From the NCBI GenBank assembly GCA_016207905.1, contig JACQZC010000004.1:1-45701 (forward strand): a stretch of 45,701 nucleotides of DNA. The letters run 5' to 3'. A program made the position numbers and the translations under genes. The notes beneath the pieces were generated by a model. That model was not told the DNA's origin. It ran no database searches and saw only the letters and a program-made list of their open reading frames with translations. Positions 1 through 45,701 of the stretch are shown in pieces. The stretch is from Nitrospirota bacterium (GTDB lineage Bacteria; Nitrospirota; Thermodesulfovibrionia; Thermodesulfovibrionales; JdFR-86). How positions within the stretch are numbered: the first letter of the stretch is position 1; each line of letters begins with the position of its first letter.

Positions 1-2
1 AG

Positions 3-95
3 GCTGATGCTACGGATGACAAAACAGCTTATTTGAACAAAATGAAAAAGATTGAACGCTCTAACGATAAAAATGAAGATATTTCAAGCACTTAG
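3..95 (+). CDS. possible 3' end of a gene entering from the left edge
   Basis: One plus-strand frame is open from the window edge to a TAG at 93-95 and encodes about 30 very hydrophilic residues (Lys, Glu, Asp and Asn rich), like the tail of a larger protein. The other plus frames and the minus frames carry early stops here. No domain can be recognised, so the product is unknown. The call rests only on an open frame of modest length. Confidence 0.35.
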   Translation, partial: ADATDDKTAYLNKMKKIERSNDKNEDISST

Positions 96-172
96 GGAAT
101 TCAAATTGAACCTATAAAAAAAGGAGATGGCAACGATTTTTTATGGTGACAGGAGAGGGCATCATAAAGGAA

Positions 173-188
173 TGTTCCACGTGGAACA
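173..188. other. parS centromere site (ParB-binding palindrome)
   Basis: TGTTCCACGTGGAACA is a perfect 16-bp palindrome. It equals the chromosomal parS sequence recognised by ParB, in the C/G variant of the TGTTTCACGTGAAACA consensus. ParB loads here and spreads, organising the origin region and recruiting SMC/ParA. The site lies 13 bp beyond the ntrX stop, in a non-coding gap. parS sites cluster near oriC, which suggests this part of the chromosome is in the origin-proximal domain. No parA or parB gene is seen in the window. Confidence 0.9.
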
Positions 189-201
189 ATTTATGGAACA
201 T

Positions 202-1554
202 TTATCCCGAAGGGTCGGGATTTATACCGAGGGTCTTAATCTTTCTATGGAGGTTACTTCTTTCTATGCCTAAGGCATCTGCTGTTTTTGAGACATTCCA
301 GTTGTTTTGAGCAAGCTGATTCAACAGAAAATCCTTTTCAAAGGCATCCTTTGCCTTCTTAAGGTTTTTATGCGTTAAATAATCTGTCCTGAGCGTTTCA
401 GGGAAAAGGATGTCTTTTCCCTCTATAACATCACCCGATGTCATTATCACGAGTCTCTCTATCGTGTTTTTAAGCTCCCTTACATTCCCATGCCAGTGTT
501 GTTCCATGAGGCTTTTTAATGCAGGCTCAGAGATTTTCTTAGGAGGTTTTCCGTATTCCTTAGCTATTGTTTCGAGGAAGTATTTCACAAGGAGAGATAT
601 ATCCTCTTTCCTTTCTCTTAATGGTGGTATGGATATGGGTATGACATTTAATCTAAAGTAGAGGTCTTCCCTGAATGTGCCTTTTTTGACCTCCTCTTTG
701 AGGTCTTTGTTCGTTGCGGCTATGACTCTCAGGTCTACCTTTATGTTCTTACTACCTCCGACCCTTTGAAATTCCTGTGTCTCCAATGCCCTGAGGACCT
801 TTGCCTGAGTCTCAGGGGACATATCTCCAATCTCATCTAAGAAAAGCGTGCCTCCATCTGATACCTCGAACTTTCCCTTCTTTTTCTCGAATGCACCAGT
901 GAATGAACCTTTTTCATGTCCAAAAAGCTCTGATTCGATAAGCTCATGAGGGATTGCCGCACAGTTTACCTCGACAAAAGGCATTTTAGCTCTCGGAGAA
1001 AGTTCATGAATCAGCCTTGCCGTAAGCTCCTTTCCAGTGCCTGACTCTCCGAATATAAGGACAGTGCTTTTGGTTTTTGAGACTATTTCTATCTGGCTTA
1101 AAAGTGCTTTTATAGCAGTGCTTTCTCCTACAAGCCGATGTTTTTCCATGAGAGACTCTCTGAGGGCTTTGTTTTCAGCCTCAAGCCTCTTTTTCTCGAG
1201 TGCCCTTTTAGCGGTAAGTGTAACCTTTTCCAGAGAAAGGGGCTTTTCTAAGAAATCATAGGCACCCATCTTTACTGCCTTAACTGCAAGCTCTATATTT
1301 CCATGTCCTGAAATCATAATCACAGGAAGCTCTCTATTTATGGAGCGAATCTCTGCAAGTGCCTCGATGCCATCCATTCCCGGAAGCCATATATCTAAAA
1401 AAACAATGTCGAGAGGTTGCTCCCTGATAGCAGGAATGGCAGATTCTGCTGACTCCGAAAGAAGCACCCTATAGCCTTCGTCCTTTAAGATATCAGAGAG
1501 GCTTTCTCTTATACCTGCCTCATCGTCTACTACTAATATGACAGGCTCAGACAT
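202..1554 (-). CDS. ntrX: NtrX-like sigma-54-dependent response regulator
   Basis: This is a transcription activator that hydrolyses ATP to open sigma-54 promoters when phosphorylated by its partner kinase. Domains: receiver (about residues 4-118, acidic pair Asp10/Asp11, phospho-acceptor Asp54, Lys104); AAA+ domain with Walker A GESGTGKE (169-176), sigma-54 contact loop GSFTGA (216-221, Ser in place of the usual Ala), Walker B LFLDEIG and arginine-finger region; C-terminal Fis-type helix-turn-helix (about 405-447). The 450-residue length is normal. Its ATG overlaps the 3' end of ntrY by 8 bp, so the two are translationally linked. The cognate signal is unknown; NtrYX pairs have been tied to nitrogen, redox and envelope control in other bacteria. 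A candidate sigma-54 promoter lies in the window at 9324-9339. Confidence 0.92.
205..220. repeat. short palindrome TCCCGA-N4-TCGGGA at the 3' end of ntrX
   Basis: TCCCGAAGGGTCGGGA forms a 6-bp hairpin that supplies the last codons of ntrX (residues PDPSG) just before its TAA. The same arms with different loops recur at 40061-40076 and 45508-45523. It may act as a weak terminator-like hairpin or be a member of a small dispersed palindrome family. Confidence 0.5.
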
Positions 1555-3577
1555 TTAGTACCTCCTTTATGGGAAGCTCAACTATAAAAACACTTCCATG
1601 TGGCTTATTGTCAGAGACCCTGATACTTCCTCCGTGCTCTGCTATAATCCTGTCTGCAATGGCAAGTCCAAGTCCTGTGCCGTGTTTTTTCGTAGAAAAA
1701 TAAGGAAGGAAAAGCCTTTCTTTATCCTCATCCTTTATGCCAGGGCCATCGTCTGCTACATCCAGATGTAGCCTGTTTTCGGCATAGTCGGTCTTTACCA
1801 TCACTCTGATATTTCCGCCTTCTTCCATTGCAGAGACTGCATTGTCAAAGAGATTCATAAAGACCCTCTTGAACTGCTCGACATCAACCTCTGCGATTGC
1901 ATCATTGCCCTCTATAGTTATGGAAAGGTTTTTATAAGCCCTGTAGAGACTTGCGACCTCTTCTATTACGGGCTTTATCCGAGAGGGATGCTTTTTTATC
2001 TCAGGCATCTTTCCAAATCTCGAGAACTCATCTACGAGCCTTTTTAATCCCTCCACCTCTTTTATTATAGTATTTGTCGAGCGCTCAAATATCTGGCTAA
2101 AGTCCTTATCTTTTTCCAGCCATTTCTTAAGCATCCTTTCTGTAGAGAGCCTTATTGGTGTAAGGGGGTTTTTTATCTCATGTGCGATTCTTCTTGCCAC
2201 CTCCTGCCATGCAAGCACCCTTTGTGCCTTAATAAGGTTTGTAAGGTCGTCAAAGACAACTAAGACTCCGAGGTGTCCTTCTCCTGAGTCCCTGAGCCCT
2301 GTGAGTGAGACCCTTAGTATGATATTTCTTGAGCCAATCGATAGAGTCACCTCTTTTTCAACTGCCTTTAGCGTAAAAAGGTTTATGTCCTTTATGAATG
2401 CCTTGAGCTCCTCCGAGTCAATCCCCTCAAGAATACTGCTATAGTCTTTTCCAATGACATCGTCCTTTGAGAGCCCTAATATATTCAGGGCAGAGAGGTT
2501 TATTGTTGCCACCCTTCCTTTTGCATCTAAGAATATGACTCCGCTTTGGATATTACCTAAGATATTTTCGAGATAAAGCCTTCTTCTGTCTGACTCCGTG
2601 AGGGCTCCTTGGAGGGACTCCTTGCCCTCGCTTATCTCTTCCACCATGCGGTTAAAAGAGGTAATCAAAAGCCCGATTTCGTCTTTGCTTTTAGTTTCTT
2701 TGACCCTCACCGAAAGGTCGCCTCCGGCCACCTTCTCTGTTGCCTCTGCAAGGTATGTAACAGGCTCTGTAATCCTGCCTGCTATTCTGAGGGAAGCCCA
2801 GATTGACAAAAATATAATCATAAGGCTTGAAAAGCCCAATATTAAAAGAAAATTCAGCTTAATAGGCATGCTCCATGACTCAATCTGTATATAGTCCTCA
2901 TATGTCTCCTTAATCCTTTGCACATTCTCCGATATATCAGATGGGATAAAGGACTCTACGACAATGACTCCTTCTTGTTTTGAAGGCACTACTGCCCTTA
3001 CCATGTCTTTGCCCTTAAAAGAGATGACCTCTACAGAGGAAGAGCCTGAAAATGCAGTTCTTACAGGGTCTGTGGCATCACTTGGCATTTCCCTAAGCCG
3101 TATGACCTTATATGACGGTGGAAGGCTTATTCCTTGTCTTGCCATCTCAGCATACTCAAGTGCTCTTTTCCTTTCAAACTCATAAAGGGCTTTTGCAATC
3201 TCGAAGCTTTCTTCAACAGGCTTTCTCATGGAGGGGCTAAAGAGTCTCTCTATGTAATTAGTGCCAAGACCACTTGCAGTTAAAAACAAAAGCACCGAAG
3301 GAATGGCGGTAAGGACAACGAAAAACAAGACTACCTTTGTCTTAAACCTGTAGCCTGGCACCTTGCGTTTTCTTTCCATATAAAGGTCTCTCAGGCTTCT
3401 CAGAACAAAAAACATGAGGACCAGAAGCCCTGCTATGTTAATGTTTAAAAGCAGGAAGAAAATGAGCTTTTTAGAAAGAGATGCCTCTATACTGACAAAA
3501 AACAGCTCTACAAGAGATGCAATTGCCACAAAACCAATGATACCGAGAACTATCAAAATGGGTTTCTTCACCTTCAT
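1547..3577 (-). CDS. ntrY: NtrY-like membrane sensor histidine kinase
   Basis: This 676-residue sensor kinase most likely phosphorylates the adjacent NtrX. The N-terminus has three closely spaced hydrophobic helices (about 6-30, 34-62, 82-105). A periplasmic region follows, then a fourth membrane helix near 240-265, a HAMP linker (about 265-318), a PAS domain (about 330-440), the HisKA dimerisation domain with phospho-His in RRIAHEIKNPLTPIR (around residue 465) and a HATPase_c domain with the N box (NLFDNAV), DDGPGIK and GTGLGLA. The ATGA overlap with the upstream DUF4390 gene and the 8-bp overlap with ntrX make a three-gene operon. Length and domain order match NtrY rather than the cytosolic NtrB. 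Confidence 0.92.
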   Translation of the reverse strand: MKVKKPILIVLGIIGFVAIASLVELFFVSIEASLSKKLIFFLLLNINIAGLLVLMFFVLRSLRDLYMERKRKVPGYRFKTKVVLFFVVLTAIPSVLLFLTASGLGTNYIERLFSPSMRKPVEESFEIAKALYEFERKRALEYAEMARQGISLPPSYKVIRLREMPSDATDPVRTAFSGSSSVEVISFKGKDMVRAVVPSKQEGVIVVESFIPSDISENVQRIKETYEDYIQIESWSMPIKLNFLLILGFSSLMIIFLSIWASLRIAGRITEPVTYLAEATEKVAGGDLSVRVKETKSKDEIGLLITSFNRMVEEISEGKESLQGALTESDRRRLYLENILGNIQSGVIFLDAKGRVATINLSALNILGLSKDDVIGKDYSSILEGIDSEELKAFIKDINLFTLKAVEKEVTLSIGSRNIILRVSLTGLRDSGEGHLGVLVVFDDLTNLIKAQRVLAWQEVARRIAHEIKNPLTPIRLSTERMLKKWLEKDKDFSQIFERSTNTIIKEVEGLKRLVDEFSRFGKMPEIKKHPSRIKPVIEEVASLYRAYKNLSITIEGNDAIAEVDVEQFKRVFMNLFDNAVSAMEEGGNIRVMVKTDYAENRLHLDVADDGPGIKDEDKERLFLPYFSTKKHGTGLGLAIADRIIAEHGGSIRVSDNKPHGSVFIVELPIKEVLNV

Positions 3578-4140
3578 TTTTTGTTGCCTTTGCCAATTGA
3601 AAACACCTGTGAGTCTCTAAATATGCTGAATTCCACCTGCTTTACGAAAAACAAAAGATACCCGATTACAGGCGGAAGTCTTCTCAGCCGTGACTCCACC
3701 GAGACTCTAACAAAGTAATCATCCGGCTCAAGCTCGGCTACATTTGTAAGTTTCAGCTCGCTGATGCTTGAAGCCCATGCAGAAAGAGGCTCACAGCTTT
3801 GGAATCTCTTTTCTATGAGGGTTGTTCCGTCAAAGGTGGTTAAAATGTATTCCTTTTTTATTGGGTCGCATTTAAGTGTCCTTGTAATGACCTTTCCTAA
3901 GACAAACTCATCGGGCCATGCCCTCCAGACCCTAAAAAGGTCTACATGGAATATAAATTCCTTGTCAATTCCGTTTTTAATGGCACTTAGCTCTTTTTCG
4001 CCAAGGTTAAGTGTAGCAGAGACAATGATAGTTTTTTCGCTGACCAACACCTTTGGCTCTGAAATATCGATAGCCTCAGAAAGGGATGGAACTATCAAGG
4101 CACATATTGCAAAATATAAGATAAATCTTGCAGGCAACAA
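3574..4140 (-). CDS. DUF4390 exported protein, first gene of the ntrYX operon
   Basis: The 188-residue protein has a cleavable-looking signal peptide (hydrophobic about residues 5-20, then SEA) and a beta-rich region (ISEPKVLVSEKTIIVSATL...) resembling DUF4390. DUF4390 proteins are often encoded just upstream of NtrY-type kinases, so a periplasmic accessory or sensing role is plausible but unproven. The start is a TTG: an in-frame TAA lies two codons upstream, and only a start this early leaves the signal peptide intact. An AAGGAG lies 15 nt before the TTG, which is far for a ribosome-binding site, so initiation may be weak. The stop overlaps the ntrY ATG (ATGA). Confidence 0.75.
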   Translation of the reverse strand: MLPARFILYFAICALIVPSLSEAIDISEPKVLVSEKTIIVSATLNLGEKELSAIKNGIDKEFIFHVDLFRVWRAWPDEFVLGKVITRTLKCDPIKKEYILTTFDGTTLIEKRFQSCEPLSAWASSISELKLTNVAELEPDDYFVRVSVESRLRRLPPVIGYLLFFVKQVEFSIFRDSQVFSIGKGNKK

Positions 4141-4175
4141 TTTTTAGCTTGACATCTCCTTAGAAATTTATTTTC

Positions 4176-4184
4176 ATTATAGCA
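4176..4184 (-). promoter_or_regulatory. extended -10 promoter of the DUF4390-ntrY-ntrX operon
   Basis: On the minus strand TGC-TATAAT is a consensus extended -10. Transcription would start near 4169, giving a leader of about 29 nt before the TTG start. A TTGACA at 4149-4154 on the plus strand may be the -35 of the divergent kinase gene, so the two promoters would overlap. Confidence 0.6.
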
Positions 4185-4224
4185 TAGGAGGGGCAGGCAG
4201 AGCCTACCCTCAAAGGAGGAGAAA

Positions 4225-4707
4225 ATGGAGATTAAGGCAGTAAGGCTGGATGTACCGGAGGGGACTAATCTTATTTTAGGGCAGACACATTTTATAAAGT
4301 CCATAGAGGACCTCTACGAAGCAGTTGCGACAACTGTGCCGCAGGTAGGCTTTGGGGTTGCCTTTACAGAGGCATCGGGTCCCTGCCTTATAAGGACAGA
4401 GGGAAATGACAAAGCCCTCATAGAGGCATGTGTAAGAAACCTCAGGGACATATCAGGAGGACATGTATTTTGTATCATCCTTAAGGATGCATTTCCCATA
4501 AATGTCCTTAATGCCATAAAGAACTGTCCTGAGGTATGCAGGGTCTTTTGTGCAACTGCAAACCCTATTGAGGTCATTGTAGGACAGACATCTCAAGGCA
4601 GGGGAGTCTTAGGCGTTGTGGATGGCTTCTCCCCAAAAGGAGTTGAGACACCAGAGGATAAGGCACATAGGAAGGAGTTTCTAAGAAAGATTGGGTATAA
4701 GCTTTAG
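4225..4707 (+). CDS. adenosine-specific kinase (PF04008 family, formerly DUF355)
   Basis: This 160-residue protein matches the small adenosine-specific kinase family through its whole length (GTNLILGQTHFIKS..., FGVAFTEASGPCL, NPIEVIVGQTSQGRG, GVVDGFSPKGVE). The name comes from structural and biochemical work on archaeal and thermophile members; its physiological role is poorly known. A strong ribosome-binding site (AAAGGAGG) lies about 7 nt before the ATG. It is a single gene, divergent from the ntrYX operon and convergent with the NHL lipoprotein, 27 bp away. No terminator hairpin is obvious between them. Confidence 0.85.
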   Translation: MEIKAVRLDVPEGTNLILGQTHFIKSIEDLYEAVATTVPQVGFGVAFTEASGPCLIRTEGNDKALIEACVRNLRDISGGHVFCIILKDAFPINVLNAIKNCPEVCRVFCATANPIEVIVGQTSQGRGVLGVVDGFSPKGVETPEDKAHRKEFLRKIGYKL

Positions 4708-4734
4708 ATAGCAGGAGGACGGTGCAGGCAGTAT

Positions 4735-5769
4735 TTATTTCTGGATGCCTGCTTCTGCTTTATATCTTTCTGACATGTACTGAAATATCTGCACCCTCCT
4801 ATTAAGCTGGTCTGCAACATAAATCTTATCATTGTCATCTACATATATCCCTTGCGGGACATCGAACATGCCTGGTCCTGGCCCAGTAATGCCAACGAAT
4901 AAATAATTCTTTCCTTGGTTGTCGAATATCTGGAAGTTTCCAAATGCCGCATCAGTCACAAATATATAGCCATCTGGGCTAACCGCAATGCCCTTTGGCC
5001 TTGCAAACATTCCCGGTGCATTTCCATGCTCGCCTATTACTTTTGGCGGTTGGTCTCCCATTGGGTCAAGAATCTGAATCCTGAAGTTCATGGTATCAAC
5101 CACATAAAGCAGTCCTTGGGCATCTGTTACCATCTGTGAAGGGTAATAGACCTGACCTGCAGCAACACCTGATTCTGCAACTCTCTTTATGAACTGACCA
5201 TTTAGGGAATAGGCGGATATCTCATGTTTTTTAGAATCAGCGATATAAAGTATCTGTCTGTCTGAATCGAATGCCACACCAACAGGGTTTCTAAATTCAC
5301 CTTTCTGGCCAATCGCATATTCGAAGGACCTTCTGATACGGTCAAATACAAAGACCTGACCGGACGCTCCATCGGCAACTGCGATAAGGTTATTTGTGTT
5401 ATCCACTGCTACGCCAAGTGGAGAACGCCAGCTATATGGGTTACCGAGGGTGGTGAAGGTTTTCTTATCGGGATTCATTATAACCACCTGATTCCTGCGT
5501 GTGTCTGTCACATAGATGTTGCCGTCTTTGTCAACTGTAATGGCATGTGGCTTTTCAAATCTGAATGTCGGGTCAGAGCCAAATATCTTCTCTACAGTGC
5601 TTAACTCCCTTACATCCACATCTGTTATGAGGAATTTAATAAGTTTTATTTTCGGCTCATCAGGCGGTTTTGGCCATACATATCCGGAAAGGTCTATAGG
5701 TGGTGGGGCAGATGCGCAGGAGGCAAGGAAAACCACTGCTGATAGCAAAAGCAATAGCTTTAGTTTCAT
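4735..5769 (-). CDS. NHL-repeat lipoprotein (predicted six-bladed beta-propeller)
   Basis: The protein starts with a lipoprotein signal peptide (MKLK, about 14 hydrophobic residues, lipobox LASC), so it is likely lipid-anchored. The mature part holds about six NHL repeats recognisable as G-I-A-V/D-..-G-.-I-Y-V-.-D-....-R-.Q-I-F (for example HAITVDKDGNIYVTD, KGIAVSPDGYIFVTD, QGIYVDDNDKIYVAD), a propeller fold that usually binds proteins or ligands. The substrate is unknown. An ATG five codons upstream (5784) is in frame, but it falls in the spacer of a good promoter whose -10 ends 6 nt before the ATG at 5767-5769. I therefore prefer the later start, read from a leaderless mRNA. There is no Shine-Dalgarno sequence at either start. 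Confidence 0.85.
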   Translation of the reverse strand: MKLKLLLLLSAVVFLASCASAPPPIDLSGYVWPKPPDEPKIKLIKFLITDVDVRELSTVEKIFGSDPTFRFEKPHAITVDKDGNIYVTDTRRNQVVIMNPDKKTFTTLGNPYSWRSPLGVAVDNTNNLIAVADGASGQVFVFDRIRRSFEYAIGQKGEFRNPVGVAFDSDRQILYIADSKKHEISAYSLNGQFIKRVAESGVAAGQVYYPSQMVTDAQGLLYVVDTMNFRIQILDPMGDQPPKVIGEHGNAPGMFARPKGIAVSPDGYIFVTDAAFGNFQIFDNQGKNYLFVGITGPGPGMFDVPQGIYVDDNDKIYVADQLNRRVQIFQYMSERYKAEAGIQK

Positions 5770-5775
5770 AAATAA

Positions 5776-5804
5776 ATATAACATAAAGAAAAAGCTATGT
5801 TCAA
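5776..5804 (-). promoter_or_regulatory. promoter of the NHL lipoprotein gene, predicted leaderless
   Basis: Minus strand: TTGAAC (5799-5804), 17-bp spacer, TTATAT (5776-5781), then 6 nt to the ATG. Transcription would begin at or next to the start codon. Confidence 0.55.
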
Positions 5805-5820
5805 GTGGCTGATTGCCTTC

Positions 5821-7065
5821 TTAGGCAGTCTGCTTTTCGTATATCAGGACAGGCTTTGCCTTCTTGTCTATGACATCGTCATTAACGAGGCATTCTTTTA
5901 TGCCTTTCTGTGAGGGGATGTCGTACATCACATCGAGCATTATCTCCTCGAGGATTGCCCTTAGCCCGCGTGCACCTGCTTTTCTCTGAACAGCCTTTCG
6001 GGCTATTGCCGAAAGTGCGGACTCTGTAAAGACTAATCTTACGCTATCAAAGGAAAGAAGCTTCTGGTACTGCTTAATAAGGGAGTTTTTTGGCTCTATA
6101 AGAATCTTCACTAATGCAGTCTCATCGAGCTCATCCAATGTTGCGACAATCGGCATCCTTCCAACAAACTCAGGTATCAGACCATATTTAATGAGGTCCT
6201 CTGGCTCGACGAGGTTCAGGATATTGCCGATGTTTTTTCTTTCCTCGGGCAGGGCATGAGAGCCAAAGCCAACGACCTTTTTACCTATTCTTTTGGCAAT
6301 TATATCCTCTAAGCCAACGAATGCACCTCCACAGATAAAAAGTATGTTTGATGTGTTGACCTGTATGTATTCCTGCTGTGGGTGTTTTCTTCCGCCCTGA
6401 GGAGGAATGTTTGCAGTTGTGCCTTCGATTATCTTAAGGAGTGCCTGCTGAACTCCCTCGCCCGAGACATCCCTTGTGATTGAGGGGTTGTCGGACTTCC
6501 TGCTTATCTTATCCACCTCATCTATGTATACAATGCCCCTTTGTGCCCGCTCTACATCGTATCCTGCGGATTGAAGGAGCTTTAGTATTATGTTTTCTAC
6601 ATCCTCGCCAACATAGCCTGCTTCTGTCAGGGTGGTTGCATCTGCTATGGTGAAAGGCACATCGAGGAGTCTTGCCAGTGTTTGGGCAAGAAGGGTCTTG
6701 CCTGTTCCTGTTGGGCCTATGAGAAGGATATTGCTTTTCTGAAGCTCGACATCCGATTCAGCAGGGCTGTAGATTCTTTTGTAGTGGTTGTATACGGCAA
6801 CCGAAAGTATTTTTTTAGCCCTCCCCTGACTTATGACATAATCCTCGAGGGAGCGATTTATCTCCTTTGGAGTCGGAAGCTTTGGAAATGCTGGATGCTT
6901 TGAAGTCTCAGAAGAAATCTCATTGGCTATAATCTCGTTACAGAGCCCAATGCACTCGTCGCATATATAGACGGTTGGCCCTGCAATGAGCTTTTTAACC
7001 TCATCCTGACCCCTTCCGCAGAAAGAGCATTTAAAAGAAGAGCCTTCCTCTTTCTTTGTCGTCAT
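5821..7065 (-). CDS. clpX: ATP-dependent Clp protease ATP-binding subunit ClpX
   Basis: ClpX is the hexameric AAA+ unfoldase that feeds substrates into ClpP. Visible features: N-terminal C4 zinc-binding domain (Cys13, Cys16, Cys35, Cys38), Walker A GPTGTGKT (near 116-123), Walker [11 protein letters not shown], pore loop GYVGEDV, the RKHPQQE (RKH-type) loop, sensor and arginine-finger region ([10 protein letters not shown]) and the C-terminal small AAA domain. Length 414 is typical. Its ATG overlaps the clpP stop by 4 bp; it is the last gene of tig-clpP-clpX. Confidence 0.97.
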
Positions 7066-7664
7066 GCCACTCCTGTTTTGGCTTTTATGCTGTGTATAAC
7101 CACATCCACAATCCCGTAAGCCTTTGCCTCCTCGCCTGACATAAAGAAATCCCTGTCTGTGTCTGCCTGTATCTTTTCAAAAGGCTGTCCTGTGTGAAGT
7201 GCCAAGATTCTGTTTAGGGTGTCTTTTATTTTTAGAATTTCCCTTGCATGAATTTCTATATCAGTCGCAGGTCCATGAAACCCACCCATTGGCTGATGAA
7301 TCATGATTCTCGAATGAGGCAGGGCATATCTTTTTCCCTTTGTGCCTGCTGAAAGTAAAAGTGCTCCCATGCTTGCAGCCTGTCCTATGCAGTAAGTGGC
7401 TATGTCTGGCTTTACATACTGCATGGTGTCATATATCGCAAGCCCTGCTGATACAATCCCGCCTGGGCAATTCACATAAAGGTGGATGTCTTTTGAGGGC
7501 TCTTCTGTCTGAAGAAAAAGAAGCTGTGCTATTACGGTGTTTGCGACATGGTCGTCTATTGGAAAGCCCACAAAGATTATTCTGTCCTTAAGAAGCCTCG
7601 AATATATGTCATATGCCCGCTCTGTCCTTCCTGTCTGCTCTATTACAATCGGTATAATGCTCAT
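7062..7664 (-). CDS. clpP: ATP-dependent Clp protease proteolytic subunit ClpP
   Basis: ClpP is the serine peptidase forming the 14-mer proteolytic chamber. The catalytic Ser98 lies in GQAASMGA, His123 in SRIMIHQP, and the Asp in TDRDFFMS near residue 172. The N-terminal loop and the FVGFPIDD...LLFLQ core are intact, and length 200 is normal. It overlaps tig and clpX by 4 bp each, as expected for a translationally coupled tig-clpP-clpX operon. Confidence 0.97.
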
Positions 7665-8896
7665 TCGGTCTCCTTACCTATTATAGCCTTTTCAAGTAGT
7701 AAATTTAAAACCTTTTCCTCGAACATAGAGTGTCTGAGTCCTTCCAGAGAGCCATCTCTCGTTACAAAATACTTTATTACATTCTCAGGGCTCAGCCTGA
7801 GCCTCATAGAAAGTGCCTTCAGCTCTTTTTTAATCTCATCCTCAGAAACGGTTATAGCCTCTTTATCCCCAATCATATCTATAATGAGCAATGCCTTTAT
7901 GTTCCTTTGTGCCACAGAAGTCAACTCATCATCCGATACCTCATCCACAAGATTCCCCTTTAGTCTTGCCCTTTCCTTAAGATGCATAAGCTCTGTATGA
8001 AGAAGGGATTCAGGCACCTCGAATTCGTTTTCCTCTATTACCTTTTTTAAGACCTCTGCCTTGAGTATCTTTGCGACTGCATCTTTCTTTGACCTCATCA
8101 GCTCCTCAAAGATGTGCGACTTAAGGGCATCGAGGCTGTCAAAACCAATATCCTTTGCAAGCTCATCGTCAATAGAAGGCAGTGTCGGCTTTTTCACTTC
8201 CTTTATGAACACATTTAGAGCGAGACTCTTGCCTTTGAGTTCATCTATATGAAACACCTCGGGGAAACTCGCATTTAAGCTAAACTCATCGCCCTTTCTT
8301 TTATCTCTAAGCCCCTCGGAGAATTCAGAAGGGAAAAACTCTGTTCCTACCTTAAACATATGGTCATCTAAGGAGAAGGTTTCTGTCTTTATGTCAAAGA
8401 CTGTAATATCTCCTGGCATTATCCCAGCGTCTGAGGGCTCATACACAGCCTTTTCCTCCTGAAGCCTTTTGAGTGTTGCCTCGATGTCCTCATTGCTAAC
8501 ATCTACAGAGATGTCTTTGACATTTATGCCTTCGTATCTAAGCGTCTCTAATCTTGGTCTGACCTCAACTGTCAGGGTTATGGAGAGGGGAGTTTTTCTT
8601 TTGAACTCTCCTCCTTCCTCTATAACCGGGTTTGTGACAGGTGTTATATTTGCCTCTTTGAGAGCTGTGCTATAGGAGTCGGAGATTATCTTTTCGAGGG
8701 CATCTGCCTCTGCCTTTTTACCAAATCTCTTCTCGAGAAGCGAGATGGGTGCCTTGCCCTGTCTGAAGCCGGGTATCTTTACTTCCTGCCTGAGCCTCTG
8801 AAGTGTGCTTCCGATTTCCTTCTCTATGGTCTCAGCAGGAATCTCGATCTTAAGTCTTTTTTTTGTTTTGCTTATATCCTCGACTGTCTTGAGCAT
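7661..8896 (-). CDS. tig: trigger factor (ribosome-associated chaperone)
   Basis: Trigger factor binds the ribosome exit tunnel and shields nascent chains. Seen: an N-terminal ribosome-binding domain with the GFRQGKAP signature (near residue 44), a central FKBP-type PPIase-like domain (about 150-240, [11 protein letters not shown]...), and a C-terminal helical chaperone domain. Length 411 is slightly short of the E. coli protein. An AAAAGG abuts the ATG, too close for a normal ribosome-binding site. A good promoter ends 7 nt before the ATG, so the mRNA is probably leaderless. It is the first gene of tig-clpP-clpX. Confidence 0.95.
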
Positions 8897-8903
8897 CCTT
8901 TTA

Positions 8904-8932
8904 ATTTAAGCAATAGAAAAAGGATTTGTCAA
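8904..8932 (-). promoter_or_regulatory. tig-clpP-clpX promoter, predicted leaderless
   Basis: Minus strand: consensus TTGACA (8927-8932), exactly 17 bp, TTAAAT (8904-8909), then 7 nt to the tig ATG at 8894-8896. This geometry places the transcription start on the initiation codon. Confidence 0.7.
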
Positions 8933-8958
8933 TTTTCCCAAGCAGTCTGTCTTTTCGT

Positions 8959-9279
8959 TTACTCTGATTTCACATCAACGGTGGCTTCTTTTGCCCTTCG
9001 AGATGTAAGTGCTTCGGTGAGGTAGCCAACCACTGTTCCAAACACCGAACCAACAACAACACTTACTGCTCCAACGCAGAATATCCCGAGCACTACGCCT
9101 ACCACTAAAAGCACCCTTACTGCTATATTGGGCTCAACAGGGCCTCCAAAAAGATGTGTCAGGGCTGTCAGCACTCCATAGCTTCCGAAATAAAATCCCG
9201 GAACAATCCCAAATACGAGAAATACGATTATTCCGACCACTGCTCCAATGTTTCTTCCTATCCTTGCACCAGTTGTCAT
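8959..9279 (-). CDS. small glycine-rich membrane protein, unknown function
   Basis: The 106-residue product has two or three hydrophobic segments (about 9-32, 54-75 and 77-92) rich in Gly and Val (GAVVGIIVFLVFGIVPGFYFG; VVVGSVFGTVVGYL) and a charged C-terminal tail. I do not recognise a named family. A start six codons upstream (9297) is in frame, but AAGGAGG lies 8 nt before the ATG at 9277-9279, which fixes that start. A sigma-54-type promoter sequence lies about 45 bp upstream, so the gene may be under an enhancer-binding activator such as NtrX. Confidence 0.7.
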   Translation of the reverse strand: MTTGARIGRNIGAVVGIIVFLVFGIVPGFYFGSYGVLTALTHLFGGPVEPNIAVRVLLVVGVVLGIFCVGAVSVVVGSVFGTVVGYLTEALTSRRAKEATVDVKSE

Positions 9280-9323
9280 CTCCAAGTCCTCCTTCATTGG
9301 TATTGATTTCTACCCTTAGAAAA

Positions 9324-9339
9324 AGCATTTTTCATGCCA
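9324..9339 (-). promoter_or_regulatory. candidate sigma-54 (-24/-12) promoter
   Basis: On the minus strand TGGCATGAAAAATGCT matches the sigma-54 consensus TGGCACG-N4-TTGCW except for two bases, with the GG and GC dinucleotides in the required 12-bp register. The start point would be near 9313, leaving a leader of about 34 nt that includes the AAGGAGG of the membrane-protein gene. Confidence 0.5.
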
Positions 9340-9419
9340 GATATAAATAGCCGATATTTAAGGATATTGGGTTTTATGTTTTTTGCATTTCTGCAAAAGG
9401 CATTGTGGAAATGCGAAAC

Positions 9420-9461
9420 AAAAAGGCAGTAGCAGGACTAAAAAGTCCTCCTACTGCCTTT
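9420..9461 (-). terminator. intrinsic terminator of the SWIB gene
   Basis: A near-perfect inverted repeat: an 11-bp outer stem (AAAGGCAGTAG with CTACTGCCTTT), one mismatch, then a 6-bp inner stem (AGGACT/AGTCCT) around an AAAA loop. Read on the minus strand it ends in TTTTT, 20 bp after the SWIB stop codon. It isolates this gene from the membrane-protein gene downstream. Confidence 0.9.
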
Positions 9462-9480
9462 AAGAGCCCGACTGAGTTTA

Positions 9481-9834
9481 TTAGCTCAAGTGTTTGTTGA
9501 CCAGCTTGGTCATCTCAAACATAGAGACCTGTCTTTTCCCGCCAAATACCTTAAGGAGATTTGCATCGGCATTTATATTCCGCTTGTTTACTTTATCCTG
9601 TAGTTTGTTTTTCTTGATGTATGCCCAGAGTTTTTTTGTTACCTCTGTTCTTGGAAGCGATTTAGTGCCGACTATCGGGGAGAGGGCTTCACTTGGGTTC
9701 ATTGGCTTCATGAAAGCTGCGCTTGGGGTCCTCTTTACCTTTTTCTTGGCAGGCTTTTTTGCCGTCTTCCTTTTTGCTACTGATTTCTTGACCGCTTTTT
9801 TCTTAGCGGCTTTCTTTGCCATCTTCATAGCCAT
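9481..9834 (-). CDS. SWIB/MDM2-domain protein with histone-H1-like basic N-terminus
   Basis: The first about 37 residues are almost only Lys, Ala, Arg, Val (KKAAKKKAVKKS..., as in histone H1 and bacterial Hc1-like proteins) and should bind DNA. Residues about 41-117 form a SWIB domain (FMKPMNPSEALSPIVG, LPRTEVTKKLWAYIKKNKLQD, INADANLLKVFGGKRQVSMFEMTKLVNKHL). Such SWIB proteins occur in chlamydiae, deltaproteobacteria and Nitrospirota and are thought to be nucleoid- or topology-related, without a firm role. AAGGAGG lies a few nt before the ATG. It is a single gene with its own promoter and a strong terminator, suggesting high expression. Confidence 0.9.
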   Translation of the reverse strand: MAMKMAKKAAKKKAVKKSVAKRKTAKKPAKKKVKRTPSAAFMKPMNPSEALSPIVGTKSLPRTEVTKKLWAYIKKNKLQDKVNKRNINADANLLKVFGGKRQVSMFEMTKLVNKHLS

Positions 9835-9887
9835 TTCGTCCTCCTTGGGTTTAATTTTTAATTCGGGAAATCTATTTCATTCCTATT

Positions 9888-9916
9888 AATCTACATTTTT
9901 TAAAATAACATGTCAA
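9888..9916 (-). promoter_or_regulatory. promoter of the SWIB gene
   Basis: Minus strand: TTGACA (9911-9916), 17-bp spacer, TAGATT (9888-9893). The leader would be about 45 nt and includes an AAGGAGG ribosome-binding site. Confidence 0.6.
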
Positions 9917-9971
9917 TGAAAAACTTCAAGTATCTTGACTTTTAAAAAGGGGATAAAAACTTAGCACTTTT

Positions 9972-9979
9972 GATATAAT
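9972..9979 (+). promoter_or_regulatory. -10 element of dnaE, predicted leaderless
   Basis: A perfect TATAAT (9974-9979), preceded by TG at 9971-9972 (extended -10), ends 7 nt before the dnaE ATG. No -35 box at proper spacing and no ribosome-binding site are seen, so the mRNA is predicted to start at the ATG. Confidence 0.6.
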
Positions 9980-9986
9980 ATTTTTT

Positions 9987-12900
9987 ATGCATCCCCATTC
10001 TGATTATGTCCCCCTTCATCTGCACACAGAATATAGCTTACTCGATGGTGCAATAAGGCTCGATGAGCTTATGGAGAAGGCATCCCTTATGAGGATGCCT
10101 GCTTTAGCCATAACAGACCACGGAAACCTTTTTGGAGCAGTGGAGTTTTACAGAAAGGCAACAAAGGCAGGCATAAAGCCAATTATTGGCTGTGAGGTCT
10201 ATGTTGCTCCAAAGAGCCGTTTTGACAAATCAAGATCAGACCTTGATGAGGCATCCTTCCACCTAATCCTTCTTGCAAAGGACAACTCAGGCTATAGAAA
10301 CCTTGTTTCTTTGGTCTCAAGGGCATATACAGAGGGCTTCTACTATAAGCCGAGAATAGATAACGACCTTTTAGAGCAATATAGCGGTGGCCTCATAGCC
10401 CTGAGCTCTTGCATGAAAGGCGAGGTCCCTTATTATCTCCATCGGGGCATGATTGACAGGGCAAGACAAACAGCCCTTCTCTATAAGCATATCCTTGGCC
10501 CTGACAACTTCTTTTTAGAGGTTCAGGACAATGGTATTTCGGAGCAATATGAGATTAACAAGAAGCTCATCTCGCTTTCAGAGGAGCTTCATATAGACAT
10601 CGTTGCAACGAACGACTGCCATTACCTCGATAAAGAGGACTCTAAGGCACATGACATCCTTCTTTGCATTCAAACAGGCAAAACCGTTAATGACCCAAAG
10701 AGGCTTAGATTTAGCTCGGATGGATTTTATTTCAAGTCCCCTGAGGAGATGAAGACTGCATTCAGGGAGCTACCATCTTCTGTCCTTAATACGAGGGCTA
10801 TTTCCGAAAGATGCAATGTGGAGTTTTCTCTTGGAGCAAACCTTTTGCCTAAATATGAGATGGCAGATGGCATGACCCCATATGCCTATCTCGAGAGGCT
10901 TGCCAAAGAAGGACTTAACGAAAGGTTCGATGGCAATCCTTCTTCGGTTTATCAGAAGAGGCTTAACGAGGAGCTTTCGGTCATAAAGAAGATGGGCTAT
11001 GCATCGTATTTTTTAATTGTCTGGGACTTTATAAAGTATGCAAAAAGCCATTCTATACCCGTAGGACCTGGCAGGGGCTCTGCCGCAGGCAGTCTTGTCT
11101 CTTATTGTCTTGGGGTAACAGAGATAGACCCGATAAGGTATCACCTTATATTCGAAAGGTTCTTAAACCCCGAAAGGCTGAGCATGCCTGACATAGATGT
11201 AGATTTCTGCAAGGCAAAAAGGCCTGAGGTCATATCCTATGTCTCCCAGAAATACGGCAAAGACCATGTTGCACAGATTATAACATTTGGCACAATGGCA
11301 GCAAGGGCAGGGATAAGGGATGTTGCGAGGGCAATGGATTTCCCTTATCATGAGGCAGACAGATTGGCAAAGCTTGTCCCGGAAGGCACAAAGATAACCA
11401 TTCAATCTGCACTCATGCTTGAGCCCCGGCTGGCGGAACTCTATAGCTCAAACCCAAAGATAAGGGAACTGTTAGATATAGCAATCCGTCTTGAAGGCAT
11501 CGCAAGGCATGCATCTACACATGCCGCAGGTGTCGTCATATCCCCAATGCCACTTACAGACATCACACCCCTTTATAGAAACCCCACCGATGGAACGATT
11601 ACAACACAATTCGATATGCAGGCAGTGGGGAGATTAGGACTTGTTAAATTTGACCTTTTAGGCTTAAAAACCCTGACTATAATAGAGAAGGCACTCGGAT
11701 ATATCAAGGAAAGAGGCATCACACTTAACCTAAAAGACCTGCCCTTAGATGACAAATTGACTTATGAACTGTTGTGCTCAGGCGAGACAACAGGGATATT
11801 CCAGCTTGAAAGCAGGGGGATGAGAGAGCTTCTGCTTAAGATGCAGCCCGAAAGGTTCGAGGAGCTTATAGCATTAGTTGCCCTTTATAGGCCAGGGCCA
11901 ATAGGAAGTGGAATGATTGAGGATTTCATAAAGAGGAAAAAAGGCATGGTTACTGTCAAATATGAGTTTCCTGAGCTTAAGGAAATCCTCGGTGAGACAT
12001 ACGGCGTAATCCTCTATCAGGAGCAGGTAATGAGCATTGCAAACAGGATTGCCAATTTCACCATGGGTCAGGCAGATTCCCTGAGAAAGGCTATGGGAAA
12101 GAAACTGCCTGAGGTAATGGAAAAGAACAAGGAGGCATTCATAAAGGGTGCAGGCTTAAATGGCATAAAAGAAAAGCGTGCAGAGAGGCTATTTAACCTT
12201 ATGGCAAACTTTGCAGAATATGGGTTCAACAAGTCCCATTCAGCCGCTTATGCATTACTTTCATATCAGACTGCATATCTTAAGGCACATTATCCTCAGG
12301 AATTCATGGCCGCCACACTGAGTGCCGATATAGACAACACGGATAAGGTCGTGAAATCCATCAAGGAATGTACGGCAATGGCAATCAGCATCCTTCCGCC
12401 TGACATAAACCAATGCGGAATGGAGTTTACGGTTATTGGAAACTCAATAAGGTTTGGGATTGGAGCTGTCAAGGGTGTTGGGGCTTCTGCAATCGAGGCA
12501 ATACTTGAGGCAAGGTCAAAGACCCCATTTGCCTCATTTGAGGATTTCTTAAAAAGGGTGGATTCAAAAGGGGTTAATAAAAAGGTATTAGAATCGCTCA
12601 TAATGGCAGGTGCATTTGACTCTCTGAGGAACACCACGGAAAAATCAGAGACAGGTCTTAATGAGTTAGGACTCTGGAGGTCAAAGCTGATGAGTATGCT
12701 TTCGCCAAACAAAGAGGAGCCCTCATTAAGCCTGTTTGGACAGTCAGTGGAGGCAAAAGAACAAAAGGGCTGGGACGAGGCAGAGCTTTTGAGAAACGAG
12801 AAATCCGCACTAGGCTTTTTCATCTCTGGTAATCCAATGACTAAATTCAAGAAGCTCCTCTTTGACCTGAACATACTCAGCACCTCGAAGCTCGACGAGC

Positions 12901-13418
12901 TCACTGACAGGCAGGAGGTCGAGGTTGCAGGCATTGTAACTTCTCTTAAGAAGGTAAGGACAAGGGATAAAGGCGAGATGATGGCATACCTTAGTCTCGA
13001 GGACGATGAAGGAAGCGTTGAGGTTATAATATTCCCTGAGACCCTAAAGAATAACCCGGAACTCATTAAGAAGGACACTGCCCTGCTTGTCAAGGGCTCT
13101 CTGGATAAGACCGAAAAAGGCATAAAGCTCGTTGCAAAAGACATACACAGTCTTAACGAAAAAGTCGTTTTAGTTAGAAACAAGAGGAAGGTGGAGATAA
13201 ACATAAAAGCCTCTGAGGATTTAAACTCTATAAATGTAAACCTGAAAAGGCTAAAGGAACTACTAAAGGATAACTCAGGCAGTCAGCCCCTTTATATAAG
13301 GGTCCAGCTTGATGACAAGGAGGCACTGATTTTGACATCCTGCACGATAAACCCTGACACTACACTGATTAAGCAGGTGGAAGACTTCCTTGGTAAAGGC
13401 TCTGTAAGGGTCATATAA
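9987..13418 (+). CDS. dnaE: DNA polymerase III alpha subunit (DnaE)
   Basis: This is the replicative polymerase of the C family. Domains in order: PHP domain (about 5-270, [26 protein letters not shown]); palm with the two metal-binding aspartates in PDIDVDFC (Asp402, Asp404); thumb/fingers ([53 protein letters not shown]); helix-hairpin-helix region ([17 protein letters not shown], about 830); OB-fold domain ([41 protein letters not shown], about 975-1015). Length 1143 is normal for DnaE1. The ATG lies 7 nt after a TATAAT box and no Shine-Dalgarno is present. accA follows on the same strand. Confidence 0.97.
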
Positions 13419-13430
13419 TTTACGGCAATC

Positions 13431-13439
13431 TGCTATAAT
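13431..13439 (+). promoter_or_regulatory. extended -10 promoter of accA with very short leader
   Basis: TGC-TATAAT is a perfect extended -10, 10 nt before the accA ATG. The leader would be only about 3 nt, and no ribosome-binding site is visible. Confidence 0.55.
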
Positions 13440-13449
13440 TATAGGTTAT

Positions 13450-14439
13450 ATGAAGTATTATCTTGAATTTGAAAAACCAATAGAGGAGCTTGAGCTTAAA
13501 ATAGAGGAGCTTAAGCGACTCTCCGATGGAAAAGACATAGACCTGACATCAGAGGTAAGAAAGCTCGAAAAGAAGGTAAAAGACCTTCGCTCGGAGATAT
13601 ATATAAATCTTACAAGCTGGCAGAAGACCCTTGTGGCAAGACACCCAGACAGGCCTTATACCCTTGATTATATCTCCATGATAGCAGAGAATTTCGTAGA
13701 GCTTCATGGAGACAGAAGGTTTTCCGATGACCCGGCACTCATAGGCGGTCTTGCAAAGATAAAAGGCAAATCCGTGATGATAATCGGCCATCAGAAAGGA
13801 AGAGGCGTAAGGGAACGGATAAAGAGGAACTTTGGTCAGCCTCATCCAGAGGGCTATAGAAAAGCCCTGAGACTCATGCGTCTTGCAGAAAGGTTCAAAA
13901 AGCCCATTGTTACATTCATAGACACCCCTGGTGCTTATCCCGGCATAGGAGCCGAAGAAAGAGGTCAGGCAGAGGCAATTGCAGTGAACCTCATGGAGAT
14001 GTCAAGGCTGAGGACACCTATAGTGTCCATCGTCATAGGCGAGGGAGGCAGTGGCGGAGCATTAGCCATTGGAGTGGCAGATAGGCTCTATATGCTTGAG
14101 TATTCCACTTACTCTGTTATCTCTCCTGAGGGCTGTGCAGCTATACTCTGGAATAAAAACGGAGACCTCACTACTTCTGAGTTTTCAAAATCAGCAGATG
14201 CCCTTAAAATCACTGCCAATGATTTGTTAGAATTAAAAGTAATAAACGATATAATACCTGAGCCCCTCGGAGGTGCTCACAGAGACCCAGAGACAACTGG
14301 CGGGAAAATAGCAGATACCATCCTTAAGGCATTAGAGGAGCTCGAGACAAAACCACCAGGAAAACTCATAGAGGAAAGATATAAAAAGTTGAGAAAAATA
14401 GGAAGTATCCTCGAAGAAGCTTCAAACCCCACCGACTAA
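13450..14439 (+). CDS. accA: acetyl-CoA carboxylase carboxyltransferase alpha subunit
   Basis: AccA pairs with AccD to transfer CO2 from carboxybiotin to acetyl-CoA, the first step of fatty acid synthesis. The N-terminal coiled region ([17 protein letters not shown]) and the crotonase-fold core ([55 protein letters not shown]-type segment, [61 protein letters not shown]) are complete. Length 329 is typical. The stop is only 4 bp from the stop of the convergent RNA methyltransferase gene. Confidence 0.97.
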
Positions 14440-14443
14440 CCTG

Positions 14444-15265
14444 TCACTTCAACCTCTGCCTTCTTGCCTCATAAAGGCAGATGCCTGCCGAAACACCTAC
14501 ATTTAAGCTTTCTGCTTTCCCATAGATTGGAATCTTTAGAGCTAAAGAAGAGGATTCCCTTAAACGCTTCCTTACACCCTTTGCCTCGTTTCCAAACACA
14601 AAGGCAAGCGGAATAGTTAAATCGGCATCATATATAGACTGCCCTGCCTTTAGATAGGTTATAATCAGCTTAATTCCCCTGTCCATAATCCACCTTAGGA
14701 GCGTCTCTACATCTGCATAGACAATCCGTATGTTGAATATACTTCCAGCAGATGCCCTTAGGGTTTTGCCCATAAATATATCGCATGACCCGGGAAGAAC
14801 TATTACGGTATCTGCACCCACTGCATCGGATGTCCTTATCAGAGCGCCTAAGTTTCCAGGCTCCTGAATTCCATCGCTTATAACGACAAAAGCCTGCTTT
14901 TTGAATGTGATGTCATTAATCCCCTTTGGCTTATAAGAGGCAATTGCTAAGATGCCCTGTGGTGTTTCTGTGTCAGAGAGCTTTTTGAATATGCCTTCAT
15001 TAACCTCGAATATCTCTGTTCCGAGCTTTTCCGCGTCAAGGAGTTTTTTGTATTTTTTTTCTCTGGCAAATTCCTCTGTAATAAAAACCCTTTTAAGGGC
15101 TACTCTGGCATTTACTGCCATCTCTATAAGATGGGGCCCCTCGATAATGAATGCCTCATGCTTGTATTTTGAGCGAAGGTTTTTTATGCTCAGGGCATCC
15201 TTTATCAGGGGGTTACTGAGGCTTTCGATTTTTCCCAAACACCCTCTTGAATATATAACCCACAT
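14444..15265 (-). CDS. TrmH/SpoU-family RNA 2'-O-ribose methyltransferase
   Basis: The protein has an N-terminal substrate-binding domain (IESLSNPLIKDALSIKNLRSKYKHEAFIIEGPHLIEMA) and a C-terminal SPOUT knot domain with the three SpoU motifs: DGIQEPGNLGALIRTSDAVGAD, FVFGNEAKGVRKRL and IPIYGKAESLNVGVSAGICLYE. It methylates a ribose of rRNA or tRNA; the target cannot be read from sequence. The ATG at 15265 lies 53 bp inside purB. A TTG at 15236-15238, preceded by AGAGGGTG and starting LGKIESLSNP, is a credible alternative that gives a more family-like N-terminus. It is translationally linked to purB. Confidence 0.88.
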   Translation of the reverse strand: MWVIYSRGCLGKIESLSNPLIKDALSIKNLRSKYKHEAFIIEGPHLIEMAVNARVALKRVFITEEFAREKKYKKLLDAEKLGTEIFEVNEGIFKKLSDTETPQGILAIASYKPKGINDITFKKQAFVVISDGIQEPGNLGALIRTSDAVGADTVIVLPGSCDIFMGKTLRASAGSIFNIRIVYADVETLLRWIMDRGIKLIITYLKAGQSIYDADLTIPLAFVFGNEAKGVRKRLRESSSLALKIPIYGKAESLNVGVSAGICLYEARRQRLK

Positions 15266-16523
15266 TTTTTAGATAGTGGCTTATGTCGAAGAGCTTTTTA
15301 ATCTCCTCAGATTTAAGATATTTCCTGATTTCTTTATCTGATGTAAGGAGTTTTTTAAAGTCTGTTTTCCTCTTCCAACTCTGCATGGCAATACGCTGAA
15401 CAGCCCTGTATGCATCTTCCCTGCTCATACCTTTCTCTATAAGGCTGATAAGGACCCTTTGTGAGTTGTAAAGCCCATAGCTTAGCTCCATGTTATCTAT
15501 CATCCTTTTTGGGTATACATGAAGCCCACCAAGGATTTCGTTTAATCTTTGGAGCATGTAATCTATGAGGATAGAGCTATCCGGGATTATTATGCGCTCA
15601 ACCGAGGAATGGGAGATGTCTCTTTCATGCCAGAGCGAAATATCCTCAAGTCCGGCAGATGCATTAGCCCTCACGACCCGTGAAAGGCCAGTAAGGTTTT
15701 CGGCTCCTATGGGGTTTCTCTTATGTGGCATTGCAGATGAGCCTTTCTGTCCCTTTGCGAAGGGCTCTTCTGCCTCTAAGACCTCTGTCCTTTGAAGGTG
15801 TCTCAGTTCAACTGCAATCTTCTCGACTTGAGCGGCTATAAGGGCAAGGGTAATAAGGTATTGAGCATGTCTGTCTCTCTGGATGACCTGCGTGGAGATT
15901 GCCTCTGGCTTAAGCCCAAGCAATCTAAGTGCCTTTTCTTCTATATGAGGGTTGATATTCGAGAATGTGCCAACTACACCCGAGAGTTTTCCAACGCTTA
16001 TTACATCCCTTGCCTCTTTTGCCCTCTTTAGGTTTCTTTTCATATCCTCATACCAGAGGGCAAATTTAAGACCAAATGTTATTGGCTCTGCATGAACCCC
16101 ATGACTTCTTCCGATTAAGACAGTGTCTTTGTATAGGAAAGCCTGTTTTTTTAGTGTCTCCATCAATGTCTTTATGTCCTTTATGATTATCTCCGATGCA
16201 GACCTCATCTGAAGGGCAAGGGCAGTGTCTAAGACATCCGAGGATGTAAGTCCTTTATGTATGAAACGTGCCTCATGCCCAACATGCTCTGCTACAGAGC
16301 TAAGAAATGCTATAACATCGTGCTTAACGGTTTTCTCTATCTCGGCGATTCTTTTGACATCGAAGTTAGCCTTCCCTTTAATGACCCTGTAAGCATCATA
16401 AGGGATGTCTCCTTCCTCAGCCATCACTTTACAGACCGAAAGCTCGACCTCGAGCCATTTTCTGTATTTACTTTCGAGGCTCCAGAGCAAAGCCATCTCA
16501 GGCAATGTGTATCGCTCTATCAT
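15213..16523 (-). CDS. purB: adenylosuccinate lyase (PurB)
   Basis: PurB cleaves SAICAR and adenylosuccinate in purine synthesis. The fumarase/aspartase-superfamily blocks are all present: IHKGLTSSDVLDTALALQM, RSHGVHAEPITFG (catalytic His), KLSGVVGTFSNI, QRDRHAQYL and the signature loop GSSAMPHKRNPIGAE with the catalytic Ser. Length 436 is typical of the short PurB type. AAGGAG lies 8 nt before the ATG. A TGC-TATACT extended -10 lies upstream, with a 16-bp palindrome in its spacer. Confidence 0.96.
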   Translation of the reverse strand: MIERYTLPEMALLWSLESKYRKWLEVELSVCKVMAEEGDIPYDAYRVIKGKANFDVKRIAEIEKTVKHDVIAFLSSVAEHVGHEARFIHKGLTSSDVLDTALALQMRSASEIIIKDIKTLMETLKKQAFLYKDTVLIGRSHGVHAEPITFGLKFALWYEDMKRNLKRAKEARDVISVGKLSGVVGTFSNINPHIEEKALRLLGLKPEAISTQVIQRDRHAQYLITLALIAAQVEKIAVELRHLQRTEVLEAEEPFAKGQKGSSAMPHKRNPIGAENLTGLSRVVRANASAGLEDISLWHERDISHSSVERIIIPDSSILIDYMLQRLNEILGGLHVYPKRMIDNMELSYGLYNSQRVLISLIEKGMSREDAYRAVQRIAMQSWKRKTDFKKLLTSDKEIRKYLKSEEIKKLFDISHYLKNVGYIFKRVFGKNRKPQ

Positions 16524-16550
16524 TACTTCTCCTTATGGTTGAGATTGCTT

Positions 16551-16577
16551 AGTATAGCAGAATTTATTTAAATAAAT
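16551..16577 (-). promoter_or_regulatory. purB promoter with palindromic candidate operator
   Basis: The minus strand has an extended -10, TGC-TATACT (16551-16559). Immediately upstream ATTTATTTAAATAAAT (16562-16577) is a perfect 16-bp palindrome covering the spacer between -10 and -35. This position suits a repressor, but pure A/T palindromes also arise by chance. Confidence 0.4.
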
Positions 16578-16684
16578 GCAGACCGAGTTACTAACAATTT
16601 AAGCCCGATTTTTCCGAAATTACCTGCAAAAACAAAGGAAATCCGAGGAGGTCTTTCTATAATCTCCTTCTCTCACCGGCCTAA

Positions 16685-17029
16685 TTAATATTTTTCAATG
16701 CTTTTTATCCGCCACTCAATAACCTTATTAAAGTTCTCTTTTCTAAACGTCCTGTTATCGCTAAGGGTTTTTTTCTCGGATGCTCCGATATATGAATCGA
16801 ACACATGCGAAAGAATCTCAAAACCCTCTGCATCGAGCCCTTGAACTGTTATATATAGTTTGCCGGGAGAACCATGATTATAAACATTCACCTTCAGCCC
16901 AACAGACATCATGCCGTATTCTTCGCTTATGACCTTAATGGCCAGTCCGCTGACCTCAATATCGCCGGCACCGGCATAAACAACAGACAAACAAAAAAAC
17001 AACAAAACCCCAGTTATTAATCGCATCAC
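16685..17029 (-). CDS. small exported protein of unknown function
   Basis: A signal peptide (residues 1-19, ending VYAGA) is followed by about 95 residues that alternate like a beta-sandwich (IEVSGLAIKVISEEYGMMSVGLKVNVYNHGSPGKLYITVQGLDAEGFEI), reminiscent of small periplasmic beta-sandwich domains. I do not recognise a named family. AAGGAGG lies upstream of a double ATG; either Met may be used. It stands alone with its own promoter. Confidence 0.7.
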   Translation of the reverse strand: MMRLITGVLLFFCLSVVYAGAGDIEVSGLAIKVISEEYGMMSVGLKVNVYNHGSPGKLYITVQGLDAEGFEILSHVFDSYIGASEKKTLSDNRTFRKENFNKVIEWRIKSIEKY

Positions 17030-17071
17030 CTTTACTCCTCCTTAATCCTCTTTTTTTGCAAACACACTATT

Positions 17072-17101
17072 ATATAACTGTTACAGTTCTTTTTTTGTCA
17101 A
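17072..17101 (-). promoter_or_regulatory. promoter of the small exported protein gene, with a 13-bp palindrome
   Basis: Minus strand: TTGACA (17096-17101), 18-bp spacer, TTATAT (17072-17077). The palindrome AACTGTTACAGTT (17076-17088) fills the spacer and could be an operator. Confidence 0.5.
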
Positions 17102-17110
17102 GTCCCTACA

Positions 17111-17267
17111 CTCTCCCTTCATGGAGGGGAATTATTTTTTTATATAGGGGGGACAAAGTCCCCCTAACCCCTATTCTGTAAAGGAGATTCTTTTTAGCGG
17201 TATGGGGGCTTTGCCCCCATACCTTAAGACAGGGCGGGTGGGTGGGGAAATAAAATAACTTTTTATA
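17111..17267. repeat. structured intergenic repeat, copy A
   Basis: This fills most of the 318-bp gap 17030-17347. It holds, in order, a CTCC/GGAG hairpin followed by an AT-rich tract, the hairpin GGGGGACAAAGTCCCCC, a 28-bp variable part, the hairpin ATGGGGGC-TTT-GCCCCCAT, the G-tract GGGCGGGTGGGTGGGG (17232-17247) and the tail AAATAAAATAACTT. Every element recurs in the same order and orientation at 20168-20379. The open frames through it are not believable proteins. Confidence 0.85.
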
Positions 17268-17347
17268 TCGTTCAAAGGTGTAACTGTCATGAATAAGTTC
17301 AGATAAAGACAAAAAATGTGGTGGACAAATAATGAAAATAAAAACCT

Positions 17348-18019
17348 TTAAGTGCCGATAGAGACCTTTTTTACGGATTTCAAAGAGCTCACTTCATCGA
17401 GCAGTTTCCTCAGAAGGGTCTTCTGTGTGACCATAATCGTGAAGTGATATGTAAGTTCTTTCTTTTCGATGTCTCTGTCATAATCTACACCTGCTATATC
17501 GGAGCCGTATTTATGAAGAGTAGAGGAGATGATGTCCTCGTCTATATCCTCATTGGCAACGATTGTAAGGGATTTAAATGTGATGCGGGGCATCTTCTTT
17601 TCCACTGTCCTAAGGGCAAGAAGGGAAAAATAGGTAATTGCAGTGGAAGCAATGCCTGCAAGATAAAGTCCCGAGCCAATTGCAATGCCAATTGCAGAGA
17701 CCATCCAGATGCATGCCGCAGTCGTAAGTCCCTGAATCGTAATGCCTGTCTTAAGTATCACGCCTGCACCTATAAAGCCAACGCCTGTTATTGCACCCTG
17801 AGCAATCCTTGCAGGGTCAATCCTTATATACGAGGGGTCTATCTGGCTCAGATAATGGTAATACTGAGACACTACCATAAAAAGCACAGATGCAACACAC
17901 ACAAGCAGATGGGTTCTGAACCCAGCAGGCCTTCCATGTGTCTGCCTCTCAAATCCGACTATACCGCCCAGGACAGCTCCAAGCAGAAGTCGGATTAGTA
18001 TCTCAGACTGAGTTATCAT
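17348..18019 (-). CDS. MgtC/SapB-family membrane protein
   Basis: The N-terminal part has four or five membrane helices with the family signatures RLLLGAVLGGIVGFERQTHGRPAGFRTHLLVC, ARIAQGAITGVGFIGAGVILK and GLTTAACIWMVSAIGIAIGSG. The C-terminal about 75 residues form an ACT-like cytosolic domain. MgtC proteins help survival in low magnesium or in hosts; transport itself is not established. Length 223 is normal. A TGT-TATAAT extended -10 (18031-18039) lies 11 nt before the ATG, so the leader is very short, with no clear ribosome-binding site inside it. Confidence 0.9.
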   Translation of the reverse strand: MITQSEILIRLLLGAVLGGIVGFERQTHGRPAGFRTHLLVCVASVLFMVVSQYYHYLSQIDPSYIRIDPARIAQGAITGVGFIGAGVILKTGITIQGLTTAACIWMVSAIGIAIGSGLYLAGIASTAITYFSLLALRTVEKKMPRITFKSLTIVANEDIDEDIISSTLHKYGSDIAGVDYDRDIEKKELTYHFTIMVTQKTLLRKLLDEVSSLKSVKKVSIGT

Positions 18020-18030
18020 AAGCCCTGTAA

Positions 18031-18039
18031 ATTATAACA
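18031..18039 (-). promoter_or_regulatory. extended -10 promoter of the mgtC-like gene
   Basis: Minus strand TGT-TATAAT, 11 nt before the start codon. The predicted leader is about 4-5 nt. Confidence 0.5.
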
Positions 18040-18088
18040 GATTTAACCTATAAAAAATCTTTGTAATTTTGTAAAACACAATCTCTTT

Positions 18089-18484
18089 TTACTCTCTCAG
18101 ATTCCTTAGTATCTGTGCAAAACCGGATTTACTTAGCTTTCCTCTTGCAAGTGAAATCATAGCATCATACAACCTATGTTCAGGGTCGGATATGCTTATA
18201 CCGTTCATCTCAAGGAAGACTAAGGCAGAGGCAAGTGCTGTTCTTTTATTTCCATCAATAAATGGGTGGTTTTGGCATATGTGGAAGGCATAGGCAGAAG
18301 CCATTTCATAAATATCATTATGAAGAAACCTTCCATGAGAAGACGCATATGGCATTGCCACTGCCGAACTGAGAAGATTCATATCTCTTACTCCCTCTCT
18401 ACCACCATATCTTCTTATATGGCTGGCATGTATTTCTACCACTTCGGCAAGGGATAAAAAGACAATCTTTTTGGGGTGCTTCAC
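18089..18484 (-). CDS. doc: Doc-type Fic toxin (death on curing)
   Basis: This 131-residue Fic-fold protein carries the Doc motif NHPFIDGNKRTALASALVFLEMNG. Doc kinases phosphorylate elongation factor Tu and stop translation. N-terminal (VVEIHASHIRRYGGREGVRDMNLLSSAVAMP) and C-terminal segments match Doc. The start codon is GTG, two bases after the antitoxin stop and without its own ribosome-binding site, so the toxin is probably made by coupled translation, a usual way to keep it below the antitoxin. Confidence 0.92.
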   Translation of the reverse strand: MKHPKKIVFLSLAEVVEIHASHIRRYGGREGVRDMNLLSSAVAMPYASSHGRFLHNDIYEMASAYAFHICQNHPFIDGNKRTALASALVFLEMNGISISDPEHRLYDAMISLARGKLSKSGFAQILRNLRE

Positions 18485-18486
18485 TG

Positions 18487-18711
18487 TCAGGAGAGCTTTT
18501 TCAGGGTCTCACCATGCAATCTGTTGACCCTCGCAAGTGCAGTCTTAAACCGCTTCTCTCTTTTAGCATCTTCAACAGGTGAGACAATCAGGTTTTTTCC
18601 ATCAGTTGAAATCTCAAGCGGTGTGTCCATATCAACCCTTAAAAGCTCCAGTATCGGCTTGTCTATTATAAGGGCTGCGCTATTGCCATGAGAAACCAGC
18701 TTCTTTAGCAT
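18487..18711 (-). CDS. AbrB/MazE-type antitoxin partner of Doc
   Basis: The 74-residue protein begins MLKKLVSHGNSAALIIDKPILELL, the swapped-hairpin AbrB/SpoVT fold, followed by a charged C-terminal tail (EDAKREKRFKTALARVNRLHGETLKKL) that should wrap the toxin. The start 12 codons upstream (18747) is less likely: AAGGAGG lies just before the ATG at 18709-18711. It is the first gene of the pair and likely autorepresses the promoter. Confidence 0.85.
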   Translation of the reverse strand: MLKKLVSHGNSAALIIDKPILELLRVDMDTPLEISTDGKNLIVSPVEDAKREKRFKTALARVNRLHGETLKKLS

Positions 18712-18724
18712 CTTTTTTACCTCC

Positions 18725-18764
18725 TTGTATACACATTGTATCACCAATATCTGATGCCTGTCAA
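18725..18764 (-). promoter_or_regulatory. toxin-antitoxin promoter and candidate operator
   Basis: Minus strand: perfect TTGACA (18759-18764), 18-bp spacer, TG-A-TACAAT (-10 at 18735-18740). On the plus strand TTGTAT occurs at 18725-18730 and 18736-18741, one helical turn apart and overlapping the -10, which fits an antitoxin operator. The promoter lies inside the 3' end of the protease remnant. Confidence 0.6.
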
Positions 18765-18887
18765 GTCTGTGTATGGGTTCAACACATCCAGGTCATACCC
18801 GAAAATAAAGCCAGTTCCAGTCCCTTGGTCAGTTTCAATCCTGATTGTTGTAAAAAGTAGTTTTTCTGCTATTGTGGAAACTTCCAT
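18741..18887 (-). pseudogene. N-terminal remnant of a trypsin-like peptidase-domain protein
   Basis: A 48-residue open frame starts 4 bp after the tyrS stop (ATG at 18885-18887) and encodes EKLLFTTIRIETDQGTGTG followed by FIFGYD. This resembles the N-terminal strand region of bacterial trypsin-like peptidase proteins (the LL-ST-V-RIE...GTGF pattern). It then ends at a TGA overlapping the toxin-antitoxin promoter, long before any catalytic His, Asp or Ser. I read it as the stump of a gene that followed tyrS and lost its body when the toxin-antitoxin pair arrived. It could also still be a short expressed peptide. Confidence 0.45.
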
Positions 18888-18891
18888 GAGC

Positions 18892-20103
18892 CTAACCCTG
18901 CTCTACCCTCAAAAACCTCCTTTTTCCAACCTTAAAGAGGTAGCTTCCCTTTTTGAGTTTGCTCTGTGGGTCAGCGAGCCTTTCATCATTAATCTCTACA
19001 CCTCCCTGTTTTATCAATCTTACTGCCTCTGATGTGCTTCCTGCAAGCCCTACCTGCTTCATGAGCTTTGGCACCCACATTTCCTCCTCATCCCACTTTA
19101 GCTCAAAAACAGGAATCTCTTCGGGAAGACCTTTTTTCTTAAAGACTCTCTCAAACTCCTCTTTTGCCATAAGGGCTTCCTCTTTGCCTCTGTATCTTTC
19201 GGTAAGCTCCAGTGCAAGTGCCTGTTTTGCATCCTTTGGGTTTATGCTTTCGCTTTTAATTCCATCCTTGAGCTTATTTAGCTCCTCGGAGGATATATGG
19301 CTTAAAAGCTCATAATACCTGAGCATAAGCTCATCGCTTAAGGACATGATTTTCCCGAATATCTCTTTAGGAGGCTCTGTAATACCTATGTAATTTTCTA
19401 AGCTCTTTGACATCTTTTTTACACCATCTGTGCCTTCAAGGAGGGGCATAAGGACAAGGCTTTGCGAGGATTGCCCATATTCCTTCTGAAGCTCCCTTCC
19501 AATAAGAAGGTTGAATCTCTGGTCAGTGCCACCAAGCTCTATATCAGCCTTAAGCATAACCGAGTCATAGCCCTGTATCAGGGGATAGATAAACTCATGA
19601 ATGCTTATAGGGGTTTGTTCCTTAAATCTTTCTTTAAAATCCTCTCTTTCGAGCATCCTCGCAACCGTGTATCTGCCTGTGAGCTTAACGAATTCCTCTG
19701 GAGTCATCTTAGACATCCACTCTGAGTTAAAGACTATTTTTGTTTTTGAAGGAGAAAGAATCTTAAAGAGCTGCTCCTTATATGTCTTTGCATTTTCTCT
19801 GACCTCGTCTTTTGTAAGGGGCTTTCTTGTAGAGCTTTTTCCTGATGGGTCTCCTATCATACCTGTAAAGTCTCCTATGAGGAATATGACCTCATGTCCA
19901 AGGTCCTGAAACTGCCTCATCTTCTCGAGAAGCACAGTATGCCCAAGGTGGATGTCAGGTGCAGTTGGGTCAAAACCAGCCTTGACCTTAAGAGGCGTTT
20001 TCTTTTTATAGGAGCTTTCGAGCTTATGGAGAAGTTCCTTTTCGAGGATTATCTCTACAGAGCCCCTCTTTATAAGCTCAAACTGTTTTTCTGGCTTAAG
20101 CAT
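18892..20103 (-). CDS. tyrS: tyrosyl-tRNA synthetase
   Basis: A class I aminoacyl-tRNA synthetase charging tRNA-Tyr. The HIGH-type motif is HLGH ([15 protein letters not shown]), the tyrosine pocket region contains [10 protein letters not shown], the KMSKS motif is intact ([13 protein letters not shown]) and a C-terminal S4 domain is present ([23 protein letters not shown]). About 403 residues, the TyrZ-like subgroup. A GTG two codons upstream (20109) is in frame, but the promoter geometry (-10 ending 7 nt before the ATG at 20101-20103) favours this ATG on a leaderless mRNA. Confidence 0.95.
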
Positions 20104-20110
20104 AAGCACT

Positions 20111-20140
20111 ATGATAAAACCTATAGATTGCAGAGGTCAA
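20111..20140 (-). promoter_or_regulatory. tyrS promoter, predicted leaderless
   Basis: Minus strand: TTGACC (20135-20140), 18-bp spacer, TATCAT (20111-20116), then 7 nt to the ATG. No ribosome-binding site is present. Confidence 0.55.
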
Positions 20141-20167
20141 GCAGATGCCATTCACCCTCCCCTTTAT

Positions 20168-20379
20168 CCCCTCCCTTCATGGAGGGGAATTATTTTTTTA
20201 TAGGGGGACAAAGTCCCCCTATCCCCTAGTCATTCCCGCAAGCGAAGCGCGTCGGGAATCCTTCTTAAAAGAAAGATGGATTCCGAACAAGTCGGAATGA
20301 CAATAATAGGGGGGATGGGGGCAAAGCCCCCATGCCTTAAAATTGGGTGGGTGGGTGGGAAATAAAATAACTTCTTATA
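20168..20379. repeat. structured intergenic repeat, copy B
   Basis: This is the second copy of the element at 17111-17267, same orientation, filling most of the gap between alaS and tyrS. It contains the hairpin CCCCTCC/GGAGGGG, the hairpin AGGGGGACAAAGTCCCCCT, a nested paired-hairpin element (20229-20301), the hairpin ATGGGGGCAAAGCCCCCAT, the G-tract GGGTGGGTGGGTGGG (20345-20359) and the AAATAAAATAACTT tail. It is intergenic, with no coding potential. Confidence 0.85.
20229..20301. repeat. paired-hairpin repeat (GTCATTCC...GGAATGAC) nested in copy B
   Basis: The element has terminal inverted repeats GTCATTCC/GGAATGAC. It consists of two hairpins (ATTCCCG...CGGGAAT and ATTCCGA-ACAAG-TCGGAAT) joined by CCTTCTTAAAAGAA. 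A relative with the same architecture and linker lies at 45404-45462. It looks like a REP/BIME- or MITE-type repeat sitting inside the larger repeat. Confidence 0.8.
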
Positions 20380-20436
20380 CAACATTTCAGTCTCATATGT
20401 ATCTGAACTTATTCAGCAGAAGAACCCTCTAAAGGT

Positions 20437-23073
20437 TCAAGATTTTACTGTCTTGACTATATCGTAGACCCTGTTGATGGCAGTATCCAGAGCATTAATG
20501 TCCTTTGTTCCGCCCTGTGCAAGCTCCGGCTTGCCTCCTCCTCTTCCACCAGTCATTTTAGCCACTTCCCTTAGAATCTTATCCGCACTGAGCTTTTTCG
20601 TAAGGTCTCCTGTAACCATAGAGAGGAATGACGCCTGATTGTCCGTTACAGAGGCAAGCACTATTACGCATGAGCCCAATCTGTCTCGAATACTGTCTGC
20701 GAGTGCTCTCAGGTCTTTCTGGGAAAGCCCATCTACTTTTTCAGAGACCACTTTGATTCCGCTAATCTCCCTTGCTTTTTTGACAACCTCTGTGGAGATG
20801 TCTTTTACAGCCACCCCTTTTGCCTTTTCTTTTTCTTTCTGGAGCTCACGAAGCTCTTCGATGAGAGCCCTTACCTTCTCCAAAGGAGCATCAGGGGATT
20901 TAACGAGAAGGGCAATCTTGAGAAGCTCATCTTCTTTTTCCCTCATGTAAGCAATCGTTTGTTTTCCTGTAATAGCCTCTATCCTTCTAATGCCAGATGA
21001 AACAGAGCCTTCTCCAAGAATCCTGAAGGCGCCTATATCTCCTGTTGCCCTTACATGGGTTCCTCCACAAAGCTCCATGCTTACCCCGGGAACCGTTATG
21101 GTCCTAACCCTTTCTCCGTATCTTTCTCCAAAAAGCGCAATTGCACCTGAGGAAAGGGCATCCTTTATATCCATCTCAAGGACATTTACAGGATGATTTT
21201 GAAGTATCCAGCTATTAACCATGTCTTCTACTACATTAAGCTCGTCTCTGCCGAGAGACGAGAAATGGGTAAAATCGAATCTTAGCCTGTCAGATCCAAC
21301 GAATGAGCCTGCCTGTTTGACATGCTCGCCTAATGTGGCACGAAGTGCTGACTGAAGAAGATGGGTTGCAGTATGGTTTCGCATTATGGCATGTCTTTTA
21401 TCTATGTCAACCGAACATCTTACCTTCATCCACACCTGAAGGGTTCCCTTCCTGAGCTTTATGTGGTGGCTTATAAATGAATCGAGAGGGCTTTTTGTAT
21501 CAAGCACATCAGCCTTGAATGTATCGGAATAAATAACTCCTGTATCTCCTATCTGACCACCTGATTCTCCATAAAATGTGGTTTTATTGAGGAAGACCTC
21601 TCCTTCCTCGCCAACACTAAGCTCCTTGACGACATTACCTGCCTTAAGTATTGCCTTAATAACTGCATCGGATTCGGTAGTCTCATAGCCTAAAAACTCT
21701 GTTTTACCTGTCTCTGAAATCAGTTCCCTGTAGATGGAGGATAAAGCAGTCTCCTCTCCAACCCATGATGCCCTTGCCCTTTCCCTCTGGATAGACATTG
21801 CCATGTGAAACCCATCTTCGTCTATGGAAAAGCCCAAGTCCATTGCTATGTCCCTTGCAAGGTCAAGTGGAAATCCATATGTATCGTAAAGCCTGAATAC
21901 CTCTTGCCCGGGGATAATGGTTTTCTTTGAAGCCCTAAGGGACCCTATGAGGCTATCCATCAAAAGCATTCCCTGCTCTAATGTTTTACCGAATCTCTCT
22001 TCTTCGAATCTGATGACCTTTACTACTGTTTCCCTTTCCTCTTCCAGCTCCGGATAAACACCTTTTAGGGATGTAACCACAGGGTCTGTGAGCCTGTAAA
22101 GCAGAGGTCCTTCTTTTCCGAGAAGTCTTGCGTGCCTTCCTGCCCGTCTTAAGATTCTTCTAAGCACATAGCCTCTTCCTTCGTTTGAAGGCATAATGCC
22201 CTCTACGATAAGAAACGAGATAGCCCTGATATGGTCAGCTATAACCCTGATGGAGGCATCTGTGTCTGGGCTTTCACCGTATGTTACACCTGTATTTGCC
22301 TCAATCGAGGAGATGATTTCCTTAAAAATGTCCGAATCGAAGTTATTGTTTTTCCCCTGAAGAACTGCGGAGATTCTTTCAATGCCCATTCCTGTGTCTA
22401 TGCTCGGTTTTGGAAGGGGCGTGAGGGTTCCGAATTCATCCCTGTTAAACTGCATGAATACTAAGTTCCATAGCTCTAAGAACCTGTCGCAGTCGCACCC
22501 CACCTTACAGGTCTCCTTGCCACAGCCTGCATCAGGTCCCTGGTCTATTATTATCTCAGAGCAAGGCCCACATGGACCTGTGTCAGCCATCTGCCAGAAA
22601 TTGTCCTTTGCAGAAAGCCTTACGATTCTTGAGAGGGAAAGCCCTGTTTTTTCCTGCCAGAGCCTTTCTGCCTCATCGTCTTCCTCGTATATGGAGACAT
22701 AAAGTTTATCCTTTGAGATCTGAAATACGCCTGTCAGGAGTTCCCATGCATACTCTATTGCCTTTTCTTTGAAATAATCTCCGAATGAGAAGTTTCCAAG
22801 CATCTCGAAAAATGTATGATGCCTTTTTGTATGGCCTACATTTTCTATATCACTGTGTTTTCCGCCTGCCCTCAGACACTTCTGGCAGGACACTGCCCTT
22901 TTGTAAGGGCTTTCCTCATCTCCCAAAAACACAGGCTTAAACCGAACCATTCCTGCATTAGTAAAAAGAAGCGTTGGGTCTCCTCGTGGAACGAGGGATG
23001 CACTTGCCACTACCTCATGCCCCTTGCTTTTAAAATACTCTATAAAGGTCTTTCTGATTTCTGAGCTTTTCAT
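20437..23073 (-). CDS. alaS: alanyl-tRNA synthetase
   Basis: A class II synthetase of 878 residues, full length. Aminoacylation core: FTNAGMVRFKPVFLGDE, QKCLRAGGKHSDIENVG, TRHHTFFEMLGNFSFGDYFK. Editing domain: HTATHLLQSAL (HxxxH) and CGGTHV zinc ligands. The C-terminal DHHA1-type domain ends in GRGGGKPELAQGG. The first seven codons (MKSSEIR) are duplicated at 25961-25981 on the other side of the RM unit inserted immediately upstream. No ribosome-binding site is visible; the original upstream sequence was displaced by the insertion, so expression may rely on read-through or on sequences carried by the RM unit. Confidence 0.97.
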   Translation of the reverse strand: MKSSEIRKTFIEYFKSKGHEVVASASLVPRGDPTLLFTNAGMVRFKPVFLGDEESPYKRAVSCQKCLRAGGKHSDIENVGHTKRHHTFFEMLGNFSFGDYFKEKAIEYAWELLTGVFQISKDKLYVSIYEEDDEAERLWQEKTGLSLSRIVRLSAKDNFWQMADTGPCGPCSEIIIDQGPDAGCGKETCKVGCDCDRFLELWNLVFMQFNRDEFGTLTPLPKPSIDTGMGIERISAVLQGKNNNFDSDIFKEIISSIEANTGVTYGESPDTDASIRVIADHIRAISFLIVEGIMPSNEGRGYVLRRILRRAGRHARLLGKEGPLLYRLTDPVVTSLKGVYPELEEERETVVKVIRFEEERFGKTLEQGMLLMDSLIGSLRASKKTIIPGQEVFRLYDTYGFPLDLARDIAMDLGFSIDEDGFHMAMSIQRERARASWVGEETALSSIYRELISETGKTEFLGYETTESDAVIKAILKAGNVVKELSVGEEGEVFLNKTTFYGESGGQIGDTGVIYSDTFKADVLDTKSPLDSFISHHIKLRKGTLQVWMKVRCSVDIDKRHAIMRNHTATHLLQSALRATLGEHVKQAGSFVGSDRLRFDFTHFSSLGRDELNVVEDMVNSWILQNHPVNVLEMDIKDALSSGAIALFGERYGERVRTITVPGVSMELCGGTHVRATGDIGAFRILGEGSVSSGIRRIEAITGKQTIAYMREKEDELLKIALLVKSPDAPLEKVRALIEELRELQKEKEKAKGVAVKDISTEVVKKAREISGIKVVSEKVDGLSQKDLRALADSIRDRLGSCVIVLASVTDNQASFLSMVTGDLTKKLSADKILREVAKMTGGRGGGKPELAQGGTKDINALDTAINRVYDIVKTVKS

Positions 23074-23077
23074 AGGG
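23053..23077. repeat. direct repeat flanking RM unit 1, alaS-side copy
   Basis: This 25-bp stretch covers the alaS start codon and first seven codons. It matches 25961-25985 at 24 of 25 positions in direct orientation, with partial similarity (TAAG) continuing beyond. The two copies bracket the RM unit and look like a target duplication. Confidence 0.85.
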
Positions 23078-23140
23078 GTAAGTTCCTAATTCTTACCATG
23101 CCTTGCACGCACACAGATTGTCTCCTGAGTATTATGTGCA

Positions 23141-23341
23141 TTATAGGCCCAATGGTTCTTTCAATTCATCAATACTAACTGCTTTATAGTTTATCTGAAA
23201 TAAAGCCTTACACCCAATGCACTGACATTTCAAGCTTATCCACTCGTCATCGTATAATTCCTTATAAGAAATATAATCATAAAATTTACAAACAGGACAT
23301 CTTACTCCCATGGCTTCTATAAAGGTAGACTGAGATGACAT
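23141..23341 (-). CDS. small zinc-ribbon protein, third gene of RM unit 1
   Basis: A 66-residue protein with Cys pairs CPVC (about 15-18) and CQCIGC (about 40-45) separated by about 20 residues, a zinc-ribbon arrangement. Its ATG lies one base after the endonuclease stop, so it is co-translated with the RM genes. The function is unknown; it may be a DNA-binding accessory or a regulator of the RM unit. It does not resemble the helix-turn-helix C proteins that control many RM systems. The stretch from here to alaS (23078-23140) has only a small inverted repeat (GGTAAG/CTTACC). Confidence 0.6.
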   Translation of the reverse strand: MSSQSTFIEAMGVRCPVCKFYDYISYKELYDDEWISLKCQCIGCKALFQINYKAVSIDELKEPLGL

Positions 23342-23342
23342 A

Positions 23343-24515
23343 TCAATCTAAATTCCATTCTTTTAATCTATATTCCTTTTCAAAGCTCCCAAATGAGTGT
23401 AAACTAATTTGATATAAATCTTCTTTCAGTTTATATACGATAACAGTATCAGCATCTCTTTTTCTTAGATGTTCCAAAGTGGCTACCTCGCCTTTTTTTA
23501 ATCGCAACATATCCCTTAAGAGCCATTTCCCCAGTGCCACATTTGGATCAGTCATAAGAGCTTTGTTATTTTCTTGACATACTTTTGCTGAAAATTCCCT
23601 ACCGTCTTCTGTCCTAAGTATAAATTTATGGTCCCGCTCAGGGAAAAATCCCGGCTTGCTTTTATGAACTATTCTGGGAATAGGGATATACACCTCATCA
23701 TAGTCTCGTGGTCTACCGCGTGCATGCCATTGATTCAGACCACTTCTTTTGGGGACTTCTCCTTCTCTTAAGCTATATAGGGGTAGAATTACATATTCCT
23801 TAGTTTCAAGAAGAGGAAATTCTGCATCTCTTCTTTCCCCTATTAATTCCTTTAATGCATCGGTCAACGATTTATCATCAATTTCAACTGGTATTTCTAT
23901 TATATCTAACGGCTTAACGGTTAAGAACCCTTTATACAAAGTATGCTTACTTAAATTGAAAAGGTAATCATAATGAGCATCGCTGAAATTCAATATGTGT
24001 CCTGAAGTTTTTCTTGATTTTTTTATCCGTACCGATTTTTCATCAATTTGTCTCATAGGACATTCATGTATAAAAATCTTACCAACATCCCGGATGATAT
24101 AGTGATACAAAATATTATCAAGGTTAAAGTCTTTTACCGTAGTTTCAAGGCGTTTATTTCTGTAAAACGTAATTTGTTTAATTAACTCAGACGCATCTTT
24201 GTAATTTAGAGGATATTTTTCCCTATCGTCAAACTCCGCTATTTTTTCAAATCGTAATTCTCCATTACTAACAAATGTCTTTATCCCTATTCCATTATCA
24301 ATCTTAACGGCATCCACAGAACAGTCTTTTCTGCTAACATTTCTAGCTATAAAGCTTTTACAGAATATGTTTTCAGCTGTTCTGTAATGAATATAAGGTT
24401 TTTTACTTTCGCTAAAAAGCCTGCTGGCCTGTGATACACCGTGCAAAAGCTTCTTATACTTCTGCTTGTTTTTCTCTTCTTGTGTTGGATAAAAATACCT
24501 GAATTCCATATTCAA
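23343..24515 (-). CDS. probable type II restriction endonuclease with NgoFVII-like C-terminal domain
   Basis: The 390-residue protein is encoded by the gene right after a DNA methyltransferase, overlapping it by 4 bp (ATGA). The C-terminal part (about 255-385: GLNQWHARGRPRDYDEVYIPIPR, FFPERDHKFILRTEDGREFSAKVCQENNKALMT, LGKWLLRDML) resembles the B3-like DNA-binding domain at the C-terminus of NgoFVII-family enzymes. The N-terminal part lacks a phospholipase-D HKD motif. It instead has DAVKIDNGIGIKTF (Asp68, Lys79) with Glu48 upstream, compatible with a PD-(D/E)XK active site. This is read by eye, so nuclease identity is inferred mostly from context. Local base composition is clearly more A/T rich than alaS or recA. 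Confidence 0.7.
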   Translation of the reverse strand: MNMEFRYFYPTQEEKNKQKYKKLLHGVSQASRLFSESKKPYIHYRTAENIFCKSFIARNVSRKDCSVDAVKIDNGIGIKTFVSNGELRFEKIAEFDDREKYPLNYKDASELIKQITFYRNKRLETTVKDFNLDNILYHYIIRDVGKIFIHECPMRQIDEKSVRIKKSRKTSGHILNFSDAHYDYLFNLSKHTLYKGFLTVKPLDIIEIPVEIDDKSLTDALKELIGERRDAEFPLLETKEYVILPLYSLREGEVPKRSGLNQWHARGRPRDYDEVYIPIPRIVHKSKPGFFPERDHKFILRTEDGREFSAKVCQENNKALMTDPNVALGKWLLRDMLRLKKGEVATLEHLRKRDADTVIVYKLKEDLYQISLHSFGSFEKEYRLKEWNLD

Positions 24516-25843
24516 TTCACCTTTTCCAGAACAACCAAATGTTCTGTTTTCATTCTTTCATCTTCTATCCCAGAGGCTGGGTTTATCCTTGATTGGAACA
24601 TAACTCTTGATACTATTCTGTCAATATATGTAACCCTGTGTTTCCACCCAAATTTTTTTAAATGCTCAACAATAATATCATCAATAGGTATAGAGAAATT
24701 TCTTACTTTCGCTGGCCCTACAAAAATACACATATACCTTATTACATCTTCTCCTAAGTCAGTAAATATTTTCAATATGGCATGAAAATATCTCTCATAT
24801 AACTCTATTAAATGAGGTTCCTTTATTTTGTCCCTGTATATGTGGTAAGTAGGTGAATATATTTTTATTCTTTTAACTTGTCTATAAGGGATTTCCTTCT
24901 TGCTTAGCTCCTTTATTTGATTTTCTTTATGGCCAAGCCAGAATAGTCCAAGCTTGGTAGATCTGATATATTCCTGTGCCTGTAGATAAGGTGGTGAAGT
25001 AATCAGAATATCAACTTTATGTTTTAATTTTAAATCGAATATATCCTTTCCAGATTCCAGCGTATATTCTACTTGCTTATGATTAAAATGGCTATGTTCC
25101 TCAACCCGTTTTATAAGTAGGTTTATTTGTTTTTCCAAGCTACGGTAAAATTTTTCTCTCCAATCATTCTTCAAGAGGTTTTTAATTTTTTCTTTTGAAT
25201 TCCTTGACTTATATAATTTGTGCACCTTCTCATCGCTGAAAGAGAAATACCTTGTTACTTTGAGTAATGGTATTAAAAGCACATATTTAGATTCATCCGT
25301 TAATGAATGGACAAATCCCCATGCTCTTGAAAGAATAGGGATAAACTCGTCAGGAAACCAATAACTTAAATTAGACCATTTTGGAATAAACTCCCCCTGA
25401 GAATTTTTAATTTCATTAATTAACCTTAAAACATCTATCTTAGGGTTTTTCATGGTCGCAGTGTCATGGATTATATTTATTATTGGATTTAAATCCCATA
25501 GCTCATAATTATATCCATACATCTTTGACACCACACCAACAGTCCCGTAACCTGCAAAAGGGTCAAATATTTTCATGCCTGGTTTGGCGTATTTTTTTAA
25601 TACATAGGCTATCACCTGAGGTATAAACTTTGCAGGGTACTGGTAAATGGCAAAAGTTCCGTATGTCGTTGATGGAATTTCAGGAATTGTGTTTCTAAAA
25701 AGTATAAGAACCTTTTTAGATGAATTTCGGACATTATTTTCCTCATTTTCTGCCTCCATTATCTCCTCATAAGATGGAAACTCATGTGTGCCAAACATAG
25801 TTGCCTGCTTTGTTATTTGTTCCTTTACTTTGTTTTTAATCAT
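24512..25843 (-). CDS. DNA methyltransferase of RM unit 1
   Basis: A SAM-dependent amino-methyltransferase of about 443 residues. Motif I is FDPFAGYGTVGVV (about residue 95), and motif IV is ITSPPYLQAQEY about 170 residues later. TSPPY-type motif IV indicates N4-cytosine or N6-adenine methylation; the motif order with a long insert between I and IV suggests a target-recognition region in between. Target sequence unknown. A TTG six codons upstream (25861) is in frame, but GAGAGG lies 6 nt before the ATG at 25841-25843. It is the first gene of the unit and A/T-rich, like the rest of it. Confidence 0.88.
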   Translation of the reverse strand: MIKNKVKEQITKQATMFGTHEFPSYEEIMEAENEENNVRNSSKKVLILFRNTIPEIPSTTYGTFAIYQYPAKFIPQVIAYVLKKYAKPGMKIFDPFAGYGTVGVVSKMYGYNYELWDLNPIINIIHDTATMKNPKIDVLRLINEIKNSQGEFIPKWSNLSYWFPDEFIPILSRAWGFVHSLTDESKYVLLIPLLKVTRYFSFSDEKVHKLYKSRNSKEKIKNLLKNDWREKFYRSLEKQINLLIKRVEEHSHFNHKQVEYTLESGKDIFDLKLKHKVDILITSPPYLQAQEYIRSTKLGLFWLGHKENQIKELSKKEIPYRQVKRIKIYSPTYHIYRDKIKEPHLIELYERYFHAILKIFTDLGEDVIRYMCIFVGPAKVRNFSIPIDDIIVEHLKKFGWKHRVTYIDRIVSRVMFQSRINPASGIEDERMKTEHLVVLEKVN

Positions 25844-25921
25844 AAAGCCTCTCTTTAGCAATCTCCAAATTTTTGTGTTAAAAGCTTAAACAAATCTCTC
25901 CTTTTTATCAACTGATATGTG

Positions 25922-25981
25922 CTATCTGATTTTTATCTTCCAATCACAGATCCCTCTTTGTCTGATCTCTGAGCTTTTCAT
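25922..25981 (-). pseudogene. duplicated 5' end of alaS
   Basis: Starting at an ATG at 25979-25981, the minus strand encodes MKSSEIR exactly as in alaS, then departs (QRGIC...) and stops at TAG (25922-25924). It lies 10 bp after the stop of the small lipoprotein gene, which is where alaS would have begun before the RM unit inserted. Confidence 0.75.
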
Positions 25982-25985
25982 AGGG
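25961..25985. repeat. direct repeat flanking RM unit 1, far copy
   Basis: Partner of 23053-23077, with 24 of 25 bases identical. It contains the displaced copy of the first alaS codons. Confidence 0.85.
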
Positions 25986-25991
25986 CTAAGG

Positions 25992-26351
25992 TTATTTTTT
26001 TCGGGTTACATGTTTTTCGAGGTTCGGGTCATTAGACACTATGTCTGTAAGCTCGGCTTCTGTAAAGGTAAGCGTTGTCTTATATGGCAGAGGCTCAAAG
26101 CCTTTATAGACCCACTCTTCACGCACATGCCCGTCTTTTTCGGGTGCAAGAACCTTGACCTTAGATGGCGCTCCCCACGAATACCTGACCTGTTGGTGAT
26201 TCATGCCTAACGATATTGCTCTCTGTTTTATCTGCTCCTGAACTTCTGTCGGAAATGCCTTTAGCTCATAAGGCGAATACCTTACAGCCTGTGCACAGCC
26301 CGAAACCAAAAAGACAACCGCAATAAGCCCGTAGTAAAATACATTTCTCAT
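25992..26351 (-). CDS. small SmpA/OmlA-like lipoprotein
   Basis: A 119-residue protein with a lipoprotein signal peptide (FLVSGC) and a short domain KQRAISLGMNHQQVRYSWGAPSKVKVL...EEWVYKG that follows the SmpA/OmlA (BamE-like) pattern GM...V...WG.P....EEW.Y. It is probably an envelope lipoprotein; a BAM-complex role is only an analogy. Its ATG overlaps the recX stop (4 bp). It originally sat directly upstream of alaS. Confidence 0.72.
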   Translation of the reverse strand: MRNVFYYGLIAVVFLVSGCAQAVRYSPYELKAFPTEVQEQIKQRAISLGMNHQQVRYSWGAPSKVKVLAPEKDGHVREEWVYKGFEPLPYKTTLTFTEAELTDIVSNDPNLEKHVTRKK

Positions 26352-26803
26352 ATCCTTATCTCCTCCTCGCTTAATTTAAGAGCCTTTCTTATTGTCTGTG
26401 AAGAATAGCCCTTTCTTGCCAATGCACCCGAGAGCTTCTTTACTGTAACAGAATAAGGGTATTCCCTCAATGTCTTCATTTTTTTATTAATCAGGGATAA
26501 GGCAGATGGTAGTTCATCGTAGTCCGATATTGCAGTCTCGACATCCTGCCTTTGAATCCCCCTTTGTCTAAGAAATTGTTTTGCGCCTTCTTTGCCTAAA
26601 AGCTTTCTGTCAGAGGCATGCCTTCTAAGGTTTGAGGCAAGGGACAGGTCATCGAGGTATCCATACCCTTTAAGATGCTCTATAGTCTTTCTGATGTCAT
26701 CGTCAGGGAAACCCTTCAGGCTAAGCCTATGCTCAAGCTCCTTTTGACTTCTTGCCCTATAGCTTAAAAGTCTATAGGCATACATCAGGGCATCGAGGGA
26801 CAT
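26348..26803 (-). CDS. recX: RecX regulatory protein
   Basis: RecX modulates RecA filaments. The 151-residue protein has three helical repeats (AYRLLSYRARSQKELEHRLSLKGF, IEHLKGYGYLDDLSLASNLRRH, AKQFLRQRGIQRQDVETAI) and a last one, KLSGALARKGYSSQTIRKAL, as in RecX. Location downstream of recA, with pilT between, supports the call. The gap to pilT is 4 bp. Confidence 0.9.
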   Translation of the reverse strand: MSLDALMYAYRLLSYRARSQKELEHRLSLKGFPDDDIRKTIEHLKGYGYLDDLSLASNLRRHASDRKLLGKEGAKQFLRQRGIQRQDVETAISDYDELPSALSLINKKMKTLREYPYSVTVKKLSGALARKGYSSQTIRKALKLSEEEIRI

Positions 26804-26807
26804 CTGA

Positions 26808-27959
26808 CTATTTAGAGAACCTTTCTATTTTTATCGAAGAATCGGGTTTTTGTTGTTTCCCTGTTTCTGTAAATGCCACCTCAGAAGTGGAATGAACGCC
26901 TTTTACCTTTAGCTTGAAATCATCTGGATTCGTTGCCCATCTAAGTGCCTCCTCGTATGCAATAAGTCCTGCCTGATAAAGGTCAAAAAGAGACTGGTCG
27001 AATGTCTGCATACCGTAATGGACCTTGCCCTGCATTATGGCATCTGGAATGAGCTTTGTCTTATCCGCGTCTTCTATGCAGTCTTTTATAGTTGCAGTGG
27101 CAATAAGGATTTCTACTGCAGGGACCCTGCCTTGTCCATCTGCCCTTGGCACAAGCCTGAGCGAAATGATTCCCTGAAGTATGGCGGCAAGCTGAAGCCT
27201 GACCTGCTTGTGCTGGTAAGGAGGGAAAAACGATATGATTCTGTTAACCGTTTCAGAGGCATTGAGGGTGTGCAGTGTGCTTAAGACAAGGTGTCCTGTC
27301 TCAGCGGCTGACATTGCAGTCTGAATGGTCTCGAAGTCACGCATCTCGCCAACCAGTATCACATCTGGGTCCTGCCTGAGTGCGGCCCTCAGTGCCTTTG
27401 CAAACGACTCGGTGTCAACACCCACTTCTCTCTGGTTAATCAGTCCCCGTTTGTCTCTATGAAGGTACTCTATTGGGTCCTCTATGGTTACGATATTTAC
27501 GGTCTTTGACATGTTTATAAGGTCAATCATAGCGGCAAGGGTCGTGGATTTTCCACTTCCCGTTGTTCCTGTCACGAGTATAAGACCCCTTTGCTGTAAT
27601 GCAATCTTGTTTAGGATTGTTGGAAGATGTAGCTCCTCTATTGTTGGAATCTTCATTGGAATCGTTCTCATGGTGATGCCAACGGTTCCCCTCTGAACAA
27701 ATGCATTACACCTAAACCTTCCAAGTCCCGGAACACTATATGCGAAATCTATGTCGTTTTTCTTTTTGAAGTTTTCCCTTTGTCCTGGGTTCATTAGCGA
27801 AAGGCTGAGCTTAACTGTATCCTCGTTGGAGAGCCTGTTTCCAGAAGGAAGAGGGACAAGCTCTCCATTAACTCTCATGATTGGTGGCGAGCCAACCTTC
27901 ATGTGCAGGTCAGAGGCACCATGCGAAAGCGCAGTCTTAAGAAGTTCGGTTATATCCAT
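26808..27959 (-). CDS. pilT: PilT/PilU-family type IV pilus retraction ATPase
   Basis: This hexameric secretion ATPase drives pilus retraction and twitching. The N-terminal PAS-like domain begins ITELLKTALSHGASDLHMKVG. The ATPase core has Walker A TGTTGSGKSTTLA, the Asp box (TIEDPIEYLH), Walker B DPDVILVGEMRD and the His box GHLVLSTLHT. The C-terminal AIRNLIRE motif of canonical PilT is changed to TIKDCIED with a longer loop before KVHYGMQTFDQSLFDLY. It may therefore be a PilU-like or divergent paralogue. Other pilus genes are not in the window. Confidence 0.9.
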   Translation of the reverse strand: MDITELLKTALSHGASDLHMKVGSPPIMRVNGELVPLPSGNRLSNEDTVKLSLSLMNPGQRENFKKKNDIDFAYSVPGLGRFRCNAFVQRGTVGITMRTIPMKIPTIEELHLPTILNKIALQQRGLILVTGTTGSGKSTTLAAMIDLINMSKTVNIVTIEDPIEYLHRDKRGLINQREVGVDTESFAKALRAALRQDPDVILVGEMRDFETIQTAMSAAETGHLVLSTLHTLNASETVNRIISFFPPYQHKQVRLQLAAILQGIISLRLVPRADGQGRVPAVEILIATATIKDCIEDADKTKLIPDAIMQGKVHYGMQTFDQSLFDLYQAGLIAYEEALRWATNPDDFKLKVKGVHSTSEVAFTETGKQQKPDSSIKIERFSK

Positions 27960-27960
27960 A

Positions 27961-28956
27961 TTATTTTTTCCCCGTGTAGATTTCCTTTATCTTGTCTTCA
28001 ATCTCTTTTGAAATCTCAGGCTTGGTTTTAAGGAGCTCCTTTGCATTATCTCTTCCTTGCCCGATTCTCTGCCCTCCGTAGCTATACCATGCACCTGATT
28101 TCTCTATCAGCTTATTGTCAACTCCGAGGTCTACGAGCTCTCCTACTCTGGATATGCCCTCGTTAAAATATATGTCAAACTCAGCCTGCCTAAAAGGCGG
28201 GGCAAGTTTGTTTTTAACCACCTTTACCCTTACCCTTCCGCCTATGGTCTCCTGATTTTCCTTTAGGGTGTCTATCTTTCTTATGTCAAACCTCATGGAG
28301 GAATAGAACTTTAAGGCATTGCCTCCTGTTGTTGTCTCAGGAGAGCCAAACATCACGCCGATTTTCATCCTTATCTGGTTGATGAATATAACTGTTGTGA
28401 GGGACTTTGAGATTGCGGCAGTTAGTTTTCGGAGTGCCTGACTCATAAGCCTTGCCTGAAGCCCTGGCAGGGAATCCCCCATATCGCCTTCTATCTCAGC
28501 CCTCGGCACTAATGCGGCAACCGAGTCTATGACCACGATGTCAACTGCTCCGCTTCTTACCAATGCCTCGGTAACCTCTAATGCCTGTTCCCCTGTGTCA
28601 GGCTGGGAGATGAGGAGGTCATCCACTTTCACTCCTAACTTGCGCGCATAATTTGTATCCAGTGCATGCTCTGCATCGATGAATGCGGCGGTCCCGCCTC
28701 CTGCCTGTGCCTGAGCCACTCCTGTCAGTGCGAGGGTTGTCTTTCCAGAGGACTCAGGACCAAATATCTCTACGACCCTTCCCCTTGGGAATCCGCCTAT
28801 TCCGGTTGCGATGTCGAGAGCCAAAGAGCCGGTGGGTATAACCTGAATCCCTCCTGCGATTTCCTGTCCGCCGAGCTTCATTATTGCGCCCTTCCCAAAT
28901 GTCTTCTCTATCTGTGCAATTGCTGTCTCAAGGGCCTTTGCCTTATCTTTGTTCAT
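27961..28956 (-). CDS. recA: recombinase RecA
   Basis: The protein has the complete RecA core: [14 protein letters not shown], Walker [31 protein letters not shown], Walker [25 protein letters not shown], loop L1/L2 region ([43 protein letters not shown]). The C-terminus is short, and length 331 is at the low end. AAAGGAGG precedes the ATG. No LexA box is evident in the 34-bp gap to thpR. It is part of a long co-directional run with pilT and recX. Confidence 0.98.
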
Positions 28957-28990
28957 CGGTCCTCCTTTGGAATTTATTTTAACTTAAATC

Positions 28991-29560
28991 TCAAGGCTCT
29001 GTCATTAAGGGAATATCATCGAGCCTCGTATACTTAGACCCTTTAGGGTGTAGCTCGCTCTTCATTATGGAGATGTTTTCCACCTGTATTTTACCAAAGA
29101 CCGTTCCTTTAAGGTTTTCGATTTCCCGAACCAGTGCCTCCTTGCCCCTTGCTGATTTAACCCTTCCGATCGTCAGATGCGGCTTAAACTGCCTTTCCTC
29201 TGGCTCAAACCCTATGGCAGTAAGTGCCATCTCAACTGCGCTCTGAAGCCTAACTAAATGCTCGGAATTCCTTATTCCAAGCCATACGATTCTCGGATAC
29301 CTTACATTGGGAAATGCGCCTGCACTGGCAAATTCGATAGAGAAACTTCTAAGGGGGCTCACTGCAGAGGTAAGTCTGTCTTTGATTTCAGGAAGTCTTG
29401 CCTCAGGCGTCTTACCTAAGAACTTAAGTGTAATGTGGAGGTTTTCTATGCGAACCCATTTTACATCATCGCCTGAGTCTCTGAGAGCCTTTGTCTTTTC
29501 GTCAATGCTCCTTTTAATCTCCAGAGGTAACTCTACGGATATGAAACACCTTATGTCCAT
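28991..29560 (-). CDS. thpR: RNA 2',3'-cyclic phosphodiesterase (ThpR/LigT family)
   Basis: The 189-residue protein carries both 2H-phosphoesterase motifs, LHITLKFLG (near 46) and PHLTIGRVK (near 128), and starts IRCFISVELP like the family. It opens 2',3'-cyclic phosphates and can ligate tRNA halves in vitro. It overlaps the cinA-like gene by 10 bp. Confidence 0.92.
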   Translation of the reverse strand: MDIRCFISVELPLEIKRSIDEKTKALRDSGDDVKWVRIENLHITLKFLGKTPEARLPEIKDRLTSAVSPLRSFSIEFASAGAFPNVRYPRIVWLGIRNSEHLVRLQSAVEMALTAIGFEPEERQFKPHLTIGRVKSARGKEALVREIENLKGTVFGKIQVENISIMKSELHPKGSKYTRLDDIPLMTEP

Positions 29561-30036
29561 ATGGAGACTGCCTCATAAAGAAACTCAAGGGCAGTTATCC
29601 CTGCTGATTTTTTGATTTTATCTCTCGAGCCCTCAAATCTAAAGCCTCTCGATGTGGTCTCCTTCGAGAACGAAACTGCTATAAATACGAGCCCCACTTT
29701 TTTGTCCTCTATCGGCTCCGGTCCAAGATTTCCTGTAATCGAAAGGCAGAAGTCGGTTCCTGTTTTGCTTCTTAAAGACTCTGCCATTTCCCTTGCTGTT
29801 TCTTCGCTTATTGTGCCATGTTTTTTTACAGTGGATTTTTTGACACCGAGAAGCTTTATCTTCGAATTTATGGAATAAGAAACTATAGAGGAGTCAAAGA
29901 ATAGGGATGCCCCGGGGAGTGTTGTAAGCCAGTGGCTTATAAGCCCTCCTGTGCAGGACTCTGCAATGCTTAAGCGAAGCCCTTTTGATTTGAAGGCTTC
30001 GTGAAGCTTGCCAACGATTTCTAAATGCGTTTCCAT
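29551..30036 (-). CDS. pncC: CinA C-terminal-type nicotinamide-nucleotide amidase (PncC)
   Basis: A single-domain CinA_C protein: SIAESCTGGLISHWLTTLPGASLFFDSSIVSYS, HGTISEETAREMAE and CLSITGNLGP are family signatures. It deamidates NMN to recycle NAD. The N-terminal MoaB-like domain of long CinA is absent, so this is the short PncC type (161 residues). cinA-recA linkage is common. It overlaps pgpA by 16 bp. Confidence 0.9.
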   Translation of the reverse strand: METHLEIVGKLHEAFKSKGLRLSIAESCTGGLISHWLTTLPGASLFFDSSIVSYSINSKIKLLGVKKSTVKKHGTISEETAREMAESLRSKTGTDFCLSITGNLGPEPIEDKKVGLVFIAVSFSKETTSRGFRFEGSRDKIKKSAGITALEFLYEAVSIWT

Positions 30037-30470
30037 ATCTGAAGTATAAGATTCGTATAAATGCCTGCAATAAGGTCATCTGCCATAATGCCTACCCCTC
30101 CTGGCAGTCTCTGAACCTCCATTATAGGATGTGGCTTTAGTATATCGAAAACCCTGAATAAAATAAAGGATGCAATGAAATACCCTTTGGTTTGTGGAAG
30201 AAACGCTATTGAAACGAGATACCCTGCAAACTCATCGATGACTATTGGGCTTGCGTCCTTCTTTGCAAAGAGCTTTTCAGCCTCATGAGACACAAATGTC
30301 CCTCCTGCTAAGGCAACAAGAAAGATTGAGACATGAACATAAGGGGATGGCGTTAAAAGCCAGAGCATGATTAGTGAAACAAAAGACCCGAATGTCCCCG
30401 GAGCTATAGGCATGAAACCCACAGGTCCAAGCGTTGCCATGTATTTAATGGCTGACTGGATTAAGGTCAT
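30021..30470 (-). CDS. pgpA: phosphatidylglycerophosphatase A
   Basis: A membrane enzyme converting PGP to phosphatidylglycerol. The conserved blocks GFMPIAPGTFGS, PIVIDEFAGYLVSI, FILFRVFDILKPHPI and LPGGVGIMADDLIAGIY are intact, with three or four hydrophobic helices. Length 149 is normal. Its ATG overlaps the PilZ gene stop by 4 bp. Confidence 0.94.
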   Translation of the reverse strand: MTLIQSAIKYMATLGPVGFMPIAPGTFGSFVSLIMLWLLTPSPYVHVSIFLVALAGGTFVSHEAEKLFAKKDASPIVIDEFAGYLVSIAFLPQTKGYFIASFILFRVFDILKPHPIMEVQRLPGGVGIMADDLIAGIYTNLILQIWKRI

Positions 30471-31096
30471 TTGCCCTTCTCTATAAAGCGGGTAAGGATA
30501 GCTTTTGTCTCGGCAGAGAGATTTATAAACCTTGCGCCATAATAAGTCGTTCCATCGGTAGGGTCTATTGCAGACCTCATCACCTCTGCCTCGAGGCTTA
30601 CCCTTCTTGAAAGCCCGGTAACATAGAAGGAGATTATTACATTATCTGTCCTGCTAAGGGGCTTATCGCATTTAAATGCAATGCCTGTCATGGAGAAGTT
30701 TTCGGACCTTCCAATGAAGGTCTCGTTTTTATCTTTGGATGTAATTGTTATGAGGGCATTAAAAACCCTTCTTTCTGAGATGTAAAGCAGTCTTGCCGTA
30801 ATCTCAAGGAATGCCTCTTTGTAAACAGGCCATACTATAAAGTAAACATCCTTTGTTTTTCTCTCGACTGTCATTTGCTTTCCATCTGTAACGATTATTT
30901 TTGGTGTGTTTTGTAGCGTGGCATTCATGGACCGATAGGTCTTTTCGCCTGTTATGATTAGGTCGGGCTTTCTGGGAAGTGTTGCCGATAAGGCAGACTC
31001 ATCGGATGTAAAGACCTCTGCATTTGCACTCTTTAGATACCCTATGACCTCCTCCCATAGAGGCCTTTTATCTTTAATGAGACAGATGGTCTTCAA
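30467..31096 (-). CDS. PilZ-domain protein with N-terminal receiver-like domain
   Basis: Residues about 1-105 look like a degenerate receiver fold (TICLIKDKRPLWEEVIGYLKSANAEVF..., PDLIITG, PKIIVTDG) without a clear phospho-acceptor. Residues about 108-207 form a PilZ domain with an ERRVFNALITI stretch and the NFSMTGIAFKC motif (variant of D/NxSxxG), as in c-di-GMP receptors. Together with the nearby pilT this suggests a link to surface motility, by inference. It overlaps its neighbours by 4 bp on both sides. Confidence 0.78.
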   Translation of the reverse strand: MKTICLIKDKRPLWEEVIGYLKSANAEVFTSDESALSATLPRKPDLIITGEKTYRSMNATLQNTPKIIVTDGKQMTVERKTKDVYFIVWPVYKEAFLEITARLLYISERRVFNALITITSKDKNETFIGRSENFSMTGIAFKCDKPLSRTDNVIISFYVTGLSRRVSLEAEVMRSAIDPTDGTTYYGARFINLSAETKAILTRFIEKGK

Positions 31097-31509
31097 ACCT
31101 CAACGAGCCTCATACTCCATGAGACCTTTGCAGTTGGCTCTATAGTTGCCTTTACAGAGCAGTATTTGTCCATAGATAGCTCGATTGCCCTTTTAACGGC
31201 ATCCTCGCTTATACCCTTGCCTTTAACCGTGAACTCTATGTTTACAGAGGTATATTTCTTTGGGTAGTTTTCAGCCTTTTCACCTTTGATATTAAGCTCA
31301 AGTCCTGTTACATTTTCTTTTTTCTTCTTAAGGATAGAGATGACATCCATGCCTGTGCATCCACCTAATGAGACAAGCAGGAGCTCCATTGGCCTCATGC
31401 CTGTGTCATTGCCTCCAACATCAGGGGTTCCGTCCATGACTACTGCATGTCCTGAATCGGATTCGCCTACGAACTGAAGGCCATCTACATATTTTACTTT
31501 TATACTCAT
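31093..31509 (-). CDS. OsmC/Ohr-family protein
   Basis: The 138-residue protein has both redox cysteines of the family, in SLGGCTGMDV (near residue 52) and DKYCSVKATIEP (near 118), so it is likely a thiol peroxidase acting on organic hydroperoxides. It belongs to the YhfA-like OsmC subgroup by its length and the GMRPMELLLVSLGGC pattern. It has an AAGGA just before the ATG and 4-bp overlaps with both neighbours. Confidence 0.88.
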   Translation of the reverse strand: MSIKVKYVDGLQFVGESDSGHAVVMDGTPDVGGNDTGMRPMELLLVSLGGCTGMDVISILKKKKENVTGLELNIKGEKAENYPKKYTSVNIEFTVKGKGISEDAVKRAIELSMDKYCSVKATIEPTAKVSWSMRLVEV

Positions 31510-32309
31510 TTCCTTGCTCCTTTTTTCCTGCCTGCCTTCAGGCTTTCATAGAGGCTCAATGCCTTTTTCGGTGTTACACCCTCATGCACAACTGCCCTAA
31601 CAGCCTGTATCATCGAAGTAGGATGCTCTGCCTGAAATATGTTTCTTCCCATATCCACGCCAGAAGCACCTCTTGAGATTGCGTTATAAGTAAGGGTAAG
31701 GGCATCGAATTCAGGGATCTTCTTTCCTCCTGCCATAACAACTGGAACAGGACAGGTATTTACAACACGCTCGAAGTTCTCTGAGTAGTAGGTTTTTACA
31801 AAGTGTGCTCCCAGTTCTGCGGCAATCCTGCACGCTAAAGAAAGATACCTTGCATCCCTTGCCATGTCTTTTCCAACTGCAGTAACTGCAAGCACAGGGA
31901 TTCCATATCTTTGTCCTTCGTCAACGAGCTTTGCAAGGTTTGTAAGTGTCCGATGCTCATACTGGCCACCCACATATATCGATATAGCTACTGCGGATAC
32001 ATTAAGCCTTACTGCATCCTCCATTGCCACTATAAGCCCCTCGTTTGAAAGCTCTGTAAGTATGCTCTGGCCACCCGAGACCCTGAGAACTATTGGGGTA
32101 TCCGATGTAGCAGGTATAGATGTGCGAAGGACACCTCTCGTTGGCATAAGTGCATCCGCATATGGCAAAAGAGGTGTAAGAACCTTTCTTGGCTCCTCGA
32201 GCCCTGTTGTGGGTCCTAAGAAATATCCGTGGTCAACTGCAAGCATAACTGTTTTCCCTGTTTCAGGTTTGATAATCCTCGAAAGCCTGTTTTTTAATCC
32301 CCAGTCCAT
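31506..32309 (-). CDS. LsrF-like class I aldolase/thiolase (DhnA/FbaB family)
   Basis: The 267-residue protein closely follows E. coli LsrF over most of its length (DWGLKNRLSRIIKPETGKTVMLAVDHGYFLGPTTGLE, VLRVSGGQSILTELSNE, DAVRLNVSAVA, KTYYSENFERVV, CPVPVVMAGGKK, GASGVDMGRNIFQAEHP), including the Schiff-base Lys in VKTYY. LsrF acts on phosphorylated AI-2 breakdown products. No other lsr gene is in the window, so here it may instead be a general aldolase. The AAGGAGG before the ATG lies just past the stop of the MjaI-like gene. Confidence 0.82.
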   Translation of the reverse strand: MDWGLKNRLSRIIKPETGKTVMLAVDHGYFLGPTTGLEEPRKVLTPLLPYADALMPTRGVLRTSIPATSDTPIVLRVSGGQSILTELSNEGLIVAMEDAVRLNVSAVAISIYVGGQYEHRTLTNLAKLVDEGQRYGIPVLAVTAVGKDMARDARYLSLACRIAAELGAHFVKTYYSENFERVVNTCPVPVVMAGGKKIPEFDALTLTYNAISRGASGVDMGRNIFQAEHPTSMIQAVRAVVHEGVTPKKALSLYESLKAGRKKGARK

Positions 32310-32321
32310 AAAACCTCCTTA

Positions 32322-33023
32322 TTACCGTAATTTTAGTCTTGCGACTTCTGCTTCTATCTCTCGTACAACTTCTTTATTTTTGATTTTCTCTTTTTCACAA
32401 AATATGATAAAAACTTTACCACCAAATCGTTCAGTAAATTCCTCAAAACTTGCTTTCATCCTTTCGCTTACTGAATAATTCCCGAAGTTCGACTGCGCAG
32501 TGATTGGTTTTATTTGAATCCCAAAGGCTTTGTCTCCAACCCAGCCAAGATAGTCAATGTCTCCAGCATGATCAAGTTCCGGGTCACTTTCTTCAAATCT
32601 AATAGCAGGAAACTTTTTAGCGAGATAATCATTAACAACAGACTTTTCTCTTATGAATCCATCATATGTCCTATGGATAGTTACTTCATAAACAAAGTCT
32701 ATGCAATCTTGTAAAGTGACCTGACTAAACGCTTCTGTCCATTCAGGAATAACTACTTGAGTAATTTTTTCATAAAGCCTTTGACCAAGTTCCGTCAGAA
32801 TTTCTTTCGTAACCTTTATTGGTGTTTTATTCTTTGTGAAGGCTTTTTTAAAATAGAACGATTCCCATTCTTTAAGTGTTTTCGGCTGACATTCACGAAT
32901 TAAAGCCATAACAGCGCCAACTTTTTTAGGTCTAGTCAGTTGATAAGTATGGCTCGCATAGTTTAATACCTTTTCTTTTTTGCCGAAGGCTTTGGCAACC
33001 TTCTTAATTTCAGATTTGGGCAT
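32322..33023 (-). CDS. MjaI-like type II restriction endonuclease
   Basis: The 233-residue protein follows a methyltransferase gene with a 14-bp overlap. It has a PD-(D/E)XK-like core, ELDHAGDIDYLGWVGDKAFGIQIKPI (near residues 148-175), of the form D...D-(x)n-QIK, where Gln takes the place of the Glu/Asp. Its overall layout (N-terminal helical part TRPKKVGAVMALIRECQPKTLKEWESFY) fits the MjaI family, whose known members cut CTAG. Target in this organism is inferred, not shown. It ends at TAA just 12 bp before the aldolase ATG. Confidence 0.72.
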   Translation of the reverse strand: MPKSEIKKVAKAFGKKEKVLNYASHTYQLTRPKKVGAVMALIRECQPKTLKEWESFYFKKAFTKNKTPIKVTKEILTELGQRLYEKITQVVIPEWTEAFSQVTLQDCIDFVYEVTIHRTYDGFIREKSVVNDYLAKKFPAIRFEESDPELDHAGDIDYLGWVGDKAFGIQIKPITAQSNFGNYSVSERMKASFEEFTERFGGKVFIIFCEKEKIKNKEVVREIEAEVARLKLR

Positions 33024-34281
33024 TGGCTTCTCTCGAAATGGCTATAAATTTATGTTTATACTTAAAATCAGTTTCATTGGCCACCTGCACCAAGCCGTTT
33101 TTAATTAAATAAGCATTAATAAAAGTCTTATTTTTCAAATACAGGTAACACAATAAATTCCCTTCCTCATCATATTTAGTGCTGTCATATTTCATAAAGA
33201 CCTTTTGCCCCCTTAGTTTTTCCGAAAGGAATCTTACGGCTTCTCCATTTATTTCTTTTTTTCCTTTTATGCCGATAAGCCTGACCCTCAGGCCGTTATT
33301 GAGTACCAGAAGCTCAGAATTAATTACATGTTTTACCGAATAGTAGGTTTCGCGGCTATAGTCTGAATGGTCTATTTTTGAGCCGAACATTAATTTCTTA
33401 GGGTCAATCTTTTTATCGAACTTAACAGGGTCTTTAAAAACATATGGAAGTTTGTTTATTTCTTCTTTGAAGTTCAGGTTAAGTTTTTCCTGTTTTATGA
33501 TTTTAATATCGGAGGCTTTCAGCTTTGATTTTATTGCCGGCAGGAAGTCTTCATTAATCTCATAGCCCATAGAGTTTCTATCAAGATTCTCAGCCGCAAG
33601 GCAAGTTGTCCCGCTTCCAAGGAATGGATCAAGAACTGTATCACCGGCAAAGCTGAACATCTTAATCAGCCTTTTAGGGAGTTCTTCGGGGAATACTGCA
33701 AGATGCTTTTCCTGCCGTTTGCCCGGGAAATTCCAATGACCGGAAAAATACTCATTCCATTCCTCAATAGTCAGTTTTGATTTCTTTTTTACCTCTTTAC
33801 TCACCTTAGGGGGGTCGCCAAGTTTTTTAAATACAAGTATGAATTCATAATCGAGCTTTAATATCCCATTCCGGGGATAAGGAAACGAACCCATTATGGT
33901 AGCCCCGCCCGTTGTGTTACAGGTTGTCACCTTTTGCCAGATAATTGCGCCCATATAATCAAAGCCTATAGTTTCGCAAAACTTAATTATTTCTTCTCGA
34001 ATTGGTATAACCTTATACCTGCCGTAATATACCGAGCGGGCAAACTGGTCTCCGATATTGATGCACAGGCGGCAACCCTTATGTAAAACCCTACGGCATT
34101 CGTTCCAGACAAGGTTGAGATTGTTGATATATTCTTCATATGTATCGTTAAAGCCTATCTGGCTTCTATTCCCGTAGTCCTTTAACTGCCAGTATGGTGG
34201 AGAGGTAATAATAAGATGAACGGATTCATCTATTATTTCGTCCATCTCCCTGCTGTCACCTAAGATTATTTTTATATTCAT
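33010..34281 (-). CDS. N4-cytosine/N6-adenine DNA methyltransferase fused to a degenerate SNase-like domain
   Basis: Residues about 1-255 form a beta-class methyltransferase: motif IV LIITSPPYWQLKDYG (near 27-41) comes before motif I VLDPFLGSGTTCLAAENLDRNSMGYEI (near 215-240). Residues about 300-423 resemble a staphylococcal-nuclease fold (LLVLNNGLRVRLIGIKG, EAVRFLSEKLRGQKVFMKYDSTKYDEEGNLLCYLYL, INAYLIKNGLVQVAN, HKFIAISREANA). The usual DTPE after RLIG is replaced by KGKK, and the R of GR-LAY is Asn, so nuclease activity is unlikely. It is 17 bp after the alcohol dehydrogenase stop, with no promoter of its own. It should protect the MjaI-like enzyme's site. Confidence 0.82.
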   Translation of the reverse strand: MNIKIILGDSREMDEIIDESVHLIITSPPYWQLKDYGNRSQIGFNDTYEEYINNLNLVWNECRRVLHKGCRLCINIGDQFARSVYYGRYKVIPIREEIIKFCETIGFDYMGAIIWQKVTTCNTTGGATIMGSFPYPRNGILKLDYEFILVFKKLGDPPKVSKEVKKKSKLTIEEWNEYFSGHWNFPGKRQEKHLAVFPEELPKRLIKMFSFAGDTVLDPFLGSGTTCLAAENLDRNSMGYEINEDFLPAIKSKLKASDIKIIKQEKLNLNFKEEINKLPYVFKDPVKFDKKIDPKKLMFGSKIDHSDYSRETYYSVKHVINSELLVLNNGLRVRLIGIKGKKEINGEAVRFLSEKLRGQKVFMKYDSTKYDEEGNLLCYLYLKNKTFINAYLIKNGLVQVANETDFKYKHKFIAISREANAQI

Positions 34282-34297
34282 CCCTTACGATTGCTTC

Positions 34298-35323
34298 CTA
34301 TCTCCATGGCTCTATTATAACCTTAATAGACTCATCACCCTTTTCTACAAGCTGAAAGCCTTTTTGGGCTTCGCTTAAGGGAAGTCTGTGAGTTATCATC
34401 TCACGGACATTTACTTTCCCTTGATGTATTAGCTCAAGTGCAGTCATATGTTCGTTGTAGTTAGCGGCATAGGAGGATGTAAGTGTTATCTCCTTCCTCC
34501 AGAAAAGGTCATTTATTGGGATTGGATGCTTATACCCTTCCCCTGAGGGTGCAAAGAAAAGCACGGTTCCACCCCTGTCAACAGAGCTAAGTGCCTGCTC
34601 TATTGCATTAGGGGCTCCAGTTGTGAGTATGACTACATCTGCACCCCTTCCATTTAGCTTTCTAAATTCCAGTGGGATATCCTTCGATGCATGTATTGCC
34701 TCATCAGCACCGAGTCTTTTTGCGGCATTAAGTCTGAATTCCTTTACATCCGTTGAAACGACAAGAGATGCCCCCAGTGCCTTTGCAAGTTGGATGTGAA
34801 GAAGCCCTGAGATTCCAGAGCCTATTATAAGCACCCTTGAGCCCACAGAAACCTTTGCAAATCTCTGACCCCTGAGGACACATCCTAAGGGCTCTATGAA
34901 TGTTGCCTCTTCATATGACATATCAGAAGGGAGTAGGTACACACCCCTGTCCACATTGATTTGGGGAAGCCTTACATATTCCGAGAACCCTCCTGGATAA
35001 AATTTCGTAGTTCTCAGGGTCTCGCATACGCTGTGATGGTCAGAAAGGCAGTAATGGCATGTATTACATGGAACATGATGAGATGCAGAGACCCTTTGTC
35101 CTTTTCTATAGGAAGTTACACCGTCTCCTACCTCTACAATCTCTCCTGCTATCTCATGGCCCAAAACAAGAGGGGTTTTTCCCGCCCTATACCACTCAAG
35201 CACATCAGAGCCACATATACCGCTTGCATGGATTCGTATCACTATCTCGCCTCTGCCTGCCTCTGGCACAGGCATCTCCTTTAGCCGAATGTCGTTGTTT
35301 GAGTAATACATTGCTACATGCAA
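34298..35323 (-). CDS. zinc-dependent alcohol/polyol dehydrogenase (MDR family)
   Basis: This 341-residue medium-chain dehydrogenase has the catalytic zinc site (HASGICGSDVLEW, LGHEIAGEIVEVGDGV), the structural zinc loop with four Cys (CNTCHYCLSDHHSVC) and a Rossmann NAD(P) site (VLIIGSGISGLLHIQLAKALGA). It resembles threonine/sorbitol dehydrogenases; the substrate is not determined. The start is TTG (35321-35323): GGAGG lies 7 nt upstream, whereas the first ATG is four codons later. A good promoter lies upstream. Confidence 0.88.
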   Translation of the reverse strand: MHVAMYYSNNDIRLKEMPVPEAGRGEIVIRIHASGICGSDVLEWYRAGKTPLVLGHEIAGEIVEVGDGVTSYRKGQRVSASHHVPCNTCHYCLSDHHSVCETLRTTKFYPGGFSEYVRLPQINVDRGVYLLPSDMSYEEATFIEPLGCVLRGQRFAKVSVGSRVLIIGSGISGLLHIQLAKALGASLVVSTDVKEFRLNAAKRLGADEAIHASKDIPLEFRKLNGRGADVVILTTGAPNAIEQALSSVDRGGTVLFFAPSGEGYKHPIPINDLFWRKEITLTSSYAANYNEHMTALELIHQGKVNVREMITHRLPLSEAQKGFQLVEKGDESIKVIIEPWR

Positions 35324-35357
35324 GGGGTTTCCTCCATATAAAAGTTTTGCTTTAATG

Positions 35358-35386
35358 AATTTAACTTAAAGGCAGAAGGATGTCAA
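35358..35386 (-). promoter_or_regulatory. promoter of the dehydrogenase-led operon
   Basis: Minus strand: TTGACA (35381-35386), exactly 17 bp, TAAATT (35358-35363). It probably drives the dehydrogenase, RM unit 2 and the genes beyond. Confidence 0.7.
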
Positions 35387-35390
35387 ATGC

Positions 35391-35420
35391 TTGACAATGA
35401 AAAAGGCAAAGAGGTAAGTT
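35391..35420 (+). promoter_or_regulatory. tRNA-Phe promoter
   Basis: TTGACA (35391-35396), 18-bp spacer, TAAGTT (35415-35420), about 10 nt before the mature tRNA. Its -35 stands back-to-back with the dehydrogenase -35, 4 bp apart. Confidence 0.65.
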
Positions 35421-35429
35421 AGTGGTTGA

Positions 35430-35502
35430 GGGCAGTTAGCTCAGTCGGTAGAGCAGAGGCCTGAAAAGCCTCGTGTCCGCAGTTCGATTCTGCGACTGCC
35501 CA
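35430..35502 (+). tRNA. tRNA-Phe (GAA anticodon)
   Basis: A complete cloverleaf: acceptor GGGCAGT/ACTGCCC, D stem GCTC/GAGC, anticodon stem GAGGC/GCCTC with loop CTGAAAA (anticodon GAA at 35463-35465), 5-nt variable loop, T stem CGCAG/CTGCG with loop TTCGATT, discriminator A. The CCA end is not encoded. Confidence 0.97.
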
Positions 35503-35515
35503 TCTGATTTTTTAT

Positions 35516-36925
35516 TCACAGCTCCCCTATTTTCTGAACCTTAAGGAGATTTGTCTTTCCTATGCCAATAACAGGAGAGCTTGCCGTAATCACGATACTG
35601 TCCCCGGCTCTGACCATGCGGTCTTTAAGGAGTGCTGATTCTACCTCTCTGAAGACCGAATCAGTGCTTTTGACATTGCCTATCTTCTTTGGTATTACGC
35701 CCCAATAAAGACAGACCCTTCTTAAAACAGCCTCAAATGGGGTAAATGCGGCTATTGCTACAGATGGCCTGAATTTACTCAGAAGTTTTGCAGTAAAGCC
35801 TGATTGCGTAAATGCCACTATGTATTTAGCCTTTATGTCCTCGCCTGCCCTTGCTCCTGCATCTGCTATGGCATCTGAAAACGACCTGAGAGGTATATAC
35901 TGCGAGGCTATGCGCTTTTTGCTTTCGGTTTTTCTTATTATGCGGTCCATCATAGCGAGTGCCAGAAGAGGGTATTTTCCTAATGAGGTCTCTCCTGAAA
36001 GCATTAGGGCATCCGTTCCATCGAGCACTGCGTTTGCTACATCAGTTGCCTCTGCCCTCGTTGGCCTTGTATGCTCTGTCATGGACTCAAGCATCTGTGT
36101 GGCTGTGATGACGAGCCGTCCTTTCCTATTTGCCTCTGCTATGAGGGTTTTTTGAACCATCGGGACATCCTCAGGAGGGATTTCGACTCCAAGGTCTCCA
36201 CGGGCAACCATTATTCCGTCTGCCTCATCGAGGATTTCGGAGATGTTTTTTAAAGCCTCGGGCTTTTCTATCTTTGCAATAAGCGGAATGGAATGCCTTT
36301 TGTTTTTAAGCCATCTTCTTACCTTTCTTACATCTTCTGCCTCTCTTACAAAAGAGATTGCCACATAATCAACTGCCATCTCGATGCCAAACAGAAGGTC
36401 ATTTTTATCCTTTTCCGTAAATGACGATAAGGTTATTTTCGTATCGGGAAAGTTTACGCCCTTTCTTTCTTTTAAGAGGCCTCCTTCAATGACCCTTGTC
36501 ATTAAGCTATGTTTTTCCTTTCCAGTAACCTTTAGCTCCATAAGCCCATCGTCGAGCAAAATCCTGTCGCCAATAGCGACATCCTTTATAAGGGGCGGAT
36601 AGGCAATGTATATCTGTTTTTCGTCTCCTATGCCTTTGCCGGGGGAGATAGAAAGGCGATGGTCTTTCCTAAGGGTGATATATCCGCCTTTTAAGTAGCC
36701 AGCCCTTATCTTTATGCCTTGAAGGTCCTGAATGATGGCAATCGGCTTTCCGTATTTCCTCGAGCCTTCCCTTATAAGGGATATTGCCTTTTTATGGAAT
36801 CCATAATCTCCATGCGAGAAATTAAGCCGTGCAACATCCATTCCTGCCTTTATGAGGGAAAATACTACATCTTTTTTAATCGAGGCAGGCCCGATTGTGC
36901 AGATGATTTTAGCTCGCCTTTGCAT
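35516..36925 (-). CDS. pyk: pyruvate kinase
   Basis: Pyruvate kinase makes pyruvate and ATP from phosphoenolpyruvate. Seen: RRAKIICTIGPAS, DVARLNFSHGDYGFH, AIIQDLQGIKIR (one Gln-Gly for the usual Pro-Gly/LDTKGPEIR), the B domain, DYVAISFVREAEDV, the active-site signature IPLIAKIEKPEAL, GIMVARGDLGVEIP, ATQMLESM, RPTRAEATDVANAVLDGTDALMLSGETSLGKYP, and the C-terminal regulatory domain. I prefer the ATG at 36923-36925 (MQRRAKI, GAGG 5 nt upstream); an ATG at 36940 is also in frame. A 13-codon ORF with a strong ribosome-binding site overlaps the start. Confidence 0.94.
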   Translation of the reverse strand: MQRRAKIICTIGPASIKKDVVFSLIKAGMDVARLNFSHGDYGFHKKAISLIREGSRKYGKPIAIIQDLQGIKIRAGYLKGGYITLRKDHRLSISPGKGIGDEKQIYIAYPPLIKDVAIGDRILLDDGLMELKVTGKEKHSLMTRVIEGGLLKERKGVNFPDTKITLSSFTEKDKNDLLFGIEMAVDYVAISFVREAEDVRKVRRWLKNKRHSIPLIAKIEKPEALKNISEILDEADGIMVARGDLGVEIPPEDVPMVQKTLIAEANRKGRLVITATQMLESMTEHTRPTRAEATDVANAVLDGTDALMLSGETSLGKYPLLALAMMDRIIRKTESKKRIASQYIPLRSFSDAIADAGARAGEDIKAKYIVAFTQSGFTAKLLSKFRPSVAIAAFTPFEAVLRRVCLYWGVIPKKIGNVKSTDSVFREVESALLKDRMVRAGDSIVITASSPVIGIGKTNLLKVQKIGEL

Positions 36926-36950
36926 TAAGCCTCGCATCATCAGGTATCAT
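36909..36950 (-). other. possible 13-codon leader ORF overlapping the pyk start
   Basis: AGGAGG is followed 4 nt later by ATG (36948-36950). That frame encodes MIPDDARLNAKAS and stops inside pyk, out of frame with it. The strongest ribosome-binding site upstream of pyk thus points at this ORF rather than at pyk itself. It may couple translation into pyk, or the ribosome may simply use the later ATG 14 nt from the AGGAGG. Confidence 0.3.
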
Positions 36951-36991
36951 TTAACCTCCTTTAGTTAACCCGATATTCGTGCAACCCCTCT

Positions 36992-38527
36992 TTAAAGCAT
37001 TGCCCTATCGAGTGTTCTGTACTGTATAGCCTCTGAGACATGATGAGCCGAGATTTCCTCGGAACTATCCATGTCTGCGATTGTCCTTGAGACCTTAAGC
37101 ACCCTTGAGTATGCCCTTGCCGAAAGTGCCAGCCTTTGCATTGCAGTCTCAAGGAGTGTCTGCGCATCAGGCTTTAGCTTACAGAACTTCTTTATATGTC
37201 TTGTCTTCATCTGGCCGTTTGAGTATATCTTTTCTCCATTGAATCTGTTTATCTGTCTTTGTCTTGTCTCAAAGACCCTCTGTCTTATAGTCTCTGAGCT
37301 TTCTCCTGAGTGCTCCTCGGAGGAGGAAAGCTCTTTATACGGCACAGCAGGCACAGAGATATGTATATCGATTCTATCCAGAAGGGGGCCAGAGACCTTT
37401 CTTCTGTAGCGGTGGATTTGGCTAACCGTGCATGTGCACTGATGTCTTGCGTCTCCAAGGTATCCGCATGGGCATGGGTTCATCGCAGTCACGAGCATGA
37501 AGTTGGCAGGATATGTTATGGATGCAATTGCCCTCGAGACAGTTACCTCCCTCATCTCGAGTGGCTGTCTTAAGACAGCAAGGACATTCCTTTTGAACTC
37601 AGGAAGCTCATCTAAGAAAAGCACACCATTATGGGCAAGGCTTACCTCTCCGGGCTTTACGGTCAGTCCACCGCCTATTAGTGCGGCATCGGAGATTGTG
37701 TGATGCGGTGCCCTGAATGGTCTTATTGCGAGGATAGGCTCATTTGTCTTAAGTATGCCAATGACGCTATGCACCCTCGTTGTCTCTATTGCCTCCTCAA
37801 AGGTCATTGGTGGAAGTATCGTTGGAAGTCTCCTTGAAAGCATTGTCTTACCAGAGCCAGGCGGGCCTATCATAAGCACATTATGATTGCCTCCTGCCGC
37901 AACCTCAAGTGCCCGCTTTGCATGCTCCTGACCTTTTACCTCAGAGAAGTCCTCCTCGTAAAGGCAGTGCAGTTTCATTGCCTCCGATATATCTATTTCT
38001 GTCTTATTCGGGGCGGATTCTTTATTAAGGAAGTCAACGACCTCCGAGAGGTTTTCTACGCCATAAACAGAGACACTGCTTACAATAGCGGCTTCGTCTG
38101 CATTGTCAGCAGGAAGTATTAGCTTGAGGTTCTTTGCCTTCGCAAGAAGGGCTATGGAAAGAGCGCCTCTTATGGGCTTAACCCTTCCATCTAAGGAAAG
38201 CTCGCCTGTAAAGATAAATCCCTCTGTTGAGCCCACTGCAATCACTCCTTCTCCTGCCATCATGCCTACTGCTATTGGAAGGTCAAATGACGAGCCTTCT
38301 TTCTTAAGGTCAGCAGGTGCGAGGTTTACCGTAATGGGTTTAAGTGGAAAGTTAAGCCCTATGTTTTTAAGTGCTGACCTGACCCTGTCTTTGCTTTCCT
38401 TCACCGCAGTGTCAGGAAGCCCCACAATCGAGAAGTATGGAAGCCCCCTTCCTGAGATGTCAACCTCAACCTCAACCATGTGTGCATCTATACCTACGAC
38501 GCTTGCGCCTAAGACCCTCGAAAGCAT
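36992..38527 (-). CDS. comM: ComM/YifB-family Mg-chelatase-like AAA+ helicase
   Basis: ComM promotes branch migration during natural transformation; YifB is the common name elsewhere. The 511-residue protein has the N-terminal Lon-protease-like domain (VEVDISGRGLPYFSIVGLPDTAVKESKDRVRSALKN), Walker A IGPPGSGKTMLSRRLP, PFRAPHHTISDAALIGGG, Walker B GVLFLDELPEF, the Cys-rich PCPCGYLGD...CTCT insertion, and the C-terminal LSARAYSRVLKVSRTIADMD. Length is standard. The ATG is 61 bp from the divergent receiver gene. Confidence 0.95.
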   Translation of the reverse strand: MLSRVLGASVVGIDAHMVEVEVDISGRGLPYFSIVGLPDTAVKESKDRVRSALKNIGLNFPLKPITVNLAPADLKKEGSSFDLPIAVGMMAGEGVIAVGSTEGFIFTGELSLDGRVKPIRGALSIALLAKAKNLKLILPADNADEAAIVSSVSVYGVENLSEVVDFLNKESAPNKTEIDISEAMKLHCLYEEDFSEVKGQEHAKRALEVAAGGNHNVLMIGPPGSGKTMLSRRLPTILPPMTFEEAIETTRVHSVIGILKTNEPILAIRPFRAPHHTISDAALIGGGLTVKPGEVSLAHNGVLFLDELPEFKRNVLAVLRQPLEMREVTVSRAIASITYPANFMLVTAMNPCPCGYLGDARHQCTCTVSQIHRYRRKVSGPLLDRIDIHISVPAVPYKELSSSEEHSGESSETIRQRVFETRQRQINRFNGEKIYSNGQMKTRHIKKFCKLKPDAQTLLETAMQRLALSARAYSRVLKVSRTIADMDSSEEISAHHVSEAIQYRTLDRAML

Positions 38528-38588
38528 GCTTGATTATATTGAGTTAGGAAAAAGAAATGCAAGGTGTTTTGTGGTAAACTGTAAGGTA

Positions 38589-38939
38589 ATGAATGAAAGC
38601 ATTCTTGCAGTTGACGATGAGCCGCTGATATTAAAGACAATAGAAAAGGCACTCACAAAAACAGGCTACAATGTCAAGGGCGTCTCCAGTGTCGAAGACT
38701 TCATGGATGCCATTAGGAAAGAGACCTTTGACCTTCTTGTGATAGACCTTCATCTTGGAGGCATGTCGCCTGATGCCTTTCTTAAGAAGGTAAGGGAATT
38801 GGCTTTACATTCAAAGATTCTCGTCATAAGCGGCTCAGTTGCAGGTCTTTCGGGAAGGTATTTCCTTCAAAAGCCTTTCAGAATAGAAGAGCTCAGGCAG
38901 AGGGTAAGGGAAATCTTGGATGAGCCCGGTTTTGACTAA
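38589..38939 (+). CDS. stand-alone receiver (CheY-like) response regulator
   Basis: The 116-residue protein is one REC domain: acidic VDDEP near residues 9-12, phospho-acceptor Asp in LLVIDLHLGG (near 53), Ser/Thr switch region ILVISGS, Lys in FLQKPF. It has no output domain. The frame is open further upstream, but the ATG at 38589 gives the canonical start (ESILAVDDE). No cognate kinase gene is adjacent. It overlaps the following membrane-protein frame by 20 bp. Confidence 0.85.
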   Translation: MNESILAVDDEPLILKTIEKALTKTGYNVKGVSSVEDFMDAIRKETFDLLVIDLHLGGMSPDAFLKKVRELALHSKILVISGSVAGLSGRYFLQKPFRIEELRQRVREILDEPGFD

Positions 38940-39855
38940 AAAGGCAATGGAAGTTAGACTTAAAAAAATACTTTTTTTCCTTCTTAAACTCTCCATAAGC
39001 GCCTGTCTGCTTTACTTTGCCCTATCGAGGGCAGGCGTAGAAAAGGTGTTTTCCCTCCTAAGAGGCATTAACCCAATTATGTTCCTCTCAGGAGTGCTTA
39101 TATATATCGTAGTGCTAATGATAGCCGCATTAAGATGGAGGATTCTACTGATCGAGCCACTTCCCATAGGAAAGGTCTTCTCGCTTTATTTCATAGGTGC
39201 CTTCTTCAACACCCTTCTTCCTGGAATCGTAGGCGGGGATGTTATGAAGATATATTACCTTTACAAGGAAACAGGCAAGGGAACTCAGACATTTGCCTCC
39301 ATATTCATGGACAGGTATATAGGGTTTGCATGCTTAATAGCAATGGGGCTGATTGCACTTCCATTTGGATTGACTGCCTTCAGAGGCTCGTGGGTGGTAT
39401 GGCTTTTGCCGCTGATGGCAATTTGTTTTGTGCTTGTAAGCATTATAGTCTTTGGTTTGAGGCTCGGCAGGAGGTTTAAGCTCCTTAGCGACTTCTATGG
39501 CTATTTCCATTCTTATATCAGGAATAAGACCTTGATTGCAAAGGCAATCTTGATTTCGGTAGTGTTTCAGATATTAATTATCATTGGCATATACATCCTT
39601 TCAGAAGGTCTTGGACAAGACATAAGGGTAAGCACATTTTTCATAGCCATCCCGATAATTGCCTCTCTTGCCTCTCTGCCCATCTCTATAGCAGGAATCG
39701 GCGTTAGAGAGGCATCTGCCGTGCTTTTACTTGGAGCAGTTGGTGTAAAGCCTGATGTGGCTACTGCCATATCTTTTGCATGGTTTTTAATTATGGCAGT
39801 GGCAGGATTAGTAGGACTTCTTGAATATATGAGGTATAAAGTTAGTGCGTCTTAA
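38920..39855 (+). CDS. flippase-like integral membrane protein (UPF0104 / LPG-synthase TM family)
   Basis: About 300 residues with seven or eight hydrophobic helices and the family motifs AALRWRILLI, YFIGAFFNTLLPGIVGGDVMKIYYL, RYIGF and SLPISIAGIGVREA (the GxGxRE motif). Members act in lipid or glycolipid handling (AglD, MprF N-terminal-like). The specific substrate is unknown. The ATG at 38920 has AAGGGA 8 nt upstream; an ATG at 38947 is the alternative. It forms a transcription unit with the receiver and the transglutaminase-like gene. Confidence 0.85.
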   Translation: MSPVLTKKAMEVRLKKILFFLLKLSISACLLYFALSRAGVEKVFSLLRGINPIMFLSGVLIYIVVLMIAALRWRILLIEPLPIGKVFSLYFIGAFFNTLLPGIVGGDVMKIYYLYKETGKGTQTFASIFMDRYIGFACLIAMGLIALPFGLTAFRGSWVVWLLPLMAICFVLVSIIVFGLRLGRRFKLLSDFYGYFHSYIRNKTLIAKAILISVVFQILIIIGIYILSEGLGQDIRVSTFFIAIPIIASLASLPISIAGIGVREASAVLLLGAVGVKPDVATAISFAWFLIMAVAGLVGLLEYMRYKVSAS

Positions 39856-41308
39856 ACCATTAAATATAGCTATCTATGCAGGAATAACAGCCCTCTGGCT
39901 TCTGAGCATGGGTGTTCTCATCAACAGGCACTACGGGCATCGTTCAGCAGACATTGCCGATGGTGCGGATTTACCCGAAGAGCTTTTGAAGGAGCAATGG
40001 ATGGGCATTTATCAGGCAGGTAAAAAAATAGGCTATTCAATGACAAAGACAGAGCCTTTATCCCGAAGTATCGGGAATGGCTATAAAACGCATGAGCTTG
40101 TATTTATGAGGACAAAGGTTATAGGCATCCAAAAAGACATAAAGATGACATCCGATGCAATCCTCGATAAGGCATTCAGGCTAAGTTCCTTTGTCTTTAA
40201 CCTCGAATCGGATATAAACATGACAATCAATGGCTCTATGAAAGAAAATGGCATGGATATAACCGTTGAGATAGCTGGAATAAAATCTGGGCAGAGGATT
40301 TCCCTCAGCGAGCCTCCTTATACAAGTTTTTCGCTTCTGCCCGATATGTTAAAAAGTGGTGTCAAAAAAGGACAAAGGATTAAAAAACCCGTAATGGAGC
40401 CCTCGGCACTTACAGTGGCGGACATGGAGATAGAAGTGTTAGGCGAGGAAGAGATTACTGTAATGGGAGAGAAAATAAATTCCTTCAAGCTCAGGGGCTT
40501 ATATCAGGGATTGGATGTCCTGATGTGGATTACGGATAAAGGCGAGGTCCTTAAGGAAGAATCTATGGGATTCCTTTCCATAAAGGAGGACAAAGAGAAC
40601 GCCCAGAGAATGGATGGCGAAACAGTAGACCTCATTAAAGAAGTCTCTATACCATTTGATATGAAACTGCCACAGGATGTCAGCTATCTCAAGGTAAGAC
40701 TGAGCGGAATTAAACCCGATGACTTCGAGCTAAACGGAGGCACACAGAGACTCATTGCAGATGTGCTTGAGATAACAGCTCCTGTCCTTAATAAAATCTA
40801 TTCCGAGCCCAATGGCATGGATGAGTATCTCAAAGACACGCTTTTTGTGCAGTCAAAAGACCCAGAGATAGTGTCTGTTTCGAGGGAGATTGTTGGTGCC
40901 GAAACAAACATCCTTGAAAAGGCAAGGCTTATATACCAATGGGTTTATGTAAATATCGACAAGACCCCTGCCATGACGATTCCTTCTGCAAAAGAGGTTC
41001 TTAAGGCAAAAAGAGGGGACTGTAACGAGCACACTACCCTTTACACTGCCCTATCGAGGGCATCCGGGATTCCCACAAGGATAGCAGTAGGAATCACCTA
41101 TGTAAGGGGTTATTTCTACTATCATGCATGGCCCGAGATATATCTAAATGAATGGATTCCAATTGACCCTACACTCGGTGAGTTTCCTGCAAATGCAAGC
41201 CACATAAGGCTTCTTACAGGTGGCATGGACAAACAGGTTAAGCTCATGTCAGTTATCGGAAAACTCAAGCTTCATGGGATTGAATATAGGGTCAAGGCAG
41301 GGGATTAA
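39845..41308 (+). CDS. membrane-anchored transglutaminase-like protein
   Basis: The 487-residue protein starts at GTG and overlaps the previous gene by 11 bp. It has an N-terminal membrane anchor (about 8-26), a large beta-rich periplasmic region (about 45-340) and a C-terminal transglutaminase-like domain with Cys in RGDCNEHTTLYTALSRASGIPTR, His in YYHAWPEIYL and Asp in WIPIDPTLGEF, the papain-like triad. Such proteins are usually peptidases or amidases rather than crosslinkers. A 16-bp palindrome (40061-40076) lies within the coding region. The gene converges with, and overlaps by 17 bp, the L,D-transpeptidase gene. Confidence 0.88.
   Translation: MRLKPLNIAIYAGITALWLLSMGVLINRHYGHRSADIADGADLPEELLKEQWMGIYQAGKKIGYSMTKTEPLSRSIGNGYKTHELVFMRTKVIGIQKDIKMTSDAILDKAFRLSSFVFNLESDINMTINGSMKENGMDITVEIAGIKSGQRISLSEPPYTSFSLLPDMLKSGVKKGQRIKKPVMEPSALTVADMEIEVLGEEEITVMGEKINSFKLRGLYQGLDVLMWITDKGEVLKEESMGFLSIKEDKENAQRMDGETVDLIKEVSIPFDMKLPQDVSYLKVRLSGIKPDDFELNGGTQRLIADVLEITAPVLNKIYSEPNGMDEYLKDTLFVQSKDPEIVSVSREIVGAETNILEKARLIYQWVYVNIDKTPAMTIPSAKEVLKAKRGDCNEHTTLYTALSRASGIPTRIAVGITYVRGYFYYHAWPEIYLNEWIPIDPTLGEFPANASHIRLLTGGMDKQVKLMSVIGKLKLHGIEYRVKAGD
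40061..40076. repeat. short palindrome TCCCGA-N4-TCGGGA inside a gene
   Basis: TCCCGAAGTATCGGGA lies in the transglutaminase-like gene, encoding part of LSRSIGNG. It shares both 6-bp arms with 205-220 and 45508-45523. Confidence 0.5.
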
Positions 41309-42173
41309 AGGTAATGTCCTCTGCAATGCCTGTTTTTTCTTTAAGCATCCGCTCTACATCTTGTCGGTCAATCCTATCTGAAACGCCTGCCTTCTCTATG
41401 AGGTCATTTGCAAGTGCCTTCATGTCTTTTATCTTTCCATAGATGTCATTATGGACCTCAAGAAAAACCCTTCCCTTTATGACAGCAACTTTAACAGGCA
41501 TGTATATTATCTCTCCTTTGGTGCCGACTGTGACCTCGTCAAAGAGACTTTGCATATGCTCTAACAGAACCCTGATACAGCCATGGCTTTCGAACTGATA
41601 AACACTGGTTGGCCAGATGGTCTCATGAATCATTATTCCCGGAATAGAGAGTTTTATTACATACTTACCAAGCGGATTATCAGGACCTGGCAGGACAATG
41701 GTTTTTACCTCATGACCAAGAATCTGCATCTTCTTTTGTATTGACAAAGGCACATACCATGTTGGATTTATGTCTTTCCATAAGACAGTGAATTTTCCTT
41801 CTGGTGTCCGCCACTCCGTCATGTCTCTCCATTCAGGCATTCCAAGTCCAACCGGAAGTGCCATCCTGAGATTGCGGTTTTTAAAGAAATAGAGCATCCT
41901 GTCGGGGATATTCACGACAATGCCGTTTTCCATTTCCTTTGGAACTATCTTTTGTGTGTTCACCCTAAGGGGCTTGCCGGGGTGAATGGTCATCCTCCAG
42001 TCAATGCTATTTTCCTTTGCCATTGCCCTCCAGTTAACACCGAGCCTTGCACCGATGAGGATAAGTCCATCGCCTTTTTTAATGGTGTAAACAGTTTCCT
42101 CTCCGATAAGCATATCTGCATGACAAACATAAGGAATGGCAAGAACCGAGATAATAAAAATAATGTATCTCAT
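41292..42173 (-). CDS. LysM and L,D-transpeptidase (YkuD) protein
   Basis: A signal peptide (1-19) is followed by a LysM-like domain (YTIKKGDGLILIGARLGVNWRAMAKENSID, about 30-75) and a YkuD catalytic domain ending in the signature IMIHETIWPTSVYQFESHGCIRVLLEHM, with catalytic His and Cys. It crosslinks peptidoglycan or attaches lipoprotein to it. Length 293 is normal. A TATAAT (42186-42191) lies 12 nt before the ATG and no ribosome-binding site is seen, so the leader would be only a few bases. Confidence 0.92.
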   Translation of the reverse strand: MRYIIFIISVLAIPYVCHADMLIGEETVYTIKKGDGLILIGARLGVNWRAMAKENSIDWRMTIHPGKPLRVNTQKIVPKEMENGIVVNIPDRMLYFFKNRNLRMALPVGLGMPEWRDMTEWRTPEGKFTVLWKDINPTWYVPLSIQKKMQILGHEVKTIVLPGPDNPLGKYVIKLSIPGIMIHETIWPTSVYQFESHGCIRVLLEHMQSLFDEVTVGTKGEIIYMPVKVAVIKGRVFLEVHNDIYGKIKDMKALANDLIEKAGVSDRIDRQDVERMLKEKTGIAEDITFNPLP

Positions 42174-42207
42174 AAATTAACGGAAATTATATCCAAACAG
42201 AATGTTT

Positions 42208-42999
42208 TTATGTAATATTCACCGAAACAGGGTCTTTGGTCTTTATATCGAATTGCCTCTCTGCAGAGCCTTTAAAGACAAACAGCTCTAAGTATCCATT
42301 AGCATTTATTAGTGAAGAAAGCTCTTTACCCTGCGTTTCCGAGTAATAATTCCTGAATAAGGCAGGCGTGCTTTTAATAGAGATTTCCAGTCTCCCATTG
42401 GGTTTCTCGGCAAACAGGGCATCTATGTCCCTGCGTCTGATATTTGTTATGGCATTTCCAAAGTGGTCTATAAATACGACCTCTCCCTTTATGGAAGAGC
42501 TTGTAATAGTAAGCTCTGTTAGCTTGATTGTCACATAATCCGTTATCGGCTCACCAAGGTTTGAAAGAGCGATGCCCTTTGAAAGCCATCCTGCCACTGG
42601 CGAAAATACATCCCTTCCGTGAAATGTTACGCCCCTTTCAGGAAGGAAATAATGCTCTGAGGTCAGGTGTATGACCTCGAGGGACTCAAAGCCCGAATTA
42701 AACACGAGGCTGAACACGCCATTGTCTGGTCCTATGAAATAATATTCATCCGCAGAGATAAGTATTGGCCTTCTCGGAGAGCCAACCTCTGGGTCTACGA
42801 CAACTACATGGATGGTTTTGGGAGGGAAATACCTGAAGCTCTCGGCTATCGTAAATGCGGCTTCTTTTACATCATGAGGGGTTATGCCATGGGTTATGTC
42901 AATTATTCGGGCAGAAGGGTTTATGCTGAGTATTACACCCTTCATCACACCAACAAATGGGTCTTTATATCCAAAGTCAGTGGTGAGCGTTATCAGCAT
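42208..42999 (-). CDS. SAM hydroxide adenosyltransferase (DUF62 family)
   Basis: A 263-residue member of the family that hydrolyses S-adenosylmethionine to adenosine and methionine and is related to fluorinases. Visible: TLTTDFGYKDPFVGVMKGVI (substrate Asp), IIDITHGITPHDVKEAAF, VHVVVVDPEVGS-type loop, FIGPDNGVFSLV, RGVTFHGRDVFSPVA and IDHFGNAITNI. It is a member of the non-halogenase branch by general pattern. It overlaps pyrD by 7 bp. Confidence 0.93.
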   Translation of the reverse strand: MLITLTTDFGYKDPFVGVMKGVILSINPSARIIDITHGITPHDVKEAAFTIAESFRYFPPKTIHVVVVDPEVGSPRRPILISADEYYFIGPDNGVFSLVFNSGFESLEVIHLTSEHYFLPERGVTFHGRDVFSPVAGWLSKGIALSNLGEPITDYVTIKLTELTITSSSIKGEVVFIDHFGNAITNIRRRDIDALFAEKPNGRLEISIKSTPALFRNYYSETQGKELSSLINANGYLELFVFKGSAERQFDIKTKDPVSVNIT

Positions 43000-43901
43000 A
43001 TAATGCCTCTTATAAGCTCTTTTATGTGTTTTATCCCATTTTCCCTCATATAGGATTCAATGCCATCTATGATTTCGATTACAGATGCAGGGTTTCTGAA
43101 ATTAGAAGTGCCCACTGCCACCCCAGTTGCACCTGCAAGGATAAACTCTATCGCATCACTTGCATTCATTATTCCACCCATGCCTATAATGGGGATTTTC
43201 ACTGCACTTGCCACTTCCCAGACCATTCTTAATGCAATGGGCTTGATTGCAGGACCAGAAAGCCCGCCTGTCACATTTGAAAGAACAGGCATCCTCGTCT
43301 TTATATTTATAGCCATTGCAGGGACAGTGTTTATCAGGGATATGGCATCTGCACCTTCTGCCTCAGACAGCCTTGCAAACTCCCTGATATCAGATACCTT
43401 TGGCGAAAGCTTGACTATGAGTGTGCCTTTAAATGCCTTTCTGACTTTCCTTGTAAGCCTTCCCAATGCCTTCTGAGAAGTTCCAAACTCTATGCCTCCT
43501 GATTTTACATTTGGGCATGATACATTAAGCTCTATAGCACTTAGCCCCGATGCCTCAAGTTCGGTTGAAAGCCTCACATACTCATCTATTGTCCTGCCTA
43601 ATATGTTTACAATCAGGCATGTATCGAATCCCTTTATGAAAGGAAGTTTCTCGTTAATGAACTTTTTAAGTCCAATATTCTGAAGCCCTATTGCATTGAG
43701 CATTCCGCATGGGGTCTCGGATATTCGTGGTGGAGGATTGCCTTCCATTGGCTTTAAGGATATGCCCTTTACGACTAATGCACCCAATCTCGATAGGTCA
43801 ACGAACTCTGAATACTCCTCTCCGTATCCAAATGTTCCCGATGCAGTCATCACAGGGTTTTTGAGGGTAAGTTTGCCTATGGTTACTTCTGTATTCACCA
43901 T
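42993..43901 (-). CDS. pyrD: dihydroorotate dehydrogenase B, catalytic subunit (PyrD)
   Basis: This FMN enzyme oxidises dihydroorotate to orotate. It is class 1B: the catalytic Cys lies in NVSCPNVKSGG (near 132), with FMN-binding motifs (MTASGTFGYGEEY, AISLINTVPAMAIN, VTGGLSGPAIKPIALRMV, IPIIGMGGIMNASDA, GVAVGTSNF). Class 1B works as a complex with PyrK, whose gene overlaps it by 7 bp. Length 302 is normal. Confidence 0.96.
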   Translation of the reverse strand: MVNTEVTIGKLTLKNPVMTASGTFGYGEEYSEFVDLSRLGALVVKGISLKPMEGNPPPRISETPCGMLNAIGLQNIGLKKFINEKLPFIKGFDTCLIVNILGRTIDEYVRLSTELEASGLSAIELNVSCPNVKSGGIEFGTSQKALGRLTRKVRKAFKGTLIVKLSPKVSDIREFARLSEAEGADAISLINTVPAMAINIKTRMPVLSNVTGGLSGPAIKPIALRMVWEVASAVKIPIIGMGGIMNASDAIEFILAGATGVAVGTSNFRNPASVIEIIDGIESYMRENGIKHIKELIRGIIC

Positions 43902-44707
43902 GCAATATCCTGGATTGGAAATACAGTGCCCTCCTTACACACCCTTTTGTAGCCGTTTTTTGTTTTTACAGCACATCCAAGACAGGCTCCAAGCCCGCAT
44001 GCCATTGTCTCCTCCAAAGAGATATATCCTTTTAGCCCTTTCTTTAATGTAAACTGAGCAAGTTTCCTTAACATCTCTTTTGGTCCACATGAGTAAAGGA
44101 GATAATCCCTGTCATAGGCAATGTCATTAAGAGCCTCCAGCACAGTAGCCTTTTTCCCATACGAGCCGTCATCAGTGCAAACCGTAAGCCCTGATACCAA
44201 GCCCAATAGGTCATCGAGCATACAGAGCTCTGATTTCGTCTTTGCCCCATAGATGACAACCGATTTATCCTTGAGGCAATGTATCAGTGAGAAAAGGGAT
44301 GCAATGCCTATACCACCTGCAACTATGAGTGGAGTATATTTTTTTGGAGGCATTGGATAGGAATTCCCTAATGGACCAATCACATCTAAGACACAGCCTG
44401 AATTTATCCTGCTCATAATAGCCGTGCCTTTGCCCCTTACCCTATAAAGTATCTGGATACGGTTTTCCGAGAACCTGAAAACAGAAAACGGTCTTTTCAT
44501 CAAAGGGTCGTATAAAGTGCTAACACCGAGCATGTAGAACTGTCCTCCTGCAGGCATCATTATGTTTTCCACAAGCGGGCTAAGGGTAAGAAGAAAGTGG
44601 TTTTTATTAAGCTCTATGTTGTCTTTGACTTCTGCCTTGAAATGTCTAAAGATATTGCTCCCTTTGATGTTGTCTTTCAAAGACCCCTTACTAACTGGGG
44701 TCACCAA
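43895..44707 (-). CDS. pyrK: dihydroorotate dehydrogenase B, electron-transfer subunit (PyrK)
   Basis: PyrK passes electrons from PyrD to NAD+ through FAD and a 2Fe-2S cluster. Seen: the FAD-binding barrel (YDPLMKRPFSVFRF), the NAD(P) domain (YTPLIVAGGIGIASLFSLI) and the C-terminal cluster ligands CGLGACLGCAVKT...KRVC. Length 270 is typical. It overlaps greA and pyrD by 7 bp each. Confidence 0.95.
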   Translation of the reverse strand: MVTPVSKGSLKDNIKGSNIFRHFKAEVKDNIELNKNHFLLTLSPLVENIMMPAGGQFYMLGVSTLYDPLMKRPFSVFRFSENRIQILYRVRGKGTAIMSRINSGCVLDVIGPLGNSYPMPPKKYTPLIVAGGIGIASLFSLIHCLKDKSVVIYGAKTKSELCMLDDLLGLVSGLTVCTDDGSYGKKATVLEALNDIAYDRDYLLYSCGPKEMLRKLAQFTLKKGLKGYISLEETMACGLGACLGCAVKTKNGYKRVCKEGTVFPIQDIAW

Positions 44708-45183
44708 CGACCTCCGAAGCTGACCTCTAAAATCTCATATTCCATTGTTCTTGCAGGTGCCTTAATGGTTACGATCTCTCCTACCTCTTTTCCAATGAGT
44801 GCCCTTCCAACAGGAGAGGTGATGGAGAGCTTTCCTTTTTTGACATCAGCCTCCTCTACGCCAACTAATGTAAAGACATACTCCTCGTTAGCACCAATGT
44901 CAAGGACTTTCACCCTTGCTCCAAATGCCGCCTTACTCTGGTTTATCTTAGATATGTCTATGACCTCTGCTGAAGCAATCTTTACCTGAAGCTCCTGAAT
45001 CCTTCCTTCTATAAAGGATTGTCTTTCTTTTGCGGCATGGTATTCGGCATTCTCCGAGAGGTCTCCATGCGACCTTGCCTCGGCAATGTCTTTTATGTTT
45101 TTAGGTCTTTCAACCTTTAAAAGCCTTTCGAGCTCTTCTTTCATTTTTCTCATGCCATCAGGCGTTACATGTATTCTCTGCAT
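44701..45183 (-). CDS. greA: transcription elongation factor GreA
   Basis: GreA rescues backtracked RNA polymerase. The N-terminal coiled-coil hairpin carries the tip acids in AEARSHGDLSENAEYHAAKE, followed by the FKBP-like C-terminal domain (VGVEEADVKKGKLSITSPVGRALIGKEVGE). Length 160 is normal. The promoter lies so close (TTAAAT then 7 nt) that the mRNA is probably leaderless. It leads a greA-pyrK-pyrD-SAM hydrolase operon. Confidence 0.96.
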   Translation of the reverse strand: MQRIHVTPDGMRKMKEELERLLKVERPKNIKDIAEARSHGDLSENAEYHAAKERQSFIEGRIQELQVKIASAEVIDISKINQSKAAFGARVKVLDIGANEEYVFTLVGVEEADVKKGKLSITSPVGRALIGKEVGEIVTIKAPARTMEYEILEVSFGGRW

Positions 45184-45190
45184 ATGTTTA

Positions 45191-45196
45191 ATTTAA
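45191..45196 (-). promoter_or_regulatory. -10 element of greA, predicted leaderless
   Basis: Minus strand TTAAAT, preceded by TG, ends exactly 7 nt before the greA ATG, the same geometry and hexamer as tig. The -35 is weak (TTTAAA). Confidence 0.5.
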
Positions 45197-45403
45197 CACT
45201 TTCTTTATGATTTTTAAAGATTGCTCCCAATACCCACTGTCAAGCCAATTTAGAAATGTCCTCCTTTGCTTTAATTTAATAGGGGTAGGGGGGTACCTCC
45301 TAAGTTATTGATTTTAAATGATTCCTGCTTTAATTTTGCTTTAATAATTAACATTAATCCCCATCATTCTGCACCCCTTCCATCATCCTGTCTTCTCCAG
45401 CTT

Positions 45404-45462
45404 GTCATTCTGGCTTGTCCAGAATCCTTCTTAAAGAACGATTCCCGACAAGCGGGAATGAC
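45404..45462. repeat. paired-hairpin repeat (GTCATTC...GAATGAC), second copy
   Basis: Two hairpins (ATTCTGG-CTTGT-CCAGAAT and ATTCCCG-ACAAG-CGGGAAT) joined by CCTTCTTAAAGAA. It has the same architecture and linker as 20229-20301. It lies in the 518-bp gene-free end of the window (45184-45701), which otherwise shows only AT-rich sequence and the IS end. Confidence 0.8.
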
Positions 45463-45507
45463 CTCGATATTGTCAAGTCTTTCCTGCAAATTCTCTCAGG
45501 GCATTTC

Positions 45508-45523
45508 TCCCGACTATTCGGGA
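45508..45523. repeat. short palindrome TCCCGA-N4-TCGGGA
   Basis: TCCCGACTATTCGGGA, intergenic. It is the third occurrence of this arm sequence in the window. Confidence 0.5.
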
Positions 45524-45566
45524 TTGCTTAAAACCATTGAGAATTACACCCTTTTCTAAAATCCCC

Positions 45567-45701
45567 TGTTCAACATTCACATGGGTTACATTTTAACCTA
45601 TGGACATGGGTTACACTTTTCTTACTTTGGGTCTGACCTTCCCTTTTCTTAAATCAAGAACTCCAATAGGGTGGAAGCCAAAGCGTATCTCATGGCAAGC
45701 C
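45567..45701. mobile_element. probable terminal segment of an insertion sequence, cut by the window edge
   Basis: From TGTTCAAC at 45567 the sequence carries two direct copies of ACATGGGTTACA (about 45579-45590 and 45604-45615) with AACCTATGG between them. Repeated GTAACCCATGT motifs next to a TGTT terminus are typical of IS481-like element ends. A minus-strand open frame runs off the edge immediately inside. No full transposase is visible, so the family is tentative. Confidence 0.5.
45611..45701 (-). CDS. possible transposase C-terminal end, partial
   Basis: The minus-strand frame is open from the window edge to a TAA at 45611-45613, encoding 29 residues (CHEIRFGFHPIGVLDLRKGK followed by a basic tail). 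The stop lies within the inner terminal repeat, as in many insertion sequences. Too short to identify; the transposase reading is from position only. Confidence 0.35.
   Translation of the reverse strand, partial: ACHEIRFGFHPIGVLDLRKGKVRPKVRKV

Follow-up and report, generated by a model that had tools for sequence, protein, structure and literature searches.

Restriction-modification (RM) systems can insert into chromosomes with long target duplications of variable length, about 100 bp (PMC3874152; PMC3031569; PMC1643837), and an earlier note on the DNA described here had rightly stated this of other RM units. As related second-hand in these later papers (PMC1643837, PMC3031569, PMC3874152), such a duplication was first reported in Helicobacter pylori, and the class is attributed to Nobusato et al. 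2000 and Furuta et al. 2010. Its members lack mobility genes and lie between long direct repeats whose length varies; in relatives, the empty site holds a single copy. The draft genome at the centre of this work bears on the way in which such small, non-mobile defence and addiction modules get into chromosomes, since it has at least nine of them with readable junctions.

Here we describe an RM unit inserted at the start of the essential gene alaS in a Nitrospirota genome (G000). The window, by which we mean the whole stretch of DNA that was analysed, comprises 45,701 nucleotides of contig JACQZC010000004.1. The unit shows RM genes bracketed by repeats, single-copy empty sites in relatives of other genera, and repeat lengths that vary, and by these features it falls within the described class of RM insertion with long target duplication.

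An RM unit at the start of alaS

A repeat search of the window recovered a pair of direct repeats, identical at 28 of 30 positions, that spans from base -9 relative to the alaS start codon to codon 7 (Table 1). The earlier note had given the pair as 25 bp with 24 identities, which is exact as far as it goes. The pair scores 24, against a maximum below 18 for pairs spaced 500-5000 bp apart in 60 simulated windows matched to the real one in dinucleotide content, and its identity far exceeds the chance level. The copy on the alaS side is the true start of the gene, as had been proposed: it opens the intact 878-aa ORF, and the AlaS proteins of relatives align from the identical Met. The far copy, also as proposed, encodes MKSSEIR and begins 10 bp past the stop of the lipoprotein gene, the same position that alaS occupies in uninterrupted relatives; its frame runs for 19 amino acids to a stop well before the methyltransferase gene. 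Two differences separate the copies, one silent and one non-coding, and these alone cannot separate the models weighed below.

Table 1. Features of the alaS locus in the window, and modules elsewhere in G000 and G001 that are bracketed by direct repeats
Feature	Location	Strand	Flanking repeat	Basis
alaS, intact, downstream of insert, 878-aa ORF	20437..23073	-		ORF; relatives' AlaS
alaS-side repeat copy, with working alaS start codon	23053..23082	-		repeat alignment and ORF
Inserted DNA, 2878 bp, G+C 0.32-0.36	23083..25960	-		composition; absent in relatives
66-aa protein, possible zinc ribbon (CxxC pairs)	23141..23341	-		sequence; sub-threshold zinc-ribbon matches only
Predicted type II restriction endonuclease, NgoFVII family, 390 aa	23343..24515	-		Pfam PF20731 1.2e-14; PADLOC REase_II 1.1e-80
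DNA amino-methyltransferase (N6_N4_Mtase; TSPPY motif), 449 aa	24512..25861	-		Pfam PF01555 6.7e-08; PADLOC MTase_II 1.4e-27
Putative 19-codon frame from remnant alaS start into insert (MKSSEIRQRGICDWKIKIR)	25922..25981	-		sequence
Lipoprotein-side copy of alaS start (remnant), 30 bp	25961..25990	-		28/30 against 23053-23082
BamE-like lipoprotein gene, native upstream neighbour of alaS	25992..26351	-		Pfam; synteny
recX, conserved syntenic marker	26348..26803	-		synteny
RM genes	G000, upstream of secD		42 bp	
GmrSD + DUF4160	G000, dgt start, repeat beginning at ATG		85 bp	
TumE/HVO_A0114	G000, selB start		48 bp	
HEPN/nucleotidyltransferase (HEPN/MNT)	G000, leuA end		33 bp	
AF2212/PIN + regulator	G000, alcohol dehydrogenase (ADH) end		59 bp	
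DUF4258 with short partner	G000, queF end		at least 65 bp	
ParE/antitoxin	G000, nnrD end		43 bp	
PIN	G000, ompW-like gene end		89 bp	
HindIII-like RM unit	G001, not clearly gene end		77 bp	
BsoBI-like RM unit	G001, not clearly gene end		41 bp	
HEPN gene	G001, leuA end		103 bp	

The insert is poorer in G+C than the DNA outside it (0.43-0.46). With neighbouring methyltransferase and endonuclease genes of recognised families, it is by prediction a type II RM system of the NgoFVII family, and Pfam and PADLOC back the identities that the earlier note had given to both genes. The methyltransferase has an alternative ATG start at 25843; the endonuclease has a B3-like DNA-binding domain at its C-terminus (Pfam) and is about 40% identical to annotated NgoFVII-family enzymes on plasmids. 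The third gene had been called a zinc-ribbon gene; its product has CxxC pairs, and all of its zinc-ribbon matches are below threshold. The contents end there: no integrase or transposase gene lies within the insert, as had been noticed, and the repeat search recovered no inverted repeat pairing its two ends, leaving it without the marks of an integrase-dependent element (an integrase) or of a transposon or insertion sequence (a transposase, terminal inverted repeats). The nearest relative of the endonuclease in the phylum (41% identical; L046 of G290, 12-3042) adjoins glnA. Its partners there are a 5-methylcytosine methyltransferase and a Vsr-like gene, a combination which suggests that the endonuclease family swaps methyltransferase partners.

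The empty site in relatives

Across the 176 genomes of the order Thermodesulfovibrionales that were compared, the order pilT-recX-lipoprotein-alaS is conserved, and the gap between the lipoprotein gene and alaS normally runs from -4 to a few hundred bases. The insert is missing from about 125 genomes that have the two genes together, and only in G000 and G001 were genes seen between them. An uninterrupted recX-lipoprotein-alaS junction, which the earlier note had proposed to look for, is thus found throughout the order, in other genera only: the closest genome compared with G000 belongs to another genus, and a search with a three-sequence lipoprotein profile found no genome of the same genus. 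That note had also named two outcomes as contrary to an insertion, and neither was seen, since the 28 relatives without the RM genes have no second alaS start upstream (the best candidates have 10-15 mismatches in 30 positions) and the RM-bearing G001 has the duplication. The RM unit is inserted into the lipoprotein/alaS junction with alaS kept whole; the intact ORF and the order-wide synteny uphold the claim that the gene was not destroyed. A 227-bp gap in G018, considered as a decayed stub, was rejected as a repeat element.

A second insertion at the same base

G001 (Thermodesulfovibrionales bacterium C1_metabat.bin.51), which represents another genus of the same family, carries a different and unrelated RM pair at the lipoprotein/alaS junction. 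The sequence TAAATAATTATGAAAAGCGCGGACATAAGAAA occurs twice there, after the lipoprotein gene and at alaS, with 32 of 32 positions identical. The left edge of the repeat is base -9 in both genomes, and the right edges are +21/+23. The RM pair is split across two contigs, which join in frame inside the methyltransferase. About one-third of positions differ between the 30-bp targets of G000 and G001, while the copies within each genome are 93-100% identical, and from this the two insertions look like independent events, or ones whose copies were later homogenised. The frame that opens at the remnant alaS start of G001 ends in an ATGA that overlaps the methyltransferase start codon, an arrangement through which the unit may borrow alaS translation signals.

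Gene-end repeats around other modules

Methyltransferase loci number about 14 in G000, about 10 in G001, and 0 or 1 in four other members of the family. Long direct repeats were sought in 781 kb of G000 (less than half of the genome), in 138 kb of G001 around methyltransferases, and in 400 kb of G003, and the resulting list was sorted by inspection; G000 and G001 are draft assemblies. The 781 kb of G000 hold eight further defence or toxin-antitoxin (TA) modules between duplicated gene ends or flanks (Table 1, with the modules of G001). Repeat lengths are 30, 32, 33, 38, 41, 42, 43, 48, 59, 65, 77, 85, 89, 95 and 103 bp, and the orientation of the module, by inspection, is that of the host gene in about 11 of 13 modules. 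The RM insertion at alaS is one instance of a recurrent entry mode for defence and TA modules. Homologous HEPN genes occupy the 3' end of leuA in two genera, each with leuA-end repeats of its own (L083 7064-7453 and L067 2576-2965), and as far as sequence can tell this gene end is a second shared landing site.

Two more repeat pairs of G000, at gene ends or flanks, surround genes with no obvious role in defence, namely a porin with an ArsR-type regulator (L112 5440-8015) and a TPR protein (L106 11984-14268). The 400 kb of G003, a genome with one methyltransferase, contained no module-bracketing repeats, and its pairs were paralogues and a dispersed repeat. In the closed, one-contig G142, RM genes are flanked by a gene-end repeat of 60 bp; an unbiased 400 kb of the same genome contained no TA stubs. 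In the closed G016, a second copy of an MjaI-like methyltransferase gene's start follows shortly behind the partner endonuclease gene (L138 9547-9589 and 11405-11447). Among the pairs discarded were one in uvrA (L083), an internal duplication, and those in L092 and L096, probably paralogues; queF of G002, taken up as a further stub, proved to be a contig overlap, and the yraN-dgt adjacency was unusable as an empty-site test, relatives having other neighbours.

The window itself holds a second RM unit between two core genes (32322-34281; an MjaI-type endonuclease and a methyltransferase fused to a staphylococcal-nuclease-like domain) and a Doc/Fic-like toxin with an AbrB-like antitoxin that adjoin tyrS (18089-18747). 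No flanking repeats were found around either. MjaI-like RM units related to the former occur in the closed G016 and G142. Copies of a dispersed intergenic repeat with GC-rich hairpins (17106-17267 and 20171-20385; at least three copies in the genome) flank an mgtC-like gene, the TA pair and tyrS.

Differences between the copies

Across 11 coding repeats and 233 codons, 26 of the codon changes between the two copies are silent and 22 are replacements. Random change predicts 24% silent (P = 7e-6 for the observed 26/22), and about one-third silent is expected when silent drift of the working copy is allowed (P = 0.009). The signal is carried mainly by queF, ompW, leuA of G001, dgt and selB; the ADH, C40, leuA (G000) and nnrD copies are more like ordinary decay. 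At queF, 40 codons show 9 silent and 2 replacement changes, and the mismatches are patchy, with 14/57 upstream against 2/63 at the end (P = 8e-4). In relatives native queF lies next to trpF, and so does the remnant here; on this ground the copies seem to be two functional alleles or lineages that have met, not a copied target. Silent, patchy differences of this kind would suit an imported gene end, or later overwriting, better than a copied target in decay. The earlier note took the second alaS copy for a target duplication. The mostly silent, patchy differences across the set speak against plain copying and decay, and overwriting by alleles may also have produced them.

How the modules may have entered

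Directly observed are an inserted unit with its repeat, relatives in which the site is empty, another case in G001 that starts at the identical base, and a pattern that recurs across the genome. The account that we favour, tentatively, over a true target duplication is that DNA carrying a gene end recombined in, and we infer both the recombination route and the incoming gene end. A horizontally acquired type II RM unit would enter the recA-pilT-recX-lipoprotein-alaS operon on DNA that had been taken up, or on a circle popped out of another chromosome, and this DNA would already have a copy of the neighbouring gene's end. The substrate could be linear DNA with one-sided homology, or the circle; homologous recombination at the gene end would then join the module to the chromosome, so that the working gene keeps one copy and the other stays behind as a remnant next to the native neighbour. 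Entry by recombination at a gene end would mean that the gene is never broken, that no transposase is needed, and that different modules fit one gene end. We favour it on three grounds: the module can do without a recombinase, the gene stays whole, and the silent, patchy differences are accounted for. Nonetheless, 30 bp of homology is short for RecA-type recombination, the identical starting base of both alaS repeats is not predicted by recombination alone, and the silent signal comes mainly from the five repeats named above. We found no donor that combines this module with this gene end. A true target duplication would leave an identical signal if related alleles later overwrote the working gene.

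Such a duplication, followed by allele overwriting, is nearly as likely. The unit would have entered at a break whose ends lay about 30-100 nt from each other, filling of the gap would have duplicated the target, and the working gene would later have taken up alleles of related strains. This fits the published RM class with its long, variable duplications of about 100 bp (PMC3874152, PMC3031569, PMC1643837), and the repeats here likewise vary, from 30 to about 103 bp. Perfect repeats exist (G001 alaS, 32/32; C36, 41/41; C8, 77/77), and a gene end is a place that would tolerate an insertion of this kind. It requires a second process, however, for the silent, patchy differences in queF, leuA of G001 and ompW, and it leaves unexplained why two unrelated units picked one alaS base. 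The shared left boundary at -9 and the nearly shared right boundary of the two unrelated RM units are, by comparison, what one would expect of a trans-acting tyrosine-type integrase for which the alaS start serves as attachment site and the unit supplies the matching half that rebuilds the gene. Integrase elements typically rebuild gene ends, and cis-mobilizable elements without an integrase of their own are known. Yet no integrase lies in or beside the units, the sites in G000 and G001 (at least 12) would demand many specificities, and integrase genes number 4 and 5 in the module-rich genomes versus 5, 7, 5 and 2 in relatives, all of which makes site-specific integration improbable to our minds. 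The exact alaS-start sequence had no match in viral contigs. Lastly, contigs from strains with and without the unit might have been misjoined, giving a false second copy; the assemblies of G000 and G001 are fragmented, the latter being split inside the methyltransferase. Every junction, however, lies inside a contig with no N, so mis-scaffolding is unlikely, and the same alaS structure appears in two independent assemblies. The comparable gene-end repeat around RM genes in the one-contig G142, together with the lack of any in RM-poor G003, also speaks against an artefact, which we consider very improbable indeed.

Recombination at gene ends, our preferred reading, also invites a bolder and rather unlikely generalization, in which the small RM and TA modules of these bacteria would be recombinase-free mobile cassettes. 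Each would carry a short conserved gene-end copy as landing homology, leave as a circle through its flanking repeats and re-enter at the same gene end in a different cell or species without breaking the gene, with the alaS start as a shared landing site. The silent-difference test could separate a copied target from an imported gene end and is applicable to the Helicobacter cases from which the idea of long target duplication grew, and gene-end repeats could be used as a signature for finding defence modules.

Comparison with known systems

Integrase islands and cis-mobilizable elements share with the modules described here an intact gene and a gene end that is directly repeated at either flank; the modules here differ in having no integrase, many gene targets and variable repeat length. 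In natural transformation, homology-facilitated illegitimate recombination can use one-sided homology to add foreign DNA next to a gene, and in doing so can duplicate part of that gene, which would be its likeness to the present loci. ComEC is present in six of six genomes of the family. In the literature searched we found no report that describes this signature around numerous TA modules of a single genome, places unrelated RM units at one base, or applies a codon test to the copies, which is not proof of absence. Set against the RM class that the alaS case matches, the loci described here lie in a different phylum (Nitrospirota), extend to TA and GmrSD modules in one genome, include one base used by unrelated RM units in two genera, and have copies that differ largely by silent changes. 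Exact reuse of a site, the spread to TA modules and the mainly silent differences between copies are what lies beyond the known class.
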